Below are positions 1 to 37,684 of a stretch of DNA of 37,684 nt, in pieces; within the stretch, counting starts at the first letter, position 1, and every line of letters begins with the position of its first letter. The stretch comes from a virus, in the IMG/VR virus record IMGVR_UViG_3300009705_000045, positions 1-37,684 of that record, one strand, 5' to 3'. The translations under genes and the position numbers were made by a program. The notes under the pieces are model-generated. The model saw only the letters and a list, made by a program, of their open reading frames with translations, was not told where the DNA came from and made no database searches.

Positions 1-645
1 TCCATAATTTCCTAATGCGATCGTGCTTGAAGCCCAAGGCTCCTGAGTGAATGAAGCCTGACCGACCACCATCTTGCCTACAGCAGCCGTCAGGCCAGTC
101 ACCTGCAACGAAGCCAACGTGCCGATCGAAGTCAACGACGAAGCCGTCACCCCCGAGTTCAACGTGCCGCCAGTCAACGTCCCCGCCGCAGCAGTCACAG
201 TGATCGCCGCAGAACCATCAAAGTTGACGCCGTTGATAGCCCGAGCCGTAGCCAACGCGGTAGCAGTAGCGGCAAGGCCACTCGTCGCCTGATTACCGGC
301 AGTGTTTACGCCCGGCAGGTTGATATTGCCGGTGCCGTCGAACGACACGCCACCAATCGTGCGAGCAGTAGCCAACGCAGTAGCCGTAGCCGCATTACCA
401 CTAATCGCATTCGCCAACGTACCAGTCGTCCAACCAGACGTACCCGAACCAGTACCAGCCAACACCGAATTAGCTACAGCATTTGAGTCACCCGTACCAA
501 CCTTCGTCTCCAACGCAATAATCGCGCCAGAATGATTCGTATGAACAACATCATGCTCAAACCCTGAATCATCCATCTCCGTCGAAGCCGACGGCGAAGG
601 CTGCTGCGTGCCCGAATCCAACGATCCTGGATAATTAGTCGCCAT
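1..645 (-). CDS. Tail fibre protein, N-terminal part (gene continues at 37684)
   Basis: The reading frame opens with an ATG at 645 and is still open at position 1. The last codon here (3-1) continues in frame into the codon at 37684-37682, so this is the first 215 residues of a 458-residue fibre whose C-terminus lies at 36953-37684. The N-terminus (MATNYPGSLD...) matches that of the neighbouring fibre gene at 1516-2514, as expected for a shared virion-attachment domain. The rest is Ala/Thr/Gly-rich and quasi-repetitive (TARTIGGVSFDG, GNQATSGLAATAT), typical of elongated beta-structured fibre shafts. It starts on a TGATG overlap with the small gene upstream. The fibre role is inferred from architecture and position; the receptor is unknown. 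Confidence 0.8.
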   Translation of the reverse strand, partial: MATNYPGSLDSGTQQPSPSASTEMDDSGFEHDVVHTNHSGAIIALETKVGTGDSNAVANSVLAGTGSGTSGWTTGTLANAISGNAATATALATARTIGGVSFDGTGNINLPGVNTAGNQATSGLAATATALATARAINGVNFDGSAAITVTAAAGTLTGGTLNSGVTASSLTSIGTLASLQVTGLTAAVGKMVVGQASFTQEPWASSTIALGNYG

Positions 646-800
646 CAGTCTTCCTTAAGGTCCGCGTTTGCTCCCGCATCGGCGGCCGCTGCCGCAAGTT
701 TTTGGTTTTGAATAGTCAGCACAACGATCTCAAACTCTTTAGGAAAGCGTTGCTGCATCAGGTTTATGACTTCTTGTGGTTCGATATCCACGCGAATCAA
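645..800 (-). CDS. Small coiled-coil-like protein between tail-fibre genes
   Basis: A 51-codon frame fits exactly between two genes. Its TTG start (800) overlaps the TGA of the upstream gene, and its own TGA overlaps the ATG of the tail fibre (TGATG). A GTG three codons in (791) is an alternative start. The product begins IRVDIEPQEVINLMQQRF and ends in an Ala-rich helix and an acidic tail (DLKED). It has no signal peptide or membrane segment. The body looks amphipathic and could form a short coiled coil, perhaps as an accessory to the fibres. I do not recognise a family. Perfect interlocking with both neighbours is the main evidence that it is real. Confidence 0.6.
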   Translation of the reverse strand: MIRVDIEPQEVINLMQQRFPKEFEIVVLTIQNQKLAAAAADAGANADLKED

Positions 801-1180
801 CTAGCTACAGTAAACGAAGCAGTCATGCCGCTCGCAAGAATGCTAAACGTGTCGCCAGTAGCAAGCACAGCATTAGCTGTCAACGTCCCAGAACCACCAA
901 AAGTGCCGCCAGACACGGCAGTCCAGAACGACACATGCGTGTAATCCTCCCCGGTATCCACCTCAGCATCCGACCAGTCAATGTCAACATCAGTAACTTT
1001 GCTGCCGCCAGACGCAGCAGCCCAAGCCGAAGCCGTAGTCTTACGGGTAGCGTTACCGGCCACAGCAGTCGTCCCGGCAGCCCCAGGCGCAGCAGTATGC
1101 AACTGAACCCACGGATAAGTCGTATCGTGATGGGTGTCGAGCAGAGCGTTAGCGGCTGCTGCCGAAAGTCCTTCAGCCAT
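797..1180 (-). CDS. Small virion protein of the actinophage 'tail fiber protein' type
   Basis: The 127-residue product starts MAEGLSAAAANALLD and continues with WVQLHTAAPGAAGTT, a short Thr/Ala/Gly-rich core, and a beta-rich C-terminus (THVSFWTAVSGGTF). I recognise this pattern from small proteins annotated as tail fibre or decoration proteins in many actinobacteriophages. It is probably a beta-sandwich virion component. An AAGAAAG ribosome-binding site lies about 9 nt upstream of the ATG. It sits between the tail-fibre genes, which agrees with a tail or capsid-surface role. The exact structural position cannot be told from sequence. Confidence 0.7.
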   Translation of the reverse strand: MAEGLSAAAANALLDTHHDTTYPWVQLHTAAPGAAGTTAVAGNATRKTTASAWAAASGGSKVTDVDIDWSDAEVDTGEDYTHVSFWTAVSGGTFGGSGTLTANAVLATGDTFSILASGMTASFTVAS

Positions 1181-1195
1181 ATCTACACTTCTTTC

Positions 1196-1252
1196 TTAAT
1201 CGAAACCGTAAACATCAGGGTCAGCCAAATCGTACCATTTAGGCGTCGGCAT
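1196..1252 (-). CDS. 18-residue micropeptide overlapping the membrane-protein gene
   Basis: An ATG at 1252 overlaps the last codons of the membrane-protein gene (stop at 1239-1241) in another frame. It encodes MPTPKWYDLADPDVYGFD, followed by TAA. The same frame is open further upstream, but that part runs inside the upstream gene, so the short start is preferred. The peptide is acidic and aromatic (W, Y, F) with no membrane segment. It lies in a coupled series of structural genes. It could be a real micropeptide or chance; conservation would decide. Confidence 0.35.
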   Translation of the reverse strand: MPTPKWYDLADPDVYGFD

Positions 1253-1493
1253 CAAGGCGTCCCTTAATGTGGGCCACGTCGATGCGGACGCCAACGAGGT
1301 CTTCGCCAAGCTCGTTGACGCATGTGGTGACGCCGATAAGGGTATCGGTCGTTCGCTTATGGTCATAACTGTTCTGGACCTGCATAGAGATGAAAGCGTC
1401 GCGGCCTTCACGATTTGAGACGATCGACCGTTGAACCATCCATGCGAAGAAAGCCAGAACGGCAGCCAACAGAACGAGCAGGTACGGTTCCAT
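1239..1493 (-). CDS. Small single-pass membrane protein
   Basis: The 84-residue product begins with a hydrophobic segment (about residues 3-19, YLLVLLAAVLAFFAWMV) and then a charged, probably helical cytoplasmic part (about 25-80, ending HIKGRLDADA). The layout of one N-terminal TM plus a helical domain resembles small holin-accessory or haemolysin-XhlA-like proteins, although XhlA usually has its TM at the C-terminus. It lies between two tail-fibre genes, away from the recognised lysis cassette at 30.5-33 kb. Function unknown. Confidence 0.6.
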   Translation of the reverse strand: MEPYLLVLLAAVLAFFAWMVQRSIVSNREGRDAFISMQVQNSYDHKRTTDTLIGVTTCVNELGEDLVGVRIDVAHIKGRLDADA

Positions 1494-1515
1494 GACGGTC
1501 GTCGCGCTTCTGCCG

Positions 1516-2514
1516 TTAACTGGTTTCGATAATCATGTGGCCCTGGATTCTGTCATTATCTTTGAGCGGAAGATTGTAATAGCCAGCATCCCCGTCAACT
1601 AACAACTTCGCAGTCGTAGTCGAAACGCCTTCGATCGTAAAATTGTAATTGATTCCATAGAGAGTGGTGCTCAATGTTCCGCTTCCAGAAATCCCGTTAG
1701 CACTAGCGGCCGTAGGAATGCTTTGAATAATGACATCCGCAGTAGAAGCAGTGCTTACAGCAAGAGTTGACTCGAAGATCACAATCTTGATCTTGCCCAA
1801 ATCAATAACCCGATAAGTGACACCATCAACAGAAAGAACAGCACCCTGATGAATGTCCAACGTCTCAGCAGCCCACGTAGCAGACAACTCTGCCGCAGAC
1901 GACGCCACCCCAGTAAGGGCACCCACAAACGTGGTAGCGCCAAGCGCTCCGGTAGCAGCGTTATACGTCAACGCAGATGCGTCGGCGTAGACTAATTCGC
2001 TGCCCGTGCCGTCCGTTGCAAGAAGCGGAAACAATGTCGTATCAGATCCAGCGTCCGCAACCGTAATCGTTGTAGCCAATGTTGCCAGCGTCGCTGTAGC
2101 TGCAAGCCCGCTCGTAGCCTGGTTGCCAGCAGCATTCACACCCGGCAAATCAATATTCGCGCCACCGTTAAACGACACGCCACCAATAGTACGTGCAGTC
2201 GCCAACGTAGTTGCCGTTGTCGCATTGCCAGTCAAAGCACCAACAACCGAAGTAGCAGTCAAAGACGTAAGACCAGTAGGCGTAGCAGTCCATTCGGACG
2301 AACCAGACCCGGTACCCGCTAGAACCTTCCCAGCCGCAGCGACAGAAGCCGCTGTACCGAGTTTGGTTTCTATTTGCTTGATCGCATCGCCCACATCCTG
2401 ATGAAGTTCAGAATGAGAAGGGGTGTCCGTCGCATCAGTAGATGCCGGGTTATCAGCGACATTGCCACCAACAGTGGTATCGGTGTCCATCGCGCCGGGA
2501 AAGTTCGTTGCCAT
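1516..2514 (-). CDS. Second tail fibre / tip protein, paralogous N-terminus
   Basis: The 332-residue product starts MATNFPGAMDTDTTVGGN. It shares its N-terminal module with the fibre that begins at 645: MATN(F/Y)PG, then H..D.I..IETK(L/V)GT, then VLAGTGSG. It also shares a shaft block (ARTIGGVSFNGGANIDLPGV, GNQATSGLAATATLAT). The C-terminal 130 residues differ completely and are beta-rich (VDGVTYRVIDLGKIKIVIFE), with no chaperone domain. Two fibres with one attachment domain and different tips suggest either two receptor-binding proteins or a duplicated fibre with an exchanged tip. The gene follows the terminator after the capsid gene, so it may need readthrough or its own promoter. Confidence 0.8.
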   Translation of the reverse strand: MATNFPGAMDTDTTVGGNVADNPASTDATDTPSHSELHQDVGDAIKQIETKLGTAASVAAAGKVLAGTGSGSSEWTATPTGLTSLTATSVVGALTGNATTATTLATARTIGGVSFNGGANIDLPGVNAAGNQATSGLAATATLATLATTITVADAGSDTTLFPLLATDGTGSELVYADASALTYNAATGALGATTFVGALTGVASSAAELSATWAAETLDIHQGAVLSVDGVTYRVIDLGKIKIVIFESTLAVSTASTADVIIQSIPTAASANGISGSGTLSTTLYGINYNFTIEGVSTTTAKLLVDGDAGYYNLPLKDNDRIQGHMIIETS

Positions 2515-2542
2515 GTTCCAAAAGTCCTAAACGGTAGATGCA

Positions 2543-2580
2543 CATGTGCGGGGCCGGAGTTTCCCCCGACCCCACACATG
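2543..2580 (-). terminator. Strong hairpin terminator after the major capsid gene
   Basis: On the minus-strand RNA, 15 nt at 2580-2566 pair with 2557-2543 around an 8-nt loop. All 15 positions pair, two as G-U wobbles. On the plus strand those two positions would be C-A mismatches, so the stem is optimised for leftward RNA. Short T runs follow (TTTAGG, CTTTTGG). It lies 9 nt downstream of the capsid stop codon and 29 nt upstream of the next gene, where capsid expression would be separated from tail-gene expression. Confidence 0.75.
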
Positions 2581-2589
2581 CTATCTCAC

Positions 2590-3525
2590 TTAGTTAGCGC
2601 CGATGGAAGACGACACTTCGATGCGACGGATAGCCGCCTCACGGAAGCGGCCGTAACCGACGAGGTGGTACCAGCCGACTGGCTGGAACCGACGGAGCGT
2701 GTCCGTCACTGGACCACGAACGATGCTGGGGTCAGCGCCGAAACCAGCCGCACGAGAGTGCGCCTTGGCGATGGCCTGCTTGCCGCAGATCATTGTGTTG
2801 TAAACGTCCACGGCGCTGGCACCCGCATCTGTCTGAATGGCAAGGCGGGGAGTTTCGATGAAATCGACACCGGAGAAGGTGCCGATCGAACCGAGACGCA
2901 CGCCCGAACCGTCCTGACGGATCTGGTACTGGATAATGTCAGTCACCGCAGTGTCTTCACGCAGATCGTACGACACGTCCGGGTGAATGTAACCCATGTA
3001 GGTGCCGCCGCTGTAGGTGTCAACGTTCGCTGAACGAAGCGCAGCCACGTTCTCACGGATGATCGAAGCGCCAATGTTGTCGGTCGCGTCGATCGTTGCG
3101 GTTGAGGTGGCGTTGCCGCCCCAATCCTCGTTCGATCCGGCAATAAGCACAGCGTGGATACGGGTGTCAATGGTGTCAGCCATGTTGTAGCCGATGATGT
3201 TCGCAGCGTCGGAATCGACGTTGAGGAACGACGTGCCACGGAGCTTCGCGGTCGTGATGATCGCGTTGCCTTCCTCAGCAAGAGTCACCGTTACAGTGCT
3301 GTCCGACATTGCCACAGCGGTAACATCGCTCGTTTCGGTCAGCGCCGACGGAACCGCAAGGTCACCGTAGATGTTGAACTGAACCGCAGCACCCACATGG
3401 GACTGGTTGGTTGTCTTCACCGACGCTACAGCACCAAAGGTGGGCTGCGAACGCAGAGCAAAGTACGCGAACTGGTCAAACGCCGTTGTGTCCGAAGCTA
3501 CGGACGACTGTTGTGTATAAGCCAT
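2590..3525 (-). CDS. Major capsid protein, N4-gp56 family
   Basis: The 311-residue product has the hallmarks of the N4-gp56-type (HK97-fold) major capsid protein. These are FDQFAYFALRSQPTFGAVAS near residues 16-35, a beta-rich P-domain-like middle, YIHPDVSYDLRED in the second half, and a C-terminus rich in aromatic and basic residues (FQPVGWYHLVGYGRFREAAI). It forms the icosahedral shell. The ribosome-binding site is very strong: GGAGG seven nt before the ATG. The scaffold gene lies immediately upstream and a strong terminator immediately downstream, consistent with high-level late expression. Family call is confident by pattern. Confidence 0.9.
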   Translation of the reverse strand: MAYTQQSSVASDTTAFDQFAYFALRSQPTFGAVASVKTTNQSHVGAAVQFNIYGDLAVPSALTETSDVTAVAMSDSTVTVTLAEEGNAIITTAKLRGTSFLNVDSDAANIIGYNMADTIDTRIHAVLIAGSNEDWGGNATSTATIDATDNIGASIIRENVAALRSANVDTYSGGTYMGYIHPDVSYDLREDTAVTDIIQYQIRQDGSGVRLGSIGTFSGVDFIETPRLAIQTDAGASAVDVYNTMICGKQAIAKAHSRAAGFGADPSIVRGPVTDTLRRFQPVGWYHLVGYGRFREAAIRRIEVSSSIGAN

Positions 3526-3557
3526 TTGGAAACCTCCAAAGATGACCTACCGAACGT

Positions 3558-4016
3558 TTAATCTCCTGCGTCCACCATGATGCCGTTCTGAGCGAGCAAG
3601 GCACGAAGATCGGCCTCGTTCGTAGTCGCCGCAATCTGAGCATCAAGCGCAGTAGGGGTGACCGGACCAGCATCGTCCGCCGCTTGAGCAATCCGCTGTT
3701 CAGCCGAAAGCTGATCCTGGTAAGGATTCGCTTCCACCGGAGAGGAGCCACCCAAAGTCAAACCCGCCGCAGCGGCCTCAGCCTGAATCGCATCCACAGA
3801 CAAATCGCCTTCGTAGCCTTTCATAAAGTAACCGGCCATCTTTTCGGATGGGTTAATTCCGGCGTCTCGAAAGACTTCTCGACGTTCAAGCAAAGCAACT
3901 TTGGCTATGGCTTCGTCGCCCGCATTTGCACGAGCTTCGAGGTCACGTCGCCAGTTTGGCTTCGCTTCTGATGGGTTGGCAGAATCTTCCTGCTCGGCAG
4001 GTGTCGAATCTGTCAT
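3558..4016 (-). CDS. Capsid assembly scaffolding protein
   Basis: The 152-residue acidic, largely helical product reads WRRDLEARANAGDEAIAKVA, then LLERREVFRDAGI, then YFMKGYEGDLSVDAI. This layout (charged coiled coil, then 'AGI..SEK..YF.KGY.G') is common in scaffolding proteins placed just before capsid genes in actinophages. It would direct procapsid assembly and then leave or be degraded. The C-terminus (LDAQIAATTNEADLRALLAQ) is helical, as expected for the capsid-binding end. A good ribosome-binding site (AAGGTGAG) precedes the ATG, and a promoter is predicted about 120 nt upstream. Confidence 0.8.
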   Translation of the reverse strand: MTDSTPAEQEDSANPSEAKPNWRRDLEARANAGDEAIAKVALLERREVFRDAGINPSEKMAGYFMKGYEGDLSVDAIQAEAAAAGLTLGGSSPVEANPYQDQLSAEQRIAQAADDAGPVTPTALDAQIAATTNEADLRALLAQNGIMVDAGD

Positions 4017-4134
4017 ATGTCACTCACCTTCGGTACACGCCCTCAACGGTGGAATGAGGGTGGAGGTTGAAGTCATAGCTCCGGTTTGCCCGCTAACACC
4101 CAAGTGCCTCGGACCGGCCAATCTTTCAAAGGTG

Positions 4135-4164
4135 ATGTTACCAGCGGGTAACTTGAAACGTCAA
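4135..4164 (-). promoter_or_regulatory. Predicted scaffold/capsid promoter with an operator in its spacer
   Basis: Read leftward, TTGACG (4164-4159) and TAACAT (4140-4135) are separated by 18 nt, a good sigma-70-type match. The inverted repeat GTTACC-AGCG-GGTAAC (4137-4152) occupies much of the spacer and the upstream edge of the -10. The same 16-nt layout, GTTAC-N6-GTAAC, recurs at 22.83-22.92 kb. A protein bound here would block or remodel RNA polymerase. The leader before the scaffold start (about 110 nt) also contains a CCCTCA/TGAGGG hairpin. Confidence 0.6.
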
Positions 4165-4177
4165 GCACCCTCGCAGA

Positions 4178-5251
4178 TCAGGTAGCGGAACCGAGACCTG
4201 TCGCTCCGACGTTGGTTGCCAGCACACCCGAACGGCGGCGGGTAGATTCCTCACGGCGTTGCCGTAACGAACGGACCTGGGCCGTCGCATCAGAATCCAA
4301 ACCAAACTCGGCAGCGGCAGCCTCCGACGTGGTGAGCTTCTTCGTTTCGCCCAACAAGCGGTTCTGCACCAGACCGGCCTGGCTTTTGAGACGGTCACCA
4401 ATTTCGCGTGCCTGAATGTTTGCGCCAACCAACTGTTCCGACGTTTTGCGGTCGATGCCTGAGCCGACAGTACGAACGGCGGCGGCGGACAGACCTGCTG
4501 CGTCCATTTGGAGGCGTTGCTCAATAACACCTACGGCACGGTCGGGGTCAAGGAAATAGGCGATAAGTTCGCCGTCGTTCTCAACGCCGATGCCGTACAG
4601 GTCTTGGAGTTGCGTTTTGAGTGCAGGGTTCACAGACCGGACTGCTTCCGCTGCCATGCCGATCCGGCCAACAATTTCGTTGCCGGATACGTTGTTGCCG
4701 ATCCATTCACCAAAGTCATCGGGCGAATCGAAGAACCCGGCAGGCATTTTGGCTTCGGCCATTGTCTGTTTGAAATTGTTTTCTAGCTTGAGGTATTCGC
4801 CGGGCGAGATTGCTTTGTGGCCGTTGTCGGTTCGCAGTTTCATGCCAGGGAACCTGTCAAGAAACGTCTGCTCTTTACGCATGTCAAGCAGGATTTGAGC
4901 AACAGACGAGTTGGAACGCAACTGGTCCCACGACCACTGAATTAGGCCCTCTAATCCGTAGCTGGTCAGCGTTTCTTCCAACGAGATTTCGGCGGCACGC
5001 AACACTTCTTGTTCTTCAGCGTCAAGAACCGGGTCTTCAGGCGCAGGCGCATCGGTGGGCAACTCTGGAGGGAGGTCGCCAGTAGGCCCGGTGTCGCCGC
5101 CCGAATCACCAGATTGGTTCTCGTCGTTCCCGTCGCCTGGCTGCTCATTCATGCCAGGGAACCAGTCAGGGTACCTGTCAAACACCAGGTTCGGCCTCCG
5201 TTCAGGGAACCCGCCGGGAGACCCCGGTAAATTTTGAAACGTGTCACTCAT
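4178..5251 (-). CDS. Internal virion / minor structural protein, 357 aa
   Basis: The first 75 residues are Pro/Gly/Asp-rich and disordered. The rest is mainly helical and contains FPGMKL, ISPGEYLKLENNFKQTM, MPAGFFDSPDDFGEWIGN, LQDLYGIG and AYFLDPDRAVGVIEQRL. The protein ends with a long Arg-rich helix (RSLRQRREESTRRRSG). I recognise the 'PAGFYDSPDDF' to 'YFLDP' block from minor structural proteins of actinophages. The C-terminus of the next gene upstream (5248-7875) has a related ITPGEYFAPYKYEIEQML segment, so the two may be paralogous modules. Translation is coupled through a 4-nt ATGA overlap. A DNA-ejection or internal-head role is inferred. Confidence 0.65.
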   Translation of the reverse strand: MSDTFQNLPGSPGGFPERRPNLVFDRYPDWFPGMNEQPGDGNDENQSGDSGGDTGPTGDLPPELPTDAPAPEDPVLDAEEQEVLRAAEISLEETLTSYGLEGLIQWSWDQLRSNSSVAQILLDMRKEQTFLDRFPGMKLRTDNGHKAISPGEYLKLENNFKQTMAEAKMPAGFFDSPDDFGEWIGNNVSGNEIVGRIGMAAEAVRSVNPALKTQLQDLYGIGVENDGELIAYFLDPDRAVGVIEQRLQMDAAGLSAAAVRTVGSGIDRKTSEQLVGANIQAREIGDRLKSQAGLVQNRLLGETKKLTTSEAAAAEFGLDSDATAQVRSLRQRREESTRRRSGVLATNVGATGLGSAT

Positions 5252-7875
5252 GCCACTTCTCCAAACGTGTTACCAATCGCAAACGCCAACGCCGAAGCCT
5301 GATCCTGGCCCTGCGTAGAGTTCTGCCACTCATTCGTGCCACGCACAAACGTACGCGCCTCACCCATCGTCATCGGACGGGCCACATCGCCACCAGCACC
5401 AGCAGGAATAAACTCGATCACCTCAGCGAACTCGCGCATCATGTCCACATCGCGATCCAACATCTGCTCAATCTCATACTTGTACGGGGCAAAATATTCG
5501 CCAGGAGTGATCTGCAAAGTGTTGATCGCATGATCCAACGACGGGAACCGGGCGGTTGCCTGATTCTTGAAATACTGTGTCATCCACGCCACGTCGCGGT
5601 CGCCAACGTAAATGTCTTCCGCCCACCCGGCAGCGTCAGAGTCGCTGACTCCAACGTAATAGTCGGCCCCCAACTTTTTGATCTCGTCGCGGGCCTCACC
5701 AAACGAAGACAACGCGCTGCCAGAAGCAGCGAACTGCGACTCCGCAACCATCATCCCGCGAATGTAATCAACGTCCCTTTCTTTGCCTTCGCGGGCGATC
5801 TGTTCGGCCATGCGTCGGGCACGTTCGGGGTCCAAATCGAACGCTTCGGCGTATTCTTCGCCTCCCAAGAATTGGGCTTCGTTGCTGAGGTTGTCGAGAA
5901 TCGGTTCCAAATACTCTTGCTTGCCCGGTTCCGACAGTTCCCCAAACTGTGCGTCGAACTGGCGTGCCCGTGTGTCGGTCGTCTGCCACCATTCCGTCTT
6001 TTGCAGAACGCCTTTGACCCGATCCAACGCGACGATGCCTTTTTCAGCGATCACGTCCAACACGTTTTTGACAGTAGATGCAGTCGGGTCGTCGGCGGCG
6101 ACAATGGTGCCGTTAGCGGTGAGTCCGACATTGAGTTGCGATTCGTTTTGTTGGAGGAAGAACGCAAATCCGCCGAATTGTTCTTGTAGGAGTGCGTGTA
6201 CTTCGTTGCGGTCTGCCGCTGTTTTCTCTGCCGCGGTCAGGCGAGGCGCACCGGTGTAGGGCGTTGTGGTGTCGAGTGTTGTCGGGGTCCCGTTGAGGGA
6301 CGCTAGATAATTCAGCACGTCCTCATCAGAAGGAGCTAAAGCAGCGGTTTCCGACTCGGCTTCCAACTCGGCTTTCAACTCGTCCATCTGTTGAGCAAGC
6401 TGCTGCCCAGCAGTCACCGATCGGATGCCCTCCTTGCGTTCCTCAAGACGAGCAATGTCGGCCTGGATTTCGGCAACTCCACGAACCCTTGATGCCGCGT
6501 CTGGCGTAACCGACGTAACAGAACCGGCCTGACCAGCACGACCAGAACCAGCAACCGGACGCGGACCCGAATACTCGGCACCCGCCGCTTCAGAAGAAAA
6601 AGTTTTAACGAAGTGATCAGCTACATCACGATCAACCTGTTTCGTAACCTTGGGAGGTTCCAAAGCAATAAACTCAGAATATCCGGTAGACCCCGAACCG
6701 CTTTCCTCCATCTCTTCCAAAGCGGGCATAAACCGTTCTGGTTCCTCAGACTCCAACGCATCAGTCCAGCCGTCAATCTGCGAAAACCCGCGCGCTATCT
6801 TTTCGCCGTTAAGCCCGCCAGGAACCAGACCCGCTTCAATCTTAAATTTTTGTGCGGCGGCATTAAACTCGTTGAACGTATCCGAGTCAATAACTTGCCC
6901 TAACCCAGGAAAATCACTTGGCGCATCCAATGAAAGCATGTCGTTAGCGTCGAGCAGGTCCATCAACTCTTGGAACCCGTATGTCCCGATAATCTCGTTG
7001 CCGTTTGCTAACGCCGAAACGCTGGTAGTCCCCGTTACCAAATCGTACAAGTTAACGTTTGGGTCGAACTTTCGCAACCCAGCCATCACAATATGGATAG
7101 CTTGCTTAGCTTCTTTGCCCGTAGCTTCACGTACACCATTGGCGGTGTTGATGGCGTCAAGGAACTTCCGGTTGTCTATCAACACCGCCCTTGACGATGC
7201 AAGACGTTCTATTTCTGCTTCTAAAATCTCTTCGTAAGTTCCTGGGCTATCCGAGCCGCTCTGCCCTACCTTGGCCCTGGCCCTAGTCCGTCTGTCCTCT
7301 AACGATTCTTGAGGAACAACCGGGGCAACAGAAGTGTCAGCGGAACCGGGACGGTTACGGAACTGACCAGAACGAGTATCGGTAGGTTTCGCATCTTCAG
7401 CAGCAGCTATGCGCGCCTCGCGTTGGGCCGCGCGCGACGCAGCCCCAATTTCGGCAGCCTCCCGAAGCTCACTTTGCGAAGGCCCCGAAGCAGCAGCTAT
7501 GCGCGCCTCGCGTTGGGCCGCTACTGCCGCAGCCCCAATTTCGGCAGCCTCCCGAAGCTGGCTCGGGAAAGGCACCCCAGCATTCTGGGATGGCGGTTCG
7601 TTACGGGCCGCATCTTCCGCAAGAATACTGTCAATAACGTCCTGCGGCAGCGTAGCCGGTGGCTTCGTACGAGCCTCTGAAACCGCAGGCGGTACCAGAT
7701 TCCCCCACCTGCGTGTAGCGGTAGCCACCAAATCGCCCAAAGCCGTAGCCGACACCCCAGCTTCAACAGCATAAGCCAGTATCTCCCCGGCTTCTTCCGC
7801 GCTTTTTGCAAGGTCGAGCGCCTCGGCGGCACCCGCCAACACCACCGCCACCAGTTCATCCAGCCATTCAGCCAT
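5248..7875 (-). CDS. Large internal virion protein, 875 aa
   Basis: This is an Ala/Glu-rich, mostly helical protein. Residues about 105-165 contain two near-identical 30-residue blocks (LREAAEIGAAAVAAQREARI and LREAAEIGAASRAAQREARI). Residues about 555-640 hold GGFAFFLQQNESQL, then GVLQKTEWWQTTDTRARQFD, a 'TEWW..T...R' block I recognise from actinophage virion proteins. The C-terminus contains FPSLDHAINTLQITPGEYF, related to the next gene downstream. It has no signal peptide or transmembrane segment. It belongs to a run of four very large internal virion genes, with an ATGA overlap at its 3' end. An ejection or inner-core role is likely but inferred. Confidence 0.65.
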   Translation of the reverse strand: MAEWLDELVAVVLAGAAEALDLAKSAEEAGEILAYAVEAGVSATALGDLVATATRRWGNLVPPAVSEARTKPPATLPQDVIDSILAEDAARNEPPSQNAGVPFPSQLREAAEIGAAAVAAQREARIAAASGPSQSELREAAEIGAASRAAQREARIAAAEDAKPTDTRSGQFRNRPGSADTSVAPVVPQESLEDRRTRARAKVGQSGSDSPGTYEEILEAEIERLASSRAVLIDNRKFLDAINTANGVREATGKEAKQAIHIVMAGLRKFDPNVNLYDLVTGTTSVSALANGNEIIGTYGFQELMDLLDANDMLSLDAPSDFPGLGQVIDSDTFNEFNAAAQKFKIEAGLVPGGLNGEKIARGFSQIDGWTDALESEEPERFMPALEEMEESGSGSTGYSEFIALEPPKVTKQVDRDVADHFVKTFSSEAAGAEYSGPRPVAGSGRAGQAGSVTSVTPDAASRVRGVAEIQADIARLEERKEGIRSVTAGQQLAQQMDELKAELEAESETAALAPSDEDVLNYLASLNGTPTTLDTTTPYTGAPRLTAAEKTAADRNEVHALLQEQFGGFAFFLQQNESQLNVGLTANGTIVAADDPTASTVKNVLDVIAEKGIVALDRVKGVLQKTEWWQTTDTRARQFDAQFGELSEPGKQEYLEPILDNLSNEAQFLGGEEYAEAFDLDPERARRMAEQIAREGKERDVDYIRGMMVAESQFAASGSALSSFGEARDEIKKLGADYYVGVSDSDAAGWAEDIYVGDRDVAWMTQYFKNQATARFPSLDHAINTLQITPGEYFAPYKYEIEQMLDRDVDMMREFAEVIEFIPAGAGGDVARPMTMGEARTFVRGTNEWQNSTQGQDQASALAFAIGNTFGEVA
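7399..7559 (-). repeat. 71-bp tandem duplication (two copies, period 90)
   Basis: Positions 7399-7469 and 7489-7559 match at 66 of 71 bases. The five differences are clustered at 7432-7437 and its counterpart. The period of 90 bp keeps frame and gives the 30-residue helical repeat in the 875-residue virion protein. Such high nucleotide identity, even at third positions, suggests a recent duplication. Confidence 0.85.
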
Positions 7876-7876
7876 A

Positions 7877-8647
7877 TCAGAGTCCTATCGCTTGCATCAC
7901 AAGTTGTGCCGCACCGGCATGATCCATCGCCGCAGCCTCAACCGGGGCCGAAGACTCAGCAAACGCACCCGCACGAGAACCAACATCAATACCGGTAGCG
8001 CCTGTTGCTTGGAGGCTATGAATCGTTTTCACAAACGACTGTTGTTCTGCGACGGTTGCTTTACGCCCCGTCGTTGAAGCAAATGCTTGTTCAGCCGTTT
8101 TGGCAAGAGCCACCGGGTCGATGTAGTTGATGACCCGACCGCCGCCGCCGCCTGCCTTTTCGGCCTCAATTTCGGCTTGGCGTTTCGCAAACTCGGCTTT
8201 GAGTTCCACATCCGTCATGTTCGAGTCGCGGAGCAGAATGTCGAGGTACACAGAGTTGTCGCCGGGGATGCCGGGGCCGATGCCGTCAGGCCCGAACGCT
8301 TCGGCCATTTGTAGCGTCGTGTTAAAAGCGTTGATGAAGCCTTGGTCGTTGACCGTGCCTGATCCGTCGTCGTTGAACAAGTATTTGACATCGCCGTACG
8401 CGCCGGGGACGTTAAGAAACATGTCCAACGCAAGGTAGCCGCGCTGTTCGGCACTGAGCCCTTGAACGACCTTGTAAACGGTGTCGGCGTAGATGGGTGG
8501 CGCGCCAGGTTCGGGACGGTTCCGGTACTGCGGGTCGTACGGCAACGGTTCCGGTTCGTCACCAAACCCGAGGTTCGTTGGCAGATCCCCAGACGCAACC
8601 GGCTGGTTCGCATTCTGCGCGCCGTACGTGTACTCGTTCTCAGCCAT
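7877..8647 (-). CDS. Virion structural protein, 256 aa
   Basis: The N-terminal third is Pro/Asn/Gly-rich and disordered (PYDPQYRNRPEPGAPP). The middle contains GLSAEQRGYLALDMFLNVPG. The C-terminal half starts at VINYIDPVALAKTAEQAFASTTGRKATVAEQQSFV, a block that resembles the conserved '.Y.DP..L......A...LGR.....E...F' region of an actinophage structural protein family. A Gly-rich linker (GGGGG) precedes that block. It is coupled to the giant gene upstream by a TAATG overlap. Its partner is probably one of the adjacent internal virion proteins. No enzymatic motif seen. Confidence 0.6.
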   Translation of the reverse strand: MAENEYTYGAQNANQPVASGDLPTNLGFGDEPEPLPYDPQYRNRPEPGAPPIYADTVYKVVQGLSAEQRGYLALDMFLNVPGAYGDVKYLFNDDGSGTVNDQGFINAFNTTLQMAEAFGPDGIGPGIPGDNSVYLDILLRDSNMTDVELKAEFAKRQAEIEAEKAGGGGGRVINYIDPVALAKTAEQAFASTTGRKATVAEQQSFVKTIHSLQATGATGIDVGSRAGAFAESSAPVEAAAMDHAGAAQLVMQAIGL

Positions 8648-11600
8648 TAGACAAACTCCAATTGGAACGCGCCGTCATCAGCAAACGTCGGACGCTGCAA
8701 CGTGTCCCGCTCAAAATAGCGATCGTAAATTGCGGAGAACTCGGGGCGGTCACCTAACTCCGCTTTCTCTTCCTCAAAGTACAGCCTCAGACCATCATTA
8801 GACGTCGCATCTAAATTATCGCTCAACCCTACCGACTTGAGGCGGACCAGTTCATTCTGCACCGCCTGACGCAGTTGGAAATATTCGATGACATGCACCG
8901 AAGACGGGCGGGCAAGGATGTCAGGGTTTTGCAAACCAGCCATGAAACCATCAACAACAGCTTGCATGCCACGACTTGAACGACCAAAGTCGTCCAACTG
9001 TTCCGCCCACTCAGGATACTTCTCCCGCAAAATCAGAATCTGATCCGATTTGAACTTGGCAAGTCCCGCCATCGAGTTCGCGTTGAGCGAGGACGGCAGA
9101 CCTGCCGCCTTCGCCTTCGCCTGCTCAGTGCGTACAGCGTCGGACAGTTTCGTGTACTCGGCCCAACCCAACTCTCGGGCAGGACCAGCAATCGTTTCGG
9201 TAGGCGTTTTGCGTTCGCGCCGGTTCCGGTCATCGGACGGCGAAATCTCCATGTTGCGTTGACGACGATAAGCGGCCTGCGAGAAAGCAAACTGTTCATC
9301 AGTGCCACCCAACGACTCCGTAACCCAACCGCCAATCGACGGATGCCCCTGAACAAGTTTCTGATGGTCGGCGTACAGTTCTTCCGATTCGATCGCCGCA
9401 GCAACACCGTCGTTCAACTGCGTCATGCGTGCCGACAAGGCAAACAGGTCTTCGCCGTACTCGGCCAAAAATATTTGGTTACCTTCCAACGTTCCGTGTT
9501 CCTGCTGTAGTTCTCGGGCAATTTTGATTAGCGGCGCGTACGGCGACAAGGCTGTAGCTGAAGTTGGCGAGAACAAGCCCGCCGCTACACGAAACACATG
9601 GAACTGGTTGGCACGCTCATTCGCAATGTCGATCGCGTTGTTTACGTCGAGGATGTCGCCAGCGTCGATCGGGTCGCCTGCTTCTTGGCGTTGCACTGCG
9701 TAATCGACAAACATGGATTGGACGACTCGTTCGTTGGTGTGCGAGTCGCGAAGCAGGTCGTCTACCGATTTGGCCCATGTCGGTGCGGAGTCTTTGATGG
9801 CCCGTTCAAGGAATCCGCCTTCGGGGTGACCGAAGGGGAACATAAACTCAAACGTGGTTTCCAACGTCGGGTTAGCCAACACGGCTTCACGAACAGGAAC
9901 GGTAACGAGCGGCCCGAACCCTGGTGTCGTGGATTGGAGCATGGATGCGAGGCCATCTTTTGAGAACCGGAGTGTCCGGTCGGGGTCTTGCATCGGTTTC
10001 GGAATGAGCAGGTTACGAACCGCAGGCGACATCACGTCGAATACGGTGCGGACACCTTCACTATCGGGGTCTTGTGTCGGGTTGTGCCACCGGAACATGA
10101 GGTACGACGAACCAGATTCTTCATCGGTGACTTCGGTAATTCCGAGCGTTTCTGCGTTCCACGGCTTGGAGTAGAGGCGGTACGAGTTTGCAACAAAGTA
10201 CGGATTGTCTACGGCCATTCCGCCCCAGCGGGAGATGACTTCGCCCCATGCGTTGTAGAACGGCATCAGGTTCGTCATCAGTTCACCGAACCGGGTGTCC
10301 TCAGCCAGATCGTAGAGAAGTGTGCGGGTATCTGCGAGCGCTCCTTTGCGTGCGTCGGCTTCGATGGCGTCAAGGGTCTTCTGTGTCAGCGAAGCGTTGC
10401 CGGTGTCGTCAATATGGTTTTGGATGCGGCGGGTAACTTCGGCATCGTATTTGGCCGAGTAGTACGGGGACCGGGCCACGTTGTCGGAGACTTGCGTGCC
10501 GAGCGTGTCGAACATGGATTCGAGTTTTTCGTCTACGAAATCTGCGAGTTGGGTGCGAGGGTTTGCCGATGACGGAGATGATGCGTCGGGGGAAATGGCA
10601 CGCCCGAAGCCGGGGTGGTCTTCTCGGATACGAAGAATGGCGTCGTTGCGGGAAAGACCCCATTCGTCAGCTTTGGTCAGAATGACCGCATTAACTTCGG
10701 ACCATTGCGGTTGCCCGCCATCGAACGCTTTCGCACGCAACTCATCGAACCCGAAACCGGGCGGCAGAACAGCGTTGTATTCGTCGATGAGTTGTTCAGC
10801 GATGTCTAAGAGTTGGTCGTCTGATGCGCGATTGAAGCCGAGACGGCGACGGAGCGCTTCGTCGGATGCGAGCAGTTTTGCAAGATCATCGGCCTGCGCC
10901 GGAACGTCGTTGGTGTTGCGCCACAGAATGTCGTAGAACGGTTTAAACTCGCCCTTTGTTGTGTATAGCTCCACCATGCGGGCGAAACGTTCGCCGTGGT
11001 CTGCGCCGTGTTCGAGAACGTCCCAGCGGGTCCAGTCGGTGCGTCGGAACTTTTCGACTTGGCGTGCGTTGTCTGCGTTTGCGCCGCGGTAGATGTGGCC
11101 GAGCGAGTTCGATGATGAGGTGGCCCGGTGGAGACGTTCGGAGTCGGACACGTTGTCGCCGTACGCGCCACGGACACGGTTGTTGCCGACTTTGAGCATC
11201 GGAAGTCCGCCGTCTGCGAGGCGTTCGTCTGCTTTGGTCAGAACGTCTTTAATTTCGGCGGGTAAACCTGGTTCGATTTTTGAGGCGAAGTCGTTGATGG
11301 ATTCGCCGCGACGGATCATCTGTTCGGCGTCGGCTGCCAACGCAGGGTTATCGACTGCTTCGCGTATGAGGCGGCGTCCCTCGTTTTGGAGAGCGTCGCC
11401 CATTGAAAGCGCTGCCCGTTGCCGCCCTGCTTGGACGATGCGTCGGCGGCGAGAAGCAAACGACAGGCCAGCATAAATGAACCCGACTGGTGGGGCTATA
11501 ACTGTTGACAGTGCAAGCCCTTTGACCGCTGCGACCGATGACCGGTATCGGCGTGACTCTTTCAACTGCTCGTCTAGCAGTTTCGAGTACACGCCCTTCA

Positions 11601-14229
11601 ATTCTTTCTCGGCTGCTTCCTTCCCGATCCACGCTTCAAGTTCCCGCAACCGGGGAGCCAGGTCAATACCTGTACCGCTCCCAATGCCGTGCTTCTCCAA
11701 CACCTCGTCTATACGAGAGGTGATGTGAGTGAGGTCGCCAGCGGAGTCAATGCCTCGGCCTTTACGTGCCATTGATTTAGCGGCCATCGTGCGTGACAGG
11801 TCAGGCATCGAGCGGACCAAAAGTCGCAACGTTTCCATCGTGCCCAACTGGGAAGCGATACGAAGTTGTTCGTCAAAACCGACACGCATCGGCCATTTGG
11901 GGGTGAGGAGAATAGCGGGTCGCCAGATGGACATGGCGACTGATCCGGCTGCACCTACACGGCGTTGCGTCTTTTCGGCAACGTCGAGTGCGCCGGAGGT
12001 GATCCGGCTGAGTCCGCCTGTGTCGATGGCGTTGGCGCGACGTTGATACTTTTGCAACTCGCGGGAGACAAGATCCCAGCGGGGAAGAACTCTGGTCGTG
12101 TGGACTTGCGAAGTGGACGTTGCCGATCCGAGAACCGTTTTTGGCTTGTCGTCGGGATGAATCTTGCGGGTCGTAACGATCGACTCGTCGGGAAGATGAA
12201 CAACCACATCCGCTTCGACAGCGATGCCGTCCACATTGTTGACACCCAACGCCCGTTGCGGTTCCGAAGCCGATTCCCACATCTGGTTCGCTGCCCGGTA
12301 CTGCTCACGCAGTTCCTTGAACTCGGCAGGCGACACCGCATCAAAGTCGTCCATCAACCGCTGGGTAACCCGGTCGTACAAACCCATCATCTGATCGAAC
12401 TCGCCCGCCGCCTGATGCGCTGCAAACCGGCCCATGATTTCGCCAACTTCGGTCCCGCCGATGAGACGTTCGCCGTCCACAACTACCCGAGACGCTTGCG
12501 TAAGTGCCCGTTCAAATTGGGTGTACGGGTTTACCGCGTCACGGAAATCAATGTGTGACTGCGGCACCTTCTCGGTAAACACCCTGATTGTGCGCGAGTG
12601 CCCGCCGACCGTGTTCGGGTTGCGGTATTCGTCCACCATTGAGGTGCGACCGGAACGTTCCAAATAGCGTTGGTTCTTCTCTTTCAACCGGGTCAACCCG
12701 CGGCCGTAAGGGGCGACAGCTCTAGTGCCCGAAGAGATCCCGCCAGAAAGCGGACGTTTCGCTTCGGCGCTTTCGATGATGTCTTCCAACGCGGCAGCAA
12801 ACAACCCGGTGTCGTCCATAGAGTTCATGGTGAGGTCGTACGCCGAATCAAACTCGTAATGGTCGCCTGCGGCTACAACGCGACGTTGTTGTGACCGGAA
12901 GACTGCCCGGTTCAGGTCGTACATCGTTTCCCAATCGACAGCGCCGCGTGCATTGTTGAACGCGATGCCTTCTTCTTCGAGTTCTTTGAGGCGGGCCTGC
13001 TTGGTGGCGCGTGTCTCGTCGGTGAAGCGCGAGGCTTCGATGCCGGGCACCGCGGAACCCGCAGCGGCAGCGTCGTCCACCGCTTCTTCTCCGGCGACAC
13101 GAACCCGTGTGGCGTCTTCGTCTAACTCGCGACGTAGAAAGTTGTACTCCGTGACGCGTTCCATGCGTGCCGAGTCATCCAACCATTCGGCCTTGAACGC
13201 TGTGCCAACCGTCTGCACCTGAGCATGAACCTTTATGTCGCCCGCCAAAGCACGGAGTGTCAGGTTGCGGGCTTCGGCGGTGCGGCCGTTTGATATGGCG
13301 ACCTTTGCCTGTTCAGGCATCTTCGCTCCGCCACGGCCAAGCATTCGGTTGAGTGCCTCGTATTGGCCTGCGGTTGAGGTGGCTGCGTCCATTTCTCGTT
13401 GCACCGTTTTCCAGCGCGGCGTTTCAATGAAGTGGTCGGTGCGGGCGGTCGTGTATTGGCCGAGGATGTCGTCGCGGATCTTTGCCTGTTCCGACGTTTT
13501 GAACCGCCAAGTTGCCCGCTTGTGTGGCTTTCTCGCCAACGGACGGATACCTGTCCCGCCGCCCAACACGCGTGTCGGGGTAAGGATGCGCGAACCGTTA
13601 CGGCCAACGCGTGCAGTAACCATCGAACCTCGTGCCAACCCGAGAGCGCCGCTCCCAGCCAACTGGATCGGGTCCAGGAACTCTTGGATGAAGTCGGCGG
13701 TACCTGAAATGACATTGAACAGCGGGTCGTCGCTAATCGAATTGTACTCGTCCTCGTCGAACGGGTTAATCATAAAGATCGCAGCCGCAGCAGACTGCCC
13801 AAACGTACGCCCGTCGTTGATGCGATACGCGGCCGTGTACGTATCCAAATCGAACAGTTCGTGAATACCGTTCGCGCCCGTAGCGTTGAGAACAGTAGCG
13901 ATCGTACCCAACGGCCGATCTACCACTTCATCAATCGTCCACTGCCAAGCCTCCATCGTTGGCATGAGGACCGCCGCGCCTGGTTCGCGTATGAAATCAG
14001 GGAGCGCTTCGATGCCGGTGCCGATGATGCCCTCTGGCCCGAACGCTCCACCCAACACGCGACCCATCAAATCTTCTTGCACTGACGTGTAAAAGATTTC
14101 GGCTGCGCCCCCGAGGTCGCCCGTACCAAGTTCAATGCTGGCATCCGCCACGTCGGTAACGAAACTCGCGGCACCGCCACCGATGTCCGTCATGCCAGTC
14201 CAAACCTGGTCAAGCCAACGCCAACCCAT
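8647..14229 (-). CDS. Giant internal virion protein, 1860 aa (probable DNA-ejection protein)
   Basis: This is the largest gene in the window. The N-terminus is Gly/Ala-rich and weakly hydrophobic (MGWRWLDQVWTGMTDIGGGA). Residues about 760-790 hold IWRPAILLTPKWPMRVGFDE. A hydrophobic stretch near 895-920 (LALSTVIAPPVGFIYAGLSF) is followed by RRRR and could insert in a membrane during ejection. A conserved-looking region near 1315-1450 begins LMPFYNAWGEVISRWGGMAV. I find no lysozyme, protease or RNA-polymerase signature by eye. Placed between portal and capsid genes in a podovirus-like genome, a protein this size is most likely an inner-core or ejection protein. A virion RNA polymerase as in N4 was considered but no motif supports it. 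Confidence 0.65.
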   Translation of the reverse strand: MGWRWLDQVWTGMTDIGGGAASFVTDVADASIELGTGDLGGAAEIFYTSVQEDLMGRVLGGAFGPEGIIGTGIEALPDFIREPGAAVLMPTMEAWQWTIDEVVDRPLGTIATVLNATGANGIHELFDLDTYTAAYRINDGRTFGQSAAAAIFMINPFDEDEYNSISDDPLFNVISGTADFIQEFLDPIQLAGSGALGLARGSMVTARVGRNGSRILTPTRVLGGGTGIRPLARKPHKRATWRFKTSEQAKIRDDILGQYTTARTDHFIETPRWKTVQREMDAATSTAGQYEALNRMLGRGGAKMPEQAKVAISNGRTAEARNLTLRALAGDIKVHAQVQTVGTAFKAEWLDDSARMERVTEYNFLRRELDEDATRVRVAGEEAVDDAAAAGSAVPGIEASRFTDETRATKQARLKELEEEGIAFNNARGAVDWETMYDLNRAVFRSQQRRVVAAGDHYEFDSAYDLTMNSMDDTGLFAAALEDIIESAEAKRPLSGGISSGTRAVAPYGRGLTRLKEKNQRYLERSGRTSMVDEYRNPNTVGGHSRTIRVFTEKVPQSHIDFRDAVNPYTQFERALTQASRVVVDGERLIGGTEVGEIMGRFAAHQAAGEFDQMMGLYDRVTQRLMDDFDAVSPAEFKELREQYRAANQMWESASEPQRALGVNNVDGIAVEADVVVHLPDESIVTTRKIHPDDKPKTVLGSATSTSQVHTTRVLPRWDLVSRELQKYQRRANAIDTGGLSRITSGALDVAEKTQRRVGAAGSVAMSIWRPAILLTPKWPMRVGFDEQLRIASQLGTMETLRLLVRSMPDLSRTMAAKSMARKGRGIDSAGDLTHITSRIDEVLEKHGIGSGTGIDLAPRLRELEAWIGKEAAEKELKGVYSKLLDEQLKESRRYRSSVAAVKGLALSTVIAPPVGFIYAGLSFASRRRRIVQAGRQRAALSMGDALQNEGRRLIREAVDNPALAADAEQMIRRGESINDFASKIEPGLPAEIKDVLTKADERLADGGLPMLKVGNNRVRGAYGDNVSDSERLHRATSSSNSLGHIYRGANADNARQVEKFRRTDWTRWDVLEHGADHGERFARMVELYTTKGEFKPFYDILWRNTNDVPAQADDLAKLLASDEALRRRLGFNRASDDQLLDIAEQLIDEYNAVLPPGFGFDELRAKAFDGGQPQWSEVNAVILTKADEWGLSRNDAILRIREDHPGFGRAISPDASSPSSANPRTQLADFVDEKLESMFDTLGTQVSDNVARSPYYSAKYDAEVTRRIQNHIDDTGNASLTQKTLDAIEADARKGALADTRTLLYDLAEDTRFGELMTNLMPFYNAWGEVISRWGGMAVDNPYFVANSYRLYSKPWNAETLGITEVTDEESGSSYLMFRWHNPTQDPDSEGVRTVFDVMSPAVRNLLIPKPMQDPDRTLRFSKDGLASMLQSTTPGFGPLVTVPVREAVLANPTLETTFEFMFPFGHPEGGFLERAIKDSAPTWAKSVDDLLRDSHTNERVVQSMFVDYAVQRQEAGDPIDAGDILDVNNAIDIANERANQFHVFRVAAGLFSPTSATALSPYAPLIKIARELQQEHGTLEGNQIFLAEYGEDLFALSARMTQLNDGVAAAIESEELYADHQKLVQGHPSIGGWVTESLGGTDEQFAFSQAAYRRQRNMEISPSDDRNRRERKTPTETIAGPARELGWAEYTKLSDAVRTEQAKAKAAGLPSSLNANSMAGLAKFKSDQILILREKYPEWAEQLDDFGRSSRGMQAVVDGFMAGLQNPDILARPSSVHVIEYFQLRQAVQNELVRLKSVGLSDNLDATSNDGLRLYFEEEKAELGDRPEFSAIYDRYFERDTLQRPTFADDGAFQLEFV

Positions 14230-14627
14230 TACGGCTTCCTATCCGCGAACTCGGCAGGGTCGCCAATAAACAATTTCAGCTTCCGAACCGAATTGCGAAG
14301 ATGAGGCGAAGCGCCACGTTGCGACGCCATCGCCTCAATCATGGGCAACATCGCCGCGGCCTTGAACCTTCGCTCGGGGTCGTCGGCTTGCGGCAACTGC
14401 TCAAAGGAACCTGGTGTGTTGACTGACTCGTTGGGTCGTTCGGAAGGGCGGTTAAAAGCTTGGCTGCCGGGCCGTTGGACGGGTGGCGCAACTGCGGCAG
14501 GCAAACTAGCGACGGGGTTCCCATCCGCAATAGGAACCAAAGCCTGCGCCGCTTCTTGTTCGCCTCTTGCCCCATACGTCTGTCCTTTCGCTGCTGCAAC
14601 CTTTTGGCCTTTACCTGTACGTGGCAT
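14229..14627 (-). CDS. Small conserved-looking virion-module protein, 132 aa
   Basis: The product has a basic, Gln/Gly-rich N-terminus (MPRTGKGQKVAAAKGQTYGA), a Pro/Ala-rich disordered middle, and a helical C-terminus (FKAAAMLPMIEAMASQRGAS, then LFIGDPAEFADRKP). It lies directly between portal and the giant virion gene. Its start abuts the portal stop and its stop overlaps the next ATG, so it is tightly coupled to virion assembly genes. Small proteins at this position often accompany the portal in actinophages. Function unknown. Confidence 0.6.
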   Translation of the reverse strand: MPRTGKGQKVAAAKGQTYGARGEQEAAQALVPIADGNPVASLPAAVAPPVQRPGSQAFNRPSERPNESVNTPGSFEQLPQADDPERRFKAAAMLPMIEAMASQRGASPHLRNSVRKLKLFIGDPAEFADRKP

Positions 14628-16385
14628 TTAGAGCGCTCCCAGTAATTCTCGGAGTCCAGCGCCGCCGCCCTCAGCACCGGGCGGTCCACCACCAGACATT
14701 GCTTCCGCTCCAGCGCCGGGTTGAGCGATGCCGGGCTGCGCGGCCGGGTCGGTCGGAGACACAACCTGCGCTTGACGTTCCTGCGCTTCCTTCTGGACCT
14801 GCACCACAGCGTCGGCCAAGTTCTTCTTGTCGTTTTTGACCAACGCCATAATTGCAGCCAAATCGGCGGGCGGGAGTTGACCCGACGCCGCCTGCTGCTG
14901 CAACCCAGACAGAAGACCAGATTCCAACTGTTCAGCCACAACCAAATCCGACTCAACCTCGGAGTCTTCGATCATCGGGTCGAGCCGCATAAACGACTGC
15001 TTCGACATGGTGCCCATCTGAACACGTTGCCCACCGCCAGTCACCAGAGTGTTGATGTCCGCCCCGGCCTGCGAATACGACACAACGTTCCGGCCCGTAC
15101 CGAAATGCTTAGCCGGGATGTAATCGACCTTGCCCTTCGCCTTGCGGTTGGTGACGTAAAACGACTTCTTGGCGGAACCGCCGTACACCTTTGACTGGCC
15201 GACAGCGATCTCGTTCTCATGCTCCAACTGGCGGGCCAGAATCTTCTGAGCTTCCTGCACACCGAAATCGACCACGGCAGACAGAACCATCTCACCGCGG
15301 CGTCCGGTACGAATGTTTGAGGTGGACTCGCCGCCGAACTCGGCCGGGATGCCAGCCTCAACACGCTGCCCGCGTTCCAAACGGTCAATCGCCGGGTTCG
15401 TCATAAACCCAGGCTGCAACTGCATGTCCTTCAACTGCCCGCCACGAACCGTGCCGATCTGACCGCGAAGACCGTTCGCTTCTGTGATGATCTTCGGTTG
15501 CTCGCCAGCGTTGCCAACCAGCCACGTATCGGGGAAGATGCCTTTCTGCACTGCCAGCACTTCAAGCGCCATCAGCTTTGCCTGCTGTTGGTACATGCCG
15601 GTAATGCCGTCGAACTGGCCGCGGTTCTCATCCAGCGAGATCCGTGACCCGACGGTAACGGGGGTTACCCCGGCGAGGTTCGGTGTCCGTTCGAGTTCAA
15701 CAATGACCGGCCCCATTTCGGCAGTGACCGATGCGGGGTTGCGAACTGCGATGAGAACCGTTTCTTCGTGATCGACGTATTCGATCATTTCGATTGGGGC
15801 ATCGTTGGCGTATTCGCCGTTGGGTGATCCGCCAGCGAATCGGAATGCGGCGTCGGGGTACCAGCGGGCCATCCATGCCTGGTCGCGTTCGTATCCGAAA
15901 ATACAGTTGGCGGGCGTCATGTCGTCTACACCGCGAAGGTTGGAAGGGTACGACGTGAGCGGGTCACGGGTTTTCCAGACGGGGCAGCCCTTGGTTTGAT
16001 CGAAACGGATATGGACAATGTTTTCGGAGTAGCCGATGAGGTGCCGGGCGCGTTTCGCTAGCTGCAAATCCATTGTGGATTTTTCCCACCAACCAAAGTT
16101 TGCTTTACGTTGGATCGCCGCATATTTGCGGGAACGGTCGGAGGTGTCGTCTTCAGGCGGAACAAGAATGTCGGGCATGACGGACGAGATCCGCATCGCG
16201 GTCTGGTCCAAGCCCTGCATGAGAAGGTTTGCGACAGCCGTTTCTTCGGTCTTGTCGATCTCCGGCAACGGGACTACAAGGTCGCCGTTGTAGTGGTCAC
16301 GGATTTTGCGTTGGCGGTCTTTGGTAGACGAGGCGTGTTGGCTTCGCGCAAAGTATTCGGCAACGATGTCGTCGGCATTTCTCAT
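14628..16385 (-). CDS. Portal protein
   Basis: The 585-residue product begins MRNADDIVAEYFARSQHASS. It has the expected portal pattern: an N-terminal helical region with RDHYNGDLVVPLPE, a region passing conserved aromatic residues (FGWWEKSTMDLQ), a stem/crown region, and a C-terminal Gln/Gly/Pro-rich tail (QPGAGAEAMSGGGPPG). The dodecameric portal forms the DNA channel and docks the terminase. It directly follows TerL, the usual order. The frame is open seven codons further, to a TTG at 16406 that overlaps the terL stop; I prefer the ATG at 16385, which has a GGAA motif just upstream. Confidence 0.85.
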   Translation of the reverse strand: MRNADDIVAEYFARSQHASSTKDRQRKIRDHYNGDLVVPLPEIDKTEETAVANLLMQGLDQTAMRISSVMPDILVPPEDDTSDRSRKYAAIQRKANFGWWEKSTMDLQLAKRARHLIGYSENIVHIRFDQTKGCPVWKTRDPLTSYPSNLRGVDDMTPANCIFGYERDQAWMARWYPDAAFRFAGGSPNGEYANDAPIEMIEYVDHEETVLIAVRNPASVTAEMGPVIVELERTPNLAGVTPVTVGSRISLDENRGQFDGITGMYQQQAKLMALEVLAVQKGIFPDTWLVGNAGEQPKIITEANGLRGQIGTVRGGQLKDMQLQPGFMTNPAIDRLERGQRVEAGIPAEFGGESTSNIRTGRRGEMVLSAVVDFGVQEAQKILARQLEHENEIAVGQSKVYGGSAKKSFYVTNRKAKGKVDYIPAKHFGTGRNVVSYSQAGADINTLVTGGGQRVQMGTMSKQSFMRLDPMIEDSEVESDLVVAEQLESGLLSGLQQQAASGQLPPADLAAIMALVKNDKKNLADAVVQVQKEAQERQAQVVSPTDPAAQPGIAQPGAGAEAMSGGGPPGAEGGGAGLRELLGAL

Positions 16386-16398
16386 GCGGTTCCGGCTT

Positions 16399-18408
16399 TC
16401 AATCAAGCATCCACGAAGGCCGCGATTGACGCGGAGATTCGATAGAGGGAGTGTAGAGCCTTTCGAGGTTATGTTCTAGGAACCATTGTGCCATAACACA
16501 ATCGTCGGTTCGTGAACCGGTACCTTCTGGGTTCCATTTTGTGACTTCGTTGATGAGTAGGAGCGAATGGATGCGGGCAGCGGTGCCCTGTTTCCCAGGC
16601 AACCGGATACGGCCATGCCTATATAAAGGCGCAAGCATCTGCACCCCATACTTCGGGTCGCCCTTGTTTCGCGAAGTGTAATGCGGGACCAACTCAACGC
16701 CGCGTTTCGCTGACCAACGTTTGAAATGGTCGTATTGAAGAATGAACTTCTGCGCTGCGTTGACCTCCACAATCCAATGCGTGATCGGCCTACCCATGTC
16801 CGCCGATTTCTGCCACCACTCCTCAGCGATGCCCGTAAACGTTTGTTCACTGTGGTTCCAATCAAGGAACGTCGGCGCGTCCATCTTCTGACGGTACGAC
16901 TCCAGCAGGTAACGATATTCGTCGGACCCAGCAGCAGCCCAACATTGAAGCGCCCAAAATTGTGACGGGGACGGGTCCGCCGTCGCAATAATCATCGGGT
17001 CAGAATCCATGTGTGGGGGAAGCTCCCACAAGTCGCGGTCATTGTCCCAACAGCCGACATGCTCCACCCCGTCCTTGCCGGTGCCGCCCGAGATCCACAA
17101 CGGATCAACAAGCATCTGTGCCGGGTCGTCGTCTTCTTGCTGATACAAGATTTCGTAACGGTCGGGGGTTTGTGATTTGATGTGGCGCAACTTCTTCCAC
17201 GGCAACCGGGACGGATACAGCAGGCATCCTTCGGGCCAGGCGGGTGCGCCGCGCCGGTGGGTGCCGGTACACAGGTCGTCGTAGTGCGCCTTGTATTTGA
17301 GTGTGTGGTACTTGTTTTCTTGACCCGGCACGTCGGAGGTGGCGGCGGAAGAGGGTGTTTCACTGGGCAAAGGAGTTGCCTGTCCCGACTTCTCGTCGGA
17401 CACCATGCCCTCTTCCGCAGCGCCTTCTTCGACGAGGGGGTCGTCGAGGTCATCATCGTCTATCGGGGCTACCTTATCCATAGCGTAGCGGTAGATGTCG
17501 TCGGAGGCCATTCGTTGACCGTTGAGGACAAGTAGTCCGCCCGGTTCGAGACGCGTTTCGGCTACTTCGTCCCACCAGCGGTAAAGGTCGGAGCGCGAGT
17601 CGGAGTTTCGCATCTTGCGCGGGTCCCACACGTCGTCCCAGATGACGAGATCGAACCGTCCACCGAGGAAACCGGAATCTGATCCGAACGCGGACCATGT
17701 TGGTTCCTTTTGCGACAGCGGTTGGTCGTCGGGTTGCATGACGGTGAACGCTGCGACGGTCCAGATTTCTTTGGCGTCCGGTTTGAACTGCCCGAAGTCG
17801 TGCTGCATCGTCTGAATGCCGTCCACGGCCAACCCGAGTTTCTCGTCGTTGAGTTCGGCACGCACCACATGTTCACGCTCAAACTCGGCACGCAAACGTC
17901 GCGTGTACCATTCGGACGTTTTTTGGGTGTGTGACCCGATGAGTCCGCGAATGGCCCGGTTGCGGCATGTCGCGAACGCAGGCAACACCTTCGCAAAAAA
18001 TGTGGATTTGCCGGAGCCGGGTGGCGCGTTGATGCATATGTATTCTTCGTCGGGCGAGTCGAGTAGGGCGAGGATGGTTTCGGTTGCTTCGATTTGCCAC
18101 GGCATAAGAATGATGCCGAAGTAGCGGAGTGCGAAGATTTCGATTGAGTCGTGTGCGTCTTGGACTTCTTGGGGGAGGACGCTGTAAGGGGGAATGTTGG
18201 ATACGCCGACGAGGGCGACGAGTTCGACGGCTTTGTTGTAGTTCTGGGTGCGTGTCCCGCTTTCGGCGCGTCGCGCTGATTGGTCGGAGATGCCTGAGTC
18301 CATTGCGGAGCGGTAGATTGATCCGCCGTTGCGTCGGACCATCAAATATTGGACCCATTGTTCTACGGGTGTGGAGCGCCCGCGGCCTGTGCGTTCTGGT
18401 TCAGGCAT
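16399..18408 (-). CDS. Terminase large subunit (packaging ATPase/nuclease)
   Basis: The 669-residue motor protein has Walker A at about 128-136 (NAPPGSGKS) and Walker B at about 253-260 (DLVIWDDV). The RNase-H-like nuclease carries candidate acidic residues at D478 (IIATADPS), E548 (HWIVEVN) and D635/D636 (RTDDCVMAQ). Two extras stand out. The N-terminal 60 residues contain a helix-turn-helix-like segment (SIYRSAMDSGISDQSARRAE). An acidic then Ser/Pro-rich linker of about 50 residues (316-365) separates ATPase and nuclease. No clear small subunit is seen, so the N-terminal HTH could supply DNA recognition. Its start overlaps the upstream gene by 8 nt. Confidence 0.9.
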   Translation of the reverse strand: MPEPERTGRGRSTPVEQWVQYLMVRRNGGSIYRSAMDSGISDQSARRAESGTRTQNYNKAVELVALVGVSNIPPYSVLPQEVQDAHDSIEIFALRYFGIILMPWQIEATETILALLDSPDEEYICINAPPGSGKSTFFAKVLPAFATCRNRAIRGLIGSHTQKTSEWYTRRLRAEFEREHVVRAELNDEKLGLAVDGIQTMQHDFGQFKPDAKEIWTVAAFTVMQPDDQPLSQKEPTWSAFGSDSGFLGGRFDLVIWDDVWDPRKMRNSDSRSDLYRWWDEVAETRLEPGGLLVLNGQRMASDDIYRYAMDKVAPIDDDDLDDPLVEEGAAEEGMVSDEKSGQATPLPSETPSSAATSDVPGQENKYHTLKYKAHYDDLCTGTHRRGAPAWPEGCLLYPSRLPWKKLRHIKSQTPDRYEILYQQEDDDPAQMLVDPLWISGGTGKDGVEHVGCWDNDRDLWELPPHMDSDPMIIATADPSPSQFWALQCWAAAGSDEYRYLLESYRQKMDAPTFLDWNHSEQTFTGIAEEWWQKSADMGRPITHWIVEVNAAQKFILQYDHFKRWSAKRGVELVPHYTSRNKGDPKYGVQMLAPLYRHGRIRLPGKQGTAARIHSLLLINEVTKWNPEGTGSRTDDCVMAQWFLEHNLERLYTPSIESPRQSRPSWMLD

Positions 18409-18643
18409 AGTCCTCTTCGAGTGACTCCAACATGTCGTCTAGGTGCCAGACGGCTACAACATCGTCGGCTTCGGAGATGTGCCTGAGCATCGAAGATGCG
18501 ATGTTTAACGCTTCTCGGAGTACGTCCCACACTTCGGAGCAGTCCAACGCTTGCATAACCTCGTAGCCGATTTTGATATCAGTGTCTGAGTGTCCGGTTC
18601 GCATGAGTCCCAACACGATCCGTGCCGCTTCTAACTGGGTCAT
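18401..18643 (-). CDS. 80-residue protein directly upstream of terL
   Basis: The ATG at 18643 forms an ATGA overlap with the membrane-protein gene upstream. The stop overlaps the terL start by 8 nt. The product is helical and acidic (MTQLEAARIVLGLMRTGHSD, ending LEEDYA). Position and size would allow a small-terminase or terminase-accessory role, but no HTH is evident, so this is only a guess. The frame continues upstream without a stop, but that extension only shadows the two genes before it. Confidence 0.6.
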   Translation of the reverse strand: MTQLEAARIVLGLMRTGHSDTDIKIGYEVMQALDCSEVWDVLREALNIASSMLRHISEADDVVAVWHLDDMLESLEEDYA

Positions 18644-18843
18644 AGTCCGGTGCGTTCTGGTTTTAGCTGACGCCATTTGATTTCTTCGTAGACGGCGTAG
18701 GGCCAGATGACAAAAAACAATACTAAAGCCCACATTTCCCACATGACGTGGCGTACACGGCATGAGCCTTCCGATGACCGTATCCAAACAGCGCAGCCGA
18801 AACCGATCAAGAAGTACGCAATAAAAAACCCGGCAAGGATCAT
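18640..18843 (-). CDS. Small two-TM membrane protein
   Basis: The 67-residue product has two hydrophobic helices, about residues 2-21 (ILAGFFIAYFLIGFGCAVWI) and 34-51 (MWEMWALVLFFVIWPYAV), joined by a short polar loop with Cys. It ends in a basic tail (KWRQLKPERTGL). ATGA overlaps link it to genes on both sides. The size and topology are like a class II holin, but it sits beside terminase, far from the lysis genes, so another membrane role is as likely. Confidence 0.6.
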   Translation of the reverse strand: MILAGFFIAYFLIGFGCAVWIRSSEGSCRVRHVMWEMWALVLFFVIWPYAVYEEIKWRQLKPERTGL

Positions 18844-19118
18844 CGTTTCGTGGATCGGCCGTTAGCGCCCTGACGGCCACGATTCGACTTCGGTGCTTCG
18901 CGTGTGTACCCGCCGCCACGCGTATGCGACATGTCGGCACCGCCCTTACCCGCAACACCGGCCTTACGTCGAGCTTTGCCCAAATCGGAACGGTACTTCT
19001 TGCGCGCCGGAGTCGCATGATACGCAGTGTCGTACGCCTTCTTCTTCTTCGCCGCGGCAGGGTTCGCCGCATAATACTTCGCAGATTTGCCAGGGTTCTT
19101 TGACTTCGACGGGGCCAT
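18840..19118 (-). CDS. Highly basic small protein, probable nucleic-acid binding
   Basis: The 92-residue, Lys/Arg-rich product begins MAPSKSKNPGKSAKYYAANP, continues AAAKKKKAYDTAYHATPARK and KYRSDLGKARRKAGVAGKGG, and ends SNRGRQGANGRSTKR. Runs of the type 'KYY..NP.A..KK..YD..YH.TP.R..YR..L...RR..G..GKGG.D.SH' are familiar from small basic phage proteins, some labelled HNH-like or DNA-binding. The distribution of basic residues fits DNA or RNA binding in packaging. It has no Cys and no complete nuclease motif. Confidence 0.65.
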   Translation of the reverse strand: MAPSKSKNPGKSAKYYAANPAAAKKKKAYDTAYHATPARKKYRSDLGKARRKAGVAGKGGADMSHTRGGGYTREAPKSNRGRQGANGRSTKR

Positions 19119-19121
19119 GTC

Positions 19122-19262
19122 TTATTCCTTCGGCCAACCGAAACGGCGCTCAAGTGTCCGCTGGTTATGTCCAGAAGCGGCAGCGAAAGCGCGAGCAATC
19201 GTTTCCCAATCAGTTTTGGATGCCTTCTTCTTCTTCGCAGCCTTCTCAACAGGTACAGCCAT
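19122..19262 (-). CDS. 46-residue basic protein, first gene of the terminase operon
   Basis: The sequence from the ATG at 19262 encodes MAVPVEKAAKKKKASKTDWE, then TIARAFAAASGHNQRTLERR and FGWPKE, then TAA. An AAAGGA ribosome-binding site lies 7 nt upstream. The Lys-rich N-terminus followed by an HTH-like pair of helices (IARAFAAASGHNQRTLERRF) suggests DNA binding. Sitting just downstream of the GGGTAC box cluster and first in the packaging operon, it is a candidate regulator or packaging-recognition protein, but it is far shorter than a normal small terminase. Confidence 0.6.
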   Translation of the reverse strand: MAVPVEKAAKKKKASKTDWETIARAFAAASGHNQRTLERRFGWPKE

Positions 19263-19289
19263 ATTTGGTCCTTTGATGGTTCGTGATTC

Positions 19290-19394
19290 ACTCTAGACCG
19301 AAACGGGGCCATGTACCCATTAGTACCCATGTTCCGCATGACTCTTACGTGGGCGCATCAGCCGGCAATACGGAGGATGGGTACATGTGGGTAC
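19290..19394 (-). promoter_or_regulatory. GGGTAC box cluster and possible promoter before the packaging operon
   Basis: Four copies of GGGTAC occur as two pairs. GTACCC lies at 19313-19318 and 19323-19328; GGGTAC lies at 19379-19384 and 19389-19394. Copies within a pair are 10 bp apart, about one helical turn, and the pairs face each other. Read leftward, a TAGAGT -10-like hexamer (19295-19290) lies 17 nt from the box at 19318-19313, so the boxes occupy the -35 position. This suggests an activator-dependent promoter, or alternatively a terminase recognition (pac-like) site. Confidence 0.45.
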
Positions 19395-19841
19395 AACTCC
19401 CGCGTCATTACAACAGTGCCGCCATGCACTGCGTCTGATACAGTCCAACAAGCACTGCCGCCCCCCACAGGCGACGAACCATGTGGGCCACGACTAACCA
19501 TCGTGAGAGTCGCCCGTCAGAAGGGCCTCCGACCGCTGCAACAAACCGTGTAGGGAACAGCCCCAGACAACTGGGATACACAACCGACCGCAGCGGCAGC
19601 AGCGACCAGGACAAACCGACTGCAACCACGACCGAGGTCAACCGGCGGAGGGACCCAGGGACAACAAGACCAAACCCCACGCGGGGAGACACCAACCCAC
19701 CTCCCGAGGCAAACAACCCACACACAGATAACAGGATTCTTAAAGACGGGGGTACCTCGGCACATCCCCTTGGTCTCGGACAAAGACAATAGAGCTTCGC
19801 GCCCCCCTCACCACTATCGCCCCCTCCCCAATCGCATCGCC

Positions 19842-19879
19842 ACCCCACCGGTCCCCAAAAACCCCACCGGTCCCCAAAA
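19842..19879 (+). repeat. Exact 19-bp tandem repeat
   Basis: ACCCCACCGGTCCCCAAAA is present twice with no gap (19842-19860 and 19861-19879). Each unit contains the palindrome ACCGGT. It lies in the gene-free region upstream of the packaging operon, so it is a candidate protein-binding site. Confidence 0.85.
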
Positions 19880-19912
19880 ACATGGGATGACATCAAAAAC
19901 CCTGACGTATCT

Positions 19913-19953
19913 GTACAAGTAGCAGACAAATACCGTACAAGTACCGTACAAGT
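19913..19953 (+). repeat. Three GTACAAGT boxes in 11-bp phase
   Basis: GTACAAGT occurs at 19913-19920, 19935-19942 and 19946-19953, with start-to-start spacings of 22 and 11 bp. The last two sit in an exact 11-bp tandem repeat, TACCGTACAAG (19931-19941 and 19942-19952). Equal helical phasing suggests cooperative protein binding. The GTAC core is shared with the GGGTAC boxes 0.5 kb away. Confidence 0.7.
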
Positions 19954-20002
19954 CGAGACTAGGTAGCTACAAAGCGTGTTGGTTAGGTGGCGGTATGGCT
20001 TC

Positions 20003-20025
20003 CACTATCAAATTTTTTCACTATC
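20003..20025 (+). repeat. CACTATC direct repeat around a T-rich spacer
   Basis: CACTATC at 20003-20009 and 20019-20025 flank AAATTTTTT. The spacing is 16 bp. The A/T run is unusual for this GC-rich genome and would melt or bend easily. Possible regulatory site; no direct evidence. Confidence 0.4.
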
Positions 20026-20111
20026 GTTTTGTGTGGTGGCCTGGTCGTGTCTGCGTGGTTGCAGCTATCGCACCGGCGGAGGGATGCCGGTTTGATTTGG
20101 GGATGGACGCG

Positions 20112-20143
20112 GAGATGCCCCGGCCTCGCGGCTAGGGCATCTC
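20112..20143 (-). terminator. Hairpin at the end of the leftward accessory operon
   Basis: GAGATGCCC (20112-20120) pairs with GGGCATCTC (20135-20143), a perfect 9-bp stem with a 14-nt loop. It begins 33 nt beyond the last stop codon of the accessory operon. There is no clear T run on the minus strand, so termination may be weak or factor-assisted. A similar GCCCCGGCC-containing hairpin closes the rightward cluster at 28337-28380. Confidence 0.5.
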
Positions 20144-20175
20144 TTGTTGTGCGGGTCTTGTTGGTATCTAGTTGG

Positions 20176-20304
20176 TCAGTCGAGCGCGCCTTCCATTTCT
20201 GTGATGGTTCGCCGTCGCGTGTTTGGGTATCGGATCACGCCGTCGTTGGGGCACGTGGGACTACAGCCGATGTGGCCGCATTTCTCGCAATGGTCGCTGG
20301 TCAT
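20176..20304 (-). CDS. 42-residue zinc-ribbon-like protein
   Basis: The ATG at 20304 overlaps the stop of the preceding hydrophobic micropeptide (ATGA). The product begins MTSDHCEKCGHIGCSPTCPN and carries four cysteines as CEKC and CSPTC, a probable small zinc site, followed by a basic stretch (NTRRRTITEMEGALD). It is the last gene of the leftward accessory operon and is followed by a hairpin. A longer in-frame start exists upstream but would overlap two genes. Role unknown; a nucleic-acid or protein adaptor is plausible. Confidence 0.55.
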   Translation of the reverse strand: MTSDHCEKCGHIGCSPTCPNDGVIRYPNTRRRTITEMEGALD

Positions 20305-20360
20305 CCTGTCACCGCGAGGATTAGAAAGAGCACTAGTAGAAACGCGGTTGTGGGGGTCAC
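20301..20360 (-). CDS. 19-residue hydrophobic micropeptide
   Basis: GTG at 20360 overlaps the upstream stop as GTGA, and its TGA overlaps the next start as ATGA. It therefore has the same 4-nt coupling as every other gene in this operon. The product is MTPTTAFLLVLFLILAVTG, a single membrane-spanning helix. Without it, the two flanking genes would be separated by 52 nt in an operon with otherwise no gaps. That architecture is the evidence; the ribosome-binding site is weak. Possible membrane microprotein that modulates a host or phage membrane protein. Confidence 0.5.
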   Translation of the reverse strand: MTPTTAFLLVLFLILAVTG

Positions 20361-20641
20361 GTCTCGCACTTGCGCACAGCTTCAAGAGCCGAGGACCGTT
20401 CCGCTAAAGAGTGGAATGCTTCCGCTTTTGTCATGCCGAGATAGTCGTTCCCCGCTGGCGGATTGAAATGGGCCGATGACCCTTCCGGCATTGTGAATAC
20501 GCGGAACGCTCGGCCGTACGTTTTGGAGCCGTGAGCTAACCCGACGCGGTCGCCGTCAGCGATCAGCCCGTGACGCTCGCACGCACGGACGTACCGTCCT
20601 AGTTGTATGTCGAGATCCTTAGATGTAATCCGGTAGGTCAT
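20357..20641 (-). CDS. Hypothetical protein, 94 aa
   Basis: The ATG at 20641 overlaps the upstream stop (ATGA) and is preferred over a start 17 codons further up. The product starts MTYRITSKDLDIQLGRYVRA, is basic in its first half and mixed alpha/beta (YGRAFRVFTMPEGSSAHFNP), and ends AVRKCET. No membrane segment or known motif. It belongs to the coupled accessory operon, which is likely expressed early. Confidence 0.65.
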   Translation of the reverse strand: MTYRITSKDLDIQLGRYVRACERHGLIADGDRVGLAHGSKTYGRAFRVFTMPEGSSAHFNPPAGNDYLGMTKAEAFHSLAERSSALEAVRKCET

Positions 20642-21303
20642 ACTTTCACCTTTTCTAGTTTGTCGAGCTTCAGGCGTACCTTCGCAGCCCATGCATCGCC
20701 GGGATCAGCAGGCATTGGAGCACCCGACGCAAGCGCCGCAGCGTAGGCGTGAGCGTAAACCCGTTTGGGTTCATGAACTAGGCGAGATAGCCACTCTTCC
20801 ACCTCGTCGGAGATCCCGACCTGTTCACTATCTGGCGGAGGTTCACTATCGCAAACTGTGACGGCATCAGGTTCCACCCAATCAGTCACGCCGGCGACGG
20901 TAGGAACCTGCGCCGGAGCCTTGATCGTCGCCACCTTCCTGGCCTTCACTTCTACCACTGGAGCGCCGCCGAACGAGGTAAACACGTCAAGATCACACAT
21001 AGGCACGCCGCGGCCCAGATCCGGTTCTCCCTTCGATGGTGCCCAGTCCGTCACGACGAGCCAACGCAGGTCCGTGGTCTTTTTGCCGCCTATGAACCAG
21101 TACCCAACCCCGTTGGGTATCTGCGCAGCTAGGGCCGCGTTAGCTTTCGCCCCGTTCGCCGGAATCTTGCCATGCACCGACGGCCTAGCTGCAGGATTAG
21201 AACCCGGCGGGAACGTTGCGAAGAATGACGGGCCGATAGGTGTCCCGTCTCCCGCTACTTTCACGAATCGCTTAGGCGCGAGTTTCTTATATGCCGTGCT
21301 CAT
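20638..21303 (-). CDS. Hypothetical protein, 221 aa
   Basis: The product starts at the ATG at 21303 (MSTAYKKLAPKRFVKVAGDG), in an ATGA overlap with the upstream gene. The N-terminal half is beta-rich (GVGYWFIGGKKTTDLRWLVV and DLGRGVPMCDLDVFTSFGG). A Pro/Val/Glu-rich linker (about 140-170, with a DSEPPPDSE repeat) leads to a helical C-terminus ending LDKLEKVKV. I do not recognise a family. The linker suggests two domains. Confidence 0.65.
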   Translation of the reverse strand: MSTAYKKLAPKRFVKVAGDGTPIGPSFFATFPPGSNPAARPSVHGKIPANGAKANAALAAQIPNGVGYWFIGGKKTTDLRWLVVTDWAPSKGEPDLGRGVPMCDLDVFTSFGGAPVVEVKARKVATIKAPAQVPTVAGVTDWVEPDAVTVCDSEPPPDSEQVGISDEVEEWLSRLVHEPKRVYAHAYAAALASGAPMPADPGDAWAAKVRLKLDKLEKVKV

Positions 21304-21590
21304 ACCGTCACCGCCGACGGGCCGACGTTTAGCCACGTGAGCATCCCGTTAACCGCGGCGAGCGGATCACGTTCGCGCTCAGTCTCACCGATCAAATCAG
21401 CGATCTCCTCCCACTGATGGCCAGGAATGCCGAAGTGCTTAGGGTCCACCGTCTCCGCGGTGGCCCAACCTTCCACGCCCATCAGTATTTCGTAGGTTGC
21501 GATAATGGCGTCAGCCGCTGGACTGTCCCCTTCAGCGACGCGAAGAAAGACATCAGCCATTTCCGCTTTTGTTAGTGCGCGTTCTGTCAT
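21300..21590 (-). CDS. Hypothetical acidic protein, 96 aa
   Basis: The product starts MTERALTKAEMADVFLRVAE and is acidic and mostly helical. It contains EILMGVEGWATAETVDPKHF and ends in a Trp-containing segment (MLTWLNVGPSAVTV). ATGA overlaps connect it to the genes on both sides. No catalytic motif or membrane segment is visible. Small acidic early phage proteins often bind host enzymes, but that is only a general expectation here. Confidence 0.65.
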   Translation of the reverse strand: MTERALTKAEMADVFLRVAEGDSPAADAIIATYEILMGVEGWATAETVDPKHFGIPGHQWEEIADLIGETERERDPLAAVNGMLTWLNVGPSAVTV

Positions 21591-21877
21591 GACTGATCCC
21601 CGTACTCGGCCGCGTCACGTTTCTGGAATATGTCCCATGCTGACCATTGGACGCGCTCGCGGACCTCGGAAGTCCATGCGATGCCTGGCCGATCCTCAAC
21701 AGTTTCCAACATTGCAGCGTGCGAGGACTCGCCGCCCGAATACCAGAGACACTCGGCAGCGTTACGGATCGCCGCAGCGATATCTTCCGCCGTAGCCTCG
21801 CGGCCGTGACGTTGCCTATGTCCCCGGTCGGAAGCCGCCGCGGCTTCCCACATTTCTATGTCTGCATCATTAATCAT
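21587..21877 (-). CDS. Hypothetical helical protein, 96 aa
   Basis: The product starts MINDADIEMWEAAAASDRGH. It has a central helix with one Cys (AAIRNAAECLWYSGGESS) and ends FQKRDAAEYGDQS. Its AAAGGGA ribosome-binding site lies about 7 nt before the ATG and just downstream of the tRNA-like hairpin, so this gene starts independently while the rest of the operon is coupled by overlaps. Function unknown. Confidence 0.65.
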   Translation of the reverse strand: MINDADIEMWEAAAASDRGHRQRHGREATAEDIAAAIRNAAECLWYSGGESSHAAMLETVEDRPGIAWTSEVRERVQWSAWDIFQKRDAAEYGDQS

Positions 21878-21899
21878 GTTTGTGTCCCTTTGTTAGTAG

Positions 21900-21949
21900 T
21901 GGTGACGCTCGCGGGATCGAACCGCGCCCCGTGGGGAACCGTTAGCGCC
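21900..21949 (-). other. tRNA 3'-half-like minihelix in an operon gap
   Basis: Read leftward, the sequence contains a textbook T-arm: stem CGCGG / CCGCG (21926-21922 and 21914-21910) around the loop TTCGATC. AGCGTC and then ACCA follow, ending at 21900. GGCGCT (21949-21944) pairs with AGCGTC over six positions including one G-U, giving an acceptor-like stem. Only 17 nt, with a CCC/GGG mini-hairpin, replace the D and anticodon arms. The acceptor is one base pair short of a normal tRNA, and no anticodon arm could be fitted. It may be a tRNA remnant, a tRNA mimic, or an attachment-site-like copy of a host tRNA end. Confidence 0.45.
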
Positions 21950-21955
21950 GGAAAT

Positions 21956-22210
21956 CTACAGCCCGACCCCCGTATAGGCCGTTGATGCGAGCACGATCGC
22001 ACGATGGACACCGAGCAGGATCAGCGCCGCAACGATGAGCCAGCCCGCTACGCTCGCCGTGGGGAAACGCCTCGCCGTGGCACGTGTCGGCCGAACGTCG
22101 CCCACCGCCGTGCACCAATCGCAGAGCAAGGAATCGAACGTGTCGCGGCCGCACCCGTTGTCGCAGGGTAGAGCGAAGTCGAACCATTCGAGATCCTGAC
22201 CAGTGCTCAT
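21956..22210 (-). CDS. Cys-containing single-pass membrane protein, 84 aa
   Basis: The N-terminal half has four cysteines in two pairs, CDNGC and CDWC (about residues 16-20 and 30-33), a likely zinc-binding knuckle. A hydrophobic helix follows at about residues 53-71 (VAGWLIVAALILLGVHRAIV). The product starts MSTGQDLEWFDFALPCDNGC at an ATGA overlap with the gene upstream. The N-terminus probably lies in the cytoplasm. A membrane-tethered zinc knuckle may act on a host membrane or envelope process; no family recognised. Confidence 0.65.
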   Translation of the reverse strand: MSTGQDLEWFDFALPCDNGCGRDTFDSLLCDWCTAVGDVRPTRATARRFPTASVAGWLIVAALILLGVHRAIVLASTAYTGVGL

Positions 22211-22548
22211 GACCCCGCCTCTCGCAAGTCGCCAACAGTGAAGCGCACAGCGTCGGCCCGGTCAGTGTCTAGATCCGCCATAGCGTCGCGCCGGTTTTCG
22301 GCCGCACGTTCAGCGTCAAGCTCAGCCGTCGCACAGTTGACCGCGGCGAGTCCCGTAGCCGTCATGTAGAAGTAGGAGAGGCCAGCGGTCTCACGTTCGA
22401 GGATGTCGGCCGCACGTAGTGCGATCTCAGTGTGATAACCACTCAGCCGCCCGCAGCTCTTGCAGTCCGCATGAATCCACACTTCCACATCGCCCAAGCA
22501 GACCGGGCAGATTCCCTCGGCTGTCGCGTCGTCGTCGTTCTGGTTCAT
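22207..22548 (-). CDS. Zinc-ribbon protein with helical C-terminus, 113 aa
   Basis: The N-terminal region carries two CxxC knuckles (CPVC at about 14-17 and CKSC at about 30-33), a typical zinc ribbon. A helical, acidic C-terminal domain follows (AELDAERAAENRRDAMADLD). It starts MNQNDDDATAEGICPVCLGD. It is coupled by ATGA to both neighbours and lies second in the leftward operon. The zinc ribbon suggests binding to nucleic acid or to host RNA polymerase, which is inference only. Confidence 0.65.
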   Translation of the reverse strand: MNQNDDDATAEGICPVCLGDVEVWIHADCKSCGRLSGYHTEIALRAADILERETAGLSYFYMTATGLAAVNCATAELDAERAAENRRDAMADLDTDRADAVRFTVGDLREAGS

Positions 22549-22748
22549 AGTCCCACCTTGACGGCAGCGACACGCTCGGCAGCTTCAGCGAGCAGACCGT
22601 AAACCGGATCGTCAGACGGAATGCCGAGATCGGTACTGGCGAGCGTATCTAGGTCAGATTCCCAAATCTGACCCGTAGCGATGTCTTCTAATTGCCACAG
22701 GTTCGGGTGGCTGACTGGCGGAAACTTTTTCCGGAGTGAATAGCGCAT
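22545..22748 (-). CDS. First gene of the leftward early operon, 67 aa
   Basis: The ATG at 22748 has a strong ribosome-binding site (AAAGAGGAAAA) and lies about 20 nt downstream of a clear sigma-70-like promoter. The product starts MRYSLRKKFPPVSHPNLWQL, with a basic N-terminus, then a short beta/alpha region (EDIATGQIWESDLDTL) and a C-terminal helix (GLLAEAAERVAAVKVGL). The frame can be extended 23 codons upstream, but that would put the promoter inside the gene. No family recognised. First position suggests very early expression. Confidence 0.65.
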   Translation of the reverse strand: MRYSLRKKFPPVSHPNLWQLEDIATGQIWESDLDTLASTDLGIPSDDPVYGLLAEAAERVAAVKVGL

Positions 22749-22776
22749 GGGTTTTCCTCTTTCGTAGGTTGCCCCC

Positions 22777-22805
22777 AGTGTATCCACAACCCCCGAGCTC
22801 GTCAA
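22777..22805 (-). promoter_or_regulatory. Predicted leftward early promoter
   Basis: Read leftward, TTGACG (22805-22800), a 17-nt spacer and TACACT (22782-22777) make a near-consensus sigma-70 promoter. The spacer contains TTGTGGATA, a DnaA-box-like sequence in reverse. The repeated (G/C)TTAC-N6-GTAA(C/G) sites begin 24 bp upstream. Transcription would enter the accessory operon beginning at 22748. Confidence 0.7.
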
Positions 22806-22828
22806 GCGATTCCACAAAATCTCGACAG

Positions 22829-22916
22829 GTTACTAGGAAGTAAGTTACCAACGCGTGCAGCGGTTATCACCACACAGATCGTGAGGTTACCGACCAGTAA
22901 CTTACCCACCAGTAAC
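22829..22916. repeat. Three inverted operator-like sites and a 15-bp tandem repeat
   Basis: Sites of the form (G/C)TTAC-N6-GTAA(C/G) lie at 22829-22844 (GTTAC TAGGAA GTAAG), 22886-22901 (GTTAC CGACCA GTAAC) and 22901-22916 (CTTAC CCACCA GTAAC). The last two share a base and lie in a 15-bp tandem, ACCAGTAACTTA(C/G)CC (22893-22907 and 22908-22922, 14 of 15 identical). The same 16-nt form recurs at 4137-4152 in the scaffold/capsid promoter. These look like binding sites of one phage regulator, or iterons of a replication initiator. Confidence 0.7.
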
Positions 22917-22956
22917 TTAGCCAACGGCTAAGACACAAAGCCCCCGCCAAGATCAC

Positions 22957-22997
22957 TATCGCTATACCAATGGGCGTTCGGAAAATATCGCTATACC
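22957..22997 (+). repeat. Exact 12-bp direct repeat in the origin-like region
   Basis: TATCGCTATACC occurs at 22957-22968 and 22986-22997, 29 bp apart. The A/T-richer stretch between them (GGAAAATATCG) stands out in this GC-rich genome. It lies between the operator-like repeats and the DnaA boxes. Possible iteron or promoter element for the rightward operon. Confidence 0.6.
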
Positions 22998-23010
22998 TGT
23001 TTGGGGTGGG

Positions 23011-23054
23011 TTGTCCACACTTTTTGCGACGATCTCCACAGTTTGTGTGGACAG
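23011..23054 (+). promoter_or_regulatory. Paired DnaA boxes: candidate replication origin
   Basis: TTGTCCACA (23011-23019) is the preferred DnaA box of Streptomyces-type actinobacteria. TGTGGACAG (23046-23054) is CTGTCCACA on the other strand, also within that consensus. Together they form a 9-bp inverted repeat (TGTCCACAC / GTGTGGACA) with a 24-bp spacer. A looser box, ATCTCCACA, lies between them. A DnaA-domain-like gene starts about 270 bp downstream. Together with the repeats to the left, the divergent region from 22.75 to 23.1 kb is the best origin candidate. Confidence 0.6.
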
Positions 23055-23110
23055 GGTGGGGATGGGGGTGTACGGTTCAAATATTCAACTACGAAAGGGA
23101 TGTTTTTCTG

Positions 23111-23329
23111 ATGTCAAAGTTTGAGGATGCCGAGGACCAGTTCTGTGAGGAGTTGTGGGCGGGGTCGGTGGATGAACTGCACGAAAGTCTGTCTGGCGGC
23201 GCGGTGAGTGTGTTGTGCAAGATGATCGAGGCTCACGCTTACGATCTGGCTTGCCAGGCGCAGGTGGACGCTGCTGAGGCCGGTGCTGAGGCTCGGGCCG
23301 AGGCTACGCGGGAAGAGTGGCACCGATGA
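23111..23329 (+). CDS. First gene of the rightward operon, acidic helical, 72 aa
   Basis: The product starts MSKFEDAEDQFCEELWAGSV and ends in an Ala/Glu-rich helix (AAEAGAEARAEATREEWHR). GAAAGGGA lies 10 nt upstream of this ATG. The frame is open to 22970, but that extension would cover the DnaA boxes and reads as non-protein-like sequence. The stop overlaps the start of the DnaA-like gene (ATGA), which suggests joint production. No family recognised; a partner of the DnaA-domain protein is possible. Confidence 0.65.
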   Translation: MSKFEDAEDQFCEELWAGSVDELHESLSGGAVSVLCKMIEAHAYDLACQAQVDAAEAGAEARAEATREEWHR

Positions 23330-23823
23330 GTGGCGAGTCGCGGCCGAAGCCGTTGGGGAACAATTCGATTAGCCCTGAACGTGTGCAATCGTTTGTGGAT
23401 GCGGTGGAGGCGGTGACGGGTAGTTCTGTGGAGGCGTTTCCTTTCGGGTCGAAGGCGGCGGTTTTGGTTGCGGCGCGGCGTGTGTTGAATGTTGCGATGC
23501 GCGAGGATGGTCAGTCGTATCCGCAGATTGGTCGCATGTTTGACCGGGATCACACGACGATTATGCATTCGGTGAAGACGGCAACGGAAGAGGAACGCAT
23601 GTTGGCGCGTCGCGTGTTGCGTATTGTGAACAAGAAGACTGTTGTGTCTGCAAATGCTTACAACGTGGAGGGGACGTGTAAGGATTGTGGCGAAAGTGTC
23701 GGCATGGTCGATGCGGGCGATGTGGATGGTGTGGCTGCGGTGTTGTGGCACGATTTTGTGACCGAGCAGCGGTACACGCATGAAGGGCCGGTTGTTGACC
23801 TGTTTTGTCGAGGTTGCCGATGA
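23326..23823 (+). CDS. DnaA domain-IV-like DNA-binding protein with a C-terminal zinc ribbon
   Basis: The 165-residue product contains, at about residues 15-102, a region closely patterned on the DNA-binding domain IV of bacterial DnaA. It has a helix with ARRVLNVAM, then SYPQIGRMFDRDHTTIMHSV, where DRDHTT (73-78) corresponds to the DnaA signature GRDHTT. There is no AAA+ ATPase, so it can bind DnaA boxes but cannot itself load helicase. The C-terminus has CxxC pairs at 118/121 and 161/164, a zinc ribbon. It starts at the ATG at 23326. It lies next to two DnaA boxes, suggesting an origin-binding, host-recruiting or DnaA-competing role. Confidence 0.8.
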   Translation: MSGESRPKPLGNNSISPERVQSFVDAVEAVTGSSVEAFPFGSKAAVLVAARRVLNVAMREDGQSYPQIGRMFDRDHTTIMHSVKTATEEERMLARRVLRIVNKKTVVSANAYNVEGTCKDCGESVGMVDAGDVDGVAAVLWHDFVTEQRYTHEGPVVDLFCRGCR

Positions 23824-23975
23824 GTGATCCTGTTGACGACCCACAATGCCCGAGTCGCATAACCGTCGCGCCCAAGGATGTCGTCCGCTGCGCCCTGTAC
23901 CGGGGTCACCCAGACCGACATTCGGACGACGAACATTGGTCGTGGGGCGATGCCGATGAACTAGATACCACTTGA
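23820..23975 (+). CDS. Small acidic His/Asp-rich protein, 51 aa
   Basis: The ATG at 23820 overlaps the stop of the DnaA-like gene (ATGA). The product begins MSDPVDDPQCPSRITVAPKD, contains CALYRGHPDRHSDDEHWSWG and ends ELDTT. Two Cys and several His could bind a metal, but no standard motif is present. Coupling supports it as a real gene. Function unknown. Confidence 0.55.
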   Translation: MSDPVDDPQCPSRITVAPKDVVRCALYRGHPDRHSDDEHWSWGDADELDTT

Positions 23976-24028
23976 CCGCGTAAGACAAACATGCCTATTG
24001 TGTAAGACAACTACTGAAAGAGGAAGCC

Positions 24029-24256
24029 ATGACTGGCGAAGAAGAAGCCACACTCAGCCACACCGCACACTGCACGAAAGTGATGCGAACCGACGACTGG
24101 TTCCACATTTCCATCGCAGCAGACGGCGCAATGAGCACCACGTTCACCCTCGGCCGACGAGCCGCCGATGAACTGCTGACGGCGTTGACGCAGCACATGA
24201 TGGATTGGCATTTCGAGAAGCATCCCGGCGACATGTTCGACACGGAAGGGATCTGA
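24029..24256 (+). CDS. Hypothetical protein, 75 aa
   Basis: The product starts MTGEEEATLSHTAHCTKVMR, is mixed alpha/beta (WFHISIAADGAMSTTFTLGR), then helical (AADELLTALTQHMMDWHFEK), and ends MFDTEGI. A strong ribosome-binding site (GAAAGAGGAAG) precedes it. The 53-nt gap before it contains GTAAGACAA twice (23980-23988 and 24002-24010), a possible control element. No family recognised. Confidence 0.65.
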   Translation: MTGEEEATLSHTAHCTKVMRTDDWFHISIAADGAMSTTFTLGRRAADELLTALTQHMMDWHFEKHPGDMFDTEGI

Positions 24257-24257
24257 T

Positions 24258-24452
24258 ATGCCTACCGAAGAGACGGTCGTTGTGGCGGCGTCCGGCGCTG
24301 CGACTGCTTCGTTGGAGTCGTTGCTCCGCGATTACAAGGCGTTGAAGTTGGCGCTGGCCGACTGCTACCACTGGATGCCCTCCAGCGACAGATCCGAGTT
24401 GCAACCGTCAACCCGCCGAACCGTCGCCGGGCTACTCGAACTGGACGACTAA
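24258..24452 (+). CDS. Hypothetical protein, 64 aa
   Basis: The product starts MPTEETVVVAASGAATASLE, has a helical core (LLRDYKALKLALADCYHWMP) and ends RRTVAGLLELDD. It begins 1 nt after the previous stop, and its TAA overlaps the next ATG (TAATG). Small and acidic, no motif. It belongs to the coupled rightward early operon. Confidence 0.6.
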   Translation: MPTEETVVVAASGAATASLESLLRDYKALKLALADCYHWMPSSDRSELQPSTRRTVAGLLELDD

Positions 24453-24787
24453 TGAACCTCTTCGGGGATTCCACTATCGCACCATCCTGTCGCCACGGCC
24501 GACCCGCAGGCGACTGCGTGTTCTGCAAAACAAGGGCGACCGATCCTGAAACGTCGAGGGCGGCGGCGCATCAGACGGGGTTCGCAAAGACTCACAAGGC
24601 ACGCATTTTGGCGGCGCTGAATCTGGGCGGCCCGCAGACTCAGACGGAGTTGGCGGTAACAGTCGATTTGTTGCCGCATCAGGTGAATAAGAGGCTCAAC
24701 GATTTGCACCGGGACGAATTGGCGCATCCGTTGGCCGAGACTCGTGAGGGCCATGCTGGCCGCCAGGAACGTCTCTGGTCTACGTGA
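24452..24787 (+). CDS. Winged-HTH-like DNA-binding protein, 111 aa
   Basis: The N-terminus holds three cysteines (SCRHG, CVFC), then the familiar block DPETSRAAA. A winged-HTH pattern follows at about residues 46-90 (KARILAALNLGGPQTQTELA, then VTVDLLPHQVNKRLNDLHRD). The end (GRQERLWST) fits the wing of this type, seen in small phage proteins of replication operons. It probably binds DNA as a dimer. With the ribbon-helix-helix protein at 26982, it is a candidate reader of the (G/C)TTAC-N6-GTAA(C/G) sites. Confidence 0.7.
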   Translation: MNLFGDSTIAPSCRHGRPAGDCVFCKTRATDPETSRAAAHQTGFAKTHKARILAALNLGGPQTQTELAVTVDLLPHQVNKRLNDLHRDELAHPLAETREGHAGRQERLWST

Positions 24788-24824
24788 TGCAAAGGGGCGG
24801 ACTCGCGAGGTCTGTCACTGATAG

Positions 24825-24851
24825 GGGTCGGGGGCAGATCGTCTCCGACCC
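24825..24851 (+). promoter_or_regulatory. Hairpin in the leader of the recombination genes
   Basis: GGGTCGG (24825-24831) pairs with CCGACCC (24845-24851) around a 13-nt loop, in the 90-nt gap between the wHTH gene and the Cas4-like gene. No T run follows, so an attenuator or RNA-processing element is as likely as a terminator. The ribosome-binding site of the next gene (AAAAAAGGGA) lies 20 nt further on. Confidence 0.4.
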
Positions 24852-24877
24852 ACCGCTCTCCACAAAAAAGGGAACAA

Positions 24878-25741
24878 ATGACTGAAACAACACTTATCCA
24901 AGACGCTTGGGATCACCATTCCCAAAGTCTTCGAGAAGAAGAAGGCCCCAAACCCACTGCGGCGGGAACGCTCATGCGGGTGTCCGACACCGGATCGTGC
25001 CTACGGCAACGAGGATTTGCTGCGGCGGGCATCCCGGAATGCGAAGAAATTGACGGTCCAACCCTGCTGGCGTTCCAGTTGGGCACCTCAATCCACGAAT
25101 CGTTGCAGGCCGCTGTAGCCCGTGTGTGGCCCGACGCGGAGATTGAGACCCCGATTGACCTGAGAAGCACCGGCGTGTCGCTGTCCGGCCACACAGACGG
25201 TGTGATCGACGTTGACGGCGGCATTGTGCTGGAGTTCAAGACAGTGGGCAGTTGGGCGGCAAAGAATGTGTGGCTAAACGGCCCGAAACGTGAGCATGTG
25301 GCGCAAGCAGCGTTGTACGCAATGGGCGTCGAAGCCGAAGCGGTGCTCATGGTGTATGTCGCTAAAGAAAAAGCGTGGGCGTCGAAAGAGTTGCCGTCTG
25401 GGATTGCACCCGGCGACATGCGCGAATGGCTGCTGCCGATGCATCAAGCCGATTACAGGTTGGGCGACCTCAGCCCCTACGAACTGGCGCAGCAAGAGTT
25501 GGAGTGGTTCGCTGAAGTCGAACAATCCGTGAAAGAAGGGTTCCTGCCCCGAGCGCAGGCACCCAACGACGACGGCGACTTGGAGTTTGTCGAATACCCC
25601 GGCCCGTACGGGGTCCAGTCGAAGGGCGGCTATTGGGGTTGCCGATATTGCCGCCATAACCAGACGTGCGCCCAGGTTGGGCCTGCGGCTGTCGAGTTAG
25701 AAGTTGCCATCAAAATGAGGGAGTCGTTCAATGACCAATGA
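24878..25741 (+). CDS. Cas4/RecB-like PD-(D/E)XK exonuclease with Fe-S cysteines
   Basis: The 287-residue nuclease has GTSIHE (H73), SGHTDGVID (D107), LEFKT (E119, K121) and QAALYAMG (Q143), the ordered motifs of RecB/Cas4 nucleases. Cysteines at 41, 255, 258 and 264 (SCLRQ; CRYC.....C) match the 4Fe-4S arrangement of Cas4 and AddB. It would process DNA ends to give single strands for the annealing protein that follows. No cas1 or CRISPR array is present, so a recombination rather than spacer-acquisition role is preferred. It overlaps the next gene by 11 nt. Confidence 0.85.
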   Translation: MTETTLIQDAWDHHSQSLREEEGPKPTAAGTLMRVSDTGSCLRQRGFAAAGIPECEEIDGPTLLAFQLGTSIHESLQAAVARVWPDAEIETPIDLRSTGVSLSGHTDGVIDVDGGIVLEFKTVGSWAAKNVWLNGPKREHVAQAALYAMGVEAEAVLMVYVAKEKAWASKELPSGIAPGDMREWLLPMHQADYRLGDLSPYELAQQELEWFAEVEQSVKEGFLPRAQAPNDDGDLEFVEYPGPYGVQSKGGYWGCRYCRHNQTCAQVGPAAVELEVAIKMRESFNDQ

Positions 25742-26171
25742 AAACCGCACAGACATGCAGGCACTCGCTAAGCGTGCGCCTGCGAAGTACATCCAGAAGA
25801 AGCCGGGAGGTTTCGAGGCCGACTACATTTCACATTCTGAGATTCAGCAGATGTTGCTTGCGAAACTGTCGGTTCCTCCGTCGCAACGCATCGTGCAAGT
25901 GATTTACGGCGGCGACAACGGCACAACCGTTCACGGCGTGATCCTTGAGGTCACGTACGTGATCGACGAAGCGACTGTGATTATTCAGGAGGCGGGCGAT
26001 TGCGACCGTCCACAGGCGAACAATGGAGCGAACCTGAAAAATGCGGTGTCGTCGGCTGTCAATCGTTGCGCGATGCGCATCGGCTTGGGGCTAGAGCTTT
26101 GGAGCCAACAGTTCTACGTGTTGGATAAGGCGTTTCCGATTGCCGAGAAAGACGACGGAGGGGAAGCCTGA
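25731..26171 (+). CDS. ERF/Rad52-like single-strand annealing protein
   Basis: The 146-residue product starts MTNENRTDMQALAKRAPAKY. It has a beta-rich centre (QRIVQVIYGGDNGTTVHGVI, then LEVTYVIDEATVIIQEAG) and the segment NLKNAVSSAVNRCAMRIGLG followed by LELW. That segment matches the 'A...A.KRA....GLG..LW' helix of ERF/Rad52-like annealing proteins. It lies between a RecB-type nuclease and SSB, the classic phage recombination trio. The family call is by pattern and context, as these proteins diverge greatly. A GGGAG ribosome-binding site sits 5 nt upstream of the ATG. Confidence 0.7.
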   Translation: MTNENRTDMQALAKRAPAKYIQKKPGGFEADYISHSEIQQMLLAKLSVPPSQRIVQVIYGGDNGTTVHGVILEVTYVIDEATVIIQEAGDCDRPQANNGANLKNAVSSAVNRCAMRIGLGLELWSQQFYVLDKAFPIAEKDDGGEA

Positions 26172-26629
26172 TGTCGCTTGAAGCGGGATACGCGTATGTG
26201 ATGGGCAACCTCACCCGCGACTGGGAAACGAAAGAGATCGACACCAAGAACGGGCCACGCACTCTTTACACGTGCGGACTCGCTTACCAGCCGAAGAAGG
26301 AAGACGAGACGCAGTGGGTGAACCTGACGATCTGGCCCGATTTTGATAACGGGTCCACCGATCAGGGGCGGGCGGTGTCGGACGGGTCGCACAAGGGTGT
26401 AGCGGTAATTGCCCGCGGGTTGCTTGACCAGCGCGAGTACAGCAAAGATGGCGTCACGAAGTCTGCTTGGGAGTTGAAGGTGTGGCAGATCGCGAAAGTT
26501 TTACGTGCCCCGAAGGCTGCCGGTGGCGATCATGTCCAGCAGGCCCGTCAGGCAAACGTTCCGCAGTCGCGTACGTCGCGTGTCGAGAACGAAGCGCCAC
26601 GGTACGAGATCGACGAGGAGCCTTTCTGA
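26171..26629 (+). CDS. ssb: Single-stranded DNA-binding protein
   Basis: The 152-residue product shows an OB-fold pattern: YAYVMGNLTRDWETKEI, LYTCGLAYQPKKEDETQWVN, LTIWPDF, then KGVAVIARGLLDQREYSKDG. A Gln/Arg-rich disordered region leads to an acidic tip ending DEEPF, like the DDDIPF tip that docks host repair proteins in bacterial SSB. It coats single-stranded DNA and probably recruits host replication enzymes, fitting a genome without its own polymerase. It starts immediately after the annealing gene. Confidence 0.85.
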   Translation: MSLEAGYAYVMGNLTRDWETKEIDTKNGPRTLYTCGLAYQPKKEDETQWVNLTIWPDFDNGSTDQGRAVSDGSHKGVAVIARGLLDQREYSKDGVTKSAWELKVWQIAKVLRAPKAAGGDHVQQARQANVPQSRTSRVENEAPRYEIDEEPF

Positions 26630-26982
26630 TGCCCGAGTTTGAGAAGTTGATGACACCACATTTGCGTGCCTTTGACGCTGCGAACCACGAAGCGTTCTCG
26701 CGGCGTGGCCGCGATCACATCGAGTACTACCATGAGAACGTCCACCCGTCACGACGAACGGGAGCGGACAACTGGGGCGGGTCGTGGTGGTACCAGTCGA
26801 ACCGTGTCCATAACATTTTCAAGGAACACGGGCTGAGTTTCCCGAATGCGAAAAACCGGGGGCAGTCAGTAGAAAACGGGACGACCCCCTCGTCCTCGCC
26901 TTGGCCTCCAGAATGCGGTTTTGTCAGCCGAAGCGTGCGGCCGGGGTTGGGGAACTTCTTGGCTGAGAATTGGGACCAGTGA
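26629..26982 (+). CDS. Hypothetical protein after SSB, 117 aa
   Basis: The ATG overlaps the ssb stop (TGATG). The product starts MPEFEKLMTPHLRAFDAANH. It has an N-terminal part rich in His, Arg and aromatic residues (RGRDHIEYYHENVHPSRRTG, then WGGSWWYQSNRVHNIFKEHG) and a Pro/Ser-rich, probably flexible C-terminal part. The clustered D-H..YYH...H could bind a metal, but I cannot match it to a nuclease family. Context suggests a DNA-metabolism role. Confidence 0.6.
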   Translation: MPEFEKLMTPHLRAFDAANHEAFSRRGRDHIEYYHENVHPSRRTGADNWGGSWWYQSNRVHNIFKEHGLSFPNAKNRGQSVENGTTPSSSPWPPECGFVSRSVRPGLGNFLAENWDQ

Positions 26983-27167
26983 TGCGTTCCGTCACTATCA
27001 GAGTTACCCAATCGGTTCTGGATGACGTGGACCGCATCGCAGCCGAAGACGGCGTAACGCGGTCAAAGATGATCCGACGAATGATGTTCACATGCATCGC
27101 AGTCAGACCCAACCGTGGAAGCATTGACGGACCCAACAAGAAAGCATCTACATGGTCCGAACAATGA
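26982..27167 (+). CDS. Ribbon-helix-helix (CopG/Arc-like) regulator, 61 aa
   Basis: The product starts MRSVTIRVTQSVLDDVDRIA and continues AEDGVTRSKMIRRMMF. This is the ribbon-helix-helix pattern: a short strand with alternating polar residues (SVTIRV), helix A, a turn (DGVTRS) and helix B. Such proteins bind inverted operators as dimers of dimers. The C-terminal 20 residues are polar. It starts on a TGATG overlap. It is the best small-repressor candidate for the inverted 16-bp sites near 22.9 kb and at 4.1 kb. Confidence 0.75.
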   Translation: MRSVTIRVTQSVLDDVDRIAAEDGVTRSKMIRRMMFTCIAVRPNRGSIDGPNKKASTWSEQ

Positions 27168-27637
27168 TTGCCGCACTCGCCATCGCAGCAACCGCCTGCA
27201 CGCCAGGCCAAGTCACCGAAGCATTCGCAAACGTGGGCGTACAAATCTCTGCGACCGAAGCCAGCAACATCTCCGAATGGACTGAACAGCAGGACTGCCT
27301 GCCCGGTTACAACGCAAATCAATATCTGGAATGCGGGATCAAAGACTCGTGGTCCCACTACAGCTTGGGAAGGCACGGCATCACACTCGGCAGGTGGGCG
27401 AAAGTTGCATGGTGTGAATCGACATTCATGCCAGACGTGACCAACCGTACAAGTGGCGCACGCGGCCTCTACCAGCACCTTCCCCGGTATTGGCAAGAGC
27501 GTGCCGAGGCTGCCGGGTATGGCGACGATTGGGGAAACCCTCGCATCAACGCGTACGTATCCGCAATGCTGGCCTCCGATGCGGGTGGACTTGCCCCGTG
27601 GAATGCTTCACGGCGTTGTTGGGTGGGGACGCGATGA
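27152..27637 (+). CDS. Lipoprotein-like lytic transglycosylase
   Basis: Starting at 27152, the product begins MVRTMIAALAIAATACTPGQ, a short signal peptide ending in a lipobox-like ATAC. The C-terminal half has a transglycosylase/lysozyme-like core, WCESTFMPDVTNRTSGARGL, then YQHLPRYW, with E of WCES as probable catalytic Glu. It ends near NAYVSAMLASDAGGLAPW. A start at 27164 would give an ATGA overlap but lose the Arg of the signal. Its place in the early operon, not the lysis cassette, suggests surface peptidoglycan remodelling or superinfection exclusion rather than plain lysis. Confidence 0.7.
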   Translation: MVRTMIAALAIAATACTPGQVTEAFANVGVQISATEASNISEWTEQQDCLPGYNANQYLECGIKDSWSHYSLGRHGITLGRWAKVAWCESTFMPDVTNRTSGARGLYQHLPRYWQERAEAAGYGDDWGNPRINAYVSAMLASDAGGLAPWNASRRCWVGTR

Positions 27638-27777
27638 GCGCTGTTGGTGTGCGGGCGGCGTTGGTGCCCCCGTTTGAGGGGCAAGAGTTAGCGACGATAC
27701 GTATACGTGGCGTCGAGTATGTGCAGGTTGATCGTTTCGGCCAATTTTGGCGTCCTATTTCTTTATTGGAGGATTGA
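27634..27777 (+). CDS. Hypothetical protein, 47 aa
   Basis: The ATG at 27634 overlaps the previous stop (ATGA). The product starts MSAVGVRAALVPPFEGQELA, is beta-rich (TIRIRGVEYVQVDRFGQFWR) and ends PISLLED. Its stop overlaps the next start (TGATG). No motif. The end of the gene carries the GGAGG ribosome-binding site of the micropeptide that follows. Confidence 0.6.
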   Translation: MSAVGVRAALVPPFEGQELATIRIRGVEYVQVDRFGQFWRPISLLED

Positions 27778-27824
27778 TGTTTGTGTTTGTTTGTTTGTTG
27801 GTGGCGTTTGGGGTGATGGGGTAA
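27777..27824 (+). CDS. 15-residue hydrophobic micropeptide
   Basis: The frame encodes MFVFVCLLVAFGVMG. It has a strong GGAGG ribosome-binding site 4 nt upstream (27768-27772), starts on TGATG and ends on TAATG, so it is coupled on both sides. The product is a short hydrophobic helix, just long enough to insert in a membrane. It could be a membrane microprotein or only a translational bridge that passes ribosomes to the next gene. The strong ribosome-binding site argues for real translation. Confidence 0.5.
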   Translation: MFVFVCLLVAFGVMG

Positions 27825-27952
27825 TGGGGCAGTTGAAGGCTCCTGTGTTGCCGGTGCAGGGTGGGGCGAAGGCTGATCCGTTGGGTCAGCAGCCTGGCGA
27901 GTTGCCTAGCGTGTGGGCGGCGCGTGTGATGAAGGCTGCGAAGGATGAGTAG
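27824..27952 (+). CDS. Hypothetical protein, 42 aa
   Basis: The start overlaps the previous stop (TAATG). The product begins MGQLKAPVLPVQGGAKADPL, is Gly/Pro-rich and polar in its first half, and ends in a basic helix (VWAARVMKAAKDE). Its stop (TAG) lies inside the start region of the following gene. No motif or membrane segment. Coupling to both neighbours supports it. Confidence 0.55.
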   Translation: MGQLKAPVLPVQGGAKADPLGQQPGELPSVWAARVMKAAKDE

Positions 27953-28331
27953 GCACGACTTGAACAAACTCCCCGAGTCCATCGACGGGTCAGATTCGAC
28001 CTACGACGGTTGCTGGGCGGCGATCGAAGAACTAGAGCAGGCGCACCCTCCTGATGCTGATGGTTGCGTGACCCATGAGCAGTTCTGTGTGTTGGTGCTT
28101 GAGCAGGTTGTGCTTGAGCATTGGCCTCCGACAGATCTGGGCGAGTGGGAGTTTGATGTTTGGATTTTGGATGCTGTTGAGGAAGATGGCGACTGTGGAG
28201 GCTTTGATGACCATTTGCTTGGCAGGGTGAGGGAGTTGACGCAGTTGGCGTTGAACGCTGGCGATTGGGGGCGGGTTGCCGATTTGTCTGGTTGGTTAAT
28301 CTCTAATGGGTGGCCGGATTATCATGCTTAG
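27945..28331 (+). CDS. Acidic hypothetical protein, 128 aa
   Basis: The ATG at 27945 overlaps the previous gene by 8 nt. The product starts MSRHDLNKLPESIDGSDSTY and is strongly acidic and Trp-rich (WPPTDLGEWEFDVWILDAVE). A helical C-terminus follows (VRELTQLALNAGDWGRVADL). The charge pattern is like DNA-mimic or host-enzyme-binding proteins, but this is only a resemblance. A large hairpin follows its TAG stop. Confidence 0.6.
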   Translation: MSRHDLNKLPESIDGSDSTYDGCWAAIEELEQAHPPDADGCVTHEQFCVLVLEQVVLEHWPPTDLGEWEFDVWILDAVEEDGDCGGFDDHLLGRVRELTQLALNAGDWGRVADLSGWLISNGWPDYHA

Positions 28332-28336
28332 ACGCG

Positions 28337-28380
28337 GCACAGCCCCGGCCGAGTCATTGACTCTCAAACCAGGGCTGTGC
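28337..28380 (+). terminator. Nested hairpin after the rightward early cluster
   Basis: GCACAGCCC (28337-28345) pairs with GGGCTGTGC (28372-28380), and an inner GAGTC-ATT-GACTC hairpin (28351-28363) is nested in the loop. It begins 6 nt after the stop of the preceding gene. There is no long T run, so it may be an imperfect terminator or a structured leader for the next transcript. GCCCCGGCC is shared with the hairpin at 20112-20143. Confidence 0.5.
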
Positions 28381-28693
28381 TACGTTCCTGTCGTCGAACA
28401 GAACGATGGCATGGTAACACGCCTGGAGCATGGACCGTGAATCAGGGTAGCGGCAATGTACTTACGGCGGAAACGCTGATCGGTTTTGTCGTTGACGTTT
28501 CGCATGGGGGGTTTATGAATACGTTTTCCGCATGTTGTCCCGCGAGTGAGCGCCAGCGAACGAGCGGTAAGGGTCTCCGGTGGCATGGCATCAACGTGCA
28601 TCTAGGAACTGGAGGGGCGGCAGTGCAGGCAACCCGCAGCGGGGGGACAAGCGAAGCCGAGAGCGGGCGTCTAGCGGAGGGGCGGCAGTAATC
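28381..28693 (+). other. Gap of about 310 nt with repeats and possible RNA structure
   Basis: No convincing gene. A plus frame ending at 28691 (from GTG 28437 or further upstream) is open but reads as low-quality protein. GGAGGGGCGGCAGT occurs twice (28611-28624 and 28676-28689); the second copy contains the ribosome-binding site of the HNH-like gene. Purine-rich runs with CCCGC/GCGGG complementarity (about 28632-28667) may fold. Could hold a promoter and a structured leader. Confidence 0.4.
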
Positions 28694-29140
28694 GTGGCGT
28701 ATAGCAAAGAACCGACGGTTACGAAGAAGACTCGGGGGCGTGCGGATCGGGAGTTCTCGAAGTGGATTCGGCGCGGTGGAGTGTGTGAGCGTTGCGGCAA
28801 ACTTAACCATGAGCCGAAGACGACTCGTGCGGAGAAGGATGCGGCGGGTACGGCACAGTTGCAGTGCGCCCACATTTCGTCGAGGCGCAGGCTTGTGTCG
28901 CGTTGGGAAGAATTGAATGCGTTGTGTTTCTGTTACGCCTGCCACGGGTGGATGGAGTCGTACCCGGCGCACTTTGCGCTGTGGCTGCAAGAGAACCGGA
29001 TCGGCTATTGGCAGCGGCAGATCGAACTTTACGAAGATTTTAAGGGTCCGCAGCCGAGGTGTACCGAGAAGTTCGTGGCCGAAGTTGCCGAGCGTTACAA
29101 GGCGCTCAACAAATTAGACGAGCCGAATGTTCCCAAGTAG
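28694..29140 (+). CDS. NinG/HNH-like endonuclease, 148 aa
   Basis: The GTG at 28694 with GGAGGGG 11 nt upstream is preferred; the longer frame upstream is low-complexity. The product has a basic N-terminus (YSKEPTVTKKTRGRADREFS), CERCGK, then QCAHISSRRRLVSRWEELNA, then CFCYACHGWMESYPAHFALW. Two CxxC pairs and an H..R...W..LNA..LC..CH core are typical of NinG-like recombination nucleases and HNH proteins. It may cut recombination intermediates, completing the nuclease/annealase/SSB set. It converges with the metallophosphoesterase gene, overlapping it by 27 nt. Confidence 0.75.
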   Translation: MAYSKEPTVTKKTRGRADREFSKWIRRGGVCERCGKLNHEPKTTRAEKDAAGTAQLQCAHISSRRRLVSRWEELNALCFCYACHGWMESYPAHFALWLQENRIGYWQRQIELYEDFKGPQPRCTEKFVAEVAERYKALNKLDEPNVPK

Positions 29141-29752
29141 CCCTCCGGCGACATCTAAAGTAATCGACCCTGAACGGCGGTCACCTTTTCCGGCACGTTC
29201 CGCATACGACGTAGATCCGGCGTCTTCGGTTGGCATTTGTACCCATGTGCGCGGCCCGAGCCACTCCACCCGCAACGAATGGTAATGGCCTGACAAGAGC
29301 AGCGATGCTCCGCCTGCGGGACGGTGGTTGCCTGCCTGCTTATCCCACCAAACCTCAGCTTTGCCTTGACCGGACAGTTGGTGCCCGTGGATGACAGCGA
29401 CCGGTAGCCCGGCGACATCAACAGTCACGGCAAGATCCTCGCCGGGGACCGCCCACCGGACATGCTCATAGGCTTCGATCCCTTCGCATGACCATCTACA
29501 ATCGTCTATAGCGGCCACGTCAACGTTGTCGCCCGGCAGCGAGTCGCGTTTCGTGACCCGGTTCTCGCCGTGGTTCCCAGGAACAGCGACGACGAGCACG
29601 TCGGGGACGAGCGACGCAGCCCGGTCGATGATCCTCATCGCTGCTTCACGGACCACGGCGCGCTGCTCTCGGTCGTTCATTTCGGCCGAGTAGATCTGGG
29701 CGATGCCGTAATGCATCCCGGTGCATCCTTCAACGAGGTCGCCGCCGAACAC
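29114..29752 (-). CDS. Metallophosphoesterase, C-terminal part (after an in-frame amber codon)
   Basis: This part carries most of the calcineurin-like core: FGGDLVEG (metal-binding D), VPGNHGEN (the GNH[DE] motif), VIHGHQ and SGHYHS, in the usual order. The frame is continuous with 29789-30271 apart from one TAG at 29791-29789, and the residues between (WRAAGKPGHITVV) are conserved-looking. The ATG at 29752 lies inside the catalytic core, so it is not a natural start. If made by readthrough, the whole is about 385 residues. It may be a phosphodiesterase or nuclease, as in actinophage homologues that I recall. Confidence 0.7.
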   Translation of the reverse strand: MFGGDLVEGCTGMHYGIAQIYSAEMNDREQRAVVREAAMRIIDRAASLVPDVLVVAVPGNHGENRVTKRDSLPGDNVDVAAIDDCRWSCEGIEAYEHVRWAVPGEDLAVTVDVAGLPVAVIHGHQLSGQGKAEVWWDKQAGNHRPAGGASLLLSGHYHSLRVEWLGPRTWVQMPTEDAGSTSYAERAGKGDRRSGSITLDVAGGLLGNIRLV

Positions 29753-29788
29753 GACAGTGATGTGGCCGGGCTTGCCAGCGGCCCGCCA

Positions 29789-30271
29789 CTACTTCTCGAA
29801 GCGGTCGGGCAACGCGCCGAGCGTGTCGAGCACCACGTCAATCGTGTTCTCCTTGCCAATTTGCCAGTCGCTTGTAGCCCAAACTTGGCCTTCAGAGTTG
29901 ACTGAGACGGCCTTAGAGCGCTTACGGCGTCTCAGATGAGCAATCAGGTCTTGGATGTCTGCGGAGGGCTTAGAGCGCCTTACAGCCGTGATGCGGTAAT
30001 ACCAGCACCACTCGTCAGATCCGGCTTTCTGCTGCCACTTCCTAACCTGCAACGACCCCGGCTGAATTGACCACTCGGCAGGGTCCAGACGCATCTCGAC
30101 AAGGATCGTTTCCTCATCGGGATCAATCGCGGCGGAAGTAGACAGGCCCGTGTACGTTGCCGTTCCCGATTGGTGGTCGAGAATGTGGCCGGGTTCCCAC
30201 CCCGGCGGCGGTTTCGCTGGCCCGTTGTCATGCGCGGTTAGGCGCGTGAAATCTTCAGCGGCTGACGACAT
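29789..30271 (-). CDS. Metallophosphoesterase, N-terminal part ending at an amber codon
   Basis: From the ATG at 30271 (MSSAAEDFTRLTAHDNGPAK) this 160-residue frame holds an N-terminal domain with KWQQKAGSDEWCWYYRITAV. It then enters the first metal motif, VWATSDWQIGK, and stops at TAG after ALPDRFEK. The family usually has D-x-(H/Q) here, followed by a helix and then GD..EG. The rest of the enzyme follows directly in the same frame. One base change (CAG to TAG) would explain the break. Its start overlaps the HTH-like gene upstream by 17 nt. Confidence 0.65.
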   Translation of the reverse strand: MSSAAEDFTRLTAHDNGPAKPPPGWEPGHILDHQSGTATYTGLSTSAAIDPDEETILVEMRLDPAEWSIQPGSLQVRKWQQKAGSDEWCWYYRITAVRRSKPSADIQDLIAHLRRRKRSKAVSVNSEGQVWATSDWQIGKENTIDVVLDTLGALPDRFEK

Positions 30272-30491
30272 CAGCCCACCAGTTCTCAACACCCATCTTG
30301 CCGATGTCGTAGCCGAGCGACTGCAAGGCCCCCATAATCTGGGCGCGTGGAGTCACCGAGTCACTTAGTGCTACCTCGATCGCAGCCAAAAGGTTCGGAT
30401 CATTCTGGTCAATCTCGGATCGAATCGAGCGCCACGATTGTCGGCGTTTCGGCTCTATGAACGACTGGAACTGGTCGAGACCACTGTCCAT
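30255..30491 (-). CDS. Small HTH-like protein, 78 aa
   Basis: The product starts MDSGLDQFQSFIEPKRRQSW and continues RSIRSEIDQNDPNLLAAIEV and ALSDSVTPRAQIMGALQSLG, ending YDIGKMGVENWWADVVSR. The pattern '...AL.D...P...I..AL..LGYDI....V..W' resembles small HTH proteins found just before metallophosphoesterase genes in actinophages. It probably binds DNA. The 39 nt encoding its C-terminus recur in imperfect form at 32984-33022, on the far side of the lysis genes. Confidence 0.6.
   Translation of the reverse strand: MDSGLDQFQSFIEPKRRQSWRSIRSEIDQNDPNLLAAIEVALSDSVTPRAQIMGALQSLGYDIGKMGVENWWADVVSR
30280..30318 (-). repeat. 39-bp near-repeat, copy A (inside the HTH-like gene)
   Basis: This segment matches 32984-33022 at 33 of 39 bases in the same orientation. 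Here it encodes LGYDIGKMGVEN near the end of the HTH-like protein. The two copies flank the endolysin, holin, membrane and Thr/Pro-rich genes. Confidence 0.75.
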
Positions 30492-30495
30492 CGGC

Positions 30496-31125
30496 TCACG
30501 CCTTGACGATCTGCTTCTTCGCGATTTGCTCGTCGATGATTATTGAGATGCCGGGCAGCGCCTCACCAATGTCGGGTCCGCGATAGCTGGAGTATTCGCG
30601 AACAACTGTCGTGCCGCCAAGCGTCCACGACGCAAACATCCGCTTCTTCTCGGTGTCGTTAATAATTTGCATGTCAGTAGGTCTTTCGTTGTCGGAAGGC
30701 ATCGGGCCGTCTACCCAGCCCTGGGAAGTCAACGCTTGGAGGTGCCACCACTCTGATCGCACGGTCTGTTTCAGACCCCACTTTGCAAGGTATGGCTTCA
30801 CGGCGCGGTCAGCCATCGCTCGCGTCACGCCCGGCGGGCGGCGCAAGTCTACGGCATGACCGTACCCGTCGCCCTGCACCATGTGCCACGACCCCTTCGG
30901 AGTCCACCCATACGGGAACGCCGGGCCGGTGCGAAGAGTCCTGTGCGGGTTCGCGGCAAGATTCCCACGCCCCGCCTTGTACCTCGCGTACAACGCCTCC
31001 TGTTTCGCCCTCGACCGGACCGCAGGGTACGTGCCGTACCGGCGCAGCGAAGGCTCAGCCAACAGACCACGGATGCGAAAATCAAGGGTCGGGTGGATGC
31101 CTTTTAAATTACTGTCAAGAGACAT
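30496..31125 (-). CDS. Endolysin, peptidase M15 (VanY/L-Ala-D-Glu type)
   Basis: The 209-residue product has an M15-type zinc peptidase at about residues 25-135: YPAVRSRAKQEALYARYKAG, then GSWHMVQGDGYGHAVDLRRP (His and Asp ligands) and SEWWHLQ (catalytic Glu-region and His). The C-terminal 70 residues are beta-rich and may bind the cell wall. It would cleave peptidoglycan stem peptides at lysis. The holin gene lies directly upstream, with a TGATG overlap. The family is common among actinophage endolysins. Confidence 0.8.
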   Translation of the reverse strand: MSLDSNLKGIHPTLDFRIRGLLAEPSLRRYGTYPAVRSRAKQEALYARYKAGRGNLAANPHRTLRTGPAFPYGWTPKGSWHMVQGDGYGHAVDLRRPPGVTRAMADRAVKPYLAKWGLKQTVRSEWWHLQALTSQGWVDGPMPSDNERPTDMQIINDTEKKRMFASWTLGGTTVVREYSSYRGPDIGEALPGISIIIDEQIAKKQIVKA

Positions 31126-31388
31126 CAGTCGTCGAAGTCTGATTCGCTTTGCGGAGTCAGGTTCACAAGCGATGCGTCGGGTCCGCCGATCGGGCCACGC
31201 ACGGCGGCATAGGACTTCACGATCGAAAGCACGCCAGCGACAAGCGCAGCCTTGCCAGAATCGAGAATGCCAACGTCAAGCATCCCGGCCCCGTCAGTAC
31301 CGACGAGGGCGAGAAACGTTTGACAGACGGCGGCGATAGCGCGCTCCGCAGAATCTTTGAAAGTCGATGTTGAGAACATGCCAGTCAT
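31125..31388 (-). CDS. Holin, phage r1t-like
   Basis: The 87-residue product starts MTGMFSTSTFKDSAERAIAA and has a hydrophobic helix at about 16-30 (AIAAVCQTFLALVGT). A weaker one lies at about 46-63 (AALVAGVLSIVKSYAAV), followed by an acidic tail (SESDFDD). 'F..DSAERA....Q..LAL.G' followed by 'AAL......LK' is the pattern of the r1t holin family. It would permeabilise the membrane and release or activate the endolysin next to it. The length is normal for the family. Confidence 0.8.
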   Translation of the reverse strand: MTGMFSTSTFKDSAERAIAAVCQTFLALVGTDGAGMLDVGILDSGKAALVAGVLSIVKSYAAVRGPIGGPDASLVNLTPQSESDFDD

Positions 31389-31408
31389 GTTATAACCAAT
31401 CGCCCCCT

Positions 31409-31588
31409 CTACCCCGGATCGTCCCCTCTATCCAATGCCACGCCAATCATGTGCATTATGAGAGCGATGCACGTTACGGTTGCTGCCATCTTAAAAACGG
31501 ATGATCCGAACGGCAGGGTGATCAGGATGTATGCGGACCCGGCAAGGGTCCAGGCGATAATGAACAGTTCTCGAATGTAGCGCCTCAT
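31409..31588 (-). CDS. Small two-TM membrane protein in the lysis cassette, 59 aa
   Basis: The ATG at 31588 overlaps the stop of the Thr/Pro-rich gene (ATGA). The product starts MRRYIRELFIIAWTLAGSAY and has two hydrophobic helices (about 8-27, and 34-51 with MAATVTCIALIMHMIGVAL). It ends with an acidic tail (DRGDDPG). Its position right before the r1t-like holin makes it a candidate second holin, antiholin or pinholin partner. The stop is TAG, showing that TAG is a normal stop in this phage. Confidence 0.65.
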   Translation of the reverse strand: MRRYIRELFIIAWTLAGSAYILITLPFGSSVFKMAATVTCIALIMHMIGVALDRGDDPG

Positions 31589-32970
31589 CGGCGGTTCCTT
31601 CGTCTTGTCGGGCCGGAAGAGCCGGACGGCCCAGACGGTCCCGAAGCGGATGTTGTGGGTGCAGCAGGGCGAGGCAATGCAAGCGCAGCGGTAGATGCAG
31701 CGGTTACGGCGATCACAGTCCGGCGTTCGCCCTGAGTAATTTCTGAATCGGTCGTGGTGTAGTCGTCGAGCGCGCCGGAAAACAGGTCCTCCTCGACGGC
31801 TTCCTCAAACACGGCTTTAACCTCGTCGGGGGCGTCGTTGATTGCGGCGGCGACGGCCGTCAACTGCTGAGCCGGTAGATCGTCGAACGTTTCTTGCGCG
31901 ACCATCTCAACAACGTCTTCAACCTTGATGTCTTCAGGCTCAACAGCGATTACTTCAATGATCGCCTCGGCCAGATCCTCGTCGGTTATAGCGGCAACGA
32001 TGGCGATTGCTTCGATGAGAAGCGGCGGAACGGTGGTGGTTGTGGTGGTTGGTGGCGGAACGCTGGTCGTTGTGGTCGCCGGTGGTGGAGCGGCGGTCGT
32101 TGTGGTGGTTGTGGTTGGCGGGACAGTAGTCGTTGTTGTGGTTGTTGTGGTTGTGGTGGGGGGGACGGTGGTTGTCGTAGTTGTTGGTGGGGCGGTCGTG
32201 GTGGTCGGTGCGACGGTTGTCGTCGTGGTGGGTGGGGCAGTGGTCGTGGTAGTAGAAGTTGTCGTCGGTGGAGCCGTGGTGGTGGTCGTGGTCGTCGGCG
32301 GGGCGGTTGTTGTCGGTGGAACGGTGGTGGTCGTAGTCGTAGTCGTGGTCGGTGCGACGGTGGTCGTTGTTATCGTCGGCGGAACAATGGTGGTCGGTGG
32401 GACGGTTGTTGTTATCACCGGCGGAACACTGGTGGTTGTCGTGGTGGTGGGTGCGGCGGTCGTCGTGGTGGTCGGCGCAGCAGTCGTCGTCGTGCTTGTG
32501 GTGGTGGTCGTGGGCGGTGCCGGAGTCCAACTGTTCTCGGCAAACGTCACCGTCCAAGTCCCCTCAGGCACAGCGGCGTTCTGCTGAGTCCGCTGATACG
32601 TGTCGAACCGGAGCGTGTACGTCCCGACCGGCTCCGCCACATACAGCCGAGACGAGTAGCAGTCCCCAACGTCAGCGTGCGCCCCGTCGTCGTCCTCAAA
32701 ATCAACGTTCCCGGACTCGTCCAGAAGGAACAGGTACGGGTCGGGTGTGACAGCGAAGTCGAGCGGGCAGTCGATACCTGTCGAGACGGTGACGTCCAGA
32801 ACGTCGCCCTCGACGAACGTCACCGTCCAATCGACATATTGCTGATCTGGTCCGACCGTGACAGTCAACGCATCGGACCCGGCGGCCTGGATCGGCCCGA
32901 CAAAACCAATAAGATAAGTGAGAGCTAAGAGAAACCGGCTAGTTCGTCGGAGCCATTTCTTCAAGTGCAT
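31585..32970 (-). CDS. Secreted mucin-like Thr/Pro-rich protein, 461 aa
   Basis: A basic N-terminus and hydrophobic core (MHLKKWLRRTSRFLLALTYL) with PIQAAG near residue 30 form a signal peptide. Residues about 30-145 are beta-rich and resemble a bacterial pre-peptidase C-terminal-like domain (VGTYTLRFDTYQRTQQN). Residues about 150-313 are a low-complexity run of Thr with PP, V and A (TTTTTVPPTTT types). A helical acidic domain follows (about 318-400), then a Ser/Gly/Pro-rich basic tail (RRRNRR). Similar Thr-rich stalks occur in secreted proteins of Acidimicrobiia. It may act at the cell envelope during lysis or be a surface or virion spacer. Unusual for a phage. Confidence 0.7.
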   Translation of the reverse strand: MHLKKWLRRTSRFLLALTYLIGFVGPIQAAGSDALTVTVGPDQQYVDWTVTFVEGDVLDVTVSTGIDCPLDFAVTPDPYLFLLDESGNVDFEDDDGAHADVGDCYSSRLYVAEPVGTYTLRFDTYQRTQQNAAVPEGTWTVTFAENSWTPAPPTTTTTSTTTTAAPTTTTTAAPTTTTTTSVPPVITTTVPPTTIVPPTITTTTVAPTTTTTTTTTVPPTTTAPPTTTTTTTAPPTTTSTTTTTAPPTTTTTVAPTTTTAPPTTTTTTVPPTTTTTTTTTTTVPPTTTTTTTAAPPPATTTTSVPPPTTTTTTVPPLLIEAIAIVAAITDEDLAEAIIEVIAVEPEDIKVEDVVEMVAQETFDDLPAQQLTAVAAAINDAPDEVKAVFEEAVEEDLFSGALDDYTTTDSEITQGERRTVIAVTAASTAALALPRPAAPTTSASGPSGPSGSSGPTRRRNRR

Positions 32971-33058
32971 TTTCGTCCGCCTTCAGTTCCCGACACCCAT
33001 TTTGGCGATGTCGTAGCTGAACCGCTAGATCGGCAAACCGTTCACGGCTGCTGCCCAT
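32939..33058 (-). CDS. Small helical protein, 39 aa
   Basis: The ATG at 33058 lies 7 nt after the stop of the hub-like gene. The product begins MGSSRERFADLAVQLRHRQN, continues GCRELKADENALEEMAPTN, and overlaps the start of the Thr/Pro-rich gene by 32 nt. The charged helical content looks protein-like. The near-repeat copy B lies within it, but in a different reading frame from the copy in the HTH-like gene. It could be a small gene formed on a recombination remnant, or not translated at all. Confidence 0.4.
   Translation of the reverse strand: MGSSRERFADLAVQLRHRQNGCRELKADENALEEMAPTN
32984..33022 (-). repeat. 39-bp near-repeat, copy B (remnant between hub and lysis genes)
   Basis: It matches 30280-30318 at 33 of 39 bases. 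In the frame equivalent to copy A it would read FSYDIAKMGVGN and then stop, with an in-frame TAG just upstream, so it looks like a dead fragment of the HTH-like gene end. It marks the upstream border of the lysis cassette. Confidence 0.7.
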
Positions 33059-33064
33059 GATCCG

Positions 33065-34939
33065 CTATGGAACGGTCAGGAGGCGAACAGTAAGAACGCC
33101 TTCCCACCAGTCACCGTCGTCCGACATTTTCTCAGGCTGCAACGACAGTTGGTCCACAACCACAAACTCAGACCGGGAACCTTCCTTAAACATCACCACA
33201 GACTTCGCTACCATCATCGCCCGCAGGGTGTCATAACCGTCCTGGGTTCGCACCGTAGTAGCGGCACCCATACCCCGAGATGTTGCTACCCGGCGTTGCA
33301 ACATGAGCGGCAACACAATCTCGTCGATGCGGGTCGGAGCGGGGAACGCCTCCACCGCCCACGACTCCAACTGTGGGCCAGCCGAAGTCGTGTCGCCGTC
33401 GCGAGCGAACGTAAAGTCGGGCGTAAACGAATGCGACTGGAACGTGGGCGTCACCGTTGTCTGCGACTTGTTTACCAACGTCTTCAAGTCAGACACGATG
33501 CCGTCATCGTCAGTGAACTGGACCTGCAACGTCCCAGCCACCGGAATAGCTAAACCGTTATACAACGTATCCACATCGTCATACGTCACCCCCGACGCGT
33601 CATACGCAACGTTGCCGCCAGCCACAACAGTCGGCGCAGACCGCGACTCGACGGTTCGCAGAACCTTAGAGAACTGCGAGTTCCACCTGACCTGCCCCAC
33701 ACACAACGTCGCAGTGGCGACAAGCGCCCCCGTAGACTCTTCGCCCTGGACGCCGTTGCCCGTATCCCACAAGTAGGTGACGTTCGCGAATCGGGCGATT
33801 GCGGTGACGTTGCCGAGGCTGTTGCCATCACCAACCGATACGAGATCGGATGCGTATGCAGGAACGAGAGTGTCGGTAAACTGCGAAAGGTCGGCACGGT
33901 ACGTGACCCCAGCGCTGGTGCCCCACCACACGAACCGCCCGTCGGTGGCGAGCGAAAAGGCTTCGCCGCCCTTGTCGATCACGGGGCCGTACGTGATGGA
34001 ACCCGATTGGGTGTCCACTGCGGCAAGCCGGAATCCTTTGCTGGTGGCGAGCATCACAAACCCGCCGTACGATGTCATGTCGTTGATTGTTTCACCGACG
34101 GGAAGCTCAGCTACTTGCATTGCAGTGTCAAGTAGCCCGTCGGTGGCGGCGACAGGCACAAAGTAGATAGAGCCTTTATCGGTGTTTGCTGCTGCGTAAA
34201 TGCCGACGGGGCCTACACACGAGGTGACCCATGTGGCCCCTGCGTGAACGAGGGTGGTGGTGATCCCTGTTGCTGCGCCTGCTGCATTGAGTTCGGTGAG
34301 GACGTTGGCGTCGCCGGAAATGAGTTTGCCGCCGACAACTTCGATCCAGTCGGGGGTGGTTGATCCGAGCGACGATGGTTGTGTGTTCACGCCGATGCCC
34401 GTGTAAGCCAAAGCCCGCGTAGCGTTGTAGGCGATAAACACGGTCGCTCCATCGGAGGTAATCGACGAGATCGTTTGCGGAGATGCCAACGGAGTTACCT
34501 GCGTCCAAGTAACGGAACCGTCCGCTGACGCAAAGTTGGCCGAGTAAAACAGTTCAGTGCCGACAGCGGCGTACACGTATGCGCCAAAACGGCGCATGAT
34601 GCCAGCGGTCCACACCTTCGCATTGTTCTTCGATTCGCAGATCGGCAACATCTTCGCGCGGCCCTTAGTCCAGACATCCACGCCCGCAGACGTAAAGAAC
34701 CTGCGACGGTCCGAATCCGAATTGTCCAGAAACTCTTGACCGGCCCCCAACGACCAATCCGTTTGATGCCGAACCCACATTTGCGTATTCAGCCGCTGTT
34801 CGCCTGCCTCAGCAGAAGAATCAAACTGTTCGCGCAACACAGGCACCGTGGTGCGCGTGTACCCTTCGGGGTCAACAGCGTACGCTTCACCATCTAACGT
34901 GACGGGAAGCCGCTCAACGCGGTGATAATGCTCGGCCAT
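33065..34939 (-). CDS. Large tail-hub / nozzle-like virion protein, 624 aa
   Basis: The 624-residue product starts MAEHYHRVERLPVTLDGEAY and is almost entirely beta-structured. It has recurring WGTS, FVWWG, YLWDTGNG and AYTGIG blades that suggest a beta-propeller, and it ends WWEGVLTVRLLTVP. It follows the adaptor-like gene directly, with adjoining stop and start. In podovirus-like phages a protein of this size and layout next to the adaptor forms the tail nozzle or hub. That role is inferred from order and fold impression, not from a recognised motif. Confidence 0.6.
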   Translation of the reverse strand: MAEHYHRVERLPVTLDGEAYAVDPEGYTRTTVPVLREQFDSSAEAGEQRLNTQMWVRHQTDWSLGAGQEFLDNSDSDRRRFFTSAGVDVWTKGRAKMLPICESKNNAKVWTAGIMRRFGAYVYAAVGTELFYSANFASADGSVTWTQVTPLASPQTISSITSDGATVFIAYNATRALAYTGIGVNTQPSSLGSTTPDWIEVVGGKLISGDANVLTELNAAGAATGITTTLVHAGATWVTSCVGPVGIYAAANTDKGSIYFVPVAATDGLLDTAMQVAELPVGETINDMTSYGGFVMLATSKGFRLAAVDTQSGSITYGPVIDKGGEAFSLATDGRFVWWGTSAGVTYRADLSQFTDTLVPAYASDLVSVGDGNSLGNVTAIARFANVTYLWDTGNGVQGEESTGALVATATLCVGQVRWNSQFSKVLRTVESRSAPTVVAGGNVAYDASGVTYDDVDTLYNGLAIPVAGTLQVQFTDDDGIVSDLKTLVNKSQTTVTPTFQSHSFTPDFTFARDGDTTSAGPQLESWAVEAFPAPTRIDEIVLPLMLQRRVATSRGMGAATTVRTQDGYDTLRAMMVAKSVVMFKEGSRSEFVVVDQLSLQPEKMSDDGDWWEGVLTVRLLTVP

Positions 34940-35844
34940 TAGCCACGTTGCCAGAACGTCGGATATTGGGCGTCGAGACGTGTCGCCTCAGCGTTGACCC
35001 GATCCGCCCGCAACGCACGCAAATCACGCATCGAAGCGGACGGTCCGCCAGCAGGAACCTCCTCGGCGCGACGAGAGAACCCTTGTTCGTCTAGGAACTC
35101 GCGACGGATCGGGCGGGTAGCCATCAGCCGCATCGCCGCACCCAACGGCGGAAGGTCGTAGCCGCCAGTGTGAATGCCAACGGTGGACAACGCTGTCGTA
35201 GCGGAAGCAACTGCGTTGTACGAAGTTTTGTAGGAGACGCGAATTGTGCGGCCCGCTTCAGCAGAGTCGTAGAGGACAAGTGCGTAGCCGGAAGCAAAGT
35301 CGGAGGTATTGCGGTTCCGTTTGAGCGCATATTTGCGAAGGTCCGGTTCAGCATTTTCAGAACCACTATCGGACCATGTAACCGAATGGATGCCCAAGAT
35401 TTCGTCGGTGACGCTGGCAAGATCGTATCCGGCTTGCGAAGTGGAGTAGGTGAGGTCCACGGTGCCAATTTGGAACATGCCGTTCTGTGGCGATGCCAAG
35501 TCAAGGAGGTCGTCGTTGAGGGCTTTGAGGATTTGGTACGAAGGGAACTTGGGGTTGACGATAACGATGTCGCCTGCATCGTGGGCGGCAACGTCAGAGC
35601 CGCGAAATCCGCGTTGCACTGTTGCTGCGCCTGCGGGGGAAACGTCGTACACATAAAAAAGTTCGGTGCCAATCTCGAACGTTGAACCGGTAACAACGCC
35701 AGGAACAACCGCTGCGGGGAGCGTGAAACTCACCGATTGGACAGCGGCTGAGGCAGCCAGCGACGCTTGCAGTGTCGCGTATTCTTCCACGTAGTCCGTC
35801 AACAGCATGTCGCGGGTCGAATCAATCCATGTTTGAACAGTCAT
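34939..35844 (-). CDS. Probable head-tail adaptor / connector protein, 301 aa
   Basis: The product starts MTVQTWIDSTRDMLLTDYVE. It has a beta-domain (TFEIGTELFYVYDVSPAGAA, TVQRGFRGSDVAAHDAGD), a helical block (YQILKALNDDLLDLASPQNG), another beta-region and a C-terminal helix rich in Arg (MRDLRALRADRVNAEATRLD). 'G.ELFYV......TV.RG..G..AA.H..GD' is a pattern I know from actinophage virion proteins at this place. It lies just before the hub-like gene. Adaptor function is inferred. Confidence 0.6.
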   Translation of the reverse strand: MTVQTWIDSTRDMLLTDYVEEYATLQASLAASAAVQSVSFTLPAAVVPGVVTGSTFEIGTELFYVYDVSPAGAATVQRGFRGSDVAAHDAGDIVIVNPKFPSYQILKALNDDLLDLASPQNGMFQIGTVDLTYSTSQAGYDLASVTDEILGIHSVTWSDSGSENAEPDLRKYALKRNRNTSDFASGYALVLYDSAEAGRTIRVSYKTSYNAVASATTALSTVGIHTGGYDLPPLGAAMRLMATRPIRREFLDEQGFSRRAEEVPAGGPSASMRDLRALRADRVNAEATRLDAQYPTFWQRG

Positions 35845-36239
35845 TTGTCATCCACCATGTCTTTAACCAAACCCATAGAACGTTTCCGAGAGGAAGCGGT
35901 GGAAAAGGTGTGCCCCGACTCTACCTCATGGCTTGTTTCAGCCTTCGCTTCCAACTTTGCGGACCCGTTAATTGCCGGAGGTTGCACCCCGTCAGCACGC
36001 AGCCGACGGTACGCCCCCATGTCCGCGACTTTTGCTTTCTCCGCAGCCTTTGTAGCCGCCATATCAATACCGTCCGGTGACCGCGACGGGGTAGCAGACG
36101 GCGCGATGTTGATGTCAGTAAATGTTTTCCCCATCGGCGCTTCACAGCCAAGACATTCCACGTCGCCGTCGTCGTGAAAGCCGTGCGTGACTTCTTCGGT
36201 TGCGCCGCATCGTTTACATCGGTAGTCATACCTCGGCAT
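35841..36239 (-). CDS. FmdB-like zinc-ribbon protein, 132 aa
   Basis: The ATG at 36239 gives MPRYDYRCKRCGATEEVTHG, the FmdB zinc-ribbon start. A second knuckle, CLGCEAPMGKTF, makes a CxxC...CxxC site at about 8-36. The remaining 95 residues are polar and helical. The frame extends upstream, but that part would overlap the repeat protein. It overlaps the next gene by ATGA. Zinc-ribbon proteins of this kind appear in phage structural operons, often next to adaptor genes; whether it is in the virion or regulates late genes is not known. Confidence 0.7.
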   Translation of the reverse strand: MPRYDYRCKRCGATEEVTHGFHDDGDVECLGCEAPMGKTFTDINIAPSATPSRSPDGIDMAATKAAEKAKVADMGAYRRLRADGVQPPAINGSAKLEAKAETSHEVESGHTFSTASSRKRSMGLVKDMVDDK

Positions 36240-36948
36240 ACTGCACCCTTTCAAACGAATAGCCAGCGTCAACCAGCAATGTTCTTTCCCCCGAGGATAG
36301 ATCATCTGGAGGAACATGTCCCCCCAAGATCGACCTAGAAACAGTTGACATGTCGGCAGGCTGCCTAGTTGTGACAGCCCCGCTAGTCAGAATCCACACG
36401 TTTTTCTGGCGGGCACCTGGCGTTCTGAACCTTGCCAGATTCCTGGATTTGCTAATCGTGTGATATTTGGGAACGTCAAGAGGCGACAACGTATTCTCGG
36501 TAGGCAAAATAACTCTCAACAGATAGTTGGTGCCTGTCGCTTCTACCGCATTGGCATAAACGGCAGCAACAACACCAACAGCAGTGACCGTACCTGTCGC
36601 AGAAACAGCCCCGCCGTAGCTAACGACCGAAACGCCATCAGCACCCGACGTTCCAGTTACAACAACAGCCCCGCCGTAACTGAGGCTGGCAACACCTGCA
36701 ATAGAAACAACTCCGGTTGCTGTGACAGCGCTGCCGTAAGAGGCAACAGCAACACCTGTCGCTGTGCGTTTACCGGTGGCGACAACTGCCCCGCCGTATG
36801 AAGCTGTAGCGGTGCCATCGGCCCCTGATGTGCCTGTCGCTGCGACAGCGCCGCCGTAGCTGAGGGTGACAGTTCCGATTACCGAAAGTCCACCGTTGTA
36901 TAGGAGAAGGTCTTGGCGGTAAACGCTAGATGACCGGTAAGCAGTCAT
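36226..36948 (-). CDS. Virion-module protein with six 20-residue repeats, 240 aa
   Basis: Residues about 25-145 consist of six tandem 20-residue units of the form G.(V/A)..SYGGAV.ATG....., for example GTVTLSYGGAVAATGTSGAD. The sixth is degenerate (GVVAAVYANAVEATGT). The repeats suggest a beta-solenoid or stacked beta-hairpin stalk. The N-terminus is polar (MTAYRSSSVYRQDLLLYNGG), and the C-terminus is a separate mixed domain ending YSFERVQYAEV. It directly follows the chaperone-tailed fibre, so a fibre accessory or spike is likely. It overlaps the zinc-ribbon gene by 14 nt. Confidence 0.65.
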   Translation of the reverse strand: MTAYRSSSVYRQDLLLYNGGLSVIGTVTLSYGGAVAATGTSGADGTATASYGGAVVATGKRTATGVAVASYGSAVTATGVVSIAGVASLSYGGAVVVTGTSGADGVSVVSYGGAVSATGTVTAVGVVAAVYANAVEATGTNYLLRVILPTENTLSPLDVPKYHTISKSRNLARFRTPGARQKNVWILTSGAVTTRQPADMSTVSRSILGGHVPPDDLSSGERTLLVDAGYSFERVQYAEV

Positions 36949-36952
36949 CGGT

Positions 36953-37684
36953 TTACACAGTCTCTAAAGTAGCGACCCGAGTCATTGTCTCTTGAAGCTT
37001 CAACGTCAGCAGAGCGATCAAAGCGTTCGAGTCGGGAGCGAACTCGGTCGCCAGAATCATCGTGTCTTCTCGGCCGTACAAGTCTTCCAGCCCGAACCCT
37101 GCCCGCTTCAATGGCATCAGGCCAGCGGTCTCGCCAGCCTCAACACTGTCGGGGACGATCGTGTGACCGCCAGGGATCTCTGTCACGTCGCCAGTCGAAT
37201 CGACGTACTGGTCGTTGGGGTGGAACGTGATCGGCTTCAACGACATAAACGCCTCGTCCGACATGGCGAGGTTTTCGATGCCTGACTTGAACTCGTAAGA
37301 CGACGACGAAAAACCGAGGCGTTTCATCGCTACGCCAGCGACCGTAGTCGAGGTGACTACGGCGGTTGTTCCTGAGAACCCGCCGCAATAGTTCGAGATC
37401 CCGACGTACCCGTTACCAGCAGCCCCTGTACCGCCCGACGTGTAATCGTTCGCACCAAATGCGGCGATCCCGTCCGAGTCGTATATTCGGGTGTAGCCGT
37501 CGGTGACCCAGAGCGCGAGCCACTGGTTGTCCACGTCGTTGTAAATACCTGTAGCAGTCCCGCCGTCGTGCATGAATACGGCACGACCGCTAATGCTGTA
37601 GCCCTCATAGTTGCCTACGCCAGAACCGACCGTCTCAACGTTGCCGAACTGACCCGTGACGCCACCGATGCCGTCGTCGCCCGA
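36953..37684 (-). CDS. Tail fibre protein, C-terminal part with S74-like chaperone domain
   Basis: The frame is open through the right edge and continues in frame into codons at 3-1, so it supplies residues 216-458 of the fibre starting at 645. It opens SGDDGIGGVTGQFGNVETVG and then GYSISGRAVFMHDGGTATGI, a typical beta-rich fibre tip. The last 110 residues resemble a Peptidase_S74 intramolecular chaperone: SYEFKSGIENLAMSDEAFMS, then LKPITFHP, then GLEDLYGRE, then ALIALLTLKLQETMTRVATL. The last is the usual coiled coil. Such domains trimerise the fibre and cleave themselves off. Catalytic residues were not verified. Confidence 0.8.
   Translation of the reverse strand, partial: SGDDGIGGVTGQFGNVETVGSGVGNYEGYSISGRAVFMHDGGTATGIYNDVDNQWLALWVTDGYTRIYDSDGIAAFGANDYTSGGTGAAGNGYVGISNYCGGFSGTTAVVTSTTVAGVAMKRLGFSSSSYEFKSGIENLAMSDEAFMSLKPITFHPNDQYVDSTGDVTEIPGGHTIVPDSVEAGETAGLMPLKRAGFGLEDLYGREDTMILATEFAPDSNALIALLTLKLQETMTRVATLETV

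Follow-up and report, generated by a model that had tools for sequence, protein, structure and literature searches.

The DNA-binding domain IV of bacterial DnaA (Bac_DnaA_C, PF08299) is represented by structures with DnaA box DNA from M. tuberculosis (DnaA DNA-binding domain, 3pvp) and E. coli (domain IV, 1j1v). Domain IV alone suffices for sequence-specific binding of double-stranded DNA (PMC5835720). Upstream boxes allow DnaA to repress its own promoter, and Streptomyces lividans and mycobacteria are also reported to show DnaA binding at the dnaA promoter (PMC8203912). Outside DnaA, the domain is carried at the C-terminus of RAYT/TIRYT subclass 2.1 proteins, as a fusion with a HuH nuclease; the repeats that flank RAYTs are unlike DnaA boxes (PMC6006769). 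Stand-alone copies (DnaA-C proteins) occur in phages (for example IMG/VR loci L002-L008 and L143-L162; phrog_27829). Scans with the protein described below and with its homolog from a related phage (G007) detected 31 loci, two of them on contigs already included in the comparison. The proteins of the 29 further loci, which include two near-copies of the G007 protein and some near-copies of each other, are 73 to 214 aa long and consist of domain IV without an ATPase. No exact DnaA box was found in up to 600 bp upstream at these 29 loci, and upstream of 19 DnaA-C genes from unrelated phages the box core TCCACA was seen three times vs. 4.8 expected (no enrichment). ATPase-less DnaA-C proteins are common in phages; unlike these other loci, the one described here has a cluster of DnaA-type sites, and this cluster is the unusual part.

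The DnaA-C gene in question is found in an uncultured phage whose host is probably an actinobacterium (IMG/VR record IMGVR_UViG_3300009705_000045). The whole record of 37,684 nt was analyzed and is called the window here. IMG/VR lists the record as linear. The contig ends (1-645 and 36953-37684, minus strand) lie in frame within one tail-fiber gene, and relatives carry the homologs of the major capsid protein, fiber B, fiber A, 36226, 35841 and 34939 genes contiguously, as closure predicts. The record is probably a circle cut inside the tail-fiber gene. Because the ends join in frame and the gene order of the relatives agrees, the genome is taken as essentially complete, so that gene absences can be judged. 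A DNA-level search of phage records gave no match to this genome, and when species genomes were scanned with the terminase, in search of a host or a prophage, no relative was found. Scans for RNA families and tRNAs were negative. On the minus strand, a metallophosphoesterase (phrog_284, 29114-30292) looks split into a C-terminal part (29114-29752) and a probable N-terminal part in another frame (29789-30292), which may reflect a frameshift, an error or two genes. The 461-aa protein encoded at 31585-32970 (minus strand) has a signal-like N-terminus and long Thr/Pro repeats and is likely a low-complexity surface or secreted protein.

DnaA-C (23326-23823, plus strand) is located near the head of a rightward early operon. 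The first gene of this operon (23111-23329) encodes a 72-aa protein of no family and overlaps the start of DnaA-C. Further downstream, all on the plus strand, are a winged-helix protein (phrog_1123, 24452-24787) directly upstream of the exonuclease gene, a PD-(D/E)XK (Cas4/RecB-like) exonuclease (24878-25741; PF12705; phrog_1706, E = 2.6e-24), a single-strand annealing protein (25731-26171; phrog_3290) and a single-stranded DNA-binding protein (SSB, 26171-26629; phrog_44, weak match to PF00436). The preliminary description reported no replisome gene in the window. This was borne out by profile searches, which gave no match to DnaB_C, DNA_pol_A or the phrog_270 initiator in this genome; other polymerase and primase families were checked only at the level of Pfam and PHROG matches among the predicted genes. 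By tblastn with the proteins of relatives, no lambda-O-like initiator or helicase loader was detected in the genome. The possibility that two ORFs (18401-19339 and 19408-19929) are hidden replication genes was discarded, as their codon usage resembles that of non-coding DNA. The Beephvirinae (Streptomyces phage Kumquat and others) have a related major capsid protein (~40%), terminase (~26%) and Cas4-type exonuclease, but they are annotated with a DnaB-like helicase and a primase, and this phage has neither.

The DnaA-C protein has 165 aa residues. It matches Bac_DnaA_C over residues 24-84 with a Pfam score of 39.2 bits (E = 7e-10; 40.8 bits in a separate genome search), above the curated gathering score of 31.5. 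The DnaA signature PQIGRMFDRDHTT is present, with RDHTT at residues 74-78. AlphaFold2 predicts helices at residues 17-31, 45-60, 65-71, 76-84 and 88-110, in a confident helical domain (pLDDT 87-98 in the block of residues 41-100). The top Foldseek matches of this model are 3pvp and 1j1v (probability 1.00, target TM 0.73-0.74, best E = 4e-3). With a profile built from ten phage homologs, DnaA domain IV structures again rank first (3pvp, E = 1.8e-13; 1j1v, E = 1.7e-12). The recognition helix RDHTT is unchanged and aligns with GRDHTT of M. tuberculosis DnaA. The assignment to DnaA domain IV, made originally from the signature, is thus upheld by profile and predicted fold, and so is the statement that the ATPase domain is missing: by Pfam the protein is domain IV alone, with no AAA+ ATPase (domain III). 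Domain I (oligomerization and helicase recruitment) gave no match either, and only ~20 residues precede domain IV. The phage protein shares the HMM, fold and recognition helix of bacterial DnaA domain IV and differs from DnaA by lacking domains I-III and by having a C-terminal tail. Cysteines 118, 121, 161 and 164 in this tail fit a CxxC..CxxC pattern with a predicted beta hairpin at residues 145-160 (pLDDT ~45-58). None of the Pfam zinc families was matched. A zinc ribbon is plausible from the cysteine spacing, and it is kept as a suggestion since the tail is poorly modeled.

The divergent early control region (22764-23110, GC content 0.50) is located between the leftward and rightward gene blocks and contains DnaA-type sites and other repeats. 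The boxes that had been described ~270 bp upstream of DnaA-C are real. TTGTCCACA (23011-23019, plus strand) is the sole exact TTRTCCACA box in the genome, and CTGTCCACA (23046-23054, minus strand) is its inverted partner; they lie ~307 and ~272 bp, respectively, from the DnaA-C ATG (23326). A third site, GTATCCACA (22780-22788, plus strand), is DnaA-box-like with one mismatch to TTRTCCACA. In addition, a TCCACA core is found at 22811-22816 (plus strand) inside GATTCCACA, and ATCTCCACA (23032-23040, plus strand) is a weak box-like site. Three sites with at most one mismatch from TTRTCCACA were counted in 22764-23110 vs. 0.20 in dinucleotide shuffles (P = 0.0015), and TCCACA, the most over-represented hexamer, was seen five times vs. 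0.27 expected (P = 9e-6); both P values assume that the region was chosen in advance. In a genome-wide check, three clustered box-like sites appeared in one of 60 whole-genome shuffles. TCCACA is densest in this region; five sites are not reached in any 350-bp stretch elsewhere. The site cluster upstream of DnaA-C is non-random and above chance.

Two other repeat types share the control region. Three palindromic GTTACT-N5-GTAA sites (22829-22916; plus strand at 22829, minus strand at 22887 and 22902) are found nowhere else in the genome. Two TATCGCTATACC repeats (22957-22997, plus strand) are 29 nt apart, and their position matches that of ATCGCTNNACC repeats in the relatives G006, G007 and G042. 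One weak sigma-70-like promoter candidate was found in the control region and no other. CACTATCG repeats at 19812, 20019, 20844 and 22954 (also in G007 and G042) are mostly in a single orientation and concentrate between the terminase and the early operon; ~1 is expected per genome. The stretch 19280-20110 is largely non-coding and contains GTACAAGTA repeats as well as a tandem repeat of 19 bp (19842-19879); it is another candidate regulatory or origin region.

A terminase search retrieved 80 loci, mostly 58 to 74% identical. DnaA-C is found above the cut-off in eight of 50 related records; a further, divergent copy in G010 scores 19.9 bits. In the relatives the gene precedes the exonuclease, annealing protein and SSB genes in the rightward early operon, the distant G050 being an exception. 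A WhiB-type gene follows DnaA-C in seven relatives, and the two look like a regulatory gene pair. DnaB_C and DNA_pol_A are absent from all 46 related records searched, most of them without DnaA-C. Since relatives lack DnaB and PolA with or without DnaA-C, the missing replisome is a clade trait, and the compensating role of DnaA-C implied by the preliminary description is not supported. A phrog_270-type protein is found in five relatives, each also with DnaA-C. In four of them (G007, G012, G031 and G042) DnaA-C coexists with this separate O-like initiator, which differs from DnaA-C in having an HTH_36 DNA-binding domain; it belongs to the same early operon and its gene is downstream of SSB. The gene contains iteron-like GGGGAGA-type repeats (three in G007, G012 and G042, two in G031). 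The lambda O gene has an internal origin, and the repeats in the phrog_270 genes recall it. Also downstream of SSB in these four relatives is a ~130-aa protein with a weak match to helicase loader phrog_2289. Given the DnaA-C-negative relatives and the co-occurrence with phrog_270, life without a replisome does not require DnaA-C, and in genomes with both genes DnaA-C is not the only candidate initiator.

This phage, G006, G007 and G042 share a layout upstream of DnaA-C, with paired palindromes, the ATCGCTNNACC repeats and the first gene in this order. The palindromes are GTTACT-N5-GTAA in this phage and G042 and LexA-type CGAAC-N4-GTTCG in G006, G007 and G042. In G042 (locus L114, 8013-8040) and in the control regions of G007 and G006, boxes of the LexA type (CGAACATATGTTCG and the like; two or three each) lie upstream of the early operon and suggest SOS-linked control in these relatives. 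GTTACT-N5-GTAA also forms a 24-nt-period array in the DnaA-C-negative locus L047 (G033, 6013-6150), where a parS-like GTTTCACGTGGAAC comes after four GTTACTGAACGGTA(A/G)-type units. The relatives do not conserve full DnaA boxes next to DnaA-C. The TCCACA core is densest in the control region of the G007 genome (three sites), ties for densest in that of G042 (two sites), and lies within the paired repeats of the control region in both. No TCCACA is found in the G006 control region despite the presence of DnaA-C, and G006, G016, G010 and G047 show no clear TCCACA pattern in their own control regions. Across this phage and 28 relatives the largest TCCACA cluster is the five found here; the next highest is three. 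In 19 DnaA-C-negative relatives, where 7 kb ahead of the exonuclease gene were examined, the best cluster was one (n = 13), two (n = 5) or three (n = 1, a distant relative). These sequence patterns support binding of the phage protein to its own control region in this phage and are suggestive in the nearest relatives.

In the most likely reading, which we hold at even odds, the DnaA-C protein is a domain-IV regulator that acts on the early control region through the TCCACA sites. The stand-alone domain would be made early in infection and would bind the clustered DnaA-box-type sites in 22764-23110. Site occupancy would set or shut off the early promoters, a form of autoregulation, and host DnaA may bind these sites alongside the phage protein or compete for them. 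The host replisome would copy the phage DNA, while recombination would be helped by the exonuclease, annealing protein and SSB of the phage. This reading is favored by the domain and its fold, by the TCCACA enrichment of the control region, by the LexA-type boxes of G006, G007 and G042, which are features of a transcriptional control region, by the WhiB-type gene, and by the fact that the dedicated initiator of the relatives is a different gene. Against it are the unconserved full boxes, the lack of TCCACA in the G006 control region and of TCCACA enrichment in unrelated phages, and the single weak promoter; the iteron-like palindromes beside the boxes would equally suit an origin. Ranking second after the regulator reading, and doubtful, is the proposal that the control region is a replication origin marked by DnaA-C alone or with host DnaA, in which an unrecognized phage protein on GTTACT-N5-GTAA would load the host helicase. 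Boxes, repeats and lower GC co-occur in 22764-23110, as they do in iteron plasmid origins. This phage has no phrog_270 initiator, unlike G007, G012, G031 and G042, and a PHROG family named DnaA-like replication initiation protein (phrog_27829) is weakly matched by the G012 homolog, with no match by the protein of this phage in the PHROG scan. The cumulative GC skew is also lowest at 22-23 kb, where gene direction switches. This minimum was rejected as origin evidence after a test with four-fold sites. At these sites, leftward genes have a coding-strand skew of -0.066 in the 4-22.6 kb part and of +0.043 in the 29-37.7 and 0-4 kb parts, and rightward genes one of +0.208; the top-strand value left of 22.8 kb is therefore ~ +0.07, whereas an origin there would predict a negative value. 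Since the four-fold-site skew keeps its sign at 22.8 kb, the minimum follows gene orientation.

The preliminary description had the phage mark its own origin with a truncated DnaA and recruit, or compete with, host DnaA; the origin marking is not supported. There is no skew flip, in relatives DnaA-C is accompanied by a separate initiator gene that itself contains repeats, full boxes are not conserved, and DnaA-C-negative relatives exist, among which L047 retains a similar palindrome array. The protein is also without the AAA+ domain needed for DNA opening. Recruitment has no domain I or III to rest on, and host DnaA could bind the boxes directly. An arrangement in which DnaA has been reduced to its DNA-binding domain and works with host DnaA on shared boxes and the palindrome array, as a joint origin and early-promoter switch with replication wholly by the host replisome, is unlikely in our estimate. 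Quite unlikely is an ordinary HTH protein with another target, the boxes being used solely by host DnaA or incidental. The relatives do vary at the recognition-helix Asp (RHHTT, KHHTT, REHSS) and lack full boxes, and RAYT proteins carry the same domain with flanking repeats unlike DnaA boxes (PMC6006769), but RDHTT is unchanged here and the adjacent site cluster is far from random. We regard as improbable a host-takeover factor that occupies the DnaA boxes of host oriC and blocks host initiation. The intact recognition helix and the early-operon position make such competition possible; however, the data give no pointer to host sites, a phage dependent on the host replisome would gain little, and no terminase relative was found in species genomes.

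Although phage genomes often encode ATPase-less DnaA-C proteins, our literature search on phage-encoded DnaA domain IV found nothing directly relevant and no tested function. The comparison delineates a clade of uncultured phages without recognizable DnaB-type helicase or PolA-type polymerase genes. Of the genomes compared here, that of this phage pairs an ATPase-less DnaA-C protein most clearly with clustered sites that it is likely to bind. A single fragment of 350 bp would therefore serve to test binding, autoregulation and origin function.
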